A stretch of DNA of 40,313 nucleotides from positions 1 through 40,313 of the IMG/VR virus record IMGVR_UViG_3300036919_000009; one strand, given 5' to 3'. This document shows, piece after piece, positions 1-40,313 of this stretch (positions within the stretch are counted from its first letter, which is position 1; each line of letters opens with the position of its first letter). Made by a program: the position numbers and the translations under genes. Origin of the DNA: a virus. The notes beneath the pieces were generated by a model. That model made no database searches and was not told the DNA's origin. It saw nothing but the letters and a program-made list of their open reading frames with translations.

Positions 1-127
1 CGACCGTGCTCGACATCACAGACGGGCTCCCGATCAAGAGCAATGCGCAGTGGCGGGCGTTGTGTCAGGACGCTGGCTTGCAAAGCTTTGCGGCAGGGTC
101 AAGCAACGAAGTGGTGTTCGCCCACCT
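1..127. repeat. 127-bp direct terminal repeat, left copy
   Basis: These 127 bases are identical to the last 127 bases of the window (40187-40313). The length equals a k-mer size widely used by short-read assemblers, so the likeliest reading is a circular assembly graph written out with its overlap. The reading frame of the gene crossing the join stays open when the copies are merged, which supports a circular (or circularly permuted) molecule of 40186 bases. A genuine short terminal repeat cannot be excluded from sequence alone. Confidence 0.97.
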
Positions 128-257
128 ACTTTTCGCTACGCGGGAAGCCGCGCTCAACGTCAAGCCCGGGCACAAGTTCATAGCTCGCCTCAACGACGAC
201 TTCAGCGGGCTCGCGGCCCACTACTTCCACATCCACGGCGTGCAGGAGACCATCTGA
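1..257 (+). CDS. structural-region hypothetical protein, 3' part (gene wraps the join)
   Basis: This is the C-terminal part of a 165-aa protein whose start codon is the ATG at 39946. Position 1 is the second base of codon 81 (GCG). The visible part runs through residues such as LDITDGLPIK to the end HGVQETI and stops at TGA 255-257, which overlaps the next ATG at 257. I do not recognise a family. It has no signal peptide or membrane segment and mixes acidic and hydrophobic residues, like the small virion proteins around it. It lies between the 1042-aa internal virion protein candidate and the portal gene, so a head, decoration or fibre role is plausible but only inferred from position. Confidence 0.8.
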   Translation, partial: TVLDITDGLPIKSNAQWRALCQDAGLQSFAAGSSNEVVFAHLLFATREAALNVKPGHKFIARLNDDFSGLAAHYFHIHGVQETI

Positions 258-625
258 TGGCAGCCAGATACTACAAAGCGGCGTTCAACGAAAACAGCCC
301 ACCGGTTTACGACAAGTCGTTCGGGCCTGCCATCACCGACACCGACCTGCGCACGCAGAGCGGTAGGCCGATGAGTGGCGCGGCGCGATTGCGCATTTAC
401 AACGCCGGGGCAGAGCAGAACCTTGTCTACTACGCCTACGGGAACAATCCCGTCGACATTGACACCGGGCTGCGGGCCCTGGCCAACACCACGACCATCG
501 TGTGCGCGGCTGGGCTCTCCGAGATCCTGGACGTCGACTGCATCGCCCTCGAAGCGACCGGGACGGGCGCGGACATCTCCGTGACCGCGTTTTGGTGGGA
601 CAGCGGCATCCCGAAGAATCCCTGA
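257..625 (+). CDS. small hypothetical virion-region protein (122 aa)
   Basis: The start is the ATG at 257, overlapping the previous stop by one base (TGATG), and the stop TGA at 623-625 overlaps the portal ATG in the same way. This tight spacing suggests translational coupling. The 122-aa product is soluble-looking and rich in alternating polar and hydrophobic stretches (RLRIYNAG, NLVYYAYG, DISVTAFWWDSG), consistent with a beta-rich structural protein. I recognise no family. Its place directly before portal suggests a head decoration or fibre component, as an inference. Confidence 0.75.
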   Translation: MAARYYKAAFNENSPPVYDKSFGPAITDTDLRTQSGRPMSGAARLRIYNAGAEQNLVYYAYGNNPVDIDTGLRALANTTTIVCAAGLSEILDVDCIALEATGTGADISVTAFWWDSGIPKNP

Positions 626-2592
626 TGTTGGACCCATGGCACAGACTCTCGGCGATTGACGCCGCGGACGAGCTCCGGCGAGCCTGCCAGCAGGCGTGGA
701 CCGACAATGCCCCGCGTCGCGGGCGCGCGCTGGAGTTCTCTTCGCTCTTCGAGGGGTGCCAGCTCAGCTCGTTCGTGCCGTCGGGCTACAACTACGGCAT
801 CTCCAACGTCTTCAACAACGAGGGCGGGCGAGTCATCCGGCACAAATGCCGAAGCGTCGTGAAGGCCGCTCACGCGCTGCTGTGGGGCAACGACGACCCG
901 CTGCCGATGGTGCGCAGCGTGGGCGGAGACTGGTCGACTCAGATGCGCGCCGTTTGGAACAACCGATTCCTGGATGCCGAGTACGAGCTCCCGCAGGGAC
1001 GGTTCGACGATACCCACGACATGCAGCGCCACGCCGGACTCGTCGCCATGGCCGCCACGGGCAGCGCCGCCATCTTCGAGCTACCGGGCTACGGCAAGGT
1101 GGAGTCGAGATTCAACGACACGCTCACGATGCAGCTCGAGACGAGCGGCCCGAACGGCACCATCCTCGGTTGCATCGGGACCGACTATTACGACCCGTGG
1201 GAACTGCTCGACGACGACCGCTACAAGCATGCGTGGGACTCTATCAAGGCCAACGCGATGCCGATGCGCGCCGTCGGTACCGGTGGTTTCGACCAGCAGC
1301 AGAGCGAGCGAGCCGAGCGCATGGTGGTGCCCGTGCACTTCGGCTACCGCGCGCGCAACCGCGGCAAGGACGGCAGGTGCCTGTGGGTGCTGCGCGACGG
1401 GACGCCGCTGGTCAAAATGCAAGAGTACGGCGAGGACGAGCTGCCGTGCGCGTTCTGGCACTTCGAGCGCGAGATGGCCGGCGACTGGGGTACCCCGCTC
1501 ACGCTCTACATCTACGAGCTGTGCCGTCGACAGAACGAACTGACGGCGGAGACTGTCAAGCGGCAGCGCAACATGCCGCAGGCCATCGTCCAGGGCACGG
1601 CCAAGATGCGGGAGCGCATCAAGGGCAAGATCGGATCGATGATCTGGGTCGACTCCGACATGAAAGACGACGACGTACGAGTCGACTGGCCGCCCACCTA
1701 CAGCGATAGCGCCATGGCTTTCGCTGCCCAGCTGAGCGAGTGGGCCGACCAAGATTCGATGGTCGACCAGGCCCATCAGGGCGGTCCGCAGCGGCTCGCG
1801 TCGAGCGGAAAGCACGAGCAGTTGCGCGCCAGCTACTTCTCCGAGGCGTTCGCTCCCGAGTCACGGCGCATCACCCACTTCCGCACCGTCGCGCTCGGAA
1901 AGCGCAAGCTCAGGGCGCTGCGGGCCATGCTGGACGAGGACCAGGACATCTCTCGACTGTGGGAGAAGGGTTCGCTCAAATTCAACATCGACGGGAGCGA
2001 CCTCGAACTCGACGAGGACCGATTCGTGCTTCGCTTCGACGCGGTCAGCGAAGAGAAGAACTCGCTCCAGACGCTCCTCGAACGCGCCGAGCGGTGGGTC
2101 GAGGAAGGCAAGGGCAGCGTCGCGGATCTGATGTGGATGTATCAGACGGCGGACACCGAGAGCCTCTCAGACCAGGCCACGCGCGACAAGCAGTGGCTCG
2201 AAGAGCAGCTCGAGAAGTGGCTCCACGCGCCCGACGACCAGCTGCTCGAAGAAGGCTTCTACCAGAGCCCTCGCAAGTGGCTGATGGATCTGGAGGGCAT
2301 GGCTCGGCGCGTGTCGGGCGAGATGAATCTGGCGGAGTCCCGCGGGGCGCCACCGGAGCGGCTGGAGTTCTTCGAGATCTTCCTCGAAGAGCTGGCCATT
2401 TTGATTGACCAGGAGAAGGCGCAGGCGGTCACGTCGATCAGCGCTACTGCTGACGCGGGCGGCGTCTTCCCTGGGCTTGAAGGAGGAGCCAATGGCGGAG
2501 CAAGCAGCGGAGGAGGCGGAGTCGCCCCAGGAAACCCCGGAGACGTCGGAGCAGTCGGAGCAGGAGGCCCCGGGCCAGGCCCAGGCGTCTGA
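625..2592 (+). CDS. portal protein (head-tail connector)
   Basis: This 655-aa protein fits the size of podovirus portals, which form the dodecameric ring at the capsid vertex through which DNA enters and leaves. The assignment rests on length, a mixed alpha/beta composition, a long acidic helical region around residues 430-600, and its place in the portal, scaffold, terminase, capsid order. The start is the ATG at 625, overlapping the previous stop. The last ~34 residues (GANGGASSGG..., Gly/Pro-rich, low complexity) are encoded by the 101 bases shared with the next gene in another frame, so this tail looks like a by-product of the overlap. I have not verified portal-specific motifs, so the call is strong on context and moderate on sequence. 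Confidence 0.72.
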   Translation: MLDPWHRLSAIDAADELRRACQQAWTDNAPRRGRALEFSSLFEGCQLSSFVPSGYNYGISNVFNNEGGRVIRHKCRSVVKAAHALLWGNDDPLPMVRSVGGDWSTQMRAVWNNRFLDAEYELPQGRFDDTHDMQRHAGLVAMAATGSAAIFELPGYGKVESRFNDTLTMQLETSGPNGTILGCIGTDYYDPWELLDDDRYKHAWDSIKANAMPMRAVGTGGFDQQQSERAERMVVPVHFGYRARNRGKDGRCLWVLRDGTPLVKMQEYGEDELPCAFWHFEREMAGDWGTPLTLYIYELCRRQNELTAETVKRQRNMPQAIVQGTAKMRERIKGKIGSMIWVDSDMKDDDVRVDWPPTYSDSAMAFAAQLSEWADQDSMVDQAHQGGPQRLASSGKHEQLRASYFSEAFAPESRRITHFRTVALGKRKLRALRAMLDEDQDISRLWEKGSLKFNIDGSDLELDEDRFVLRFDAVSEEKNSLQTLLERAERWVEEGKGSVADLMWMYQTADTESLSDQATRDKQWLEEQLEKWLHAPDDQLLEEGFYQSPRKWLMDLEGMARRVSGEMNLAESRGAPPERLEFFEIFLEELAILIDQEKAQAVTSISATADAGGVFPGLEGGANGGASSGGGGVAPGNPGDVGAVGAGGPGPGPGV

Positions 2593-3562
2593 GATCCCGA
2601 CGGACCCGAAGGAGAGAAACGACTACTGGATGAAACAGGCCCTCGGAAAGGGCAAAGAGTCCAGCGATGACGGCGACGCAGACGACGACGATCCGGCCGC
2701 CGACGATGATGAGGATGAGGACGACGACGACGACCTGATTCCCGACGGCAAGTCGGCGCTGGATGCCGAGGCCGAGAAGAGGCTGGCTGCGCTCGATGCG
2801 TCGCTCGAAAAGCTCAGCAAGATCAAGAACGGCAAGCAGCTCCGCAAGGCCATCGCGAAGCACGCGCGCGACGTCAAGGCCCACCAGGATGAGGTGGCCA
2901 AGTCACAGGGAAGCGCGGCCGAGCAGGCCAAGATGGTCGCCGATGCGCGCAAAGACCTCGGGCCCATCGCCGAGACGATTGCTGCCTCAACAAAAGGCGA
3001 CTGGCGTGGAGTGCGCAGGGCGCTGGACAAGATGTTCGAGCACGCGGGCGGCTGGCAGGGCGCCGCCAAGGAGCTGTGGAACGTATCCAAGGACGGCGCC
3101 GCGACGGCCGACCTGCGCCACCAGGTGGCCGAGCTCGAGAAGCGCCTCGAAGCCAAGGAGGGCAAGGGCAAGGACGATGAGCCCGGTGACGCGCCCGAAG
3201 GCACGATGAAGCGCTCCTCCTTCGACCGCAAGCTGAAGAATCACAAGCTCGCCGACGTGGACGAGGACGGAGACCTGCTTGGCGAGGCGTGGGACCGGTT
3301 CGAGAAGTCGTGGGACGACGATCTCGAGACCTACGGCATGACCCCGAAGGAGGCCGCAGACGCGGTCCTGAAGCGCGAGCAGAGGCGCGCGGCCAAGCTC
3401 ACCGGCAAGCGAGCCAAGCCCGATGCCCCTGCGAAGGGGGACGGAGACGAGCCCGCGAAGCCGCTGAGCAAGATGACGCGCGACGAGCGCAACGACTACT
3501 TCATGAAGCGCGCGATCCGCATGAGCGAGGCAGAGAAGCGCGAGAACGCGAGGCGCTCGTGA
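2492..3562 (+). CDS. acidic scaffold-like head assembly protein
   Basis: The 356-aa protein starts at the ATG at 2492 behind a strong AAGGAGGAG site, inside the end of the portal gene. It is highly charged and repetitive: an E/Q-rich start, a poly-Asp stretch around residues 64-82, predicted coiled-coil helices at about 95-160 and 215-240, and a basic C-terminus. This profile and its place just before the capsid assembly genes match scaffolding proteins, which line the inside of the procapsid and leave before DNA packaging. The motif ERNDY(W/F)MK occurs twice, at residues 41-48 and 332-339, near both ends. In several phages the scaffold C-terminal helix binds the coat protein, so the repeated motif may be a docking element (inference). 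Confidence 0.68.
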   Translation: MAEQAAEEAESPQETPETSEQSEQEAPGQAQASEIPTDPKERNDYWMKQALGKGKESSDDGDADDDDPAADDDEDEDDDDDLIPDGKSALDAEAEKRLAALDASLEKLSKIKNGKQLRKAIAKHARDVKAHQDEVAKSQGSAAEQAKMVADARKDLGPIAETIAASTKGDWRGVRRALDKMFEHAGGWQGAAKELWNVSKDGAATADLRHQVAELEKRLEAKEGKGKDDEPGDAPEGTMKRSSFDRKLKNHKLADVDEDGDLLGEAWDRFEKSWDDDLETYGMTPKEAADAVLKREQRRAAKLTGKRAKPDAPAKGDGDEPAKPLSKMTRDERNDYFMKRAIRMSEAEKRENARRS

Positions 3563-4440
3563 GCCTCCCTCGACTACGCCCGCTGCGCGACTACGCGCTG
3601 ATCCGCCCTCGCCCAGAGCTGCGAGACGAGATGAGCGCGATCAAGGTCACGCTGGACGACACGGCCCGCAAGGCAGCGTCGGCCATCTCGTGCCAACCCG
3701 GGTTCGCTCCCGCGCACCATCTCACCGAGCAGCTGCAGCAGACTGACTGGACCAGCGACCTCGAAGCGCTCACGTTCGGCGAAGTGGTCGCCGTGGGGCC
3801 GGGGCGCGCCGCAATCGTGGACGACCGTCCAGAAATCGAGCCCGGCAACATCGTCGCATTCAAGCGTCGGCGCATCGCTCACGACCTGGCACGGCACGAT
3901 TCGGACGGGACCCGCAACGACCTGATGGTACACGAGCACGGCATCGTGCTCCGGTACGACGACGGCCCCGGGTCGCTGGGCACGCCGCTCAGCAACTGGG
4001 TCATGACGAAGCGCGACCCCGAGGCGTTCCGCCGCATCATCGGGCGACACAGCGAGCTGACGGACCGCGAACTCGGCGACGGCGTCACGACAAAGACGCA
4101 TCAGGTCGCCACCAATCCCGGGCTCGCTGGCACGCGATGGGAGACCAAGCCCGACACCGTTGCGACCCGAGGAGGCATCGTGTTCGAGCGCGTCGTCGCG
4201 GCCGGGCCAGGCCGATTCGTTCGGACCATCGTTCCACACACGTCCTGGTACGGACCGGGAACACACCCAATGCCCGCGGTCGTGGGGGCCAAGCGCCGGA
4301 CGTGGGAGCCAGTCGCGGTCAACGTGGGTCAGATGATCGGGCTCTACCGCATGTCGAGCAGTATCAAGTTCCGACAGCACGGCGTCCACTACTCGCTCAC
4401 CGAATGGGACGAGTGCATCTGCGCGGTGGAGGAGGATTGA
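3559..4440 (+). CDS. tandem GroES-like (Cpn10) co-chaperonin
   Basis: The 293-aa protein starts at the GTG at 3559, overlapping the scaffold stop (GTGA). Two GroES-like units are visible. Unit 1 (about 5-135) has LRPLRDYALIRPR at 6-18 matching the GroES start, GEVVAVGPGR at 74-83, a PGN-IVAF turn at 95-101 and HEHGIVLRYDD at 125-135. Unit 2 (about 200-293) has RGGIVF at 204-209, which resembles the GroEL-binding mobile loop, then RVVAAGPGR at 211-219, VNVGQMIGLYR at 254-264 and a YSLTEWDECICAVEED ending very like that of GroES. Phages such as T4 (gp31) encode their own co-chaperonin for capsid folding; two fused copies recall plastid Cpn20. Its place between scaffold and terminase fits a capsid-folding role. 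The family call is by eye. Confidence 0.72.
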   Translation: MSLPRLRPLRDYALIRPRPELRDEMSAIKVTLDDTARKAASAISCQPGFAPAHHLTEQLQQTDWTSDLEALTFGEVVAVGPGRAAIVDDRPEIEPGNIVAFKRRRIAHDLARHDSDGTRNDLMVHEHGIVLRYDDGPGSLGTPLSNWVMTKRDPEAFRRIIGRHSELTDRELGDGVTTKTHQVATNPGLAGTRWETKPDTVATRGGIVFERVVAAGPGRFVRTIVPHTSWYGPGTHPMPAVVGAKRRTWEPVAVNVGQMIGLYRMSSSIKFRQHGVHYSLTEWDECICAVEED

Positions 4441-4949
4441 CCGACGTCGCCGAAACCCTGGAGCGTCTCATCGACGCGTGCGACCAGTACCCGTACCACG
4501 AGCTGGTGGCGTACGCGTGCGGGGTCAGCATTGGCGAGCTCGAGGACTACCTGCGGCGCGGCGCGACCGTGTGCGGTGACTCCGAGGACGACGAGATGCT
4601 CCGGGGCTTCGCGCTCGAATACTCTCGGAAAGACGCCGAGTATGCGCGGCGGTCGTTCCCGACACTGAAGGAGCCGAGTGAGTGGGAGTGGTTCCACAAG
4701 CGGTGGCCCTGCGGCACGCCCCTGAACGTGTCAGGCATCCTCACCAGCGACGCATCGGAGGCGCTCAGTCTGGTCGAGGCGTTCCGCGCGCCGAATGGCG
4801 AGATTGCCGAGGCGCTAGAGCAGGCCGGATGGTTCAGCATCGGGCAGCTCGATAACCCCAGCGAGTCGCTCAAAAAGGCCCTTGCGGCGGCCGGGTGGAG
4901 AAGGGAACAGGATGCTGGACCCGAGCCGCGTCCTGCGCCAAGCGGTTAA
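4437..4949 (+). CDS. small HTH-like protein before the large terminase
   Basis: The likely start is the TTG at 4437, overlapping the previous stop (TTGA) just behind GGAGGAGGA; a downstream GTG near 4507 is an alternative. The 170-aa product has a possible helix-turn-helix near the N-terminus (ELVAYACGVSIGELEDYLRRG, residues about 21-41), then charged helices. It ends 38 bases inside the terminase gene. A DNA-binding protein immediately upstream of the large terminase is the classic position for a small terminase subunit, which recognises packaging sites. A second candidate for that job lies at 29754, so the role is unresolved. Confidence 0.6.
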   Translation: MTDVAETLERLIDACDQYPYHELVAYACGVSIGELEDYLRRGATVCGDSEDDEMLRGFALEYSRKDAEYARRSFPTLKEPSEWEWFHKRWPCGTPLNVSGILTSDASEALSLVEAFRAPNGEIAEALEQAGWFSIGQLDNPSESLKKALAAAGWRREQDAGPEPRPAPSG

Positions 4950-6327
4950 CTCGGGCTCCGACCTCGTAGCGTACCTCACGCCGAAACAGCGTGAGATCGA
5001 GCTGGACCCGTCGCACCTCAGAGCAGTCTGGGGTGGCAGGCAGTGGGGAAAGACGACGTGGACCGGCGTTGCTCACACGCGTGGCGCGCTCCCCGGAGTC
5101 ACGAATCTCGCCATCGCGCCGACCATCACGAAGGCTCGCGACCTCCTGTTTCACCAGCTGGAGCAGCTGCGCGACGAGAAGGGGCTCGATGTCAGGCTGC
5201 TGAAGGGCGACTTCCGCGCCGAGTTCCCGAACGGCGGAGTGGTGCAGTGCCTCGGGCTGTCGACGCTTGCGGAGGCCGAGAAGATTCGCGGGTTCGTCCC
5301 CGCCTTCGCCACGATCGAGGAGTGCGGCACGTACCGCGACCAGGTGCTCGAATACGCAATCGACGGCTGTCTAGCTCCAGCGACGATGCGCTACTGGCGT
5401 CGTGGCGGCCGCGGGATCGCGAACATCGGGACGCCGTCGAAGGCGATGGGCACCTACTGGCACGACGTCTGCCTCGGCAAAACCGGGGCGACGTCGCACC
5501 ACGCCACCGTGTTCGACAACCCGTTCATTCCGGACGCTCGCGCATACCTCGAGCAGGTGATCGCGAACCACGCGGCGAAGGGGTGGACGTGGGACACGCC
5601 GGTTTTCCGGCGAGAGTACCTCGGCCAGTTCTGCCCTGACTCTCAAGAGATGCCCTATGGGTCGTGGGACGGCGTGCTCCTGCCGCAGGCGATGGCCCCT
5701 CGCGAGGGCTACACAGTGATGGGCATCGACTTCGGTCAGACCGCTGACAACTCATGGGTCGTGGACCGAATGACGACCGAGACGGTGCTCGACGAGGTGC
5801 GCCGCAAGATGGTCACGCTCAACACGATTCACCGAATCCACGCCTCGAAGAAAAACAAGCTCGGCACCGATCAGGTAGCGGCGCACACGAAGATGCTCGC
5901 GTCCGTCTTTGGGGTGAACGCCATCGTGGGCGACGGACACGGGCAGGGCGCCCAGAGCATCAAGGACATGCGCCGTCAATTCGGTGTCCCCATCGCCCCG
6001 GCTCTGAAGAACGGAAAGAAGGAGCACCGCATCTGGACCACGGATTCGTTGTTGGCCAGCGGCACCATGAAGGTCTACGAGGAGGCCAAGCCGTGGGGCG
6101 ACGAGGCGCGCGTCGTGCAGTGGAACGAGGACCGCACCGACCACCACGACCGCTACCCGTCTCACGCGTGCGACGGCGGGCTCTACTCGCTCGAGCGTCT
6201 GATGGCGCGGCAGAGCGAAGAGGACGCCCCGCCGGTCCCGGGCACGCCGGAGTGGGACGAGGCAGAGGCGAAGGCGCGCTGGCGCGAACGGATGGATTCG
6301 TTCCGCGAACAGGGCTTGCTGGACTGA
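4912..6327 (+). CDS. terL: terminase large subunit (DNA packaging ATPase and nuclease)
   Basis: The 471-aa protein starts at the ATG at 4912 behind GGAGAAGGG. The ATPase half shows a Walker A GGRQWGKTT at residues 41-49 and a Walker B with catalytic acid FATIEE at 132-137. The nuclease half shows the expected acidic residues of the RNase H-like fold: GIDFG (D273), GDGHG (D341) and HACDGG (D421). The motor docks on the portal, translocates DNA into the procapsid and cuts it. The length is normal for the family. It follows the head assembly genes and precedes the capsid gene. Confidence 0.93.
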   Translation: MLDPSRVLRQAVNSGSDLVAYLTPKQREIELDPSHLRAVWGGRQWGKTTWTGVAHTRGALPGVTNLAIAPTITKARDLLFHQLEQLRDEKGLDVRLLKGDFRAEFPNGGVVQCLGLSTLAEAEKIRGFVPAFATIEECGTYRDQVLEYAIDGCLAPATMRYWRRGGRGIANIGTPSKAMGTYWHDVCLGKTGATSHHATVFDNPFIPDARAYLEQVIANHAAKGWTWDTPVFRREYLGQFCPDSQEMPYGSWDGVLLPQAMAPREGYTVMGIDFGQTADNSWVVDRMTTETVLDEVRRKMVTLNTIHRIHASKKNKLGTDQVAAHTKMLASVFGVNAIVGDGHGQGAQSIKDMRRQFGVPIAPALKNGKKEHRIWTTDSLLASGTMKVYEEAKPWGDEARVVQWNEDRTDHHDRYPSHACDGGLYSLERLMARQSEEDAPPVPGTPEWDEAEAKARWRERMDSFREQGLLD

Positions 6328-6328
6328 G

Positions 6329-6523
6329 CTACTCGCCGATCAGTTCGGCGTAGTCCTCGCCCAGGCCCGCGGCCCGGCATGTCATCGGCCCGGCTTCCCG
6401 CAGCAGAGCGAGCCGCTGCGACCCGAACTCCTTGTCCAGCTCCGCCTCGAACGCGCGAAGCCTTTTTTCGTGGTTTGCCTGTAATTCTCGCATCTTACGA
6501 CGCAGCTCCAGAGGACTGACCAT
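6329..6523 (-). CDS. small charged helical ORF on the opposite strand of the late operon
   Basis: This minus-strand frame could encode 64 aa from the ATG at 6523. The first 40 residues (LELRRKMRELQANHEKRLRA...) are strongly helical, with K/R/E heptad-like spacing, which is more protein-like than a random antisense frame. It sits in the 395-base gap between terminase and capsid genes and ends 1 base after the terminase stop, tail to tail. No good ribosome site is visible. It may be a real small gene or a chance frame; I recognise no family. Confidence 0.4.
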   Translation of the reverse strand: MVSPLELRRKMRELQANHEKRLRAFEAELDKEFGSQRLALLREAGPMTCRAAGLGEDYAELIGE

Positions 6524-6722
6524 GGCGCATCTTGACGCGCCCGACGGGATCTGGCAAGCATCAGGCACGGCGCCAGCCAGCGCCCCCGGCGTCAGGCCGG
6601 CGTCCCGCGAAGGCGGCCAGGGTAGTGAGACCTGGAACCGGCGAAAGCCAGGCAGCTGAAAGTTCCCCAGCGATTGCGGAGCGGTCGAGACGCACACCAG
6701 GTGCGGTTTCCCGAGGCAATCA
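6524..6722 (+). other. intergenic leader before the capsid gene
   Basis: About 200 bases without a convincing plus-strand gene separate the small minus-strand ORF from the capsid start. The stretch is GC-rich with several short inverted elements around 6565-6615 (for example GGCGCCAGCCAGCGCC) that could fold in RNA. A GAGG lies six bases before the capsid ATG. Because the capsid is usually the most expressed late gene, this leader is the natural place for a late promoter recognised by the phage sigma factor, but I see no strong -35/-10 pair. Confidence 0.35.
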
Positions 6723-8054
6723 ATGGGCAATTTCGTCGAAAACTATCTCACCCGGTACGAGCTGGCTCCCGATGAGCTGAACGACGTCGCGCTGAAGGCG
6801 CAGGCGATGATCGCTCTGTACGACCAGGTCAAATCGAAGGGCTCCGAGTCGGTCACGGTCCGATTCCGCCTGCGAGGTCCCCGAGGATTCGCCCCGAACC
6901 TCACCGAGGCGCAGCGCATCTCGGCCGGCGCCCCCAACAGCGACTACCACCGAGCGACGGTCCCCTACGGCAAAATGGAGGGCGAGATCCTCTTCAGCCT
7001 GGAGGAGATCATCAAGTCGGAGTCCGATCCCGAGTACGGTCGAGACTTCCTGGCGAGCAACACCGAGGCGGGTGTCGCCGGCTTCGCTCAGAAGATCGTG
7101 GAGCGGATGAACGCCCCCGCGGGCGGCGCGCAAAACGAGACGACCGTCACCTTCAACTCGGCGGCTGCGAGCCCCCTCCCGGTCTACCACCTCGACTTCT
7201 CCGCCAACCCCTGGGAGCTCGCCGGGCTCACCAACGGCGACCTCGTGCAGGTGAGCGCGAGCGACGGCACCTCCGCCGCGCACGCGACGCTCGCGAACGC
7301 GGGCCGCATCGTGGATCTCGACCTGGACAACGGCTACGCGCAGATCGCGCCCGAAGGCTCCACGACCCCGGGCAACCCGGGCGGCTGGGACGACACCGGC
7401 GCGACCGCCTACTACGTCTACCGCATCGGCGAGATGCACAAGGCGTCGCCGTCGAGCACCATCATCCCGTGGTCGACCTGGAACCCATCGAGCCGTTCGA
7501 CCGCGGACCTCTTCGGCATCGATCGCAGCGTCCACAGCTCGCTGAGTGGCAACCGGCTGCTCTCGACGGATGCCGCCGCCGATGCAGCGCTGACGCGGCG
7601 AGGGCGGGTCCTGGCGGCCAAGATCTTCACCCGCGTTGGAGGCACCGACGTCCAGGTCGGGCCGAAGCGATCCATGGTGGAGAAGAGCCTCGTCGCGCTG
7701 TGCAACCCCGAGGAACTCGAGTCCCTCGAGGACGAAGAGCAGAGCCGGGTCATGTACAAGCCCGAGCGCACCGTCGTGAACGGCTTCGAGGCCATCTTCA
7801 CGCAGACCCAGATGGGCAAGCTCGCGTACCTCCCCGAGCCGACTCAGCGGCGCGGCACGTTCCGCATCGTCAACCCGAGCCAGCTGCACATGGTGTCGAT
7901 CACCGGGCAGCTGATCAACATCCTCTCGCTCGGGATGGGCAAGGGGATGCTCCGGGCCGCGAGTGGCTCGAACGACATGGCCCTGCGGCCCTTCTTCTTC
8001 GGCGCTCACGTCGTCGGCAACCCCGGCGCTCACGCCCAGCACCTGACCACGTAA
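6723..8054 (+). CDS. major capsid protein
   Basis: The 443-aa protein is the best candidate for the coat subunit: correct size, position after the large terminase, and followed by small structural genes. The N-terminal region is helical and charged (ELAPDELNDVALKAQAMIALYDQ), followed by a beta strand region (SVTVRFRLRG) and an extended arm-like segment. A Gly/Ser/Thr-rich section at about 145-235 may be an inserted surface domain. The C-terminal part carries helical and beta segments that would form the core of an HK97-type fold. I did not identify a diagnostic motif, so the call combines context and overall pattern. It starts at the ATG at 6723 after a modest GAGG. Confidence 0.75.
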   Translation: MGNFVENYLTRYELAPDELNDVALKAQAMIALYDQVKSKGSESVTVRFRLRGPRGFAPNLTEAQRISAGAPNSDYHRATVPYGKMEGEILFSLEEIIKSESDPEYGRDFLASNTEAGVAGFAQKIVERMNAPAGGAQNETTVTFNSAAASPLPVYHLDFSANPWELAGLTNGDLVQVSASDGTSAAHATLANAGRIVDLDLDNGYAQIAPEGSTTPGNPGGWDDTGATAYYVYRIGEMHKASPSSTIIPWSTWNPSSRSTADLFGIDRSVHSSLSGNRLLSTDAAADAALTRRGRVLAAKIFTRVGGTDVQVGPKRSMVEKSLVALCNPEELESLEDEEQSRVMYKPERTVVNGFEAIFTQTQMGKLAYLPEPTQRRGTFRIVNPSQLHMVSITGQLINILSLGMGKGMLRAASGSNDMALRPFFFGAHVVGNPGAHAQHLTT

Positions 8055-8061
8055 GGAGCCC

Positions 8062-8457
8062 ATGGCTGACCGAGCACTCAATAACAGCGCGCCGGCGATG
8101 GTCCAGACGGGCCGGAAGTTCGGTCGCCAGCGGGAGTTCATCCTTCAGGCGACCTTCACCTCGGGCGCTGCCACGCTGGACACTGCCAACTCTGATGACG
8201 GCATGACGATCGTCCAGGACTCGACGGGAGACTACGACGTCACCTTCCCCAAGGCGGTGCGCGTGCTCAGTGTGCACGCGTCGCTCGACCAGGCCGCCGA
8301 CTCCCCGACGGCCGCCAACGTGACGATGCCTCAGCCGCGTTCGTTCGTGGCCTCCGGCACCGGCAAGGTGCTCTTCTTCAACACCGACGACGGCGCGCTC
8401 GATGACCCGCAAGACGACATGCGCCTTTACCTCACCGTGAAAGTGGGCATGCGATAA
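8062..8457 (+). CDS. small head-associated protein (decoration candidate)
   Basis: The 131-aa protein follows the capsid gene by seven bases with a good AAGGAG site before the ATG at 8062. It has no membrane or signal segment and is rich in Thr, Ser, Asp and short beta-like stretches (REFILQATFTSG, YDVTFPKAVRVLSVHAS, MRLYLTVKVGM). Small beta-rich proteins right after the coat gene are often capsid decoration or stabilising proteins, which is the inference here. Its stop overlaps the next start (TAATG). Confidence 0.72.
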   Translation: MADRALNNSAPAMVQTGRKFGRQREFILQATFTSGAATLDTANSDDGMTIVQDSTGDYDVTFPKAVRVLSVHASLDQAADSPTAANVTMPQPRSFVASGTGKVLFFNTDDGALDDPQDDMRLYLTVKVGMR

Positions 8458-9323
8458 TGGCCAACCAGACCCTCTCAATCTCCGAAGTCTTCCCCGGCGG
8501 CGAAACCGGCGCGCTGAACATGGAGGCCATTGATGGCTCGCTGCACCAGCGGTGGGCCAAGGCCAACGCCCCGCTCGACGCTGACCGCGACCAGTTCCTT
8601 CGCGCCATCATGGGCGAGCCGAACATCATCGCCGAGGGCGTGTGCGACAACGCGGCGACGCCGGTGGCGATCCAGCTGGTCGACCTCACCGACAAGAGCG
8701 TGAGCTTCGACGCGAGCCACGTCCGCACGATTCGGTGGCTCCACACGATCCAGAGCGACAACGACCGATTCGTGGTCGAGTACGAGCAGGACGTGCTCGG
8801 CGGGACGACTCCGACGCTGCTCGGGACCAGGCGGGTCAACAGGGCGTTTGGCGTCGTCGCCGGCACGACCGTCGAGTACGGGTACGTCTCTGGGCAGTCC
8901 ACGTACGGGGCCGACACGGCCACCGCGGTGGCCGCCAATAGCACGGCAGGCTCATCGGTAGGCAGCTTCACGGCTGGCAAAGCCGAGTTCACGCACCCCA
9001 TCGCGCGCTCCACTCCCAAGCGGTACTGGCTCGGGTATGGCACGGACGCCGCGGCCGAGAACAGGGCGCTCGGGATCATCGCCGACACGTCGACGAACGC
9101 GGACATCTTCGGGGCCGACCTGGCCACTCCGACCGCCGACGGGTTCGTTGACATCGGCGTTGTCACGGCCCACGGATTCATCCTGCCGCCCGGCGACTCG
9201 GCACTCGCGCTGAACAGCACGAACGTCGAGCTCCAGGTGACCGGCATCGCGAGCGACGAGACGCGACACCGCGTCGAGATCTGGCTCGGCCGCCAAGTGC
9301 GCGTCGACTTCCAGGGCAGCTAA
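8457..9323 (+). CDS. structural hypothetical protein (288 aa)
   Basis: The ATG at 8457 overlaps the previous stop by one base, so translation is probably coupled. The 288-aa product is beta-rich with many Thr, Ala and Gly, including a low-complexity ATAVAANSTAGSSVGS stretch near the middle that may be a linker between two domains. It lacks signal and membrane segments. I do not recognise the family. Given its neighbours it is likely a virion component, possibly a head fibre or second decoration protein. Confidence 0.7.
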   Translation: MANQTLSISEVFPGGETGALNMEAIDGSLHQRWAKANAPLDADRDQFLRAIMGEPNIIAEGVCDNAATPVAIQLVDLTDKSVSFDASHVRTIRWLHTIQSDNDRFVVEYEQDVLGGTTPTLLGTRRVNRAFGVVAGTTVEYGYVSGQSTYGADTATAVAANSTAGSSVGSFTAGKAEFTHPIARSTPKRYWLGYGTDAAAENRALGIIADTSTNADIFGADLATPTADGFVDIGVVTAHGFILPPGDSALALNSTNVELQVTGIASDETRHRVEIWLGRQVRVDFQGS

Positions 9324-9327
9324 TTCC

Positions 9328-9369
9328 AGGGGCCCGCGCCGGGCAAGGCTCCGTCTGGCGCCGGGCCCT
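9328..9369 (+). terminator. GC-rich hairpin after the head genes (possible attenuator)
   Basis: An imperfect inverted repeat pairs 9328-9340 with 9357-9369 (11 of 13 positions) around a 16-base loop, in the gap between two structural genes. No U-tract follows, so it is not a typical intrinsic terminator. It may be a processing or stability element that sets the ratio of head to tail transcripts. The pairing was judged by eye. Confidence 0.35.
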
Positions 9370-9396
9370 CGGATTCAACCGGAGCCGCGGAGCCTC

Positions 9397-10137
9397 ATGT
9401 TCACCAAGACACTGACCGAGTTCAAGACGCGAGTCTCCGCGCTCGCTGACATCGACGGTCAGATCGGTGCGGGCTCGACGTTCCGGCATCCGACCACGCT
9501 GGTCGACGAGATTGCGGACACCGCCTACGTCCGCCTGCGCTCGCTCGTGACGCGCCGCGGGTTCAGTTTCTTCGTGGTCCCGGGCACCATCACCGCGCTA
9601 CCCACGAGCGCCGCCGAGACGGGCGAGAGCTACTCGACCATCTCCTACCCGAGCGCGACCATGAAGGTCATCGGGCTCGACGTGAAGCAAGACGGCGAGT
9701 GGCGACGGCTCAAGAAGCTGCAGTTTGGGATGCGGCGCGACTACCAGCGCATCGGCGACGACAACTACTCGCGGTCCCCCGTGGGGTGGGATGTGCTCAG
9801 CCACGGCTCGGTGGCTACGACCGCGTTCACCGCCGGCACCATCGCGATCTTCCCGATCCCGACCGGCGGCGACTATCGCCTCTGGACGCTGCCCCACTGG
9901 ACCGCCATCGCCGGCAACGACACCTACCTTTTCCTGTACGACGACCAGAGCTGGTACGACTACCACGTCGCCCAGGCCGTGCTCGAGCTCGCTGGCATCC
10001 GGGACAACGACGGGCAGAAGGGCCGGGCCGCCTACGCGCTGAACATGAGCCAGCAGGCCGAGGCCGCGATCGGCGAGTGGAACGGTGACCTGGATGCCGA
10101 CGGTCCCGCGGACTGGACGCGCACGTTCGACTTCTGA
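9397..10137 (+). CDS. head-tail adaptor candidate
   Basis: The 246-aa protein has the usual outline of phage adaptor proteins that bind below the portal: an N-terminal helical part (FKTRVSALADIDG ... LVDEIADTAYVRLRSLV), a central beta region (FFVVPGTITALP, MKVIGLDVK, WRRLKKLQF), a strand pattern IAIFPIP with Tyr/Trp-rich sequences, and a final helical part with an aspartate-rich end. It follows the head genes and precedes the tail fibre. No catalytic motif is seen. The role is inferred from this layout and from its position; it could be another tail protein. Confidence 0.58.
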   Translation: MFTKTLTEFKTRVSALADIDGQIGAGSTFRHPTTLVDEIADTAYVRLRSLVTRRGFSFFVVPGTITALPTSAAETGESYSTISYPSATMKVIGLDVKQDGEWRRLKKLQFGMRRDYQRIGDDNYSRSPVGWDVLSHGSVATTAFTAGTIAIFPIPTGGDYRLWTLPHWTAIAGNDTYLFLYDDQSWYDYHVAQAVLELAGIRDNDGQKGRAAYALNMSQQAEAAIGEWNGDLDADGPADWTRTFDF

Positions 10138-10143
10138 GGCGCC

Positions 10144-12603
10144 GTGGCACGCATCGGAGCGCCCCGCCTTCCCGACGACACGCCGCGCGAGCTGCGCATC
10201 GTGCTCGAGCGATGGTTCGACGAGGTCAGCGACGAGCTCTCTCGGGCCCTGACGACGCCTGGAGGCACCTCCGTCGCGACGTCCACCGTGCGCCCACTGC
10301 CGGGCGAAACCGTCCGCGTGAGCCCCCCAGCAGTCGGAATGGGGGTGGTACTGCCGGCTCCGACCCCGAGCAACCGCGGGCTGCTGAACGCAATCACAGT
10401 ATCGGTGGAAAAGCCCGACGGAGCGGTACGCGTATTCGTTACCCCGGACGACCAGTCGACGGCGCTCGCGGCGCCCACGGTCAACGGAGCCGAGGTCGCC
10501 AGCTACACCGACGAGGGCGTCCTGACTTTCGTGAGCAACGGAGTCAACCGGTGGCAGAGCACGACGCAGCTACCGGCCGAGAGCACGAGCGGCGCGGCGC
10601 TGGATGCCGGGTACGTCGTTGACGCCGCTCACGCCTCGCTGCCGAACGCACGCGTCGCCACGACCGGAACCGAGGTCAGCGTCGACACCGGCACCAGCAG
10701 CATCATCAAGTGGGCCATCGTGACGGCCAGCGTCGCGCTGTCGAAGCTGGCGGACCTGGCGGGGCGGTCGGTCCCGGGGCGGGCGGCGGCGTCCAGCGGG
10801 GCCATGGCTGCCATCACGGCCAGCGACGACACGTTCTTGGGCACGAGCGGCTCTGGGGTCCTCGGGTTCCGCTCCGTGCACAATGCTGCCCTGGGCTCCG
10901 ACGTGACATGGGCCGCGGTGCTCGCGCGCGGCGCTACAACGGGCGGAGCCGGCAACCACCCCACCTGGGCGAGCTCTGACCTGGCGCGCTTCGACACGGC
11001 CGGCACCGGCAGCTACCCGGCGACCGGTACTCTGCGAGCAAGCGGAGCTCTCAACTTCCGCGCGACTGGCTCCAGCGACTGGAGGGCGTCCGGGCTCACG
11101 TGTACGGCGGATTCCGCCGCGATGAACTTCACGGCGACGCTCAGCTCGATCGGGTTCACGAGCGCGACAACGATGACGATGACGGCCGGTACCTCGATGA
11201 CGCAGAAGGCGGCGCTCGGGAATAACTTCTTCATACAGGGCGGCTACCTCCGGATGTACACGGGCTCTGTCTCGTTCACCGAGAGGTTCCGGATCGATCC
11301 GAACGGACTCTGGAGCATCGGCACGTCGTTCGGCACCGGGACTGCAGGGCAGTACATCCGCCGCACCGCGGGCAACAACCCTCCAGCCTGGGCCACCATC
11401 AGCATCGCCGACGTCTCCTCCGACTTCGACTGGGCCGGTGTGCTCGCCCACGACCCGGCCAGCGACGGCAACAGCCCAGAGATCAGCAACGGAGATCAGT
11501 TGCTGTTCGACACCGCCGGCGACGGCGCCTACACCGGGCTGAGCGGCCAGGTGCTGGGCAACGCGGGGTGGCGTGTCCACGTTGACGCGTTCACTGACTC
11601 CAACGTCCAGAGCTTCATCGAGATGGGGATCTCGGACACCGGCATTCTGATTACCAGCGAGGCTGCCGTCACCATCGACGGAGCGGGCGGGGTGTTCCTG
11701 GACGACGGCGGGGTGCGGCACGTCGCGATCGACAACGGAGAGCTGACCTTCACCACGGGCGGCTCAGCCGGCGACGACTTCAACTTCGACTCGTCCGCCG
11801 GGCGCTTCCTGGTCAACGTGGCTGGCCGCGTCGGGCTCCAGGCGTCATCAGTCGACCTTGAACAGAGCGTCCCTTTGCGATTCGACATTGCGGGCGACGC
11901 GGATTACACGGGCCTCTCCGGAGACCTGCTTGCGAACGGAGCTTTCGGTGTTCACGTCGACGGATCGCTGAGCCTCCAAGCGTCGTCGGTGGACCTCGAA
12001 CAGAGCGTCCCGCTGAGGTTCGACGTTGCGGGAGACGGCGACTACACCGGGCTGAGCGGCAACCTGAACGCCAACGGTGACTTCAACATAAGCGTTGATG
12101 GGACGCTCACGCTGCAGCCTGCATCGGGAGACATCGTTTATCTGTCGCGCGGGTTCCTGCGCTTCTCGGAACAGAGCGCCTCGACGCCCAGCATGAGCGC
12201 TGGTTTTGGACTCATCTGGATCAAGGACGACGCCCCCAACGTTCCGATGTTCACGGACGACACCAACGTCGACCACGAGCTGCAGTACGGCGGCAGGCCC
12301 GCTCTCACGGGTTCGCACTCCACACAGCAGGATGACTACGCGCGAGCCAACAACGAGATCGTGCTGAGACTGACCCCGTCGTCCACGTTCACCTTGACCG
12401 GGATTGCGGCCGGCCGAGAAGGCGACCAGGTGTTCGTCCGAAAGGAGGGGGCGTCGAACCAGATCGACATCGCCGACGAGAGCACGAGCAGTTCGAGCGC
12501 CAACAGGATCCGAACCATCGGTGCCACCACTGTCAGCCTGTCAACTGTCGCGGACATGGCCGGGTTCATTTACTCGTCGGGTCGGTGGAGGCAGTTTTGC
12601 TAG
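10144..12603 (+). CDS. tail fibre or receptor-binding protein with internal repeats
   Basis: The 819-aa protein starts at the GTG at 10144. Its N-terminal ~130 residues look like a virion anchor; the rest is Ser/Thr/Gly-rich and repetitive, as in trimeric beta-structured fibres. Two consecutive 46-residue units (about 564-609 and 610-655) share LQASSVDLEQSVPLRFD and AGD-DYTGLSG. More distant copies of FDTAG-G-Y occur near residues 282 and 458, each preceded by SD--WA-VLA. The C-terminal region (EIVLRLTPSSTFTLTGI ... GRWRQFC) looks like a separate tip domain. Such proteins contact the host surface. The end overlaps the convergent minus-strand gene by three bases. Confidence 0.75.
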   Translation: MARIGAPRLPDDTPRELRIVLERWFDEVSDELSRALTTPGGTSVATSTVRPLPGETVRVSPPAVGMGVVLPAPTPSNRGLLNAITVSVEKPDGAVRVFVTPDDQSTALAAPTVNGAEVASYTDEGVLTFVSNGVNRWQSTTQLPAESTSGAALDAGYVVDAAHASLPNARVATTGTEVSVDTGTSSIIKWAIVTASVALSKLADLAGRSVPGRAAASSGAMAAITASDDTFLGTSGSGVLGFRSVHNAALGSDVTWAAVLARGATTGGAGNHPTWASSDLARFDTAGTGSYPATGTLRASGALNFRATGSSDWRASGLTCTADSAAMNFTATLSSIGFTSATTMTMTAGTSMTQKAALGNNFFIQGGYLRMYTGSVSFTERFRIDPNGLWSIGTSFGTGTAGQYIRRTAGNNPPAWATISIADVSSDFDWAGVLAHDPASDGNSPEISNGDQLLFDTAGDGAYTGLSGQVLGNAGWRVHVDAFTDSNVQSFIEMGISDTGILITSEAAVTIDGAGGVFLDDGGVRHVAIDNGELTFTTGGSAGDDFNFDSSAGRFLVNVAGRVGLQASSVDLEQSVPLRFDIAGDADYTGLSGDLLANGAFGVHVDGSLSLQASSVDLEQSVPLRFDVAGDGDYTGLSGNLNANGDFNISVDGTLTLQPASGDIVYLSRGFLRFSEQSASTPSMSAGFGLIWIKDDAPNVPMFTDDTNVDHELQYGGRPALTGSHSTQQDDYARANNEIVLRLTPSSTFTLTGIAAGREGDQVFVRKEGASNQIDIADESTSSSSANRIRTIGATTVSLSTVADMAGFIYSSGRWRQFC
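11833..12108 (+). repeat. two tandem 138-bp units in the tail fibre gene
   Basis: Copy 1 (11833-11970) and copy 2 (11971-12108) code for 46-residue repeats that keep their protein sequence better than their DNA sequence; third codon positions differ often. This suggests an old duplication held by selection on the protein rather than a recent expansion. Confidence 0.8.
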
Positions 12604-13055
12604 TCCGCAAGCCCTGCCCACGCGACGTCTTCCGGCGTGATGACGTGCTCGTCGCCGTCCCACATGTACAGCCCGCAGACCCCCGGAGCGTCCGGGTGAT
12701 CGCCGTCGCCGTGGAGCGCGTGGCAGAGCTCGTGAAGCACGGACCGTTGGCGCTGCCACTCGTCGGCCGCCGACGCGATGTCGATGACACCACGCGACCG
12801 CGACGCGACTCCCAGGTGGCACCCAGGCACGTTCGTCTCCACGCACTCGCCGTCGATGAGCCGCACGGGGGTCCCGTCACCGTCGAGGTAGAGATCTGCC
12901 CCGTGCTCGTTCCATGCGGCGATGGCGAGCGCCGTGACGTCGTACAGCTCGGCGTCTGGCGCGAACCCGGGCCCGAGGCGGGGAGCGCCGCACCCTGAGA
13001 GGACCGACATGGCCACGAGAAGAATCAAGACCAGGGAAACCACGACCTTGCTCAC
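12600..13055 (-). CDS. zincin-type metalloprotease lipoprotein (small)
   Basis: With the GTG at 13055 as start, the 151-aa product begins with a classic lipoprotein signal: VSK, a hydrophobic core and the lipobox LSGC, giving a lipidated Cys22. The mature part carries HELCH at 108-112, a further His at 120 and a Tyr-Met at 130-131, which resemble the zinc site and Met-turn of metzincins, although the third His is two residues further away than in HExxHxxGxxH. Several Cys may form disulfides. The same frame is open upstream to an ATG at 13271 that has a better ribosome site (GGAGGAG); that start would place the lipobox near residue 94, so I prefer the shorter form. Likely exported and membrane-anchored. 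It is the last gene of the minus-strand accessory operon. Confidence 0.65.
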   Translation of the reverse strand: MSKVVVSLVLILLVAMSVLSGCGAPRLGPGFAPDAELYDVTALAIAAWNEHGADLYLDGDGTPVRLIDGECVETNVPGCHLGVASRSRGVIDIASAADEWQRQRSVLHELCHALHGDGDHPDAPGVCGLYMWDGDEHVITPEDVAWAGLAD

Positions 13056-13239
13056 CGAGTTCCCGGTGCCGATTACAGACGTCGTCGCTGCCTTCGTGGA
13101 CGCCGCGGACACGCAACCGTCGGACACGTTCTCCGCGTCCGTGTCACCGGACGGCGACCTCGTGATCGTGCGCGCGCGGCGCACCGTGTTGCTCGAGGGG
13201 CCTGCGCCGGCTCGAGCGAGGGCCCGGCTGACCCAGTAG
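13009..13239 (+). CDS. 76-aa ORF antisense to the lipoprotein upstream region
   Basis: A plus-strand frame starts at the ATG at 13009 behind GAGAGG and ends at TAG 13237-13239. The product (EFPVPITDVVAAFVDAAD ... DGDLVIVRARRTVLLEG) has natural-looking alternation of hydrophobic and charged residues. It overlaps the 5' end of the minus-strand lipoprotein gene by 47 bases and lies inside a minus-strand operon. In this GC-rich DNA the third codon positions of the two strands pair with each other, so a long open antisense frame can arise by chance. I give it roughly even odds. Confidence 0.4.
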   Translation: MATRRIKTRETTTLLTEFPVPITDVVAAFVDAADTQPSDTFSASVSPDGDLVIVRARRTVLLEGPAPARARARLTQ

Positions 13240-13260
13240 GACCAGGTGCCGGGATGAGGG

Positions 13261-13350
13261 TCATCGTGCATCGTCTCCTCCAAACATCAGCCCAATGGCG
13301 ATGAGCCCGATCAGGGCCAGGCAGACCAGCGACACGGGGTCGGGTGGCAT
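13261..13350 (-). CDS. 29-aa single-membrane-span miniprotein
   Basis: The ATG at 13350 overlaps the upstream stop (TGATG) and the 29-residue product is one hydrophobic span (SLVCLALIGLIAIGLMF) with a short charged tail GGDDAR. The strict stop-start overlap within a chain of similarly joined genes supports it as real. Function unknown; a membrane-active or regulatory peptide is possible. Confidence 0.6.
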   Translation of the reverse strand: MPPDPVSLVCLALIGLIAIGLMFGGDDAR

Positions 13351-13547
13351 CAGCAGTCCTCCGGCTTGGCGTCCCAGAGCTCCCTAGCGCATCCCCAGAC
13401 GGCTTCGGTGGTGAGCACCGAGAACTTGGTGGAGACCGCAATCCCGATCGCCGCCCGCCGGATGAACTCGACGCGCTCGGCTTCCTCGTCGGGCACCTTC
13501 TGTACGAAACCGGTGTTGATGTCGGTGATATTGTCTCGGTGAAGCAT
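13350..13547 (-). CDS. 65-aa hypothetical protein
   Basis: The start is the ATG at 13547, overlapping the upstream stop (TGATG); the stop overlaps the next miniprotein start. The product (MLHRDNITDIN ... EAERVEFIRRAAIGIAVSTKF ... CARELWDAKPEDC) is soluble-looking, helical in the middle, with two Cys in the C-terminal part. I do not recognise a family. Its place between two membrane or secreted miniproteins suggests it works with them. Confidence 0.65.
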   Translation of the reverse strand: MLHRDNITDINTGFVQKVPDEEAERVEFIRRAAIGIAVSTKFSVLTTEAVWGCARELWDAKPEDC

Positions 13548-13744
13548 CACCACTTCTCCACGCACTGGCCGCGGATCTTGCCGTTCAGTTTGACGCACTC
13601 GCAGCGCACGCCGCACTGGGTGCTGAACGAGCAGTCCACCGCGCTGCACCCCGAGCACCGTGCCTCGCCTGCCGCCCCGAGCACCACGCCCGCTGTCACC
13701 GCGACCACGATGGCCGCCAAAAAGTTTCGTTTCATCTGTTTCAT
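13547..13744 (-). CDS. small secreted cysteine-rich protein
   Basis: The 65-aa precursor starts at the ATG at 13744 with GGAGG upstream. It has a clear Sec signal peptide (KQMKRN, hydrophobic core, cut expected after AAGEA at about residue 28). The 37-residue mature part holds seven Cys (C30, C33, C38, C44, C48, C50, C61), implying a disulfide-knotted exported peptide. The overlap with the upstream stop (ATGA) indicates coupled translation. I recognise no family. Exported Cys-rich peptides can act as inhibitors, toxins or surface-modifying factors; which applies here is unknown. Confidence 0.68.
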   Translation of the reverse strand: MKQMKRNFLAAIVVAVTAGVVLGAAGEARCSGCSAVDCSFSTQCGVRCECVKLNGKIRGQCVEKW

Positions 13745-13863
13745 CGGTAGCACCCTCCGTGCGTGTGGTTGGCCAGCTCGACGCCGACCCATCCGCCCGC
13801 GGCGCCCATGACCAGACCGGTCAGAGCGAACGCGAGAATGGCTGCGGAAAACCCGTGTTTCAT
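13741..13863 (-). CDS. 40-aa membrane or exported miniprotein
   Basis: The first gene of the minus-strand accessory operon begins at the ATG at 13863, seven bases from the -10 box of its promoter. The product is a Lys/His start followed by a hydrophobic segment (AAILAFALTGLVMGAAGGWVG) and a short polar tail with one Cys. It is either a one-span membrane peptide or an exported peptide cut after the hydrophobic part. The stop overlaps the next start (ATGA). Confidence 0.6.
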   Translation of the reverse strand: MKHGFSAAILAFALTGLVMGAAGGWVGVELANHTHGGCYR

Positions 13864-13869
13864 CTCTTG

Positions 13870-13897
13870 ATTATGGGCCCTGTATAGGACCAGTCAA
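13870..13897 (-). promoter_or_regulatory. promoter A with spacer palindrome (accessory operon)
   Basis: Read on the minus strand: TTGACT (13897-13892), a 16-bp spacer, and CATAAT (13875-13870). The spacer is GGTCC-N6-GGGCC, an imperfect inverted repeat. The same design occurs at 21445-21472 and 24989-25016, so this is a shared promoter class, probably with a repressor site between the two boxes. Confidence 0.7.
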
Positions 13898-13938
13898 GGT
13901 GGAATCGTGCCCGTCGGCGAGAAAGGTGATACCCTTCC

Positions 13939-14949
13939 TTGCGGGGGGGCCAAATGGAGACATTCGAGACGATGAAAAAGACCATGATTTTGATGACGTT
14001 GCTGGCCCCGATCGGGGTCGGCTGCGCAGGGGCCGATGGCGAGTGGCAGGACTTCGGCGGGACCGAGCCGGAGCCAGCCGACGACAAACCATTGATGGCA
14101 GATGTCAAGTGGTCGGAGCCGGTTTACAAGCCGACTCTGAGTGACGGCACCGACGTTCCGGAGGAAGCGCTCGCGCCTCTGATGGCCAAGCTGGATGCCG
14201 CCCACGAACTCGGCATCGAGCTGGACGACTATCCGGCACTGGCCAACGCGCTGGAAGACCCCGGCGTTTCGGCGGGTGACGTTCCAGGGCTGGTCTCTGC
14301 CATGGGCATCACGGTTGACAAGCTCCAGCGCCCCTGGGGTTTCGGCTCCGACTCGGCCCAGAACGCATGCCAAGGGACGTGGAGCGGAACGTGTGACATT
14401 CCAGACACCAGGGGATTTGGATTCCGATCGCGTTGCGACGAGCCCAGTCCTCCCGCTGGGTGCAGTTCCGGCGGATACGGGATCCAAGTCGGCGGAGCCA
14501 TCTCCGCGGCGCTGGCCTGGGCCGAGTACTATCTCACCTATCAGACCGACTACTGGAGCGGAGTGTATCTGCCCTGGAACGCTCCCATCGGCAACATGCG
14601 CGTGACCACGAGCACAAGCTGTGGCCCGGGCGGGTGCGCGAATGCTGGTCTATCGCGCGCATCGTACCACTGGTGGAACGCTTTCGACGATCCGCGTAAG
14701 TACTACTTCTGTGAGGTGACCATTTATCGCGGAGCACTGGACTCGATTGCGGATCAGGCCGGAGCCAACCCGTCGCAGCGGTTGCGCTTCGCGCAGAACG
14801 TGACGCGGCACGAGGCTGGGCACTGCTTTGGGCTCGGGCATACCACTGCCGCCGGCACGCTGATGGGTCCCGCGAACTCGAACCACTTCAACTACGTCTT
14901 GGCCCCGACCAGCCAGGAACACGCGCTGATGGAACTGTACGTTCCGTGA
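13939..14949 (+). CDS. metzincin (matrixin-like) zinc metalloprotease lipoprotein
   Basis: The start is taken as the TTG at 13939 because AAAGGTGAT, an excellent ribosome site, ends eight bases before it; ATGs at 13954 and 13972 have no such site. The 336-aa precursor has a lipoprotein signal ending IGVGC (Cys29). The catalytic motif HEAGHCFGLGH (H291, E292, H295, H301) is the exact metzincin HExxHxxGxxH, followed by a Met-turn GTLMGP (M309). About eight further Cys suggest disulfides. A pro-region of ~70 acidic residues precedes the globular part. It would sit on the outer face of a membrane and cleave protein. It lies alone, divergent from the accessory operon and just before the lysis genes, so release, surface remodelling or superinfection exclusion are possible roles. 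Confidence 0.82.
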   Translation: MRGGQMETFETMKKTMILMTLLAPIGVGCAGADGEWQDFGGTEPEPADDKPLMADVKWSEPVYKPTLSDGTDVPEEALAPLMAKLDAAHELGIELDDYPALANALEDPGVSAGDVPGLVSAMGITVDKLQRPWGFGSDSAQNACQGTWSGTCDIPDTRGFGFRSRCDEPSPPAGCSSGGYGIQVGGAISAALAWAEYYLTYQTDYWSGVYLPWNAPIGNMRVTTSTSCGPGGCANAGLSRASYHWWNAFDDPRKYYFCEVTIYRGALDSIADQAGANPSQRLRFAQNVTRHEAGHCFGLGHTTAAGTLMGPANSNHFNYVLAPTSQEHALMELYVP

Positions 14950-14958
14950 CCTGAGCCG

Positions 14959-15183
14959 ATGACTCGACTGGAGAAGGGCATCGCCAAAGCCATCGGCGCC
15001 ATCCTCACGGCTGGCGTCATTGGCGGCGTTGCCCTGCTCTGGGACATGCGCAGCGAGCAGGTGGAGGCCAAGGCGTGGCGGAGCGCCACCGAACAGACCA
15101 TGGCCAGGATCGTCGGTCTGGCCGAGAAGAGGCTGGACGACCACGAACAGCGACTCCGAGTCGTGGAGGAGAGAGTGCGATGA
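14959..15183 (+). CDS. membrane-anchored coiled-coil protein (i-spanin or holin candidate)
   Basis: The 74-aa protein has a short basic start (MTRLEKGIAKA), one transmembrane segment (IGAILTAGVIGGVALLW, about 12-28) and a charged helical tail with heptad-like spacing (RLDDHEQRLRVVEERVR). This layout is that of inner-membrane spanins, which bridge to an outer-membrane partner to fuse the membranes at lysis; some holins look similar. The next gene overlaps its stop and encodes an exported protein, and the endolysin follows, which supports a lysis role. Confidence 0.62.
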   Translation: MTRLEKGIAKAIGAILTAGVIGGVALLWDMRSEQVEAKAWRSATEQTMARIVGLAEKRLDDHEQRLRVVEERVR

Positions 15184-15515
15184 AGCGAACCGGATTGGCC
15201 GCCCTGTGCGCGGCGAGCATTGCGACGGGCATGGCGCTGAACCTGGCCACGTTCGGTTGCGGCGCGGAGTCCCTCCGCAGCAAGGTGAGGGCGACCGCTG
15301 GCGTCCTGGACGGGGCGGCGACGGCTCTCCGGTCCCTGGCCGACGCCGACGGCGCAGGCGGGCTCCTGGACGTCGCTCTGGGGTTCCTCGAGCAGGGTGA
15401 CTTGCCGAACTGCTGCCGGGCCCTGAGACGGCACCTGCTCGAGTACGGCGAGGACGCCCGTGTCCGCGCGGTGCTGGCCCTGCTCGAGGCAGAGCTCGCG
15501 GGGGCCGCCCGGTGA
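15180..15515 (+). CDS. exported small protein, o-spanin candidate
   Basis: The ATG at 15180 overlaps the previous stop (ATGA). The 111-aa product begins with a signal sequence (MKRTGLAALCAASIATGMALNLA) followed by TFGC, a weak lipobox with Cys at about 28. The mature part is helical and Ala/Leu-rich, with a Cys pair (NCC) near residue 80. Pairing with a membrane coiled-coil protein just upstream and an endolysin downstream suggests an outer-membrane spanin partner, but the lipobox is imperfect and the call is tentative. Confidence 0.55.
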   Translation: MKRTGLAALCAASIATGMALNLATFGCGAESLRSKVRATAGVLDGAATALRSLADADGAGGLLDVALGFLEQGDLPNCCRALRRHLLEYGEDARVRAVLALLEAELAGAAR

Positions 15516-15916
15516 GCTACCGGCTCGGCTCCACCAGCCTGAGCCGGCTGGGAGGCGTTCACCCGCTTCTCGTGGGATGCGTCGTCCGCGCCATTCGCGT
15601 CACGTCCGTGGACTTCACCGTGTTTGAAGGCGTCCGATCGATGGATCGGCAAGTTGAGCTGGTCAGGTCCGGGCGCTCGAAAACGATGGACTCTCGGCAT
15701 CTGGTTGGCAAAGCCGTCGACCTCCCGAGCTGGCACGGCTACCCGAAGTGGGACCGAATAGACGCCCAGCAGATCGCCAACGCCATGTTTCAGTCCGCCA
15801 AAGAGTGCGGCGTCACGCTCCGATGGGGCGGTGACTGGAACATGAATGGCGACCAGACCGACGAGAGCTTCCGCGACCTCGTCCATTTCGAGCTGCCGAT
15901 TTCGGTTTACGGATGA
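15512..15916 (+). CDS. endolysin, M15-family L-alanyl-D-glutamate-type peptidase
   Basis: The 134-aa enzyme starts at the GTG at 15512, overlapping the previous stop (GTGA). It shows the M15 (VanY/T5 endolysin-like) pattern: FEGVRS at 38-43, SRHLVGKAVDL at 61-71 providing zinc ligands H63 and D70, a WGGDW segment near residues 108-112, and VHFEL at 124-128 providing H125. These enzymes cut the peptide cross-bridges of peptidoglycan and open the cell wall at the end of infection. There is no signal peptide, so release depends on a holin-like partner. The length is right for a single-domain enzyme. Confidence 0.88.
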   Translation: MSYRLGSTSLSRLGGVHPLLVGCVVRAIRVTSVDFTVFEGVRSMDRQVELVRSGRSKTMDSRHLVGKAVDLPSWHGYPKWDRIDAQQIANAMFQSAKECGVTLRWGGDWNMNGDQTDESFRDLVHFELPISVYG

Positions 15917-16074
15917 TCCGTCGCCTCATCTACTGGCTCAGAGACCGACGGTACCGCCGTTTGCGGCGCCGGTACGCGTCGACCATGGCCCGGGACTCGA
16001 AGGCGGCTCAGGATGCGTCTGCCGCCCAGCGTGGCGCTACCCGCATCCACCTTGTAGATCCGCGACGCCGGTAA
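15913..16074 (+). CDS. 53-aa highly basic protein after endolysin
   Basis: The ATG at 15913 overlaps the endolysin stop (ATGA). The product has 16 Arg in 53 residues (MIRRLIYWLRDRRYRRLRRRY...), a cationic amphipathic N-terminus and a polar tail. It overlaps the end of the convergent sigma factor gene by 38 bases. Cationic amphipathic peptides in lysis cassettes can disrupt the outer membrane; whether this one does is not shown. Confidence 0.6.
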   Translation: MIRRLIYWLRDRRYRRLRRRYASTMARDSKAAQDASAAQRGATRIHLVDPRRR

Positions 16075-16702
16075 GGACCGCGCGCGCGCGGAGCTGGCCC
16101 AGAGCCTTCAGCTTGATCTGGCGGATGCGTTCGCGGCTCAGACCGAGCCGGTCGCCGATCTGCGCCAGGTTCTGCCCCTCGAAAAAGAACAGGCGCATCA
16201 CGAGGCGCGTCCTAGCGTCCAGCGTATCGAGCAAGTCACGCGACGCTGCAGCCCGCTGGTCGCTCTGCATTGACTCCTCTGCCGTGGCGGCATGGCTGGA
16301 CAGAAGCGACAGGAGGTTGGACCCGTCGTCTCGGATCGGCTCGTCCAGGCTCGTGGTCGGGCAAGGGAGCCAATCGAGTTCCGCGAGCGGGTCCGCTTTC
16401 ATCCGCAGCTTGTTTTTCTTCCTGGTCTTTTCCTGGACGTGGACCGGGATGCGAATGGTTCTGCCGCGATCTTGGGCCTCTCGGGCGATGTGGTGTCGCA
16501 CCCACCACGAGGCGTAGGTTGAGAACTTCAGGCCGCGCGAGTGGTCGAACTTGCGGGCTGCCACCATGGTGCCCTCGAGGCCGGCGTTGACCAGGTCTTC
16601 GAGTTCGAGTGCCCCGGTGCATGCCCAGGCGAAGCGCTTTGCGATAGAGTAGACGAGCCCGGTGTGCTCGCTGATTCGGATGCCGTTGATCACTTCTGCC
16701 AC
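16037..16702 (-). CDS. sigma-70 family RNA polymerase sigma factor
   Basis: The 221-aa protein starts at the GTG at 16702 behind a perfect GGAGGTGA. Region 2 is clear (LVYSIAKRFAWA at 16-27, ELEDLVNAGLEG at 33-44, FDHSRGLKFSTYASWWVRHHIARE at 52-75), followed by RTIRIPVHV at 81-89. A short variable stretch replaces most of region 3. Region 4 has LDARTRLVMRLFF from 161 and the -35-binding helix LSRERIRQIK at 188-197. It would bind host core RNA polymerase and direct it to phage promoters, probably late ones. It is the last gene of the minus-strand operon starting at 21.4 kb, so it appears after the DNA metabolism genes. Confidence 0.92.
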   Translation of the reverse strand: MAEVINGIRISEHTGLVYSIAKRFAWACTGALELEDLVNAGLEGTMVAARKFDHSRGLKFSTYASWWVRHHIAREAQDRGRTIRIPVHVQEKTRKKNKLRMKADPLAELDWLPCPTTSLDEPIRDDGSNLLSLLSSHAATAEESMQSDQRAAASRDLLDTLDARTRLVMRLFFFEGQNLAQIGDRLGLSRERIRQIKLKALGQLRARAVLTGVADLQGGCG

Positions 16703-16705
16703 TGG

Positions 16706-17140
16706 TCACCTCCACTCGGTAACGGACGCAAGCTCCGGCCACGACGCGGTGAGCTTCATTGTTTTCGAGATCAGGGTCTGGCTCATGGCGCGCTGCCGTG
16801 GGTTCAGGTCCAGGCGCGCGCCGCGAAGCACGATGAATCGCTCGCACGGTATCGGGCTTTCAGGGTGCGCCTCGTGCCACTTCCGGAGAGCACGGGGGAC
16901 GGCCACTCCTTCGATGATCCACGGCCCCGGCTTCGGTATCCAGTTGTCGCCCACCCACTGGCTGAGCGCCGACCAGTCCTTCGACAGGTTCTCCGGGGCG
17001 TACAGGGCGCCCTCGACGCGGCGCACGGCCTGGCTCGGAGTGTCGGTGCACAGGAACAGCGGGAGGCCCGTCTCGGTGGCAATGCTGGCTGCCAGCGTGC
17101 TCTTGCCGGATCCGACCGGTCCCGTGATGAGAGTCCTCAT
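16706..17140 (-). CDS. P-loop nucleotide-binding protein (small kinase-like)
   Basis: The 144-aa protein begins almost directly with a Walker A motif, GPVGSGKST at residues 7-15, the layout of small nucleotide or metabolite kinases. WIIEGVAVPRAL at about 74-85 is a candidate Walker B/lid region (IIEG). The C-terminal ISKTMKLTASWPEL is helical. Size is below that of typical nucleoside kinases, and no substrate-specific motif is recognised, so the substrate is unknown. Its stop lies within the ribosome site of the sigma gene, so the two are co-translated. Confidence 0.72.
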   Translation of the reverse strand: MRTLITGPVGSGKSTLAASIATETGLPLFLCTDTPSQAVRRVEGALYAPENLSKDWSALSQWVGDNWIPKPGPWIIEGVAVPRALRKWHEAHPESPIPCERFIVLRGARLDLNPRQRAMSQTLISKTMKLTASWPELASVTEWR

Positions 17141-17318
17141 GGCGCCACTCTAACACTCCTCCCGCGTCGCGCCCAGAGCCGGATTGCCCTGGACGCGAGC
17201 GGTAGGCGCCCCGTTCGACGGCAGCCCGAGGCCCAGGCCGGGAGAGCCACATGAGATGCTCGCCGTCTCGCCGCATTACCGGATACGGCACCGTCCCGGC
17301 TTCCCCCGGGCGGGAGAG

Positions 17319-17534
17319 TCACGCCTCGACGAGCCTCAGCGTTCTCATGATCAGAAACGAGCACTGGCGGTCGATCGAGGCATCGAGGTATTCGCGGCCC
17401 AGCCTGCCGTTGGCCGAGTCGCGCGCATCGAGCCGGGCCGTGATCCCGCGACCCAGCTCGCACGCCATCCACGCCAGCGTGATGGCGCCACGGTCCACGT
17501 TCCCGACGAGGTCGGCGAGGTCACTCCGGTTCAT
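17319..17534 (-). CDS. 71-aa hypothetical protein
   Basis: The ATG at 17534 lies 14 bases inside the end of the MazG-like gene, in the same direction. The product (MNRSDLADLVGNVDRGAITLAWMACELGRG ... CSFLIMRTLRLVEA) looks soluble and helical. I recognise no family. After its stop there are 178 bases (17141-17318) on this strand in which I see no gene with a convincing start; they lie before the P-loop gene. Confidence 0.62.
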   Translation of the reverse strand: MNRSDLADLVGNVDRGAITLAWMACELGRGITARLDARDSANGRLGREYLDASIDRQCSFLIMRTLRLVEA

Positions 17535-18129
17535 CGCCCACCAGGTCAGTCAGGTCGGGCGGAGCGTAGTTGGGCCCCTTCATGAGCTTGCCGGCGGCGT
17601 CGTGGATCGGTTTCCCGTCGGGGCCAGCCTTGCTCATGTTGCTCGAGTGCACCCGTCGCATCGCCTCGGGGAACACGGCGCCCATACCGAGCAGGTGCGT
17701 CGTGCCGTCCAGCACGTAACGCAAGTCGCATAGCGCGTCGAGTGCCTCGGTCTCGTTGGCAGCGACCATCGAGTCTGCCAGCTCCTCAAGCTCCTCGATG
17801 ATTAGTCGGAGCCGCAGGCACAGAATCCCTCCGCATGCCTCGGCAGCGGCCCTGATTCGATCGGTTGACCCGGATAGCGCGTCGGCGCACTCGATCAACG
17901 CTTCGTGTTCTTCGAGCGCTCTGTTGCTAGGCATCGCTGGCTTCTCGTTTACCGGGTAGCCGAATTTGTGACTGAACTCCGCGACCATGGCTAGGGTGCC
18001 CTCGTACTCGACCGGCTTCTTCATGAGCTTGCCGGCGTGCTCGGAGCATGTCGCCACGTTCTCTCCTGGGAACTCGAAAACCAGCACGGCTTTCCTGTCC
18101 AGGCCCTGCTTTTTGCAGATGTCGCACAT
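17521..18129 (-). CDS. MazG-like NTP pyrophosphohydrolase with N-terminal CxxC
   Basis: The 202-aa protein starts at the ATG at 18129, overlapping the previous stop (TGATG). The main domain (about 50-195) is an all-alpha NTP pyrophosphatase: EELEEL and the following ALDALCDLRYVLDG supply acidic metal-binding residues, and the C-terminal RVHSSNMSK ... DGKPI ... KGPNYAPPDL is the hallmark of phage MazG/PRA-PH-like proteins. The first ~30 residues carry CDIC and a further Cys, possibly a small metal site not typical of the family. The enzyme probably hydrolyses selected nucleoside triphosphates, adjusting pools or stress signals during infection. Confidence 0.82.
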   Translation of the reverse strand: MCDICKKQGLDRKAVLVFEFPGENVATCSEHAGKLMKKPVEYEGTLAMVAEFSHKFGYPVNEKPAMPSNRALEEHEALIECADALSGSTDRIRAAAEACGGILCLRLRLIIEELEELADSMVAANETEALDALCDLRYVLDGTTHLLGMGAVFPEAMRRVHSSNMSKAGPDGKPIHDAAGKLMKGPNYAPPDLTDLVGDEPE

Positions 18130-18323
18130 CACTGGCGCCACCTGCCCGAATCGATGCGGTCGATTCGGTCCTCGATCATCTGGATACCGATGGCGCCCAG
18201 GCCGAACACGATGTACGTGCCGGCCATGACAGCCCCCACTCCGAGCCATCCGTCCTTGCTGGCGGCGTAGAAGCTCAACGCGAACAGTCCGACGCAGACG
18301 ATCAGCAAGCGCCAGACGCTCAC
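18129..18323 (-). CDS. small two-span membrane protein (64 aa)
   Basis: The start is the GTG at 18323, which overlaps the previous stop (GTGA) with AGGAGGG just upstream; a TTG one codon earlier is less likely. The product has two hydrophobic segments (WRLLIVCVGLFALSFYA and LGVGAVMAGTYIVFGLGAIGIQM) joined by a short KDGW loop and ends with a charged tail. It lies amid DNA metabolism genes and could be a membrane regulator or holin-like protein, but it is away from the lysis cassette. Confidence 0.65.
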   Translation of the reverse strand: MSVWRLLIVCVGLFALSFYAASKDGWLGVGAVMAGTYIVFGLGAIGIQMIEDRIDRIDSGRWRQ

Positions 18324-18547
18324 CAACCCTCCTCTGCGGCGACCCGTTCGAGCTCCGCGCGCACCTCGTCGTCCAGGCCATCCAGGATGTCGCCCACTTC
18401 CGCGTGCAGCTTGCCGTTGACTCGATCGATGGCGGCCGCGCGTTGCTTCACTCGCAATCGGACTTTGGTTCTCACCTTCGGCGTGAGACTCCGGATCGTC
18501 TCGTACTGATCCAGGGTCAACTTTACTTCTCGTTTTTCGCTTTGCAT
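18320..18547 (-). CDS. 75-aa charged helical protein
   Basis: The ATG at 18547 lies 25 bases inside the end of the nuclease gene. The product (KREVKLTLDQYETIRSLTPKVRTKVRLRVKQRAA ... DDEVRAELERVAAEEGW) has a basic first half and an acidic second half and is almost entirely helical. It may bind nucleic acid or a partner protein. No family recognised. Confidence 0.65.
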   Translation of the reverse strand: MQSEKREVKLTLDQYETIRSLTPKVRTKVRLRVKQRAAAIDRVNGKLHAEVGDILDGLDDEVRAELERVAAEEGW

Positions 18548-18834
18548 TCGGCTCTCACTTTCTCGATTGCGTCTGCACCGCTGGTCACCACCAGCACCGG
18601 CAGCCCGTGGATTGACGCCTTGTCGTGCCAGATCACCTGTCGCGGCGTCAGCTTTCTCGCGCTAGGTGGCTTGCTCCCATCCTTGATCTCGACCGGCAGC
18701 CAGCGGCCTCGGTACCCAACGAGCAGGTCCGGGAACCCGCCGCCGGCTTCGTGGGTGTGGTGGACCAAGCATCCGATGGCTCGCAGCGCCATGACCACGG
18801 ACCGCTGGTTGTCGTCTACCTTGCCGGCTCTCAT
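18523..18834 (-). CDS. VRR-NUC-like PD-(D/E)XK nuclease
   Basis: The 103-aa protein starts at the ATG at 18834 (overlapping the previous stop, ATGA, after GAGGGGG). It shows the compact pattern of phage VRR-NUC or resolvase-fold nucleases: DDNQRSVVMALRAIG at 7-21, GGGFPDLLVG at 31-40 with D36, VEIKDG at 48-53 with E49 and K51, and LTPRQVIWH at 62-70 with Q66. Enzymes of this group cut branched or nicked DNA. Its place next to the exonuclease-RecT fusion suggests a role in recombination intermediates. Confidence 0.82.
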   Translation of the reverse strand: MRAGKVDDNQRSVVMALRAIGCLVHHTHEAGGGFPDLLVGYRGRWLPVEIKDGSKPPSARKLTPRQVIWHDKASIHGLPVLVVTSGADAIEKVRAECKAKNEK

Positions 18835-19274
18835 CCCCCTCGCCTCGCCTTCGCCGCTGCCGCTCGGCCGCGGGCGCGAGACGCATCGCGACCAGCATTC
18901 CAGCTGGTGTTTTTGCCAAGGACCTTTGCCTTTCTCCAGTCGTAGAACGGAGCATCGGTGTTGCCGCTTTTGCTGAGGACCATGCCCATCGAGCTCGCTA
19001 TCGTCGCCTGGACCGGCACCGGCTCTTCTGGAGCGTACCACTCTCCGCATGAGCACTCGCCGTTTTCCGGCCGTCGCCACGACATCCCCTCGCACACGGC
19101 GCACCGTGGCCCCTTGCGAGGTTGCGGGCCAAGGCGCGCCAGCGCGTTCGAACACTCGTTGCTGCAGCAGGCCATCACGCTGCCAGACTGACGCCTGGAG
19201 TGCTTCTTGCCACATGCCGGGTTGCGGCACTCGCCGGTCGTATTGCGGGCCCTGAACGCTGGATGCCGGCTCAT
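18831..19274 (-). CDS. cysteine-rich, probably zinc-binding protein (147 aa)
   Basis: The ATG at 19274 has AAGGGAG upstream. The N-terminal two-thirds contain Cys patterns that look like two zinc sites: CRNPAC ... CCSNEC, then CAVCEG ... CSCGEWY. The C-terminus is basic and Ala/Arg-rich (GRDASRARGRAAAAKARRGG), suggesting nucleic acid contact. No named family is recognised. It lies between the orphan DnaA domain protein and the nuclease, so a role in DNA handling or regulation is plausible. Confidence 0.68.
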   Translation of the reverse strand: MSRHPAFRARNTTGECRNPACGKKHSRRQSGSVMACCSNECSNALARLGPQPRKGPRCAVCEGMSWRRPENGECSCGEWYAPEEPVPVQATIASSMGMVLSKSGNTDAPFYDWRKAKVLGKNTSWNAGRDASRARGRAAAAKARRGG

Positions 19275-19555
19275 GCGCACTCCCTTCGCGCGACGGCGAG
19301 ACGGCGGGCAAAGTGCATGTCGGCGTCGGTCCTCGCGATGGCCCTGCGGACGCCATTCATGACAGTGGTGCTGTCGCGCCGCAGCGCGCGTCCGATCTGC
19401 GAGTAGCTCGCGCCGAGCTCTCGGGCCAGCAGCATCACCGCGAAACGAGGCTCGACCAGCTCACCGAATCGCCGATTCTTCAGCACATCCTCTGGCGTCA
19501 CACCCCACTGGTGGCACACCGACAGGATGATTCGTTGCATCTCGCCTTGCGTCAT
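19271..19555 (-). CDS. orphan DnaA domain IV-like DNA-binding protein
   Basis: The 94-aa protein starts at the ATG at 19555, overlapping the previous stop (ATGA). It matches the C-terminal DNA-binding domain of bacterial DnaA: ILSVCHQWGVTPEDVLKNRR at 10-29, EPRFAVMLLARELG at 35-48, SYSQIGRALRRDSTTVMNGVRR at 50-71. RDSTTV (60-65) stands where DnaA has RDHTTV, which reads the DnaA box. No AAA+ domain is present. It may compete for or mimic DnaA sites at host or phage origins, or act as a transcription regulator. Confidence 0.85.
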   Translation of the reverse strand: MTQGEMQRIILSVCHQWGVTPEDVLKNRRFGELVEPRFAVMLLARELGASYSQIGRALRRDSTTVMNGVRRAIARTDADMHFARRLAVARRECA

Positions 19556-21066
19556 ACTTGTTCCTGCATCTCTTCCGGGCAGTAGAGCCCCATCGTTGCC
19601 TTGGGCCAGAGCAGTCGAGCGAGCTTGCTGCCGGCGGTTTTGGTCAGCATGTCCCGTGGGCGCACGGTCCAGTTGCTCGGTTTTCCGTTCCGAGACGGCC
19701 GCAGCAGACCCGCGTCTTTCGCCTCCTGGATCGTGTAGGTGTATGGAGTCGGCTTCGGGTGGCGCTTGTGCTTCCCCTCCCACGTTGCCTTCTCGGTGTC
19801 TGATTCGACGAGCATCAGATACTCGAAGTCCGGGTCACGCTCCGCCAGCGCACGAATGAGATCGGCCGACGCCGATGGCTTGCCCTCGATGAGGTGGAAG
19901 CCGGCGAGCGCGGTGGTCCAGCCAAGGCCGAGCTCGCGGCCCCGGGACAGGATCGTGAAGATGGCCTGTGGCGAGCGGAACTGCGGGTAGAGCTGCCCCT
20001 CGTGGGCCCACTTGGCGATGCTGCGAGCGCTTTCCAGATCCATGGGCTGCAGGTCAGTATCCACCGCTCCGTACTGCGGGTGGCGAACGATGGCGCGCTC
20101 TACCTGCTTCGGTCGATGCGACTCGTACTTGCTTGGATCTGCCGGCTTTGCCGTGTCGTCCACCGGTTCGCCTTCCACCTCCTCAGGCCCGCCTGTCTCC
20201 GACTCTTCTTCGTCGTGGTCTGCCGACATTGCATCCTCCATGGCGAGCGGCTTCTGCTCCTTGCGCTCGAGCAGCGCCTCGACGTCGAGCGGCACGTCGA
20301 GGCGCAGCTTCACGAGTTCGAGCGAGCGTTGCAATTGGTCCCAGTTCTCGGCGAGCGCCTTTCCCATGGCCGGCTTGATGTCCGAGCGCCCGTCGTTCTC
20401 CGGGTCGGTCGAATCTGCCAGGGCTTTGGCAATCCCCTTGATGTCGCCGTACTGCTCGATGAGCCATGCCGCTTTCTTGCCACCGATGCCAGGGATGCCC
20501 GGTACGTCGTCCGTCTTATCGCCGCACAGGGCGAGCAGCAGTTGCATGCTCTCGGGGGCCACTCCGTACTTGGCAAGCACCTCGTCGGGGCCACGCACCT
20601 CACCGTCGCGGCCTCCGACCGGTGGCACGAACATACGCACGTTCTCACCGACCAGACAGGCCAAGTCTTTGTCACTGGCCACGATGCGGATGTCACGGCA
20701 CTCAGGGGCGAGTCGATGCGCCAGCGCGGCGATGACGTCATCTGCCTCGAAGCCCTTGGCGCGCGCCATCTGGAACCCAAGCTTGTCGATGCGATCCATG
20801 AGCCAGCGCTTCTGCGCCTGCTCGGCATCAGTAGGAGGTTCCCTGCTCGACTTGTATTCTGGGTCGATGGCAAGCCGATGCTCGTACGGCGGCGAGTCGA
20901 GGCACAGGATGACGTGGTCGACCGACTCCCGAATACCCTGGAGCTTGCCGATGCAGTCCTGGGCCGCTTCGTCCGGCTTGCCGTCGGGCACGCGCCGGTG
21001 CCAGGCCAGCTTCCACAAGTAGCTCAGGTCCACCAGCGCAATGCTGTCGTGCTCAGTTTGGCTCAC
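19552..21066 (-). CDS. 5'-3' exonuclease (FEN family) fused to a RecT-like annealing domain
   Basis: The 504-aa protein starts at the GTG at 21066 after GAGGTGG, overlapping the upstream stop. Residues ~8-235 form a complete Pol I/T5-type 5' nuclease: D13, CLDSPPYEHR (D57), PEYKSSR at 69-75, FEADDV (E107, D109, D110), SDKDL (D132, D134), GDKTDDVPGIPGIG (D183, D186, D187; helix-hairpin-helix). A ~100-residue acidic linker follows (DHDEEESETGG). Residues ~345-504 resemble RecT: SPQAIFTILSRGRELGLGWTTALAGFHLIEGKPSAS (365-400), TIQEAKDAGLL, RPRDMLTKTAGSKLARLLWP, GLYCPEEM. Exonuclease and annealase are normally separate (Exo/Beta, RecE/RecT). One open frame with no stop links both halves here. Confidence 0.87.
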   Translation of the reverse strand: MSQTEHDSIALVDLSYLWKLAWHRRVPDGKPDEAAQDCIGKLQGIRESVDHVILCLDSPPYEHRLAIDPEYKSSREPPTDAEQAQKRWLMDRIDKLGFQMARAKGFEADDVIAALAHRLAPECRDIRIVASDKDLACLVGENVRMFVPPVGGRDGEVRGPDEVLAKYGVAPESMQLLLALCGDKTDDVPGIPGIGGKKAAWLIEQYGDIKGIAKALADSTDPENDGRSDIKPAMGKALAENWDQLQRSLELVKLRLDVPLDVEALLERKEQKPLAMEDAMSADHDEEESETGGPEEVEGEPVDDTAKPADPSKYESHRPKQVERAIVRHPQYGAVDTDLQPMDLESARSIAKWAHEGQLYPQFRSPQAIFTILSRGRELGLGWTTALAGFHLIEGKPSASADLIRALAERDPDFEYLMLVESDTEKATWEGKHKRHPKPTPYTYTIQEAKDAGLLRPSRNGKPSNWTVRPRDMLTKTAGSKLARLLWPKATMGLYCPEEMQEQV

Positions 21067-21242
21067 GACGCCACCTCGAACAGCCGCACGACCCGCACGC
21101 ATTCTTCCCACGCGAAGCAGACGACGCCGAGCTTCGCCAGCTCGGATGCAACGCGGAGCGCCGTGAGGCGCCCGGTGCACACGATGACGTTGTCCTCGTG
21201 ACGAACGATGCCGCGGTCACGGACTGACTTTGCGAGATTCAC
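21063..21242 (-). CDS. 59-aa hypothetical protein
   Basis: The GTG at 21242 overlaps the preceding stop (GTGA), and its own stop overlaps the next GTG in the same way. The two gene starts share the same upstream GGTGGCGTCGTGA sequence. The product (IVRHEDNVIVCTGRLTALRVASELAKLGVVCFAW) alternates beta and helix, a small alpha/beta protein. Not recognised. It is probably co-translated with the exonuclease-RecT fusion. Confidence 0.62.
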   Translation of the reverse strand: MNLAKSVRDRGIVRHEDNVIVCTGRLTALRVASELAKLGVVCFAWEECVRVVRLFEVAS

Positions 21243-21421
21243 GACGCCACCGCCTCGCCCTGTGTCGACTCCTCGTAGCCGTCGAGCAGGTCGTCCAGGT
21301 CCACGTCGTAATCGCGAGCCACGCTGGTCGCGATGGCCACCAGGCTCAGTGGCGTGGTGCTCGGGGTCGTGTTCCGAATGAGGTGCGTGGTGGCGCGGTA
21401 AAGTCGATCTGATTCGGTCAT
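21239..21421 (-). CDS. 60-aa hypothetical protein, first gene of the operon
   Basis: The ATG at 21421 is well placed behind GGAGGAG and about 17 bases downstream of the transcription start predicted from promoter B. The product (ESDRLYRATTHLIRN ... VAIATSVARDYDVDLDDLLDGYEES) is acidic and helical. No family is recognised. As the first gene of the DNA metabolism operon it may be an early regulator or inhibitor. Confidence 0.68.
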   Translation of the reverse strand: MTESDRLYRATTHLIRNTTPSTTPLSLVAIATSVARDYDVDLDDLLDGYEESTQGEAVAS

Positions 21422-21444
21422 GCTTTGGCTCCTCCGTTTCGTCC

Positions 21445-21472
21445 AGTATGGGCCCGTTGCGGGGCCAGTCAA
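21445..21472 (-). promoter_or_regulatory. promoter B with perfect spacer palindrome (DNA metabolism operon)
   Basis: On the minus strand: TTGACT (21472-21467), 16-bp spacer GGCCC-N6-GGGCC (perfect 5-bp arms), CATACT (21450-21445). It stands 24 bases before the ATG of the 60-aa gene. The identical layout at 13870-13897 and 24989-25016 marks it as the clearest member of the class. Confidence 0.78.
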
Positions 21473-21473
21473 G

Positions 21474-21491
21474 AAAAAAGACCAGGAGTCT
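21474..21491 (-). terminator. weak intrinsic terminator candidate
   Basis: On the minus strand AGAC, a five-base loop and GTCT are followed by a run of T. The stem is only four pairs, so termination would be inefficient. It lies between the end of the replication-side operon and promoter B, where a boundary is expected. Confidence 0.3.
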
Positions 21492-21503
21492 GCCCAATCG
21501 CCG

Positions 21504-21773
21504 TCATCTGTGTTTTTTCACTGGTTTCGGAGGGCACAGCGACCGCCACTCCTCTGCAGTTTCCGGGGCAGGCAGCACGCGCGCCACCTCCCCTCCGTCT
21601 TCCCGCTCAATGAGCGCGGCCTCGTCCTCGGTCCACGCCGTGACGATGCGACCCATCAGGATTGCGCCGCCCTCGATCACCTCCGGGTGCCGAGGACCCT
21701 GCACGAGCCAGCAGCGCTGGCCGGGGAGCTCCAGCTGCTCAGCCTCCAGTCCGTCGCCGAAGTACGGCTTCAC
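21504..21773 (-). CDS. 89-aa hypothetical protein
   Basis: The chosen start is the GTG at 21773, three bases after the previous stop (TAA 21778-21776). The product (VKPYFGDGLEAEQLELPGQRCWLVQG ... GAILMGRIVTAWTEDEAALIERED) is acidic with beta-like stretches and a basic tail KPVKKHR. The pattern suggests a small folded protein. No family recognised. It is the last gene of the replication-side operon. Confidence 0.58.
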   Translation of the reverse strand: MKPYFGDGLEAEQLELPGQRCWLVQGPRHPEVIEGGAILMGRIVTAWTEDEAALIEREDGGEVARVLPAPETAEEWRSLCPPKPVKKHR

Positions 21774-21775
21774 GG

Positions 21776-21964
21776 TTAGCGGTCCCGCCCCATGTGCAGC
21801 GGCGGACGCCCCCAGTGCACCGTGGTCTGTCCCTTGGCTGGGTCGGCCACCACTGGCGTCGACGGTCCGCGTTGCTCGTGTCGGTTGCCCCATGGTGTGA
21901 AGCCGTCGTTGAAAGTTCCCGCGGGCCAGCGTTCGTACTGAAACGGGTCGTTCGGGTCACTCAT
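21776..21964 (-). CDS. 62-aa hypothetical protein with MSD-type start
   Basis: The ATG at 21964 overlaps the upstream stop and sits behind AAGGGACGAG, a ribosome site repeated at other gene starts in this genome. The product (MSDPNDPFQYERWPAGTFNDGF ... GRPPLHMGRDR) is polar and probably weakly ordered. No family is recognised. Confidence 0.58.
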   Translation of the reverse strand: MSDPNDPFQYERWPAGTFNDGFTPWGNRHEQRGPSTPVVADPAKGQTTVHWGRPPLHMGRDR

Positions 21965-21983
21965 CTCGTCCCTTTCGGTTGGT
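21961..21983 (-). repeat. start-cassette repeat, copy 1
   Basis: This 23-bp sequence, read on the minus strand, ends one gene (codons for QPKGTR and TGA) and supplies AAGGGACGAG plus ATG for the next. The same 23 bases recur at 22146-22168 and 23064-23086, and a part recurs on the plus strand at 26487-26512. Confidence 0.85.
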
Positions 21984-22149
21984 CACGACGCTTCTTCCTC
22001 TTCTGCTCGGCCAGCCACTTGCGCCGCGCTTTTCGGTTCATCCCTTTGACCACCTCGACTTGGCCGGCAGGTATGGGAACGGTGTAGCCGGCGGCCTCCG
22101 CCGTCTCTTGATCTGGAAAGTGCCCAACATCACAGTCTCGTTCTCTCAT
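21961..22149 (-). CDS. 62-aa protein with basic C-terminus
   Basis: The ATG at 22149 uses the repeated AAGGGACGAG ribosome site. The product has an acidic start (MRERDCDVGHF), a central PIPAGQVEVVKG and a very basic end (NRKARRKWLAEQKRKKRRDQPKGTR). The last residues QPKGTR and the stop are encoded by the repeat that provides the next gene's ribosome site. It may bind nucleic acid; function unknown. Confidence 0.58.
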   Translation of the reverse strand: MRERDCDVGHFPDQETAEAAGYTVPIPAGQVEVVKGMNRKARRKWLAEQKRKKRRDQPKGTR

Positions 22150-22181
22150 CTCGTCCCTTTCGGTTGGTCAGGCATCGCCTG
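22146..22181 (-). repeat. start-cassette repeat, copy 2
   Basis: Identical over 23 bases with copy 1 and nearly identical over about 35 bases with copy 3 (23064-23098), differing at two positions. It contains the ribosome site and ATG of the 62-aa gene at 22149. Confidence 0.85.
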
Positions 22182-23067
22182 CTTTCTCTGCGTCGATCAG
22201 GCGACGTGCTTCGGCAACCAAATTACGCACCTCTTCGTCAACGGCGCCATCAAGCCAGCCTTGGATGTCATCGAGCACGTCCGCCAGCGTGCGCTTTGGT
22301 GGGTGGCGTTCGGCGTGAAGGTCAGACAGGAACTCTGCAGCCTTGAAAGCGCCTGCGTCCTTGAGAGCTTCCACGATGATGTCGAGGTCGGCTCGGTCGG
22401 CCACGCAACACCAGTCCCGCTCGGCCCCCGTCATGGCCGGGGCGCAGGATTCGAGTTCCTGCTTCAGGCTCAAGGCTTCGGCGTTGGCGCGAATGCTTTC
22501 CTCAGCTGCTGCCCCCTCGGCGTTGACCCACTTCCTGACCTCCTCCTGTAACCGGTCCCGCTCCGCCTCTAACTCTACAATGCGCTTTCTCTGCTCGAAT
22601 GCGCCGCGCTCGATTGCGTCCAAGGCCACATCAGCCGACTGGACAGGGAACGGCCCGAAAGCCTCGTCGGCTATCGTGCGCGTGCGCTCCCACAGTTCTT
22701 CAGCCCGCTCGCGCTCGCGGGCCTTGTCGGCGAGCTGCTCGGCCAGTCGCTCGTTGTCAGCCGACAGCTCCTGGTACTTGACCGCCGGCTCCGGCCAGGG
22801 CGCGCGCAGGAGGCGAAGCGCCATCTCCTGAAGCTTAGCGCCGTACGTCGTCCACTCTCCTCCCGACGGGTCGTACGCCGCCAAACGCAACTCGTGCATC
22901 GCCCCGATGAATTCGTCCGTCGCGGTCAACGCGGGCTCAGGCTGGGCCAGGACCGAGCGGGCGGCGTCGAGCACGTGGCTCCAGTCTCCAGGGCCGCCGG
23001 CGCAGCGCTCCCAAAGCTCCAGCGCCTCCCGCAACCGCTCCCGCGGCGGCTTCGTTTCGTCACTCAT
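22168..23067 (-). CDS. long coiled-coil protein with MSDETK start cassette
   Basis: The 299-aa protein starts at the ATG at 23067 (overlapping the upstream stop, ATGA). Residues ~110-225 form a strong coiled coil (ELSADNERLAEQLADKARERERAEEL ... RKRIVELEAERDRLQEEVRKW). The N-terminal MSDETKPPRERL matches the 67-aa protein at 26719. The C-terminal RTLADVLDDIQGWLDG ... EEVRNLVAEARRLIDAEK parallels the end of the 182-aa protein at 26915, and both contain LRAP(W/R)PEPA. The two are therefore relatives on opposite strands. No enzyme motif is visible; a scaffold or regulatory role is possible. Confidence 0.7.
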   Translation of the reverse strand: MSDETKPPRERLREALELWERCAGGPGDWSHVLDAARSVLAQPEPALTATDEFIGAMHELRLAAYDPSGGEWTTYGAKLQEMALRLLRAPWPEPAVKYQELSADNERLAEQLADKARERERAEELWERTRTIADEAFGPFPVQSADVALDAIERGAFEQRKRIVELEAERDRLQEEVRKWVNAEGAAAEESIRANAEALSLKQELESCAPAMTGAERDWCCVADRADLDIIVEALKDAGAFKAAEFLSDLHAERHPPKRTLADVLDDIQGWLDGAVDEEVRNLVAEARRLIDAEKAGDA

Positions 23068-23099
23068 CTCGTCCCTTTCGGTTGGTTGGGCATCGCCTG
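23026..23099 (-). repeat. start-cassette repeat, copy 3 with MSDETK coding part
   Basis: It includes the ribosome site, the ATG at 23067 and the following codons for MSDETK-PRERL. The leader part matches copies 1 and 2; the coding part matches 26495-26512 and 26719-26752 on the plus strand. Confidence 0.82.
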
Positions 23100-23228
23100 G
23101 TCCACGCCGTCTCCCGGCGCCAGACCGTACTGCCAGACGCAACTGACGCCTTTCGACCGGTACGTGCCCCTCAGGTACATCACCCAGAAGACGGTATCCC
23201 ACGGGCGCCAGAGTTGCACGTCACGCAT
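23064..23228 (-). CDS. 54-aa hypothetical protein
   Basis: The ATG at 23228 overlaps the end of the helicase loader gene by eight bases. The product (MRDVQLWRPWDTVFWVMYLRGTYRSKG ... QAMPNQPKGTR) is aromatic-rich in its first half. Its last residues and stop are encoded by the repeated start cassette serving the next gene. Not recognised. Confidence 0.58.
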   Translation of the reverse strand: MRDVQLWRPWDTVFWVMYLRGTYRSKGVSCVWQYGLAPGDGVDQAMPNQPKGTR

Positions 23229-23793
23229 CGAACCCGTCCCATACCAGCACCGCATGTCCCGCGTGCTGCTCGATGATGCGTCGCACGTAGGCCGCCCCGA
23301 GGTGCTGCACCAGTTCCTGGCGCGTGAGGCCAGAGGTCGCGATGGTTGGCAGCTGTCGGGCGTACCGGTAGTCGAGTAGCTCTTGAATGGCCTGGGGATC
23401 CTTTTCGGAGCCGACATCGTCGAGCACCACGTACCCCTGTCCGCGAGCTCGAGCCACCAGCTCAGGAGGGCCGGCCCCCAGCGGGTGCTCCCGCTGCGCC
23501 ACCGCCAGGTCAACTGAGCGCACCATCAGGTATGGCGCGCCGGCCAGCATCCACTTCGCCGCACTGGTCTTACCAATGCCAGTCGGGCCGAGCAAAAGGG
23601 CCGATGGGGTTTGATGGGCCCTGGCGGCACTCAGGAGGCGTTTTTGGATACGGGGCTCCAGTTCCCGCCTGGCCAGGTCACGGGCTTGCTTGCGCGCGGC
23701 GGCGCGCTCGCGTTGCCCGTCCTCGTCTGGCGCTCGCACCTGGCGGATCGTCGCCAGTAGCTCGTCCGTGGTCGTTGCCTTCGGTCCAGTCAT
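23221..23793 (-). CDS. DnaC-like AAA+ helicase loader
   Basis: The 190-aa protein starts at the ATG at 23793 behind AAGGGG, overlapping the initiator stop (ATGA). It carries Walker A LGPTGIGKTS at 68-77, Walker B YVVLDDVG at 121-128, a sensor-1-like PTIATSG at 149-155 and an arginine pair R171-R172 (box VII position). The ~50-residue basic helical N-terminus is where DnaC-type loaders contact the DnaB helicase. Partnered with the initiator just upstream, it should load the host replicative helicase at the phage origin. It is somewhat shorter than E. coli DnaC. Confidence 0.85.
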   Translation of the reverse strand: MTGPKATTTDELLATIRQVRAPDEDGQRERAAARKQARDLARRELEPRIQKRLLSAARAHQTPSALLLGPTGIGKTSAAKWMLAGAPYLMVRSVDLAVAQREHPLGAGPPELVARARGQGYVVLDDVGSEKDPQAIQELLDYRYARQLPTIATSGLTRQELVQHLGAAYVRRIIEQHAGHAVLVWDGFDA

Positions 23794-24620
23794 GCTTTCC
23801 CCTTGATGATGTTGGCGTTTTCGAATCCGGTTAGGCCGTGGTCGCGCTGCTTCGATCCTGGCCTGCTGCGCCCAGAGCGCTTCCCTTCGGCGAGCTCAAC
23901 GAGGTACTCAACCTTGGAGCCTGACTTGAAGATTGTGTCTACTCCGGTCCAGTTTTTCCCGTTCGTTTTCGGGTCTCTACCCATCAGCCAGTCATCGAGC
24001 AGGACGCCATCGACCGCCGTCTTGAGCTGCTCCACGGTGAACCCCTCCCGGAGCCGTGCCCGGATTCGACGGTCCCGGTCTCCGGTGAGCTTCTTCTTCG
24101 GGGATCCCAGCTTGGCGCGCCAATGCTCGAACACCTCTCGGACCTGGGCGGCTTTGGCGTCGGAGCCATCTGGCTTCGACGAAATAGATCCCTCTGGCGA
24201 TGCCTCTGGAGCTGGAGTTGGAGCTGTATCTGGTGGGGACATCTGAGACTGTCCAGGACATTCGCTGTTTCCCTTTTGATTACGCTCCCTCCACTGTGAC
24301 TTTCGCACAGCATCGATGCTCCTCACCTCGCGGTAGAACTCGAAGTTGACCAGTTGCCAACAGCCCTGCATCGGGATGACGCGGACCCCTTGCATGACTC
24401 CGGACTTGTCGTCAGAGTCCGGCGAGGCGAGTACCCCCAGAGCTCTGCGGCAGTCCTCTACCGACACATTCGCGCGGCGAGCCAGCCCGCCCTCTGAGGC
24501 ATGAACGATTCCGTTGCGAGTGGCCATTGCCAGCATGGTGATCCAGACGATTCTCGTGGTGTCGTCCTCGCTCCAGATGCTGGAGTCCAAGATCGACGAG
24601 TACAGTTTCGCATAGGACAT
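23790..24620 (-). CDS. replication initiator / replisome organiser
   Basis: The 276-aa protein starts at the ATG at 24620 with no ribosome site; the start falls at the expected transcription start, so the mRNA is probably leaderless. The N-terminal half (AKLYSSILDSSIWSEDDTTRIVWITMLAMA ... EGGLARRANVSVEDCRRALGVL) is a winged-helix typical of phage initiators. A Pro/Ala/Ser-rich linker (about residues 118-150) follows, then a C-terminal domain REVFEHWRAKLGSPKKKLTGDRDRRIRARL ... GKNWTGVDTIF found in many phage replisome organisers, which recruits the helicase loader. Gene order (initiator then DnaC-like) matches lambda O-P logic. Confidence 0.84.
   Translation of the reverse strand: MSYAKLYSSILDSSIWSEDDTTRIVWITMLAMATRNGIVHASEGGLARRANVSVEDCRRALGVLASPDSDDKSGVMQGVRVIPMQGCWQLVNFEFYREVRSIDAVRKSQWRERNQKGNSECPGQSQMSPPDTAPTPAPEASPEGSISSKPDGSDAKAAQVREVFEHWRAKLGSPKKKLTGDRDRRIRARLREGFTVEQLKTAVDGVLLDDWLMGRDPKTNGKNWTGVDTIFKSGSKVEYLVELAEGKRSGRSRPGSKQRDHGLTGFENANIIKGKA
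24191..24238 (-). repeat. four degenerate 12-bp repeats in the initiator linker (origin candidate)
   Basis: On the plus strand the units read CCTCTGGCGATG, CCTCTGGAGCTG, GAGTTGGAGCTG and TATCTGGTGGGG. They code for a Pro-rich linker in the initiator. A GTCCAGGAC palindrome (24251-24259) and an AT-richer patch (24259-24284) lie next to them. In lambda-type phages the origin lies inside the initiator gene as repeats beside an AT-rich stretch, so this is the best origin candidate. The repeats may instead reflect only the linker's amino acid composition. Confidence 0.4.
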
Positions 24621-24668
24621 GTCCGGGACTTACCGGACTGTCCTGGACATGTCAAGTCAGTCCAGGAC
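24615..24668. promoter_or_regulatory. triple operator and divergent promoter region
   Basis: Three palindromes GTCC-N-GGAC lie at 24621-24629, 24640-24648 and 24660-24668, centre spacing 19 and 20 bp (about two helix turns, same face). The first is part of a longer dyad with GGACATGTCC (24615-24624), covering the initiator start codon. The minus-strand -35 TTGACA (24655-24650) lies between operators two and three; a poor -10 (TAAGTC, 24632-24627) follows after 17 bp. A regulator bound here would block the initiator promoter. The arrangement resembles the three-site operators of lambdoid switches. Confidence 0.75.
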
Positions 24669-24680
24669 AACCCGCCCCGC

Positions 24681-24710
24681 TTGACTCCGCCGCCCCCTGG
24701 CCCGTATGCA
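24681..24710 (+). promoter_or_regulatory. promoter of the XRE regulator, probably leaderless
   Basis: TTGACT (24681-24686) and TATGCA (24705-24710) are separated by 18 bp. The ATG of the regulator gene (24717) lies six bases after the -10 box, so transcription would start at the start codon. No ribosome site precedes this ATG. Leaderless repressor mRNA is known from lambda cI. Confidence 0.55.
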
Positions 24711-24716
24711 GGCCGC

Positions 24717-24968
24717 ATGGCAAAACCAGACACGGTGGGCGAGCGCATCCGTCAGGCACGGGTCGCCGCCGGCATGGGCCTCGAGGACCTGGCGCTCGCG
24801 ATGGGGTGCGTAGCGGCCAAGAGACAGGGCAGGTACGACTACACGAAGAAGCTCCAGTGGCGGACCTCGATGCGGACGAGCACGCTCGAACGGCTGGCTG
24901 GGGTGCTGGGGTGCTCGCCTCAGTGGCTCGCGTTTGGGGGCCCCGGCGGGCCGCGCCGAAAAAAGTGA
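24717..24968 (+). CDS. XRE-family (Cro/CI-like) DNA-binding regulator
   Basis: The 83-aa protein starts at the ATG at 24717. It is one helix-turn-helix domain: VGERIRQARVAAGMGLEDLALAMGC at 7-31 gives the first helices, and a final TSTLERLAGVLGCSPQWLAFG resembles the end of XRE domains. The segment between (KRQGRYDYTKKLQWRTSMR) is longer and more basic than usual. It has no C-terminal dimerisation or self-cleavage domain, so it is more Cro-like in size. It faces the initiator across the triple operator, so it most likely binds there. Confidence 0.83.
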   Translation: MAKPDTVGERIRQARVAAGMGLEDLALAMGCVAAKRQGRYDYTKKLQWRTSMRTSTLERLAGVLGCSPQWLAFGGPGGPRRKK

Positions 24969-24988
24969 CGCGACCTGGCGTTTAGTGG

Positions 24989-25016
24989 TTGACTGGCCCA
25001 CGATAAGGCCCATACT
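24989..25016 (+). promoter_or_regulatory. promoter C with spacer palindrome (rightward early operon)
   Basis: TTGACT (24989-24994), 16-bp spacer GGCCC-N6-AGGCC, CATACT (25011-25016). It precedes the 52-aa gene at 25063 and the chain of small plus-strand genes. Spacing and boxes are the same as in promoters A and B. Confidence 0.75.
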
Positions 25017-25062
25017 GATTGGGTGGTCGCGAGGGACGCGGCCCAACACAGGGAGAGACAAG

Positions 25063-25221
25063 ATGTTTGGATGGCAAGCGCAGCGGGCGGCGGATAGGCG
25101 ACGGGCGGAGATGGCGGCAAAAGAGCGCCGTGACGCTGCCAGGGAAGCTCGGTTGGCGGAGTGGAACGTGGAGCGCGATGCATACCTAGACGCATGGGCC
25201 GAGGAGTTCAATCAGCAGTAG
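25063..25221 (+). CDS. 52-aa charged helical protein, first early gene
   Basis: The ATG at 25063 is behind GGGAGAG, about 40 bases after promoter C. The product (AQRAADRRRAEMAAKERRDAAREARLAEW ... AYLDAWAEEFNQQ) is a single long Arg/Glu/Ala-rich helix. First genes of early phage operons are often host-takeover factors or inhibitors; that is only an inference from position. Confidence 0.65.
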   Translation: MFGWQAQRAADRRRAEMAAKERRDAAREARLAEWNVERDAYLDAWAEEFNQQ

Positions 25222-25240
25222 CCCAACCCCAACCCGTCCC

Positions 25241-25265
25241 GCCCCGTACCTCACCAGGTCGGGGC
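25241..25265 (+). terminator. strong hairpin after the first early gene (attenuator candidate)
   Basis: GCCCCG pairs with CGGGGC and, after one unpaired T, ACCT pairs with AGGT around a CACC loop: a ten-pair stem. Only three T follow, so it may terminate partially or act as an RNA stabiliser between the first gene and the rest of the early operon. Confidence 0.5.
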
Positions 25266-25311
25266 TTTCGGGGTAGGAGCCGCGTGGTGCGGCCGGAGCC
25301 AGGAGCAGGAC

Positions 25312-25488
25312 ATGCACAACCGACACACCATCCTTCCGCCCTCGGGCGCACACCCCAGCGACTACCCCACCATCCCCGCGCCGCCACCGGTGCCGTTGGT
25401 GGTCGGGCAGCACAGCCACGGTGCGCTGTTCCTGTTCTTCGTGCTGGTCTCATTCGCCAGCATGGTCGCCATGCTGTGGGGGCAGTGA
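25312..25488 (+). CDS. 58-aa C-terminal membrane-anchored protein
   Basis: The ATG at 25312 has AGGAG upstream. The first 35 residues are polar and Pro-rich (ILPPSGAHPSDYPTIPAPPP), followed by one membrane span (ALFLFFVLVSFASMVAMLW) close to the C-terminus, a tail-anchored layout. The stop overlaps the next start (TGATG). Unknown function; a membrane-associated early protein. Confidence 0.65.
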   Translation: MHNRHTILPPSGAHPSDYPTIPAPPPVPLVVGQHSHGALFLFFVLVSFASMVAMLWGQ

Positions 25489-25844
25489 TGGCCGGCCGGC
25501 TCGAGCTGGAGCCGTACACCGATGCCGAGCTCGCCGGGGTGGGCCCGATGCGTTCGGTCCTCGAAGCGCGCGGAGAGTGGGGGCTGGTCGACGGCCTGAT
25601 GGTCGAGGCCGATGAGCGCCGCTACGACCTGGGCGACGGGGCTGGCATCCTCGGGTTGTTCGATCGCCACGACAACGACTCGGCCGTTGCGCTGGTGGGA
25701 CTGGCTGCGAAGTGGTTCGTCCGCAGCCGGTTGCCGCTCAGCAATGGAGATGGGCTGTTCTCGGTCACCGGGCCACTGCTCGACCAGTGCGAGCGCATCA
25801 CGGACGAGGAGGGCACCGAGTGCTGGGTTCGGAGGGAGTCGTGA
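25488..25844 (+). CDS. 118-aa hypothetical protein
   Basis: The ATG at 25488 overlaps the previous stop. The product (GRLELEPYTDAELAGVGPMRSVLEARGEWGLVDGLMVEADERRYDLGDGAGILGLFDRHDND ... ECWVRRES) is acidic and looks globular, with regular alpha and beta stretches. No family recognised. It is part of the densely packed early operon, and its stop overlaps the next GTG (GTGA). Confidence 0.65.
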   Translation: MAGRLELEPYTDAELAGVGPMRSVLEARGEWGLVDGLMVEADERRYDLGDGAGILGLFDRHDNDSAVALVGLAAKWFVRSRLPLSNGDGLFSVTGPLLDQCERITDEEGTECWVRRES

Positions 25845-26077
25845 CCTGGCGCAAGCTAGTCGCCGAGCCCGGGGGAGACCTCGAATGTGACGAGGGTCAG
25901 GAGTACCTGTTTGCGGTCTATGTCGACACCTTCGCCTGGGAGGGTTGGATGTATTTCTCCGACGCCATCAACTGGGACAGCGAGACGCCGCCAGAGTGGC
26001 GAGATGGCGGGCACGGCTGGGAACTCGAAGATGCTCTTTGGTTCACTGAGTTGCCGCAGCCTCCGGAGGAGTCGTGA
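25841..26077 (+). CDS. 78-aa acidic, tryptophan-rich protein
   Basis: The GTG at 25841 overlaps the previous stop. The product is very acidic and holds seven Trp in 78 residues (VTWRK ... FAWEGWMYFSDAINWDSETPPEWRDGGHGWELEDALWF). Small acidic phage proteins sometimes mimic DNA or block host enzymes; no specific family is recognised here. Confidence 0.65.
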   Translation: MTWRKLVAEPGGDLECDEGQEYLFAVYVDTFAWEGWMYFSDAINWDSETPPEWRDGGHGWELEDALWFTELPQPPEES

Positions 26078-26412
26078 TCGGCACGTGCGACGTGTGCGGT
26101 GCCGAGGACGTGCCCTTGGTCGCCGCGGACTGGCACGAGACGGGCGCCGGCAGAGGGGGCCGCAAGTGCGCCAACGGGTGCGAGTGCGCCATGTGCGGAG
26201 CCACCGACACTGACCTCGTGAGCGCCGACGACTTCTCGGGCTACGAGGGGGGCATGCGCTGCGCTGATGGCGAAGGCTGCCAAAACCTCGACTGCCGGGA
26301 CGAGTACGGGGAGATGGGACCATGCGGGGACGACCCGCGCTACTCGAAGGCCGGCGTCTCATTCGATCGGCACTACGCGCGACGCAACTACTACGAGGAC
26401 GACGACCGATGA
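26074..26412 (+). CDS. cysteine-rich, probably zinc-binding acidic protein
   Basis: The GTG at 26074 overlaps the previous stop (GTGA). The 112-aa product has CDVC near the start, then CANGCECAMC and further single Cys (MRCADGEGC, LDCRDE, GPC), enough for two or three metal sites. It is acidic overall and ends EDDDR. A zinc-ribbon type fold is likely; function unknown. Confidence 0.66.
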   Translation: MIGTCDVCGAEDVPLVAADWHETGAGRGGRKCANGCECAMCGATDTDLVSADDFSGYEGGMRCADGEGCQNLDCRDEYGEMGPCGDDPRYSKAGVSFDRHYARRNYYEDDDR

Positions 26413-26498
26413 GCGACTTGGCAATGTGGGGATGGACCGTGTTCGTGATTCTTGGCCTGTGGGCTCTGATGGCTGGGTCCGGGAAGGGGACGAGATGA
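26409..26498 (+). CDS. 29-aa single-span miniprotein
   Basis: The ATG at 26409 overlaps the previous stop (ATGA). The product is a membrane span (MWGWTVFVILGLWALMAG) with a short basic tail SGKGTR. Its last codons and stop form the ribosome site and start of the next gene, the same GTR-stop arrangement seen at minus-strand cassette junctions. Confidence 0.58.
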   Translation: MSDLAMWGWTVFVILGLWALMAGSGKGTR

Positions 26499-26512
26499 GT
26501 GACGAAACGAAA
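26487..26512 (+). repeat. start-cassette repeat, copy 4 (plus strand)
   Basis: About 25 identical bases shared with copy 3 in opposite orientation, covering GGGACGAG, the ATG at 26495 and the MSDETK codons. Confidence 0.82.
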
Positions 26513-26722
26513 GACCCCGGAGACATGAACCCGGACGAGCTGTGTGACGCGGCGATGATCTTCGTCAACGTGGAATGCGGCTTGGCAGAGGAGATCCACC
26601 GACGACTATCGGAGCACGAGTCTGCGGAACGAGAAGCCCGCGGGGCGAATCCCGACTGGCGCGAGGTTGATGCTCAGATTGCAAGGGAGCGAGAGCGCGA
26701 CCGAGGGCGGGGCGAGCGATGA
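26495..26722 (+). CDS. 75-aa hypothetical protein with MSDETK start cassette
   Basis: The ATG at 26495 lies in a copy of the repeated start cassette (GGGACGAG before the ATG, then the codons of MSDETK). After the cassette the sequence is unrelated: NPDELCDAAMIFVNVECGLAEEIHRRLSEHE, then a charged RERERDRGRGER end. Helical and acidic-basic mixed. Not recognised. Confidence 0.62.
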   Translation: MSDETKDPGDMNPDELCDAAMIFVNVECGLAEEIHRRLSEHESAEREARGANPDWREVDAQIARERERDRGRGER

Positions 26723-26752
26723 GTGACGAAACGAAGACACCGCGGGAGCGGC
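26719..26752 (+). repeat. start-cassette repeat, copy 5 (coding part only)
   Basis: From the ATG, about 32 of 34 bases equal copy 3, giving MSDETK(T)PRERL at the start of the truncated HNH-like frame. The upstream leader differs here. Confidence 0.82.
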
Positions 26753-26922
26753 TATTCTGGTCCAAGGTTGACATCAGAGGACCAGACGAATGCTGGTGGT
26801 GGAAGGCGGCTGTGCGAGGCAGGTATGGCGCTTTTTGCATGGGACGACACCAGACGCCGAGGATGTGGGCAGCGCATCGGGCTGCGTTTGTGCTATCGAC
26901 AGGCTGGAGGAAGCATGACTGA
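26719..26922 (+). pseudogene. truncated HNH-type endonuclease remnant (67 aa)
   Basis: The reading frame starts at the ATG at 26719 with MSDETKTPRERLFWSKVDIRGPDECWWWKAA, then GRYGAFCMG ... MWAAHRAAFVLSTG. This is the N-terminal half common to many phage HNH endonucleases (FWSKVD, GPDECW-W, YGxF, AHRxA). The HNH core with its catalytic His and zinc Cys residues, expected right after the TG, is missing; the frame ends with WRKHD. It is either decayed or a retained DNA-binding fragment. Confidence 0.6.
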
Positions 26923-27463
26923 TCAAAACAAGCCGGAGCCCGCGCCACTGGTCGCGTCGGTCGAGTTCATCGAGGCGCTGGACGCCGTTGGGTCTGCGTT
27001 CACGTCGCGCGTCAGAGGGCAGCTGCCCAGTATCAGCAATGCGCTGCCAATGGCACTGACGAAACTCCTGCGCGCGCCCCGGCCGGAGCCAGCTTGTGAC
27101 CTGCAGCGGTGGGAGCTGCGCAAGTGGGAGCAGGAGGCGAAGAAAGCACTCGCATCCAAGACCCGCGAGTGCGAGCGGGCATGGCAGGCGCGAGACAGGG
27201 CGTGTGAGACGGCGAACAAGCGAATCGCCGCGCTGGAGACCCAAACCAAGACGCTGTGCGGTATCCAGGACCAGGACCGACAGCGCATCGCCGAACTGAA
27301 GGCGGAGCTCGAAGCCCGCGCCCCGGCGCGCACGCTGTCGGACGTGGCGGCCGAAGTCATCTATTGCGCACGCGAGGAGGCCCCATTGGAACCCGAGTGG
27401 ATGGCGAAGATGACCGCGCTGCTGGACGAGTACAAGCGTCTGTTCGACGCGGAGGGGGAGTGA
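26915..27463 (+). CDS. 182-aa coiled-coil protein related to the gene at 22168
   Basis: The ATG at 26915 is behind GGAGGAAGC. The middle is a coiled coil (RWELRKWEQEAKKALASKTRECERAWQARDRA ... IAALETQTKTLCG). VEFIEALDAVGSAF, LLRAPRPEPA and the end RTLSDVAAEVIYCA ... MTALLDEYKRLFDAEG align with the 299-aa protein encoded at 22168-23067. It appears to be a shorter paralogue. No enzyme motif is visible. Confidence 0.68.
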   Translation: MTDQNKPEPAPLVASVEFIEALDAVGSAFTSRVRGQLPSISNALPMALTKLLRAPRPEPACDLQRWELRKWEQEAKKALASKTRECERAWQARDRACETANKRIAALETQTKTLCGIQDQDRQRIAELKAELEARAPARTLSDVAAEVIYCAREEAPLEPEWMAKMTALLDEYKRLFDAEGE

Positions 27464-27807
27464 TGCGCCGGGTCATCGTAGAGTCTCCGTTCGCCGGCGA
27501 CGTCGAGGCGAATCTGTTCTACTTGCGGGCATGCATGCGCGACTGTCTGCAGCGAGGTGAGGCGCCGTTCGCCAGCCACGCACTCTACACCCAGCCGGGC
27601 GTGCTCGATGACGACGTGCCGGCCGAGCGCACCCTCGGCATTGAGGCGGGGTTCGCTTGGCGCCAGGCAGCCCCCGCGACGGTGGTCTACACGGACCTGG
27701 GAATATCAAGCGGCATGCGCAAGGGCATCGCACACGCGGAACGACTCGGGCATCTCGTGGAGTACCGCACGCTCCGCGGGTTCGGAACCGAAGGCGAGGG
27801 GGAGTGA
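27463..27807 (+). CDS. SLOG-like / DUF7768-type protein (possible nucleoside-linked)
   Basis: The ATG at 27463 overlaps the previous stop (TGATG). The 114-aa product reads VIVESPFAGDVEANLFYLRACMRDCLQRGEAPFASHALYTQPGVLDD ... TLGIEAGFAW ... VVYTDLGISSGMRKGIAHAERLGHLVEYR. This matches a phage family related to nucleoside 2-deoxyribosyltransferases (SLOG-like Rossmann fold): SPFAG near the N-terminus, then the conserved GI-AG and G-S-GM. Enzyme activity in this short family is not established. It may act on nucleotides or sense them. Confidence 0.68.
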   Translation: MRRVIVESPFAGDVEANLFYLRACMRDCLQRGEAPFASHALYTQPGVLDDDVPAERTLGIEAGFAWRQAAPATVVYTDLGISSGMRKGIAHAERLGHLVEYRTLRGFGTEGEGE

Positions 27808-28373
27808 TGGCCGACCCGAAGAATCCGTACGACAAGTGGCTGATCGTCGCCGATCTGTCGAGGTATCGGCGCGAGCAGCTGAAAGGCATGTCTCGCGCCT
27901 GGGAGCGCTGTGCCGACGCCTACCGTCCGTTGCTCGAGGAGGCCCGCGCCGAGGTCGAGCGGCTGATGCTGGAGGCTGCCAGCCATGTCGACGCACTGAA
28001 CGCGGCTCTCGCCGAGGTCGAGCGGTTGCGAGTAGATTTGCACGAGGCTGCAGAAAACTGCACGAGAGCATTGAGAGAAGCTTCGATCTGCGCTCGTCGG
28101 CGTTGCGTATGCGAAGACGAGCGCGACGACCTGCGCGCCCGGGTGGAGGAGCTGGAGGGGGCCGACGAAGCTGACCAGGTGGCACGCGCGACGAAGCTGG
28201 CCGACCTCACGGTTGCGTCGCTGAGACTGAGCCATTGCACCCCCGACGAGCGCGCGGTGCTGAGTCTCGCCAAGGTGTGGGAGGCCATCGGGAGCACCAA
28301 GGGATGTGAGGCAGACCGTACCCTGGCAGCGGCCGTGTCGAAGCTGCCTGATGGCTCGGAGGCGGACCGGTGA
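27807..28373 (+). CDS. 188-aa coiled-coil protein
   Basis: The ATG at 27807 overlaps the previous stop. The N-terminal half is a long coiled coil (RYRREQLKGMSRAWERCADAYRPLLEEARAEVERLMLEAA ... ALAEVERLRVDLHEAAENC), followed by a Cys-containing CARRRCVCEDERDDLRARVEELEG and a compact C-terminus. It resembles other coiled-coil proteins of this genome in style rather than sequence. Function unknown. Confidence 0.66.
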   Translation: MADPKNPYDKWLIVADLSRYRREQLKGMSRAWERCADAYRPLLEEARAEVERLMLEAASHVDALNAALAEVERLRVDLHEAAENCTRALREASICARRRCVCEDERDDLRARVEELEGADEADQVARATKLADLTVASLRLSHCTPDERAVLSLAKVWEAIGSTKGCEADRTLAAAVSKLPDGSEADR

Positions 28374-28876
28374 GGGCCGGCGCCACGTTCAGCCCGTGCC
28401 GCACGTTCCGGTACACGCTCTGGCGCATTTGGGACGAGTCGCTGCCCAACGTTTGCTTCTGCGCGTTGAATCCCAGCACCGCCGACGAGACGGTGGACGA
28501 TCCAACCATCCGACGTGAGATTCGGTTCGCCAAGGACTGGGGGTTTGGTTCGCTCGTGAAGGTGAACGCATACGGTTACCGGGCCACCGACCCCAAGATC
28601 ATGAAGCGCGCGCCAGACCCGATTGGCCCCGCCAACGAGCACTTCCTGCTGTGCAAGGCGATGCAGGCTGGAAGGTTCATCGCGTGCTGGGGGACGAACA
28701 TCGACAAGACCCACCAGGCCCGAATCCTGAACGAGCTACGACGGAGCGACGTCGACGTCTGGGCCCTGAAGCTGACCAAGTCCGGCTTCCCCTCCCATCC
28801 GCTCTACCTACCGAAGAACACCGAGCCGTTCATCTGGAAACCGAAACCCGCCATGCGCGAGGAGGCCGACTCGTGA
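28370..28876 (+). CDS. DUF1643-family protein
   Basis: The GTG at 28370 overlaps the previous stop (GTGA). The 168-aa product has the DUF1643 signature: RYTLWRIWDE, VCFCALNPSTADETVDDPTIRRE, FAKDWGFGSLVKVNAYGYRAT, IACWGTNID, and KSGFPSHPLYLPK. The family is common in phages and mobile elements, and its biochemical function is not settled; conserved NPSTA and HPLY motifs suggest an enzyme. The length is normal for the family. Confidence 0.82.
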   Translation: MRAGATFSPCRTFRYTLWRIWDESLPNVCFCALNPSTADETVDDPTIRREIRFAKDWGFGSLVKVNAYGYRATDPKIMKRAPDPIGPANEHFLLCKAMQAGRFIACWGTNIDKTHQARILNELRRSDVDVWALKLTKSGFPSHPLYLPKNTEPFIWKPKPAMREEADS

Positions 28877-28974
28877 GCTGGAAAGGCGTGGGTCAGATCA
28901 TCCTGGTCGTTGGCGTCGCCCTGGTCGTCGTCCCCGCGGCGCTCGTCGTCGTGGCACTGGTGGTGACGCCGTGA
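28873..28974 (+). CDS. 33-aa single-span miniprotein
   Basis: The GTG at 28873 overlaps the previous stop (GTGA) and its stop overlaps the next GTG the same way. The product is one long hydrophobic segment (IILVVGVALVVVPAALVVVALVV). The strict double overlap supports translation. Function unknown. Confidence 0.58.
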   Translation: MSWKGVGQIILVVGVALVVVPAALVVVALVVTP

Positions 28975-29243
28975 GCGATGAGCTCTGCAGCGTGACACTT
29001 CCCGGCGGTCGCGTGCTCGAAGTGGGCGGGCACACTGTCAGCGAGTTTCCGGGCGCATGGGGCTACACCCGCCGCATCGTCAGAGACGAGAACGGGGTAG
29101 TCCTGTTCGTCGAGGAGGCAGCCAACCAGGTGCGCCGAGTCTGGGTCTCGCACACCGGGATGATTGCCGTGGAGCGAGACAGCTGGGACAAGCCGGACAA
29201 CTGGAGGGACGATGCTGCGAAAACTGACAGCGCGACAGACTGA
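28971..29243 (+). CDS. 90-aa hypothetical protein
   Basis: The GTG at 28971 overlaps the previous stop. The product (SDELCSVTLPGGRVLEVGGHTVSEF ... IVRDENGVVLFVEEAANQVRRVWVSHTGMIAVER) is beta-rich with an acidic C-terminus, likely a small folded domain. Not recognised. The next gene starts 32 bases before it ends. Confidence 0.65.
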   Translation: MSDELCSVTLPGGRVLEVGGHTVSEFPGAWGYTRRIVRDENGVVLFVEEAANQVRRVWVSHTGMIAVERDSWDKPDNWRDDAAKTDSATD

Positions 29244-29487
29244 GTGGCTTCAGTGCTTCCAGCGGTTGCTGGTCGAGAAGCGCAGGCCACCTACGTGTAG
29301 AGAGTGGTCTGCGGCGATGGGCTGCGGGGTTCACGGCATTGGTCAAAATGGACACCCGGCGGAAGTCTTGGAGCGAAAGGGGTACATTGAGCGAGATTCC
29401 GCGAAGGCGCGTGGTCGGCGCCTCAAGGTGTTCGTACTCGGCCCATCGGAAGAGTCCGGGCTTCAAGGCGGAACCGGGACCGAATGA
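29212..29487 (+). CDS. LexA N-terminal-like winged-helix regulator
   Basis: The ATG at 29212 is behind GGAGGG, inside the previous gene. The 91-aa product reads LTARQTEWLQCFQRLLVEKRRPPTCREWSAAMGCG ... AEVLERKGYIERDSAKARGRRLKVF, the pattern of the LexA DNA-binding domain (LT-RQ, RPPT--E, L--KGYI-R, R-L-V). There is no C-terminal protease domain. It is the last gene of the early operon, so it may regulate the switch to late genes or touch host SOS sites. Confidence 0.7.
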   Translation: MLRKLTARQTEWLQCFQRLLVEKRRPPTCREWSAAMGCGVHGIGQNGHPAEVLERKGYIERDSAKARGRRLKVFVLGPSEESGLQGGTGTE

Positions 29488-29501
29488 GTCGAATGACGTA
29501 A

Positions 29502-29524
29502 AGTATGGTTTCGGTACCAGTCAA
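29502..29524 (-). promoter_or_regulatory. promoter-like element D, shortened relative of promoters A to C
   Basis: On the minus strand TTGACT (29524-29519) and CATACT (29507-29502) are both present but only 11 bp apart, with GGT-N5-ACC-like dyad sequence between. The spacing is too short for a sigma-70 promoter. It may be a binding site only, or a promoter inactivated by a 5-bp loss. It marks the border between early and late genes. Confidence 0.35.
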
Positions 29525-29569
29525 TGGCCGCCTTACTGGCCGGCCCAACAGTAAACCAGGAGGTTCAGT

Positions 29570-29743
29570 ATGAAGCTGCGAATGGGATGGGTCCCCCCAT
29601 CGAACCCGAAGCTGCGAGCCGGCTGGGGTTACCCAAGAAAAACGGGCGCTTACCCTTCGTATCCGTGGCGACGCGGCGGCGTGTGCACGCACTACGTGAG
29701 CGGCCTGGCCCTGACGTTGGCGTTCCGGCACCGGCCCGCGTAG
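29570..29743 (+). CDS. 57-aa basic, Tyr/Pro/Gly-rich protein
   Basis: The ATG at 29570 has a perfect AGGAGG six bases upstream, one of the best ribosome sites in the genome. The product (MKLRMGWVPPSNPKLRAGWGYPRKTGAYPSYPWRRGG ... YVSGLALTLAFRHRPA) is strongly basic. It could be a small DNA- or RNA-binding or membrane-active peptide. It stands between the early and late clusters. No family recognised. Confidence 0.6.
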   Translation: MKLRMGWVPPSNPKLRAGWGYPRKTGAYPSYPWRRGGVCTHYVSGLALTLAFRHRPA

Positions 29744-29753
29744 ACTCTCGGCG

Positions 29754-30257
29754 ATGCTGGCACCCGGGCAAGGTGGTCTTACCGAACTGCTGGCCGAGAT
29801 GCGCGAGGTGCTCGACGGCATCGAGGTGGGCATGTCGGTCCGGTCGGCGTGCCTCCGGGCCCGGGTCAACGCCAGGCGGCTCCAGGCATGGCTCGAGCTC
29901 GCGGCCGATGGCGAGGAGCCCTTCGCGGCCTGGTACGAGGCGCTGGGCGCGCGGAGCGAGGAGGGCCGCTACCAGATCCTGAGTGACCGCAAGGCCATGG
30001 CGGCCCACGACCCGAGGGCGAACGTCGTGGCTCTGGACCGGTGGGGGGAGGAGACCGCGGGGCAGCTGCCAAGGCTCGAGGCCCACGAGAACACGAGGAC
30101 GTGGGGCAGGGCAGCGGCGGTGCGCCGGTTCGAGCGCGCCCGCGCCCACAAGGGTGAGCTGCCTGCCCCGCGCGAGCTGTTCGCAGGCATGGGCAACGTG
30201 ATCGACTTCGCGGCGCTCCCGACCCGGCTGGGCAAGGGGCGCCGAGGGCAGGGCTGA
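29754..30257 (+). CDS. terminase small subunit-like DNA-binding protein
   Basis: The 167-aa protein starts at the ATG at 29754. It has the outline of small terminases: an N-terminal helix-turn-helix (GIEVGMSVRSACLRARVNARRLQAWLELA at about 22-50), a segment PFAAWYEALGARSEEGRYQILSDRKAM with charged helices, and AAHDPRANVVALDRW, which resembles the central region preceding oligomerisation. This pattern is closer to small terminases than that of the 170-aa protein at 4437. It is the first large gene of the late cluster. Confidence is moderate because neither candidate was compared with a database. Confidence 0.6.
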   Translation: MLAPGQGGLTELLAEMREVLDGIEVGMSVRSACLRARVNARRLQAWLELAADGEEPFAAWYEALGARSEEGRYQILSDRKAMAAHDPRANVVALDRWGEETAGQLPRLEAHENTRTWGRAAAVRRFERARAHKGELPAPRELFAGMGNVIDFAALPTRLGKGRRGQG

Positions 30258-30258
30258 T

Positions 30259-33200
30259 ATGCCCATCATCCGATTCGACATGACCGGCGGGACCTCTCAG
30301 AAGGAGGCCCGTACGCTCGTGGGGGATGGTGGCATCTTCCGCCGCATCACCAACATGCGGATGCGGCGCGACGGTGAGCTCGAGGTGCGCCCCGGCTACT
30401 CGGCTCTGGGCATGGGAGAGTACGGCGGCTCCGACGTCACGGCGTACGACGTGGCCAACTACGACGGGCGGCTCGTCGCGCTGGGCAAGGCCAGCCAGAC
30501 CATCAGCGCACCGCTGAGCATCTACGAGTACGTGGACTCGGATGCCGCCTGGAAGGGTCGGGACGGCACGCGCCTGCCCTACCTCACCCACCTGAAGGAC
30601 GTGGCCCGGCCGCCCGAGCAGTCCGGTGGCGTAGCGGAGGCGACGTGCGCAGTGGCCAACGGCATTGGCTGCCTGGTTTACGAGAACGCGCAGAGCGGCG
30701 ACGCGCAGTCGTACGTCCAGCTGTTCAAGCCGAGCACGCGTCAGTTGCTCCAGTTCGAGCGCATGACCGGCGACGCGGACGACCATGGCCACGTCCCGAA
30801 GGTCGTCTACAACGCGACAGACGACCAGTTTATCGTCATCGGGTTGGACGAGTCGAATGCCATCGGGGCCGTCGCATTCGACGCTGATGGATCTGAGTGG
30901 CCTGGCACCGGCAACACGACCGAGCTCCTGACTGGCCTCGATGCCCCGCTGTTCGCGTGCTGTGCCGTGACCGGTGCGAGCGGCTACGTCATCGCCGCGG
31001 TGGTGAGCGGCGACCTCATCGTGCGGCACTACAACGCCTCGCACGTCCAGCAGATGACCGTGACCATCTCGACCGTGGCCGTGGATGCCTTGGCGGTCGA
31101 GGCCGACTTCACGGCGAACCGCGTCACCATCGCGTACGAGCTGACCAGCGACGCGAGCATCAACGTGCGGTGCATCCAGCTCGATGACGGCTCGGCGGTT
31201 GACGGTCCTCGCGACGCGGCCACCGGACAGACGGGCGTCAACGCGCCGCTGAGCATCGCGCGCGCCGCCGGAGTCACGACCCAGGTGTTCGTCGGGCGCA
31301 CTGCCGTTCAGTCTGGCGCGGCGCACAACAACGCCGGATACGTGCTGTATTCGCACGAAGCCGGGTCGGTCGGCAGCGGCGGCTTGGCACACGACGCGCA
31401 GATGAGCACTCAACTGGCGCTCTCCAACGTCATCGCCATGCATGGCTACGTCCAGGGCAGCTCGATCCAGCGTACGACTGGCATCGTCGGCTACCCGGAC
31501 GCAGCCGCAATGCCGCTGGCATCGATGGGATTCGGCCTTGGCGCTGAGCCGACGCAGGTGCATGCGCTGTCGTTCGTGCAGGATTCGAGCACCGGCTACT
31601 GGTACATGGTGCGCCTCGAGACGAATAACAATCTCGAGACTGCCCCCATCGTGACCGAGATGCGCGCGTTCGATACGGGCCGGCGCCAGATGGCCGAGAT
31701 CGGCGGCCTGCTCTTCATCAGCGGCGGCATGCCGTGCGTGTACGACGGGGTGCAACTGGTCGAGAGCGGGTTCGCGACGGCGCCTCGATTCTACTCGCTC
31801 GACCACGTCAACGGCTCGGGCGGCGTGACGAGCGAGGCGAGCTACCACGTTCAGGGCGTGGTGGAAGCGCTCGACGCCCGGGGGAACCTCCACCTGTCCG
31901 TGCCGAGCGAGGTGCAGGATCTGACCACGGACGCTGGTGACGACACCATCACGGGATCGATGAGCATGCCGCTCACGATGCGACGCGAGCCGTCCGTGGC
32001 TGGCAATGGCAGCTCCCTTCGCGGCACCGTGCATCGCACCGCCGCGCTGGCTGACGGAACGACGGGCGAGAACCTGTTCTTCGACGTCACGTTGACTCCG
32101 GCGAGGACCAGCGCACAAGGAGTTCCGGTGTCGCTCACGCTGAGCAAAACGGATCAGCAGCTGCGCGACTCGGGTGACGTCATCTACACGCAGAGCCAGA
32201 CGCCCGTACCTCACGCGGGGCCTGGGCCGTGCCGCTACTGCTGGCCCACGCGCGAGCGGCTCGGCATTGGCGGGCTGCCCTCGAGCTCGGCCTGGGCTCA
32301 GAGCAAGCTGCTGTTCCCGAACGAGGCAGTGCAATTCGCGCCGTCGGGGCGACTCGGTTTCTCTGGGCGCGTGGCTCGTGAGGTGCTCGCCGTGGCCGCG
32401 CTGGACGACACCGTGGTAGCGTTCACCGACCGCGCCGCGTACGGCATCCTGGGGGAGGGGCCAGACCACTCGGGACAGGGGGAGTTCCGCTCGGCGCGCC
32501 GGCTGCCCTGCGACGTCGGCGTCATCGACGCGGACGGCTGGCGGAGCATCGCGGTGTGGAAGGATGGCGCCTCGTTCCAAGCGGCCGCCGACAGGCTCGA
32601 GCTACTGAAGCGCGACGGCTCGAACGAGTGGATCGGCCAGGCCGTGCGCGACGAGCTCGACAGCTACCCGGTCGTGACGGCCGCGCTCTACTGCAAGGCA
32701 CAGCACTGCGTCGCGTTCGCCTGCGTCGACCAGGAGCCCAGCCCGACCGATGGCGTCGTGCTCATCCTCGACCTGCGCTCGCGGCAGTGGTTCGTTGACC
32801 CGGTCGGCGTGGTGACCAGCATGACCGAGCTCGACGGGCGGATCGTGCTGCTCCAGTCCGGCGCCGTGCTGCAGCAGGACGCCGCCGCGGGCACCGGCTC
32901 GATGCCGACGCAGGTCATCGAGACGAAGAGCCTCGACTTCGGGAGCGGGCTCTCGTGGGGCGAGGTGCTCAAGATCGGGTTTCTTGGGCAATATCAGGGT
33001 GATTCGACGTGGGCGCTGGCCGTCACCTACGACGACGGCGCCAACTACACGACCATCATGACCGTGGCCGTGACGGCGGCGAACGGGTACTCGGCGGGCG
33101 ATCCCATCGAGCTGACGAAGGCTCCACCGGAGCGAAAGTGCTCGCGAATCGGCTGGCGACTCACCATTACTGGCTCGACCGGCTCGGTCGGTGGTAGGGT

Positions 33201-33270
33201 CAGACAGGCAGTGCTGGACGTGTCGGCGCTGCCAGGTCTCAAGCGCATGGCGAGCAGGGACACGCATTGA
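30259..33270 (+). CDS. tail nozzle-like structural protein (1003 aa)
   Basis: The ATG at 30259 is two bases after the previous stop. The 1003-aa protein is beta-rich throughout. The C-terminal third has the style of podovirus tail nozzle or stabilising proteins (T7 gp12/P22 gp10-like propeller folds): RLGIGGLPSSSAWAQSKLLFPNEAVQFAPSGRLGFSG, EVLAVAALDDTVVAFTDRAAYGILGEG, LPCDVGVIDADGWRSIAVWKDGASFQAAADRLELLKRD. The start (IIRFDMTGG ... FRRITNMRMRRDGELEVRPG) is typical of the same group. It would form the lower part of the short tail. No enzymatic motif is seen. Confidence 0.75.
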   Translation: MPIIRFDMTGGTSQKEARTLVGDGGIFRRITNMRMRRDGELEVRPGYSALGMGEYGGSDVTAYDVANYDGRLVALGKASQTISAPLSIYEYVDSDAAWKGRDGTRLPYLTHLKDVARPPEQSGGVAEATCAVANGIGCLVYENAQSGDAQSYVQLFKPSTRQLLQFERMTGDADDHGHVPKVVYNATDDQFIVIGLDESNAIGAVAFDADGSEWPGTGNTTELLTGLDAPLFACCAVTGASGYVIAAVVSGDLIVRHYNASHVQQMTVTISTVAVDALAVEADFTANRVTIAYELTSDASINVRCIQLDDGSAVDGPRDAATGQTGVNAPLSIARAAGVTTQVFVGRTAVQSGAAHNNAGYVLYSHEAGSVGSGGLAHDAQMSTQLALSNVIAMHGYVQGSSIQRTTGIVGYPDAAAMPLASMGFGLGAEPTQVHALSFVQDSSTGYWYMVRLETNNNLETAPIVTEMRAFDTGRRQMAEIGGLLFISGGMPCVYDGVQLVESGFATAPRFYSLDHVNGSGGVTSEASYHVQGVVEALDARGNLHLSVPSEVQDLTTDAGDDTITGSMSMPLTMRREPSVAGNGSSLRGTVHRTAALADGTTGENLFFDVTLTPARTSAQGVPVSLTLSKTDQQLRDSGDVIYTQSQTPVPHAGPGPCRYCWPTRERLGIGGLPSSSAWAQSKLLFPNEAVQFAPSGRLGFSGRVAREVLAVAALDDTVVAFTDRAAYGILGEGPDHSGQGEFRSARRLPCDVGVIDADGWRSIAVWKDGASFQAAADRLELLKRDGSNEWIGQAVRDELDSYPVVTAALYCKAQHCVAFACVDQEPSPTDGVVLILDLRSRQWFVDPVGVVTSMTELDGRIVLLQSGAVLQQDAAAGTGSMPTQVIETKSLDFGSGLSWGEVLKIGFLGQYQGDSTWALAVTYDDGANYTTIMTVAVTAANGYSAGDPIELTKAPPERKCSRIGWRLTITGSTGSVGGRVRQAVLDVSALPGLKRMASRDTH

Positions 33271-33287
33271 AGCAAAAGGAGCGAATT

Positions 33288-33572
33288 ATGATCAAGCAAG
33301 CACAAGACCCATCGATGTACGCACAACAGGGCACCAGTCTCGTGGCAGGGGGCCTGACCCTTGGCGCCAGTCGCGAGATGACCGCAGACGAGAAGGCGGA
33401 GGCCAACCGAAAGCACATGCGATGCGTCCGCGCGCAGTTCATTCACTCTCAGGCCGTCACGCTGTTCCAACGGGGATGCGACGACCCGCAGGACTGCTGG
33501 ATTCGAGCGGTCAAGTTCTGGGAGTCGATGCCGGACGACGTTCGCGAAAACATCACACGGTTGTTGTACTAA
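33288..33572 (+). CDS. 94-aa hypothetical protein in late cluster
   Basis: The ATG at 33288 follows a near-perfect AAGGAG by six bases; a TTG at 33267 overlapping the previous gene is less likely. The product (MIKQAQDPSMYAQQGTSLVAGGLTLG ... AEANRKHMRCVRAQFIHSQAVTLFQRGCDDPQDCWIRAVKFWESM) is helical with four Cys. It may be a small virion or assembly protein. Not recognised. Confidence 0.68.
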   Translation: MIKQAQDPSMYAQQGTSLVAGGLTLGASREMTADEKAEANRKHMRCVRAQFIHSQAVTLFQRGCDDPQDCWIRAVKFWESMPDDVRENITRLLY

Positions 33573-33599
33573 GAGTATGGCGAGCAGGGGCACCAACTG

Positions 33600-34925
33600 A
33601 TGGCGGTCAAGGTACTAAATCTCAACGTCGGTACCCGATACCAAGCGTCTGACGGGATGACGTACGTCGACCGCGCGGATGCGGAGGCGCACGAGGCGAC
33701 CTTGACCCCTGAGGAAGCTGCGCCAAAGCCCCTTGGAGAGCGAGCGAAGGACCCGTCGAAGGCGGGCAGCGGCATCCAGCACGAGCAGCGCCCAATGGGA
33801 GCCGGTGGCGCAATGATCGACGTCTGGTACACGTCGGACGGGTCGATCTTCTACAGCGAGGCGGACGCAACCGCTCATGAGCACGGACAGGCTCAGAGCA
33901 GCGTGAGGGAGGCCATCGCACCGGAAGGAGGGGTTCCTCAGCGAGCGCCTCCGCCCGGATTCGATCCGGGAGCAGTGACCGGGCCTGCCGACCTCGCCCC
34001 TCCGCCCGCGCAGGCTCCGCCTCCGGAGCAGGTCGCGGGTCGCTACGGCGGCACTCCCGGGGTCGGACAGGCACCGACGCGAGCGCCAACCGGCATCGCG
34101 CCGGTCACGCGTCAGGTCAATCTGGCTCCGGCTGCGGCCGGCACCCCCGACCCGGGCATCGCAGGGCAACCCACTCCGACCTACGACAGCAAGGAACAGG
34201 ATGCGTTGCGCGACTACCGCGATCGCGTCCTGAACCGTGGCGACAAGGTCATCGACTTCCTGATGGGACTCGAAGGCCCGCAACAGCTGACCCCCGAGGA
34301 GCGCATCGCGCTCGCCCAGCGCTTCCAGGAGCAGGCGCTGAGCCAGCAATTCGCCGTCGCTTCGAGCGCGCGAGGCGGAGCCGGGGCCGTGCAATCGGCG
34401 ATGCTGGCGGCCAACCAGCAGACCCCGCAGCTCGCCGGGGCAGCGGCAGAGATGGCGCGCCAGGAAGCGCAGACGCAGTTCAATCAGCGCGTGCAGGCGT
34501 TCAATTCGCTCGTCGGCCAGGGAACGGCAGCGGGCGGCGTCGTGCAGGGACTGGCGGGCACGGCGGTCCAGGGGCAGGGCGTCGAGGCGACCATCTCTCG
34601 GGACGCGGCAGCGGCCGGGGCGACCATCGTCAGCCTGGCGCTGCAGCAATCGGGCATGCAGGCCGACATCGACTTCCGCCAGCAGGAACTGATCGGCCAG
34701 ATGTTCCTCGACCTCGAGCGCCTGGGCCTCGATTATGCGCGGCTCGACGCGGATACGCAGCTCGCCTTGCTGGCCGACATGACGCAACGCTACGGCATTG
34801 ACGTTGCGGCCCGCACGGCGATTGAGACGGCGGCGAAGCAGCAGGAAAAGGGCGTGTTTGACTGGATCGCCCTGGGCGCTTCTACGGTGAAGGGAGTGGC
34901 GTCCGTCGGGACGCTGTTCAAGTAG
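33600..34925 (+). CDS. internal virion protein candidate 1 (441 aa)
   Basis: The ATG at 33600 begins a 441-aa protein. Residues ~12-34 and ~74-96 share a motif (Y--SDG--FY/TY followed by ADA-AHE), a duplicated N-terminal module. A Pro/Ala-rich linker (about 115-195) follows, then a long helical region rich in Gln and Ala (ERIALAQRFQEQALSQQFAVASSARGG ... FRQQELIGQMFLDLERLGLDYARLDADTQ). Three successive genes of this helical type after the tail genes match the ejection proteins of T7-like and P22-like phages, which leave the head and form a channel through the cell envelope. Confidence 0.66.
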   Translation: MAVKVLNLNVGTRYQASDGMTYVDRADAEAHEATLTPEEAAPKPLGERAKDPSKAGSGIQHEQRPMGAGGAMIDVWYTSDGSIFYSEADATAHEHGQAQSSVREAIAPEGGVPQRAPPPGFDPGAVTGPADLAPPPAQAPPPEQVAGRYGGTPGVGQAPTRAPTGIAPVTRQVNLAPAAAGTPDPGIAGQPTPTYDSKEQDALRDYRDRVLNRGDKVIDFLMGLEGPQQLTPEERIALAQRFQEQALSQQFAVASSARGGAGAVQSAMLAANQQTPQLAGAAAEMARQEAQTQFNQRVQAFNSLVGQGTAAGGVVQGLAGTAVQGQGVEATISRDAAAAGATIVSLALQQSGMQADIDFRQQELIGQMFLDLERLGLDYARLDADTQLALLADMTQRYGIDVAARTAIETAAKQQEKGVFDWIALGASTVKGVASVGTLFK

Positions 34926-34926
34926 C

Positions 34927-36810
34927 ATGCCTGACCCCAACGGACCCGCCTACCCGATCGCGGTGCGTCGCCCCAACGCGGGCGAGGCGCTGATCGAGAT
35001 CGAGATGAGCGACGGCACGACAGACGTCGTTCCCGACCCGGACGGGAGCGTGGAGGCTGAAGCGCAACAGCTCGTATCGGCTGCTCGGTCCGGGCAGATC
35101 GCGCCGACCCCCACGCAGAGCGTCGAGACGCAGCCTGCCTATGGCGGAGCGGCGGAGGCTCCAGCGGCCGCGCCGCCTGCGGAGGTCACCCGCCCGCCGA
35201 CCCCCGACCTGACCCAGCAGAGCGAGATGAGCCCGCCGGCGATGGCGGCCCAGGGCGAGATGACCGGGGTGCCCGGCACCGACGAGAGTCCGGCTGCGGC
35301 CAGCGTGGCAGCGCTCGGTATCGACCCGCAGGCCATGCGGCGACAGCCGGGCGGCGCTGGCGGAGGGACCCCAGCCGAGCAGTCCGTGGCCGCGGTGCTC
35401 GGAGAGAATGCCCCGGGCGGGCTCGTCAATTCGGGCTACCAGGCCCAGCGATCCGGTCCTTCCGCTGCCGACGCGGCTCGCGTGCGCGATCAGGCCACCC
35501 GAGCCCAGGGACTGCGCGAGCAGGGCATCGAGCAGGACGTCGCGGCGCGGCGCGCCGGGGTCGAGGCCGGTGCGGAAGAGGACAAGCGCGTCTTCATGGA
35601 GGCGTGGACCAAGGGCGTCGAGGCCATCGGCCAGGAAGGGGCGGCTCAGGCCGCGAAGTCTCGCACTCAGGCCAAGCTTCGCGAGGCCGAGGCGGTCATC
35701 CCGAAGAACCCGATGGAGGACGCGCCGGGCTGGTTCGTCGCGTTGTCGGTCATTGGTGGGCTCGCGAGCGGGCTGGCGTCAGGGGCGAGCGGCGGGCGCA
35801 TCCCCGACGACTTCGCCTCATTCCTACAGGGCATCGTGCGCGACAGCGTGAAGCGCCAGGTGGACGAGCGGGACTTCACGGTCCGCCAGCTCGAGAAGCA
35901 GCTGGGCGACCAGGACGCGGCGATCTCAATGCTCAGCGCCCGGTCGAAAGAGGCGCTCGCCTCGCAGATCGGAGCGCGCAAGCGGTTCGCTCAGACCGAG
36001 ATGGCGCTCGGCCAGCTCACCGCGCTGGAGAGCTCGCTCAAAGCCGAGGCGGCGAACGAGCGGGCCGGCGTCGAGATCAAGCTGATGGGCAACGAGGCCG
36101 AGAGCTTGGCGTTCGCTCAGCCGAAGCCGGTGAAGGGCGGCGCGCCGCTGAACGACGTGACAGCGGCGCTCAAGGCACTCGGCATCACCGTGAAAGACTG
36201 GCAGAAGGGGCTGGCCACGAAGGTGATGCCTGGCGAGGGCGGCGCGACCATCGCTCAGAGCGCCACGGCGGTGAAACAGATCGACTCCGACCAGCAGCTC
36301 GTGAAGGCTCTGGCCCAGGCCAACGGGGGGAACCTGGCCGGCAAGGGGGTGGTAAACATCCCCGGGTTTCTGGTTGCGACGGCTGCTCGACTCGGCATCA
36401 AGCAGGGCATGTCGCAGGACGAAGCGGGGCAACTGCTGAAGGAATACGTCACGACGCGCGCTCGCAGCTACGGTGGCCCCATCACAGAGTCTGACTTGTC
36501 GGCGGCAGCGGAGGAGATCGGAGGCACCACGGCTGGGCTCCAGCGCTTCATGGTCAGACTGCGAAAGAAGAGCGACGATGCGATTCGTGCTGGCCTGGTC
36601 CAGCAGTTCCCCGGCGCGAGCAACGAGGTTTTCGCAATCTTCAACCAGCAATTCGGCATCACCTCAGGCGTTGCGCCGCTGGCGGACGTGGAGCCCTTCG
36701 AGGTGGAGGGCGCGGAGCCAACGCCACTGAAGACTCCAGAGGAGGAAGCCGCCGCGGCCGACAAGCAGCACAAGACGATCCGGCGCAACATGGGCGGGGT
36801 GCGCAACTGA
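34927..36810 (+). CDS. internal virion protein candidate 2 (627 aa)
   Basis: The ATG at 34927 lies one base after the previous stop. The N-terminal ~150 residues are Pro/Ala-rich and probably flexible. A helical, Ala/Glu/Gln-rich body follows (RVRDQATRAQGLREQGIEQDVAARRAG ... RDSVKRQVDERDFTVRQLEKQLGDQDAAISML) with a hydrophobic Gly/Ala/Ser-rich stretch (WFVALSVIGGLASGLASGASGG) near residues 272-293 that could insert into a membrane. This fits an ejected pore or channel protein. Its stop overlaps the next start (TGATG). Confidence 0.66.
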   Translation: MPDPNGPAYPIAVRRPNAGEALIEIEMSDGTTDVVPDPDGSVEAEAQQLVSAARSGQIAPTPTQSVETQPAYGGAAEAPAAAPPAEVTRPPTPDLTQQSEMSPPAMAAQGEMTGVPGTDESPAAASVAALGIDPQAMRRQPGGAGGGTPAEQSVAAVLGENAPGGLVNSGYQAQRSGPSAADAARVRDQATRAQGLREQGIEQDVAARRAGVEAGAEEDKRVFMEAWTKGVEAIGQEGAAQAAKSRTQAKLREAEAVIPKNPMEDAPGWFVALSVIGGLASGLASGASGGRIPDDFASFLQGIVRDSVKRQVDERDFTVRQLEKQLGDQDAAISMLSARSKEALASQIGARKRFAQTEMALGQLTALESSLKAEAANERAGVEIKLMGNEAESLAFAQPKPVKGGAPLNDVTAALKALGITVKDWQKGLATKVMPGEGGATIAQSATAVKQIDSDQQLVKALAQANGGNLAGKGVVNIPGFLVATAARLGIKQGMSQDEAGQLLKEYVTTRARSYGGPITESDLSAAAEEIGGTTAGLQRFMVRLRKKSDDAIRAGLVQQFPGASNEVFAIFNQQFGITSGVAPLADVEPFEVEGAEPTPLKTPEEEAAAADKQHKTIRRNMGGVRN

Positions 36811-39800
36811 TGGCTGAGCCGACCGAAAAAGTGGTGATGCGCGACCAGACGGGTCGCCTGTACCAGGTGGCTCCCGAGCGCGTGGCTCAGGTCCAGCGCG
36901 ACCAGGGCTGGACGCTGGCCGGCAAGGCCGAGGTCGCCCAGCGCGTCGCGAAGCGCGAGCAGTACGGCAAATACGGCTCGGGCATGCAACAGCTCCAGGC
37001 GGCAGTGGAGACCGGCTTGCGCACCGCCACGTTCGGGGCGGCGCCCGGGTTCGGCGACGACGCGGACATCGCGGGGCGGCGCGAAGTGTTGCGTGAGCAG
37101 TCGCAGGTCACCTCAGCCGTGGCTCAGGGCCTCGGCGCAGTGCTCCCCGCCATTGCCACCGGTGGGATCGCCACCGCCGGCGCGGGAGCCGTCGGTCTCG
37201 GCGTTCGCGGGGTGGCTGCTGCCAGCATGCTGGCCGAGGGAGCCGTGGGCGGCGCGGCTGAAGCGCTTGAGGAGGCCGAGGGCGACTGGAGCAAGGTCAA
37301 GGCGTCCGACGTTCTTCTCTACGGCGTGGGCGGCGAGATCGTGGGGCGAGCGATCCCCGCCGTCCTGAAGAAGGCGGGACGCAAAGCGATGGGCCTGGGC
37401 GGAGGCCGAGCCACGCGGGGAGGGGAGCAGTTGCTCGCGAAGGCCGAGCGCAAAGCATCCGAGGCTGCCCCGGACGTGGCCGAAGGCGTCCCGCACGGCC
37501 CGGACCGCGATACGTTCCTCGTTGGCTCCGAGAAAGAGATCATCGACCGCAGCGCGAACAAGGTAGCCAAGGGCATGGATCAGCTGTCCAAGGACTTCGA
37601 CGAGGTCATGGGAGTCGGAGTCAAGCCGGCCAAGCTGAAAAAGATCGTCGCCCCCACCAGCGAGGTTCAGCGGGAATGGGCCTCCGGCACGAGCCAGTCA
37701 ATGCTCGACCTGCGCGCTCGCATCCGGCCCGATGCGAGTACATACAAGCCCGCTCGACGCGCGGTGCCCATAGACAGAGATGCTTATCTGGCGACCTTTC
37801 GGGAGGCGGCAGACGAGATCGCTGATGAACTGGATGACGAGATCATCGAATCTCTCGCCCAATCCGGCGTGGACGCAAAGGTTGGTTCGCCGTCTTGGCG
37901 CCGCGCCGAGCAAGAGGTGTTGCTGGCCAGGGTAAGCGGGCAAAAACGCGCCACCGTCCCTCGTATCGCTCCAGGCGAGGACGCCATCGACTACCGCAAG
38001 GTGCCCGGGCTCGGGCCCGTGGCGAAAGACCTGGATCGGCTCCTCGTCGAGCACTCGAAGCGGCTCGACGGAGCGGTCGAGGGCCACGAGTGGTTCACGG
38101 CTGCAGACTCGTTCAAGCGCGAGCTCGCGAAGCGTGAGAGCAAGCTCGTGAGCATCACGCGGGGCGCGACCCCGCCCCCCGAGGCCGAGGACTTGCTCGC
38201 CATGGTCCGCGGCATGCGCTCACAGGTCCGCAAAGACCTCGAGCGCACCGATCTTTGGGGCAAGGCCGGCGAGTACCAGGCCGGAGTGAATGCGGCCTTC
38301 CACGACGAGTGGATCCCGGGCTCCCAGGAGACCTCTCGCGCGCTGGCGCAGCGAATGGGCAAGGACTTCCACACTGGCCTGCCGAAATACCGACACAACC
38401 CGGCATCTGCGCGCTCGTACCTCCAGGCCGACGAGGTGGGGCGCGGCTTGACGCCCGAGCACCTCAAAAAGCAGCTCGCGGGAGCCGAATCGGCGGTCGC
38501 GACGCACCGAAAGTACAGCACGGCGTCCGAATCGCAGCTCAAGCGCATGGAGGTGACCGTGCGCGAGATTCGAGAGCAGATTGCGTTGGCCGACGAGGTC
38601 AAAGGGGCCAAAAAGCGCGCATTCGAGCGAGAGGGCATCGAGAAAGAGGCCGCACGCCGCGAGAAGGAGCGCGCTCGAGGCGCGAAGGCCCCATCGGCGG
38701 ACGGTGCCTCCACATTCGCCGAGGAAGCAGCAGAATTTGCGGCGGAGACCGTGCTCGGGCCCATTCCGTACGCGGGGCGCATCTCCAGGCACCTGATCCG
38801 CAAATTCAAGAAGGGTCGCGCTGCCCGTGCGGCTCTAGCGGCCGAGGAAGCCGCCGCGTCGACGCCTGGCACTCGCGCGGCGAGGGGACTGTCACAGGAC
38901 GACATTCGCAGAGCCGCCGACGATGCCTTTCGGGCGCCGGACAGCGCCTCGCTCGGGGCCAAGCCGGATGCGCAACCACGGAGCGCGGGTCAGCGCGGGT
39001 CAGCCGAGCTCGGGGCCCTGGGAGCCGCAACGGTCGCTGGCGGAGCTGCCCTCGCCGCCCCGGCAGTGGCAGAGGGTCTCTCCAAGGACGAACAGAAGGA
39101 GCTGCGCAAGGCTGCCAGGACCGCGACCGTGATCGAGAACCTGAGGCGCTCGCGGGACGCGGCCATCGGCATGGCAGCCCGAGGCGCAGTGCGCGGGAGC
39201 CGGCGACGCCAGGCGCTGGGCGTCGAGCGCATGGCGGAGCGCGAGGCCGGTGTTGACGTGGCGCTCACCGACCACGCGGCGTCACGGTTTCAGGGCGACT
39301 ACCCCTCGCCCCGGGCTGCATTCGAGGCCCGCAAGCGCATCCTCGAGCAGCTACGGCAGGACCCCATGGCGCTCCACGAGGCCCTGGCGTCGTCGTTCGG
39401 GATGCTCCCTGACCTCGGGCCCGAGCTCTTCGGCGAGGTCGCGGGGCGCGTCCAGGTGGCCACGCAGTACCTGCAGAACAACCTCCCTGCGCAGCTCGCT
39501 ATCTCGGTCGTGCGACCGAACGGCATCCCGCTGTCCCGTGCTACGATGCGCGACTTCATGCTGAAGTGGAACTCTGTGACCGACCCCTACTCCGTGCTCG
39601 AGGACGTGCGCGACGGCATCGCGAGCCCGACGCAGATTGCTGCGCTCCGAGCCACCGACCCGGACACCTACGAGCGGTTGAAGGTGCGCATGATCCAGGA
39701 GATCGCGGAGACTCCGGAGCAGATCCCGATCCAGCGCAAGGTGCGGTTCGATACGCTCTTCGGCGCCGATGGCACCGCGGGGCGCGCCTACTCGTGGAGC

Positions 39801-39938
39801 TTCGCTCGCTCGATGAAGGAAGCGGCGCAGGCGCGCAAGCAGAGCGCGGGGCCACCGCCTGGCATCGCGGGCAAGACGGGTTCCAAGCCGGCACAGGGCC
39901 TGCGGAACATCCAAAGCAGCGTGACCAATTCAGGATGA
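36810..39938 (+). CDS. internal virion protein candidate 3 (1042 aa)
   Basis: The ATG at 36810 overlaps the previous stop. This is the largest protein of the genome. The start (VVMRDQTGRLYQVAPERVAQVQRDQGW) looks like a small binding domain. A hydrophobic Gly/Ala-rich section (AVLPAIATGGIATAGAGAVGLGVRGVAAASMLAEGAVGGAAE, about 110-150) could be membrane-inserting. Long charged helices follow (LVSITRGATPP ... ESQLKRMEVTVREIREQIALADEVKGAKKRAFEREGIEKEAARREKERARG). Size, place and composition match the large ejection protein of T7-like phages, but I saw no lysozyme or transglycosylase signature. Confidence 0.68.
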   Translation: MAEPTEKVVMRDQTGRLYQVAPERVAQVQRDQGWTLAGKAEVAQRVAKREQYGKYGSGMQQLQAAVETGLRTATFGAAPGFGDDADIAGRREVLREQSQVTSAVAQGLGAVLPAIATGGIATAGAGAVGLGVRGVAAASMLAEGAVGGAAEALEEAEGDWSKVKASDVLLYGVGGEIVGRAIPAVLKKAGRKAMGLGGGRATRGGEQLLAKAERKASEAAPDVAEGVPHGPDRDTFLVGSEKEIIDRSANKVAKGMDQLSKDFDEVMGVGVKPAKLKKIVAPTSEVQREWASGTSQSMLDLRARIRPDASTYKPARRAVPIDRDAYLATFREAADEIADELDDEIIESLAQSGVDAKVGSPSWRRAEQEVLLARVSGQKRATVPRIAPGEDAIDYRKVPGLGPVAKDLDRLLVEHSKRLDGAVEGHEWFTAADSFKRELAKRESKLVSITRGATPPPEAEDLLAMVRGMRSQVRKDLERTDLWGKAGEYQAGVNAAFHDEWIPGSQETSRALAQRMGKDFHTGLPKYRHNPASARSYLQADEVGRGLTPEHLKKQLAGAESAVATHRKYSTASESQLKRMEVTVREIREQIALADEVKGAKKRAFEREGIEKEAARREKERARGAKAPSADGASTFAEEAAEFAAETVLGPIPYAGRISRHLIRKFKKGRAARAALAAEEAAASTPGTRAARGLSQDDIRRAADDAFRAPDSASLGAKPDAQPRSAGQRGSAELGALGAATVAGGAALAAPAVAEGLSKDEQKELRKAARTATVIENLRRSRDAAIGMAARGAVRGSRRRQALGVERMAEREAGVDVALTDHAASRFQGDYPSPRAAFEARKRILEQLRQDPMALHEALASSFGMLPDLGPELFGEVAGRVQVATQYLQNNLPAQLAISVVRPNGIPLSRATMRDFMLKWNSVTDPYSVLEDVRDGIASPTQIAALRATDPDTYERLKVRMIQEIAETPEQIPIQRKVRFDTLFGADGTAGRAYSWSFARSMKEAAQARKQSAGPPPGIAGKTGSKPAQGLRNIQSSVTNSG

Positions 39939-39945
39939 GGCACCT

Positions 39946-40313
39946 ATGAGCGCACTGATCAAATACCTTCGAGCTGGCGCTGAAGTGAATGCCAACGGAG
40001 ACTACTCCGACGGCGGCGACGGCGTGACCGACTTCTCTTGGGAGAACGATACCACGCAGGATGCGAAGATTCGCGAGCTGTTCGTCTACGTCGAGGATGC
40101 GCTGAACCCAATGGCGGACGAATACGGCAACCTGGGCTCAGCTCTGGCGAACGGAGTTGAGCTGATTCTGGTAGACGAAACCGGCGCGACCGTGCTCGAC
40201 ATCACAGACGGGCTCCCGATCAAGAGCAATGCGCAGTGGCGGGCGTTGTGTCAGGACGCTGGCTTGCAAAGCTTTGCGGCAGGGTCAAGCAACGAAGTGG
40301 TGTTCGCCCACCT
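39946..40313 (+). CDS. structural-region hypothetical protein, 5' part (continues at position 1)
   Basis: The ATG at 39946 begins a 165-aa protein that crosses the circular join and ends at 257. The 5' part reads MSALIKYLRAGAEVNANGDY ... TDFSWENDTTQDAKIRELFVYVEDALNPMADEYGNLGSALANGVELILVDE. It is acidic and mixed alpha/beta. A GAGG lies six bases upstream. It is probably a small virion component between internal virion proteins and portal. The part after 40186 duplicates the left end of the window. Confidence 0.8.
   Translation, partial: MSALIKYLRAGAEVNANGDYSDGGDGVTDFSWENDTTQDAKIRELFVYVEDALNPMADEYGNLGSALANGVELILVDETGATVLDITDGLPIKSNAQWRALCQDAGLQSFAAGSSNEVVFAH
40187..40313. repeat. 127-bp direct terminal repeat, right copy
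   Basis: Exact copy of positions 1-127. Merging the copies gives a circle of 40186 bases and keeps the gene at the join intact. Confidence 0.97.

Follow-up and report, generated by a model that had tools for sequence, protein, structure and literature searches.

Two GroES-like units in one phage protein encoded near the large terminase gene, and paired Cpn10 genes in uncultured phages

The virus genome analysed here encodes a protein of 293 residues, P0001, that comprises two Cpn10-like domains in one chain, which confirms, with corrections, what a preliminary description of this DNA had proposed. The two GroES-like units are borne out by sequence blocks whose scores exceed those of all 1000 shuffles in each unit. 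The stronger part of the finding is the conserved pair of Cpn10 genes present in uncultured phages, and it appears that phages have evolved chaperone lids in pairs, a form not seen in cultured phages. To our knowledge, tandem Cpn10 co-chaperonins are known only from plastids and apicoplasts, and no report of a tandem phage co-chaperonin was found in the open-access literature, subscription journals being outside the scope of the search.

The P0001 gene and the sequence of its two units

The window, as we call the whole stretch of DNA analysed, is an IMG/VR virus record of 40,313 bases. Since its first and last 127 bases (1-127 and 40187-40313) are identical, forming an exact 127-bp terminal repeat, it represents a complete genome. 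The P0001 gene starts at 3559 with a GTG that overlaps the stop codon (TGA) of the gene upstream, and stops with TGA at 4438-4440. Its GC content at the three codon positions (0.69/0.50/0.84) is the same as in the adjoining genes, and the long antisense ORF opposite it has the mirrored codon-position GC, as a shadow ORF should. The genes concerned are the following:

2492-3562 (+): acidic gene, presumed scaffold from its sequence character (acidic, low-complexity); no profile match
3559-4440 (+): P0001, tandem GroES-like protein, 293 aa; Pfam Cpn10, E 0.01 for the whole protein
4437-4949 (+): 169-aa gene between P0001 and TerL, possibly the small terminase from its position and helix-turn-helix look; no profile match
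4912-6327 (+): large terminase (TerL); PHROG 2 terminase large subunit, E 8.9e-24

P0001 lies inside the head and packaging cluster, as the preliminary description claimed, the large terminase downstream being identified by its PHROG 2 match. The more precise placement between scaffold and terminase stood for the terminase, with the 169-aa gene intervening, while the scaffold owes its name only to an acidic, low-complexity look. The genes upstream of P0001 would be portal-like and scaffold-like and the gene 3' of the terminase capsid-like; profile searches (Pfam, PHROG) gave no match for the presumed portal, scaffold or capsid genes of the window. Elsewhere in the genome, a gene at 29754-30254 (+) has a weak small-terminase match (PHROG 4102, E 0.09) and competes with the 169-aa gene for that role.

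All the motifs quoted in the preliminary description were found in the P0001 ORF. The features of the two units are listed below.

3571-3612 (+): unit 1 first strand, RLRPLRDYALIRPR, residues 5-18; block A 15.3 bits, reached by 0/1000 shuffles
3613-3774 (+): unit 1 mobile-loop position, about 54 residues, read from the sequence; contains SAIKVTL and lacks the GGIVL motif
3775-3807 (+): unit 1 second strand and turn, FGEVVAVGPGR, residues 73-83; Pfam Cpn10 match at 69-103, E 0.0038 on the first half
3823-3963 (+): unit 1 C-terminal strands, DRPEIEPGNIVAFK ... NDLMVHEHGIVLRYDD; blocks C and D, weak, reached by 36/1000 shuffles
3979-4017 (+): unit 2 first strand, candidate 1, GTPLSNWVMTKRD, residues 141-153; block A 4.7 bits, reached by 7/1000 shuffles; helical in the AlphaFold2 model
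4069-4098 (+): unit 2 first strand, candidate 2, ELGDGVTTKT, residues 171-180, with spacing like PLHDRVIVKR; MAFFT alignment A4, AlphaFold2 strand 175-179
4171-4215 (+): unit 2 GGIVF and second strand ERVVAAGPGR, residues 205-219; AlphaFold2 strand with pLDDT about 91, block B
4216-4308 (+): unit 2 enlarged roof-hairpin insertion, about 30 residues, flanked by model strands E85-90 and E111-116; same-site insertions in L160, L156b and L082b
4306-4347 (+): unit 2 EPVAVNVGQMIGLY, residues 250-263; block C, pLDDT about 90
4390-4437 (+): unit 2 C-terminal strand pair, YSLTEWDECICAVEED; block D2 12.7 bits, blocks C and D together reached by 0/1000 shuffles

The library profiles recognise P0001 faintly. 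Pfam Cpn10 (PF00166) gives 16.3-17.7 bits, below its curated cut-off of 21.1, PHROG 3188 (GroES) matches unit 1 weakly (E 0.037) and the NCBIfam GroES models give E 0.04-0.2. No profile reaches its curated cut-off on P0001 and unit 2 alone has no significant match in these libraries, which therefore miss proteins of this kind. In the PDB sequence search, no Cpn20 or Cpn10 chain matches P0001, a protein too diverged for this to decide descent. A GroES profile not chosen by motif, built from eleven phage GroES proteins together with that of E. coli, aligns collinearly with pieces of both halves and gives P0001 16.3 bits, against at most 8.4 for unrelated ORFs among the 13,282 ORFs of the fetched viral loci and the window. 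A profile derived from motif-selected loci, on which P0001 scores 39.5 bits, was set aside as evidence, its motif having come from P0001.

Much of the GroES-profile score of P0001 is supplied by the VVAxGPGR motif. When the motif was held in place and its flanks were shuffled 2000 times, the real HMM score was matched by 3-5 shuffles for unit 1 and by 13-274 for unit 2, a result that is not decisive for unit 2, whose long insertions are penalised. Because the motif dominates the profile scores, we ran a test without it, in which the GroES blocks outside VVAxGPGR were scored with free loop lengths, the motif's own score was subtracted and the result was compared with 1000 motif-preserving shuffles. 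Unit 1 scored 11.2 (shuffle maximum 5.3, 0/1000) and unit 2 scored 13.8 (shuffle maximum 1.8, 0/1000, z 5.0), and 22 real non-Cpn10 proteins carrying VVAxGPGR scored at most -4.6. The blocks occur in the GroES order (first strand, VVAVGPGR, VKVGDxV, C-terminal strand pair) in both units; in unit 1 the first strand (LRPLRDYALIRPR) is strong, in unit 2 the last strands (LTEWDECICAVEE).

Cpn10 genes beside the terminase in other phages

A Cpn10 gene just upstream of TerL recurs among phages, mostly as a single-domain gene. Two P22-like podoviruses, PBR31 and ctn9Y15, encode a single-domain GroES a short distance upstream of TerL, and a motif scan of IMG/VR returned 74 Cpn10 loci, 20 of which have TerL within 3 kb downstream. 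Some of the 74 contain adjoining pairs of Cpn10-like genes, Cpn10a and Cpn10b. With the second gene of the pair as scan query, 79 new loci were obtained. Cpn10a lies directly upstream of Cpn10b in 70 of them, mostly with overlapping start and stop codons; two carry both domains in one ORF, seven are cut by a contig end and none lacks Cpn10a. In each of the 79, TerL is matched no more than 3 kb downstream. Cpn10a-Cpn10b-TerL is an obligatory cluster in one uncultured phage lineage.

The two fused ORFs (L174:3623-4423 and L176:914-1699) score 60/56 bits and about 45-46 bits for their two Cpn10 domains, and they count as one virus because their terminases are identical. Other long ORFs that lacked a separate Cpn10a were considered as fusions and rejected, most being stop-to-stop overhang, so that only L174 and L176 are true ones. 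A search of 50,697 phage records gave no match to Cpn10b, and for the fused protein it gave only single Cpn10s that cover a quarter of it. Co-chaperonins that are paired or fused therefore exist in phages other than the cultured ones. The statement of the preliminary description that phage co-chaperonins have a single domain is true of the cultured phages searched and fails for uncultured ones, in which the proteins of L174 and L176 are clear fusions of a pair.

Direct homologues of P0001 were found neither in IMG/VR nor in GTDB genomes or phage records, a match in a Salinibacter phage being noise antisense to a helix-turn-helix gene. Single-protein scans with the TerL or the capsid protein of the window retrieved no relatives, and none of the 33 loci obtained with a TerL alignment has a Cpn10 nearby. 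The Cpn10a and Cpn10b profiles give 15.0 and 10.7 bits on unit 1 and 3.6 and 3.1 bits on unit 2. In the terminase tree, the TerL of the window falls outside the clade of the Cpn10a-Cpn10b lineage, a joint clade not being rejected (p-AU 0.069), and the tree suggests that the fusion in the window and that in L174 may be of independent origin. P0001 may be a very diverged descendant of the Cpn10a-Cpn10b pair or may represent a second origin.

Several further observations concern these loci. Cpn10b ends in a strongly conserved tail, WQQSAGYDRxGNxxSGxEDW (L156, L082, L117, L142, L114 and L084). TerL matches a pair of adjoining ORFs in 69 of the 79 loci (L171-L249; for example L181:5251-6048 and 6039-6776), divided at a point corresponding to about residue 262-272 of the intact protein in L156, where the ATPase part gives way to the nuclease part, and it is intact in a few related loci, L174 and L176 included. 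Jumbo phages such as CBB (KU574722.1) have two unlinked GroES-like places per genome.

A proposed lid for the host GroEL

We propose that P0001 is a Cpn20-like double-domain co-chaperonin that caps the host GroEL, and we consider this account probable, with moderate confidence. P0001 would be composed of two GroES-like β-barrels arranged head to tail, with a long loop at the mobile position of each and an enlarged roof hairpin in the second. It would be made late, together with the head and packaging proteins, and a lid of about seven Cpn10 domains would be assembled from three to four P0001 chains, or from P0001 mixed with the host GroES as Cpn20 does. This lid would cap the host GroEL, the complete window genome having no Cpn60 (GroEL) gene, and would aid the folding of virus structural or packaging proteins, the clients being late proteins from the gene cluster of P0001 itself. 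Ring formation, GroEL binding and the clients are what we infer, and the folding of the capsid protein by P0001, which the preliminary description suggested, is unproven. The T4 protein gp31 caps GroEL for the folding of gp23 (PMC6318259). We dropped the argument of an enlarged chamber drawn from gp31, which does not carry over because the putative capsid protein of the window (443 aa, about 48 kDa) is not too large and would fit the ordinary GroEL-GroES cage.

Cpn20 is a working two-domain co-chaperonin, which copes with seven-fold symmetry through mixed rings with seven domains in all; concatamers built of six or eight also work (PMC5780408). The same source bears out chloroplast Cpn20 as the best-known architectural parallel, as had been put forward. 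The resemblance of P0001 to the chloroplast and apicoplast Cpn20 (Cpn21), two Cpn10 domains per chain, is architectural: P0001 has no detectable sequence kinship with it beyond the Cpn10 fold and is a phage gene beside a terminase; its loops are longer, and its unit 2 has an enlarged roof hairpin. With T4 gp31 and RB49 CocO it shares the phage-encoded Cpn10 fold, a mobile loop longer than that of GroES and a link to head morphogenesis, but these are single-domain heptamers whereas P0001 has two units; furthermore, gp31 is without roof loops (PMC6318259), in contrast to the larger roof loop of P0001 unit 2. PBR31 and ctn9Y15 resemble it in having a GroES gene shortly upstream of TerL and a genome of about 40 kb, and differ in their one Cpn10 domain with ordinary profile scores. 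A similar arrangement is seen in the Cpn10a-Cpn10b pair and its fused form, in which two different Cpn10 domains are made together or fused directly upstream of TerL and the second domain bears a roof insertion; their Cpn10 scores are much clearer, and they have the conserved C-terminal tail that P0001 lacks.

The mobile-loop position comprises about 54 residues in unit 1 and, by the model, about 25-30 in unit 2, compared with 16 residues in GroES and 22 in gp31 (PMC6318259). At the usual place in the loop, both units are devoid of a GGIVL-type GroEL-binding motif, unit 1 having SAIKVTL instead. The GGIVF noted in unit 2 by the preliminary description is present, but it abuts the second strand rather than occupying the usual mid-loop position. 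A similar short spacing before the second strand is found in the paired-phage relatives (GVVLEKGVVVAVGPGR in L156). Because unit 1 lacks the contact motif and unit 2 has it out of place, binding of GroEL by P0001 is not assured. Long loops also occur in a single Cpn10 (L133:4975-5709, minus strand), which is extended by about 80 residues in the mobile loop and by about 60 in the roof.

The missing or displaced contact motif is compatible with a protein that has kept the GroES fold, no longer works with GroEL and has a structural or assembly role in the head or the packaging machine, for example as a ring at the portal or terminase. The constant position beside TerL across lineages, the big loop and roof insertions of P0001, L133 and Cpn10b, and a weak PHROGs head-closure match of L156b (E 0.014) besides its GroES match point the same way. 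We nevertheless regard this role as unlikely, as the TerL-adjacent Cpn10 of ctn9Y15 and of most other loci is an ordinary GroES by profile, and the fold searches gave no phage head protein with a Cpn10 fold.

Predicted fold of the second unit and wider meaning

AlphaFold2 run on the full-length protein as a single sequence gave an unusable model (pLDDT 30). For unit 2, the input was an alignment with 18 other sequences (viral Cpn10s and unit 1), and the model has a mean pLDDT of 72.6; for most of the residues 71-90 and 111-157, numbered within the half, the value is about 90. With Foldseek, its best PDB match is human mitochondrial Hsp10 (E 1.5e-5), T4 gp31 also matches, and the BFVD search matched viral GroES proteins. 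VIA-align 2 aligns it with Thermus thermophilus Cpn10 (Z 12.5, rmsd 3.4 over 86 residues) and with the GroES of X. oryzae (Z 11.9, rmsd 1.4 over 75 residues), the first unrelated fold appearing at Z 6.7. Unit 2 is thus predicted, in a partly circular manner, to have the GroES β-barrel fold; because the alignment contained Cpn10s, the barrel speaks for compatibility more than it provides independent proof. The preliminary description named a half without the GroES β-barrel as grounds for refutation, and the model of unit 2 from this Cpn10-containing alignment, being such a barrel, does not refute it.

It has also to be considered that only unit 1 is a Cpn10, the second half being unrelated with a chance VVAAGPGR, or that P0001 is one Cpn10 with giant insertions like L133, whose own insertions span 60-80 residues. 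The lack of a library match for unit 2 alone and its indecisive HMM shuffles would agree with this, as would its ambiguous first strand, for which the block test favours residues 141-153 and the AlphaFold2 model uses 175-179. Such a reading appears rather improbable in view of the non-motif blocks of unit 2, which exceed 1000/1000 shuffles, of the presence of two sets of features, unit 1 having its own second-strand motif and downstream blocks, and of the barrel in the unit 2 model.

The fold matches include the tandem-Cpn10 chains of the Chlamydomonas ClpP complex (7ekq, Z 9.4), and CPN20 caps ClpP and represses its activity according to work cited in PMC12282863 and PMC8889267; a P0001 lid that caps and blocks some other ring of the host than GroEL, for example ClpP, in the manner of the chloroplast CPN11/20/23 complex, is however very improbable, 7ekq being matched only through its Cpn10 fold and the gene lying among head and packaging genes, not early anti-host genes.

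Returning to the lid on GroEL, a more general and tentative extension, which we consider possible but doubtful, is that phages evolved two-domain lids at least twice, as obligate Cpn10a-Cpn10b pairs or as fusions. Their differently specialised domains would form an asymmetric ring of alternating domains on the host GroEL, with a chamber dedicated to virion or packaging proteins. In plastids and apicoplasts, the tandem Cpn10 poses the problem of fitting an even number of domains to a seven-fold chaperonin. If the proposal is true, the phage version, together with the always-paired unlike Cpn10 genes beside the terminase, would be a second, independent answer to this symmetry problem and would offer a testable case of a virus remodelling the folding chamber of its host.

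Other genes of the window deserve mention. At 19555-21084 (-), a 5'-3' exonuclease with both Pfam domains is apparently fused to a RecT-like C-terminus (E 9.6e-6), as a recombination pair in one chain. A sigma-70 family factor with regions 2 and 4 (16040-16702, minus strand) suggests phage control of host transcription. The gene at 13939-14949 (+) encodes a putative secreted lipoprotein with a matrixin/reprolysin-like zinc protease motif and weak Pfam matches, and that at 28370-28876 (+) a DUF1643 protein (E 9.8e-39).

Follow-up and report, generated by a model that had tools for sequence, protein, structure and literature searches.

The pairing of an exonuclease with a RecT annealase is already known, and phages nearly always keep the two activities in separate proteins; recombineering relies on phage recombinases of this exonuclease-plus-annealase kind. 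The stretch of viral DNA analysed here (IMG/VR record IMGVR_UViG_3300036919_000009, 40,313 nucleotides, hereafter the window) raises the question of whether one viral gene can encode both parts and, if so, how its product might work.

Gene and reading frame

The gene is located on the minus strand, where an open reading frame of 504 codons followed by TGA runs from 21066 to 19552 (GTG start at 21066–21064, TGA at 19554–19552) and is recognised by both Pfam and PHROGs; on the plus strand the same interval is interrupted by a stop. The 504-codon frame of a preliminary description, which gave no strand, is thereby placed on the minus strand. A GTG further upstream at 21180, giving 542 aa, is a possible start but is disfavoured because the relatives begin at about the same alignment position as the 504-aa form and a Shine-Dalgarno-like sequence, GAGGTGG (21071–21077, minus strand), lies ~5 nt upstream of the 504-aa GTG. 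The stop codon overlaps the ATG of the downstream gene, encoding a DnaA C-terminal domain, in an ATGA junction, which is what a true gene of an operon would show.

The N-terminal nuclease domain

Residues ~1–275 (20242–21066, minus strand) constitute a domain of the FEN or PolI/T5-type 5' nucleases. Both Pfam families of this group exceed their cut-offs in the window protein, 5_3_exonuc_N (PF02739, 5.3e-23, residues 9–168) and 5_3_exonuc (PF01367, 1.7e-19, residues 169–263), and both are matched by all 51 fused proteins of the family described below. PHROGs assigns this half to an exonuclease family (phrog_107, 3e-25) and NCBIfam groups it with PolI and Xni-type 5' nucleases. When the domain model was compared with the PDB using Foldseek the matches were a plant plastid exonuclease, E. 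coli ExoIX (TMt 0.86), T5 FEN (~0.74) and M. smegmatis FEN (~0.68), so that the nuclease half, as modelled, has the fold of known FENs and matches flap endonucleases of the ExoIX/T5 type. ExoIX (Xni) and the 5' nuclease domain of PolI share this fold and are the nearest families in sequence, but ExoIX is not fused to an annealase and PolI joins its nuclease to a polymerase.

Eight acidic residues (D13, D57, E107, D110, D132, D134, D183 and D186) are invariant in all fused members covering each position and D109 is kept in 50 of 51, while D187, which 45 of the 51 replace by Asn, is no conserved ligand. Nine of the ten acidic residues listed in the preliminary description thus hold as conserved metal ligands and D187 does not. 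Judged from the alignment the acidic metal-ligand set of the FEN family is complete, and the half would be expected to act as a 5' exonuclease or flap endonuclease.

The RecT domain and the linker

The nuclease domain is followed by an acidic, disordered linker (residues ~276–336; 20059–20241, minus strand) and by a RecT/Redbeta-type single-strand annealing core (residues ~337–504; 19555–20058, minus strand) that extends to the C-terminus and lacks the usual tail. The AlphaFold2 model of the full-length protein, built with the 51 fused homologues, has a mean pLDDT of 89 with two confident domains separated by a disordered stretch (residues 283–325, pLDDT <50), and the RecT part modelled alone reaches 95.8. 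Sequence matches to this half came from PHROGs (RecT-like phrog_4171, 9e-8, residues 375–500; phrog_561, 8.5e-7), from Pfam RecT (PF03837, 9.4e-6, residues 460–502) and, weakly and at the extreme end of the protein, from Bet of NCBIfam. A profile of the RecT part matched Redbeta (7ujl) in hmmsearch at 2.1e-7, and the same structure was the sole significant Foldseek match in the PDB (E 7.7e-6, prob 1.00, TMq 0.57). These matches exclude the prospect, raised in the preliminary description, of a C-terminal half without RecT similarity; the half belongs to the RecT/Redbeta family by sequence and predicted core fold. The acidic linker and the RecT motifs quoted in that description were both found in the window protein, and its two domain assignments agree with the sequence, the predicted folds and the family comparison.

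The structure of Redbeta shows the template strand in contact with W143 and R161, and annealing drops ~1000-fold when R161 is mutated (PMC9512822). The profile search aligns these two residues with W466 and R484 of the window protein, the latter present in all fused (51/51) and unfused (25/25) proteins and the former in 49 of 51 fused ones. These residues bear on whether the C-terminal half could have lost annealing and merely serve as a DNA-binding or oligomerising module directing the nuclease to junctions of ssDNA and dsDNA. Such a loss would fit the modest Pfam RecT similarity (25.7 bits, with the cut-off at 24, and just 27 of the 51 fused members at E 0.001), the missing C-terminal tail and the Thr found in 18 of 51 fused proteins at the position of Redbeta K154. 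However, it is made very improbable by the retained counterparts of W143 and R161, by the confidently modelled full annealing core matching Redbeta and by the low dN/dS of this half (see below). Strand annealing and oligomer formation are accordingly the activities that sequence and model would predict for the RecT half.

The linker varies in length from 37 to 182 aa across the fusions and its net charge is negative in every one of them; speculatively, it could hold the two DNA-binding domains apart. In four fusions (L017, L019, L028 and L057) a short acidic motif, for example EAEFDPIS or DSDDIPIS, recurs in otherwise unrelated linker sequence, with looser forms in L052, L055, L063 and L074, and this could be a candidate docking motif.

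A family of FEN-RecT fusions

The window protein used as a single query retrieved no related loci and a broad alignment of 14 sequences contained no usable stretch. The RecT motif IEGKPSxSADL, written as a degenerate DNA pattern, opened the family: it found 19 viral loci, five of them with both halves in one frame. A subsequent profile scan gave 80 loci and brought the number of distinct fused proteins to 51. A second scan, keyed on the RecT half alone and hence not favouring the nuclease, yielded 43 loci with the fusion and 37 without it, two of the unfused ones being truncated by the start of their contig. Taken together, the fusion occurs on 74 IMG/VR contigs in addition to that of the window. 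The search for other two-domain proteins that the preliminary description had proposed thus yielded 50 more distinct proteins of the same architecture, far beyond chance.

The chance that an error in sequencing or assembly merged two genes, or that the gene is decayed, is negligible, although in the window taken by itself, a single IMG/VR record, a local error would be conceivable. Assembly error and frameshift are ruled out by the 51 distinct fusions from separate contigs, all open through their linkers, and both halves are under purifying selection; the missed stop or frameshift that the preliminary description had allowed for is likewise excluded by the 50 independent fused homologues.

When three divergent fusions were compared by tblastn with 50,697 phage records (INPHARED), none of the hits covered 80% of the query and the coverage was partial at most. 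A scan of bacterial genome contigs gave no match across both halves among the best 80, which mostly concerned the FEN half. No report of a FEN-RecT fusion was found in a literature search covering mostly papers open without subscription, and the family appears to have been hidden in uncultured phages so far.

Origin and selection

A maximum-likelihood tree built from 76 RecT cores places all 51 fused proteins in one clade (support 99/94), recovered in 200 of 200 bootstrap trees, and the fused FEN domains also group together (SH-aLRT 99). Since the fused RecT domains form one clade, the simplest reading of the tree is that the fusion arose once, followed by a long spread. Three rows inside the fused FEN group look unfused, L081, L083 and L098, the first two being cut by the end of the contig or locus. 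The third (L098, 9500–11296) carries a relative of the fused FENs whose C-terminal part is different, unrecognised and not RecT. At another locus (L110, 9914–12393) a RecT with a tail and a FEN-type nuclease are separate neighbours, RecT first, an independent association without fusion.

In all ten close pairs dN/dS is below 0.5 in both FEN and RecT and mostly higher in the linker; both halves are under purifying selection.

Loss of the RecT tail and probable replacement of the exonuclease partner

A consistent difference between fused and unfused proteins is found after the RecT core, where all fusions have 0–8 residues and all intact unfused relatives 81–268 (81–261 in the first set and 94–268 in the RecT-keyed scan, with 0–8 for the fusions in both). 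The nearest unfused RecTs (L015, L016, L027 and L031) have ordinary tails, and beside two of them, L016 and L031, lies an ORF for a PD-(D/E)XK exonuclease. Among 27 unfused loci, 17 (eight of them annotated seeds of that search) had a detected ORF of this kind, and no such ORF was detected near the fused loci. Annotated phage and plasmid relatives often adjoin lambda-exo, YqaJ, RecE-like or other PD-(D/E)XK genes. In the second set, 100 crude neighbour ORFs of 35 unfused loci included one YqaJ, one PDDEXK_1 and one DUF2800, against no match to a PD-(D/E)XK-type family among 99 neighbour ORFs of fused loci, a weak contrast. Because of these few exonuclease neighbours the argument for an exchange of exonucleases rests mainly on the first set of loci. 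Taken together, the lost tail and the lack of a detected PD-(D/E)XK neighbour at the fused loci suggest that the exonuclease was supplanted by the covalently joined FEN.

The C-terminal region of Redbeta takes part in an exonuclease contact needed for dsDNA recombination, heterologous pairs fail and truncated Redbeta still anneals; the domain contributes to ssDNA recombination too, in a way that exonuclease binding does not explain (PMC5052646). A C-terminal domain beyond the core is a common feature of the RecT family and is not needed for annealing itself. The loss of the tail maps to one ancestral event and therefore constitutes one data point, not 51. The general claim that fusion makes the tail dispensable is weakened by the RecE-RecT protein of phage phiV10, which has ~98 residues past its RecT core.

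The replication operon

The fusion gene is part of an early module on the minus strand, in the order initiator, helicase loader, small genes, FEN-RecT, DnaA_C and resolvase-like endonuclease. The first gene (23790–24620, minus strand) encodes an O-like or DnaD-like replication initiation protein (phrog_16167, 1.9e-14; further matches to phrog_345, 1e-5, and phrog_186, 2.6e-4) and is followed by a DnaC-like helicase loader (23221–23793, minus strand; phrog_50, 5e-13). Directly after the fusion comes a stand-alone DnaA C-terminal DNA-binding domain (19271–19555, minus strand; PF08299, 1.6e-15), and in the same operon a protein of ~103 aa resembling Holliday-junction resolvases or endonucleases (18523–18834, minus strand; phrog_93, 4.9e-11; phrog_5702, 3e-5). 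The DnaA domain is of the origin-binding type and may direct phage or host replication. A family scan of the 61 window ORFs gave no other exonuclease among the 25 top families listed per library, and no DNA polymerase of the phage's own was among the family matches listed. Neighbours of other fusions include integrases and repressors, and in four cases an SSB, so some of the phages bearing FEN-RecT are probably temperate.

Comparison with known recombinases and a proposed mechanism

Gene 37 of phiV10 (YP_512292.1), annotated RecE-RecT, is the closest precedent; its RecT part matches the profile of the fusion family (1.9e-19) and it has been called a RecET fusion protein (PMC8766483). Like the window protein it is one polypeptide with the exonuclease ahead of a homologous RecT, and it is a recombination gene of a temperate phage, but its exonuclease is annotated as RecE without a FEN match and it retains residues beyond the core. 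The preliminary description had called the protein unusual for its use of a FEN nuclease; the joining of an exonuclease to RecT itself has a precedent in phiV10.

SynExo pairs (lambda Exo/Redbeta, RecE/RecT and the YqaJ-RecT operons) resemble the fusion in combining a 5'-3' exonuclease with an annealase of the RecT/Redbeta family, and their exonuclease gene often adjoins recT. Unlike the fusion they consist of two separate interacting proteins, with an exonuclease of the PD-(D/E)XK fold and a RecT tail, which in Redbeta makes the exonuclease contact; in the family described here there is a single frame with no PD-(D/E)XK exonuclease detected nearby, and the physical coupling of exonuclease to annealase would be covalent, given the predicted activities. 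FEN-superfamily 5' nucleases also act in phage recombination and replication as separate proteins, such as T5 D15 and T7 gp6, the latter working beside the separate annealing protein gp2.5, which is an OB-fold ssDNA-binding protein and not a RecT. The earlier statement that the partner exonucleases are of other folds is softened by the T7 pair. Within the records and papers searched, three features are new: the nuclease is of the FEN type, RecT has lost its tail, and the fusions make up a large family of single origin known so far from uncultured phages only.

From the sequence comparisons and models, the fusion is probably a single-polypeptide single-strand-annealing recombinase in which 5' resection by the FEN replaces the usual RecE or lambda Exo partner. 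On phage DNA undergoing replication, the N-terminal FEN-type nuclease would bind a double-strand end, a nick or a 5' flap and remove the 5' strand. This would expose the 3' single strand, on which the RecT domain, carried by its flexible linker, would assemble before annealing it to complementary ssDNA, for example in a lagging-strand gap at a fork. Flaps remaining after annealing could be trimmed by the same FEN half, and the resolvase-like nuclease of the operon could finish branched intermediates. The covalent tether would replace the exonuclease-recruiting contact of the C-terminal region of lambda Redbeta, a region absent from all fusions. We infer the enzymatic activity, the hand-over of ssDNA, which is plausible, and the order of the steps.

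FENs are typically structure-specific and distributive, unlike the processive end resector lambda Exo, which counts against resection. The chief rival, to which we give a clearly smaller chance, is that RecT first anneals ssDNA, in gaps or at forks, with the FEN afterwards removing 5' flaps or RNA primers, resection being left to host nucleases. This would suit a family whose members are flap endonucleases (T5 FEN, ExoIX and M. smegmatis FEN in the Foldseek comparison), the position of the gene among replication genes (initiator, helicase loader and DnaA_C) and the lack of an own DNA polymerase among the listed matches. However, the unfused relatives pair RecT with PD-(D/E)XK exonucleases of the resection type, none of which were seen beside fusions, and the order of nuclease and RecT is that of phiV10 RecE-RecT. 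Resection before annealing and trimming after it could also coexist.

As a resecting recombinase the fusion would probably repair and recombine phage DNA in one step. With nuclease and annealase covalently joined and the partner-binding tail gone, it might even be a self-sufficient, host-independent enzyme, one gene that resects, anneals and trims flaps and could drive dsDNA recombineering where lambda Red fails, although we regard this as rather unlikely. Lambda Red fails in some bacteria for lack of matching partners and the fusion, if the idea is true, could serve there, a single-gene dsDNA recombinase being a practical and compact genome-editing tool. The family also makes it testable why the exonuclease must touch the annealase and what purpose the C-terminal domain of the annealase has.

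Other features of the window

Three direct repeat copies (21957–22006, 22142–22191 and 23060–23109; core TCATCTCGTCCCTTTCGGTTGG) are found in the early operon, above chance expectation, and are possibly a start-codon/RBS or regulatory repeat. A phage-encoded sigma-70-type factor with regions 2 and 4 is located at 16037–16702 (minus strand). On the plus strand, 13939–14949 encodes a predicted exported protein with weak matches to metalloproteases (M10/M12), a Matrixin match being present beside another fusion locus, and 28370–28876 encodes a DUF1643 protein (9.8e-39), a family that is also found beside another fusion locus.
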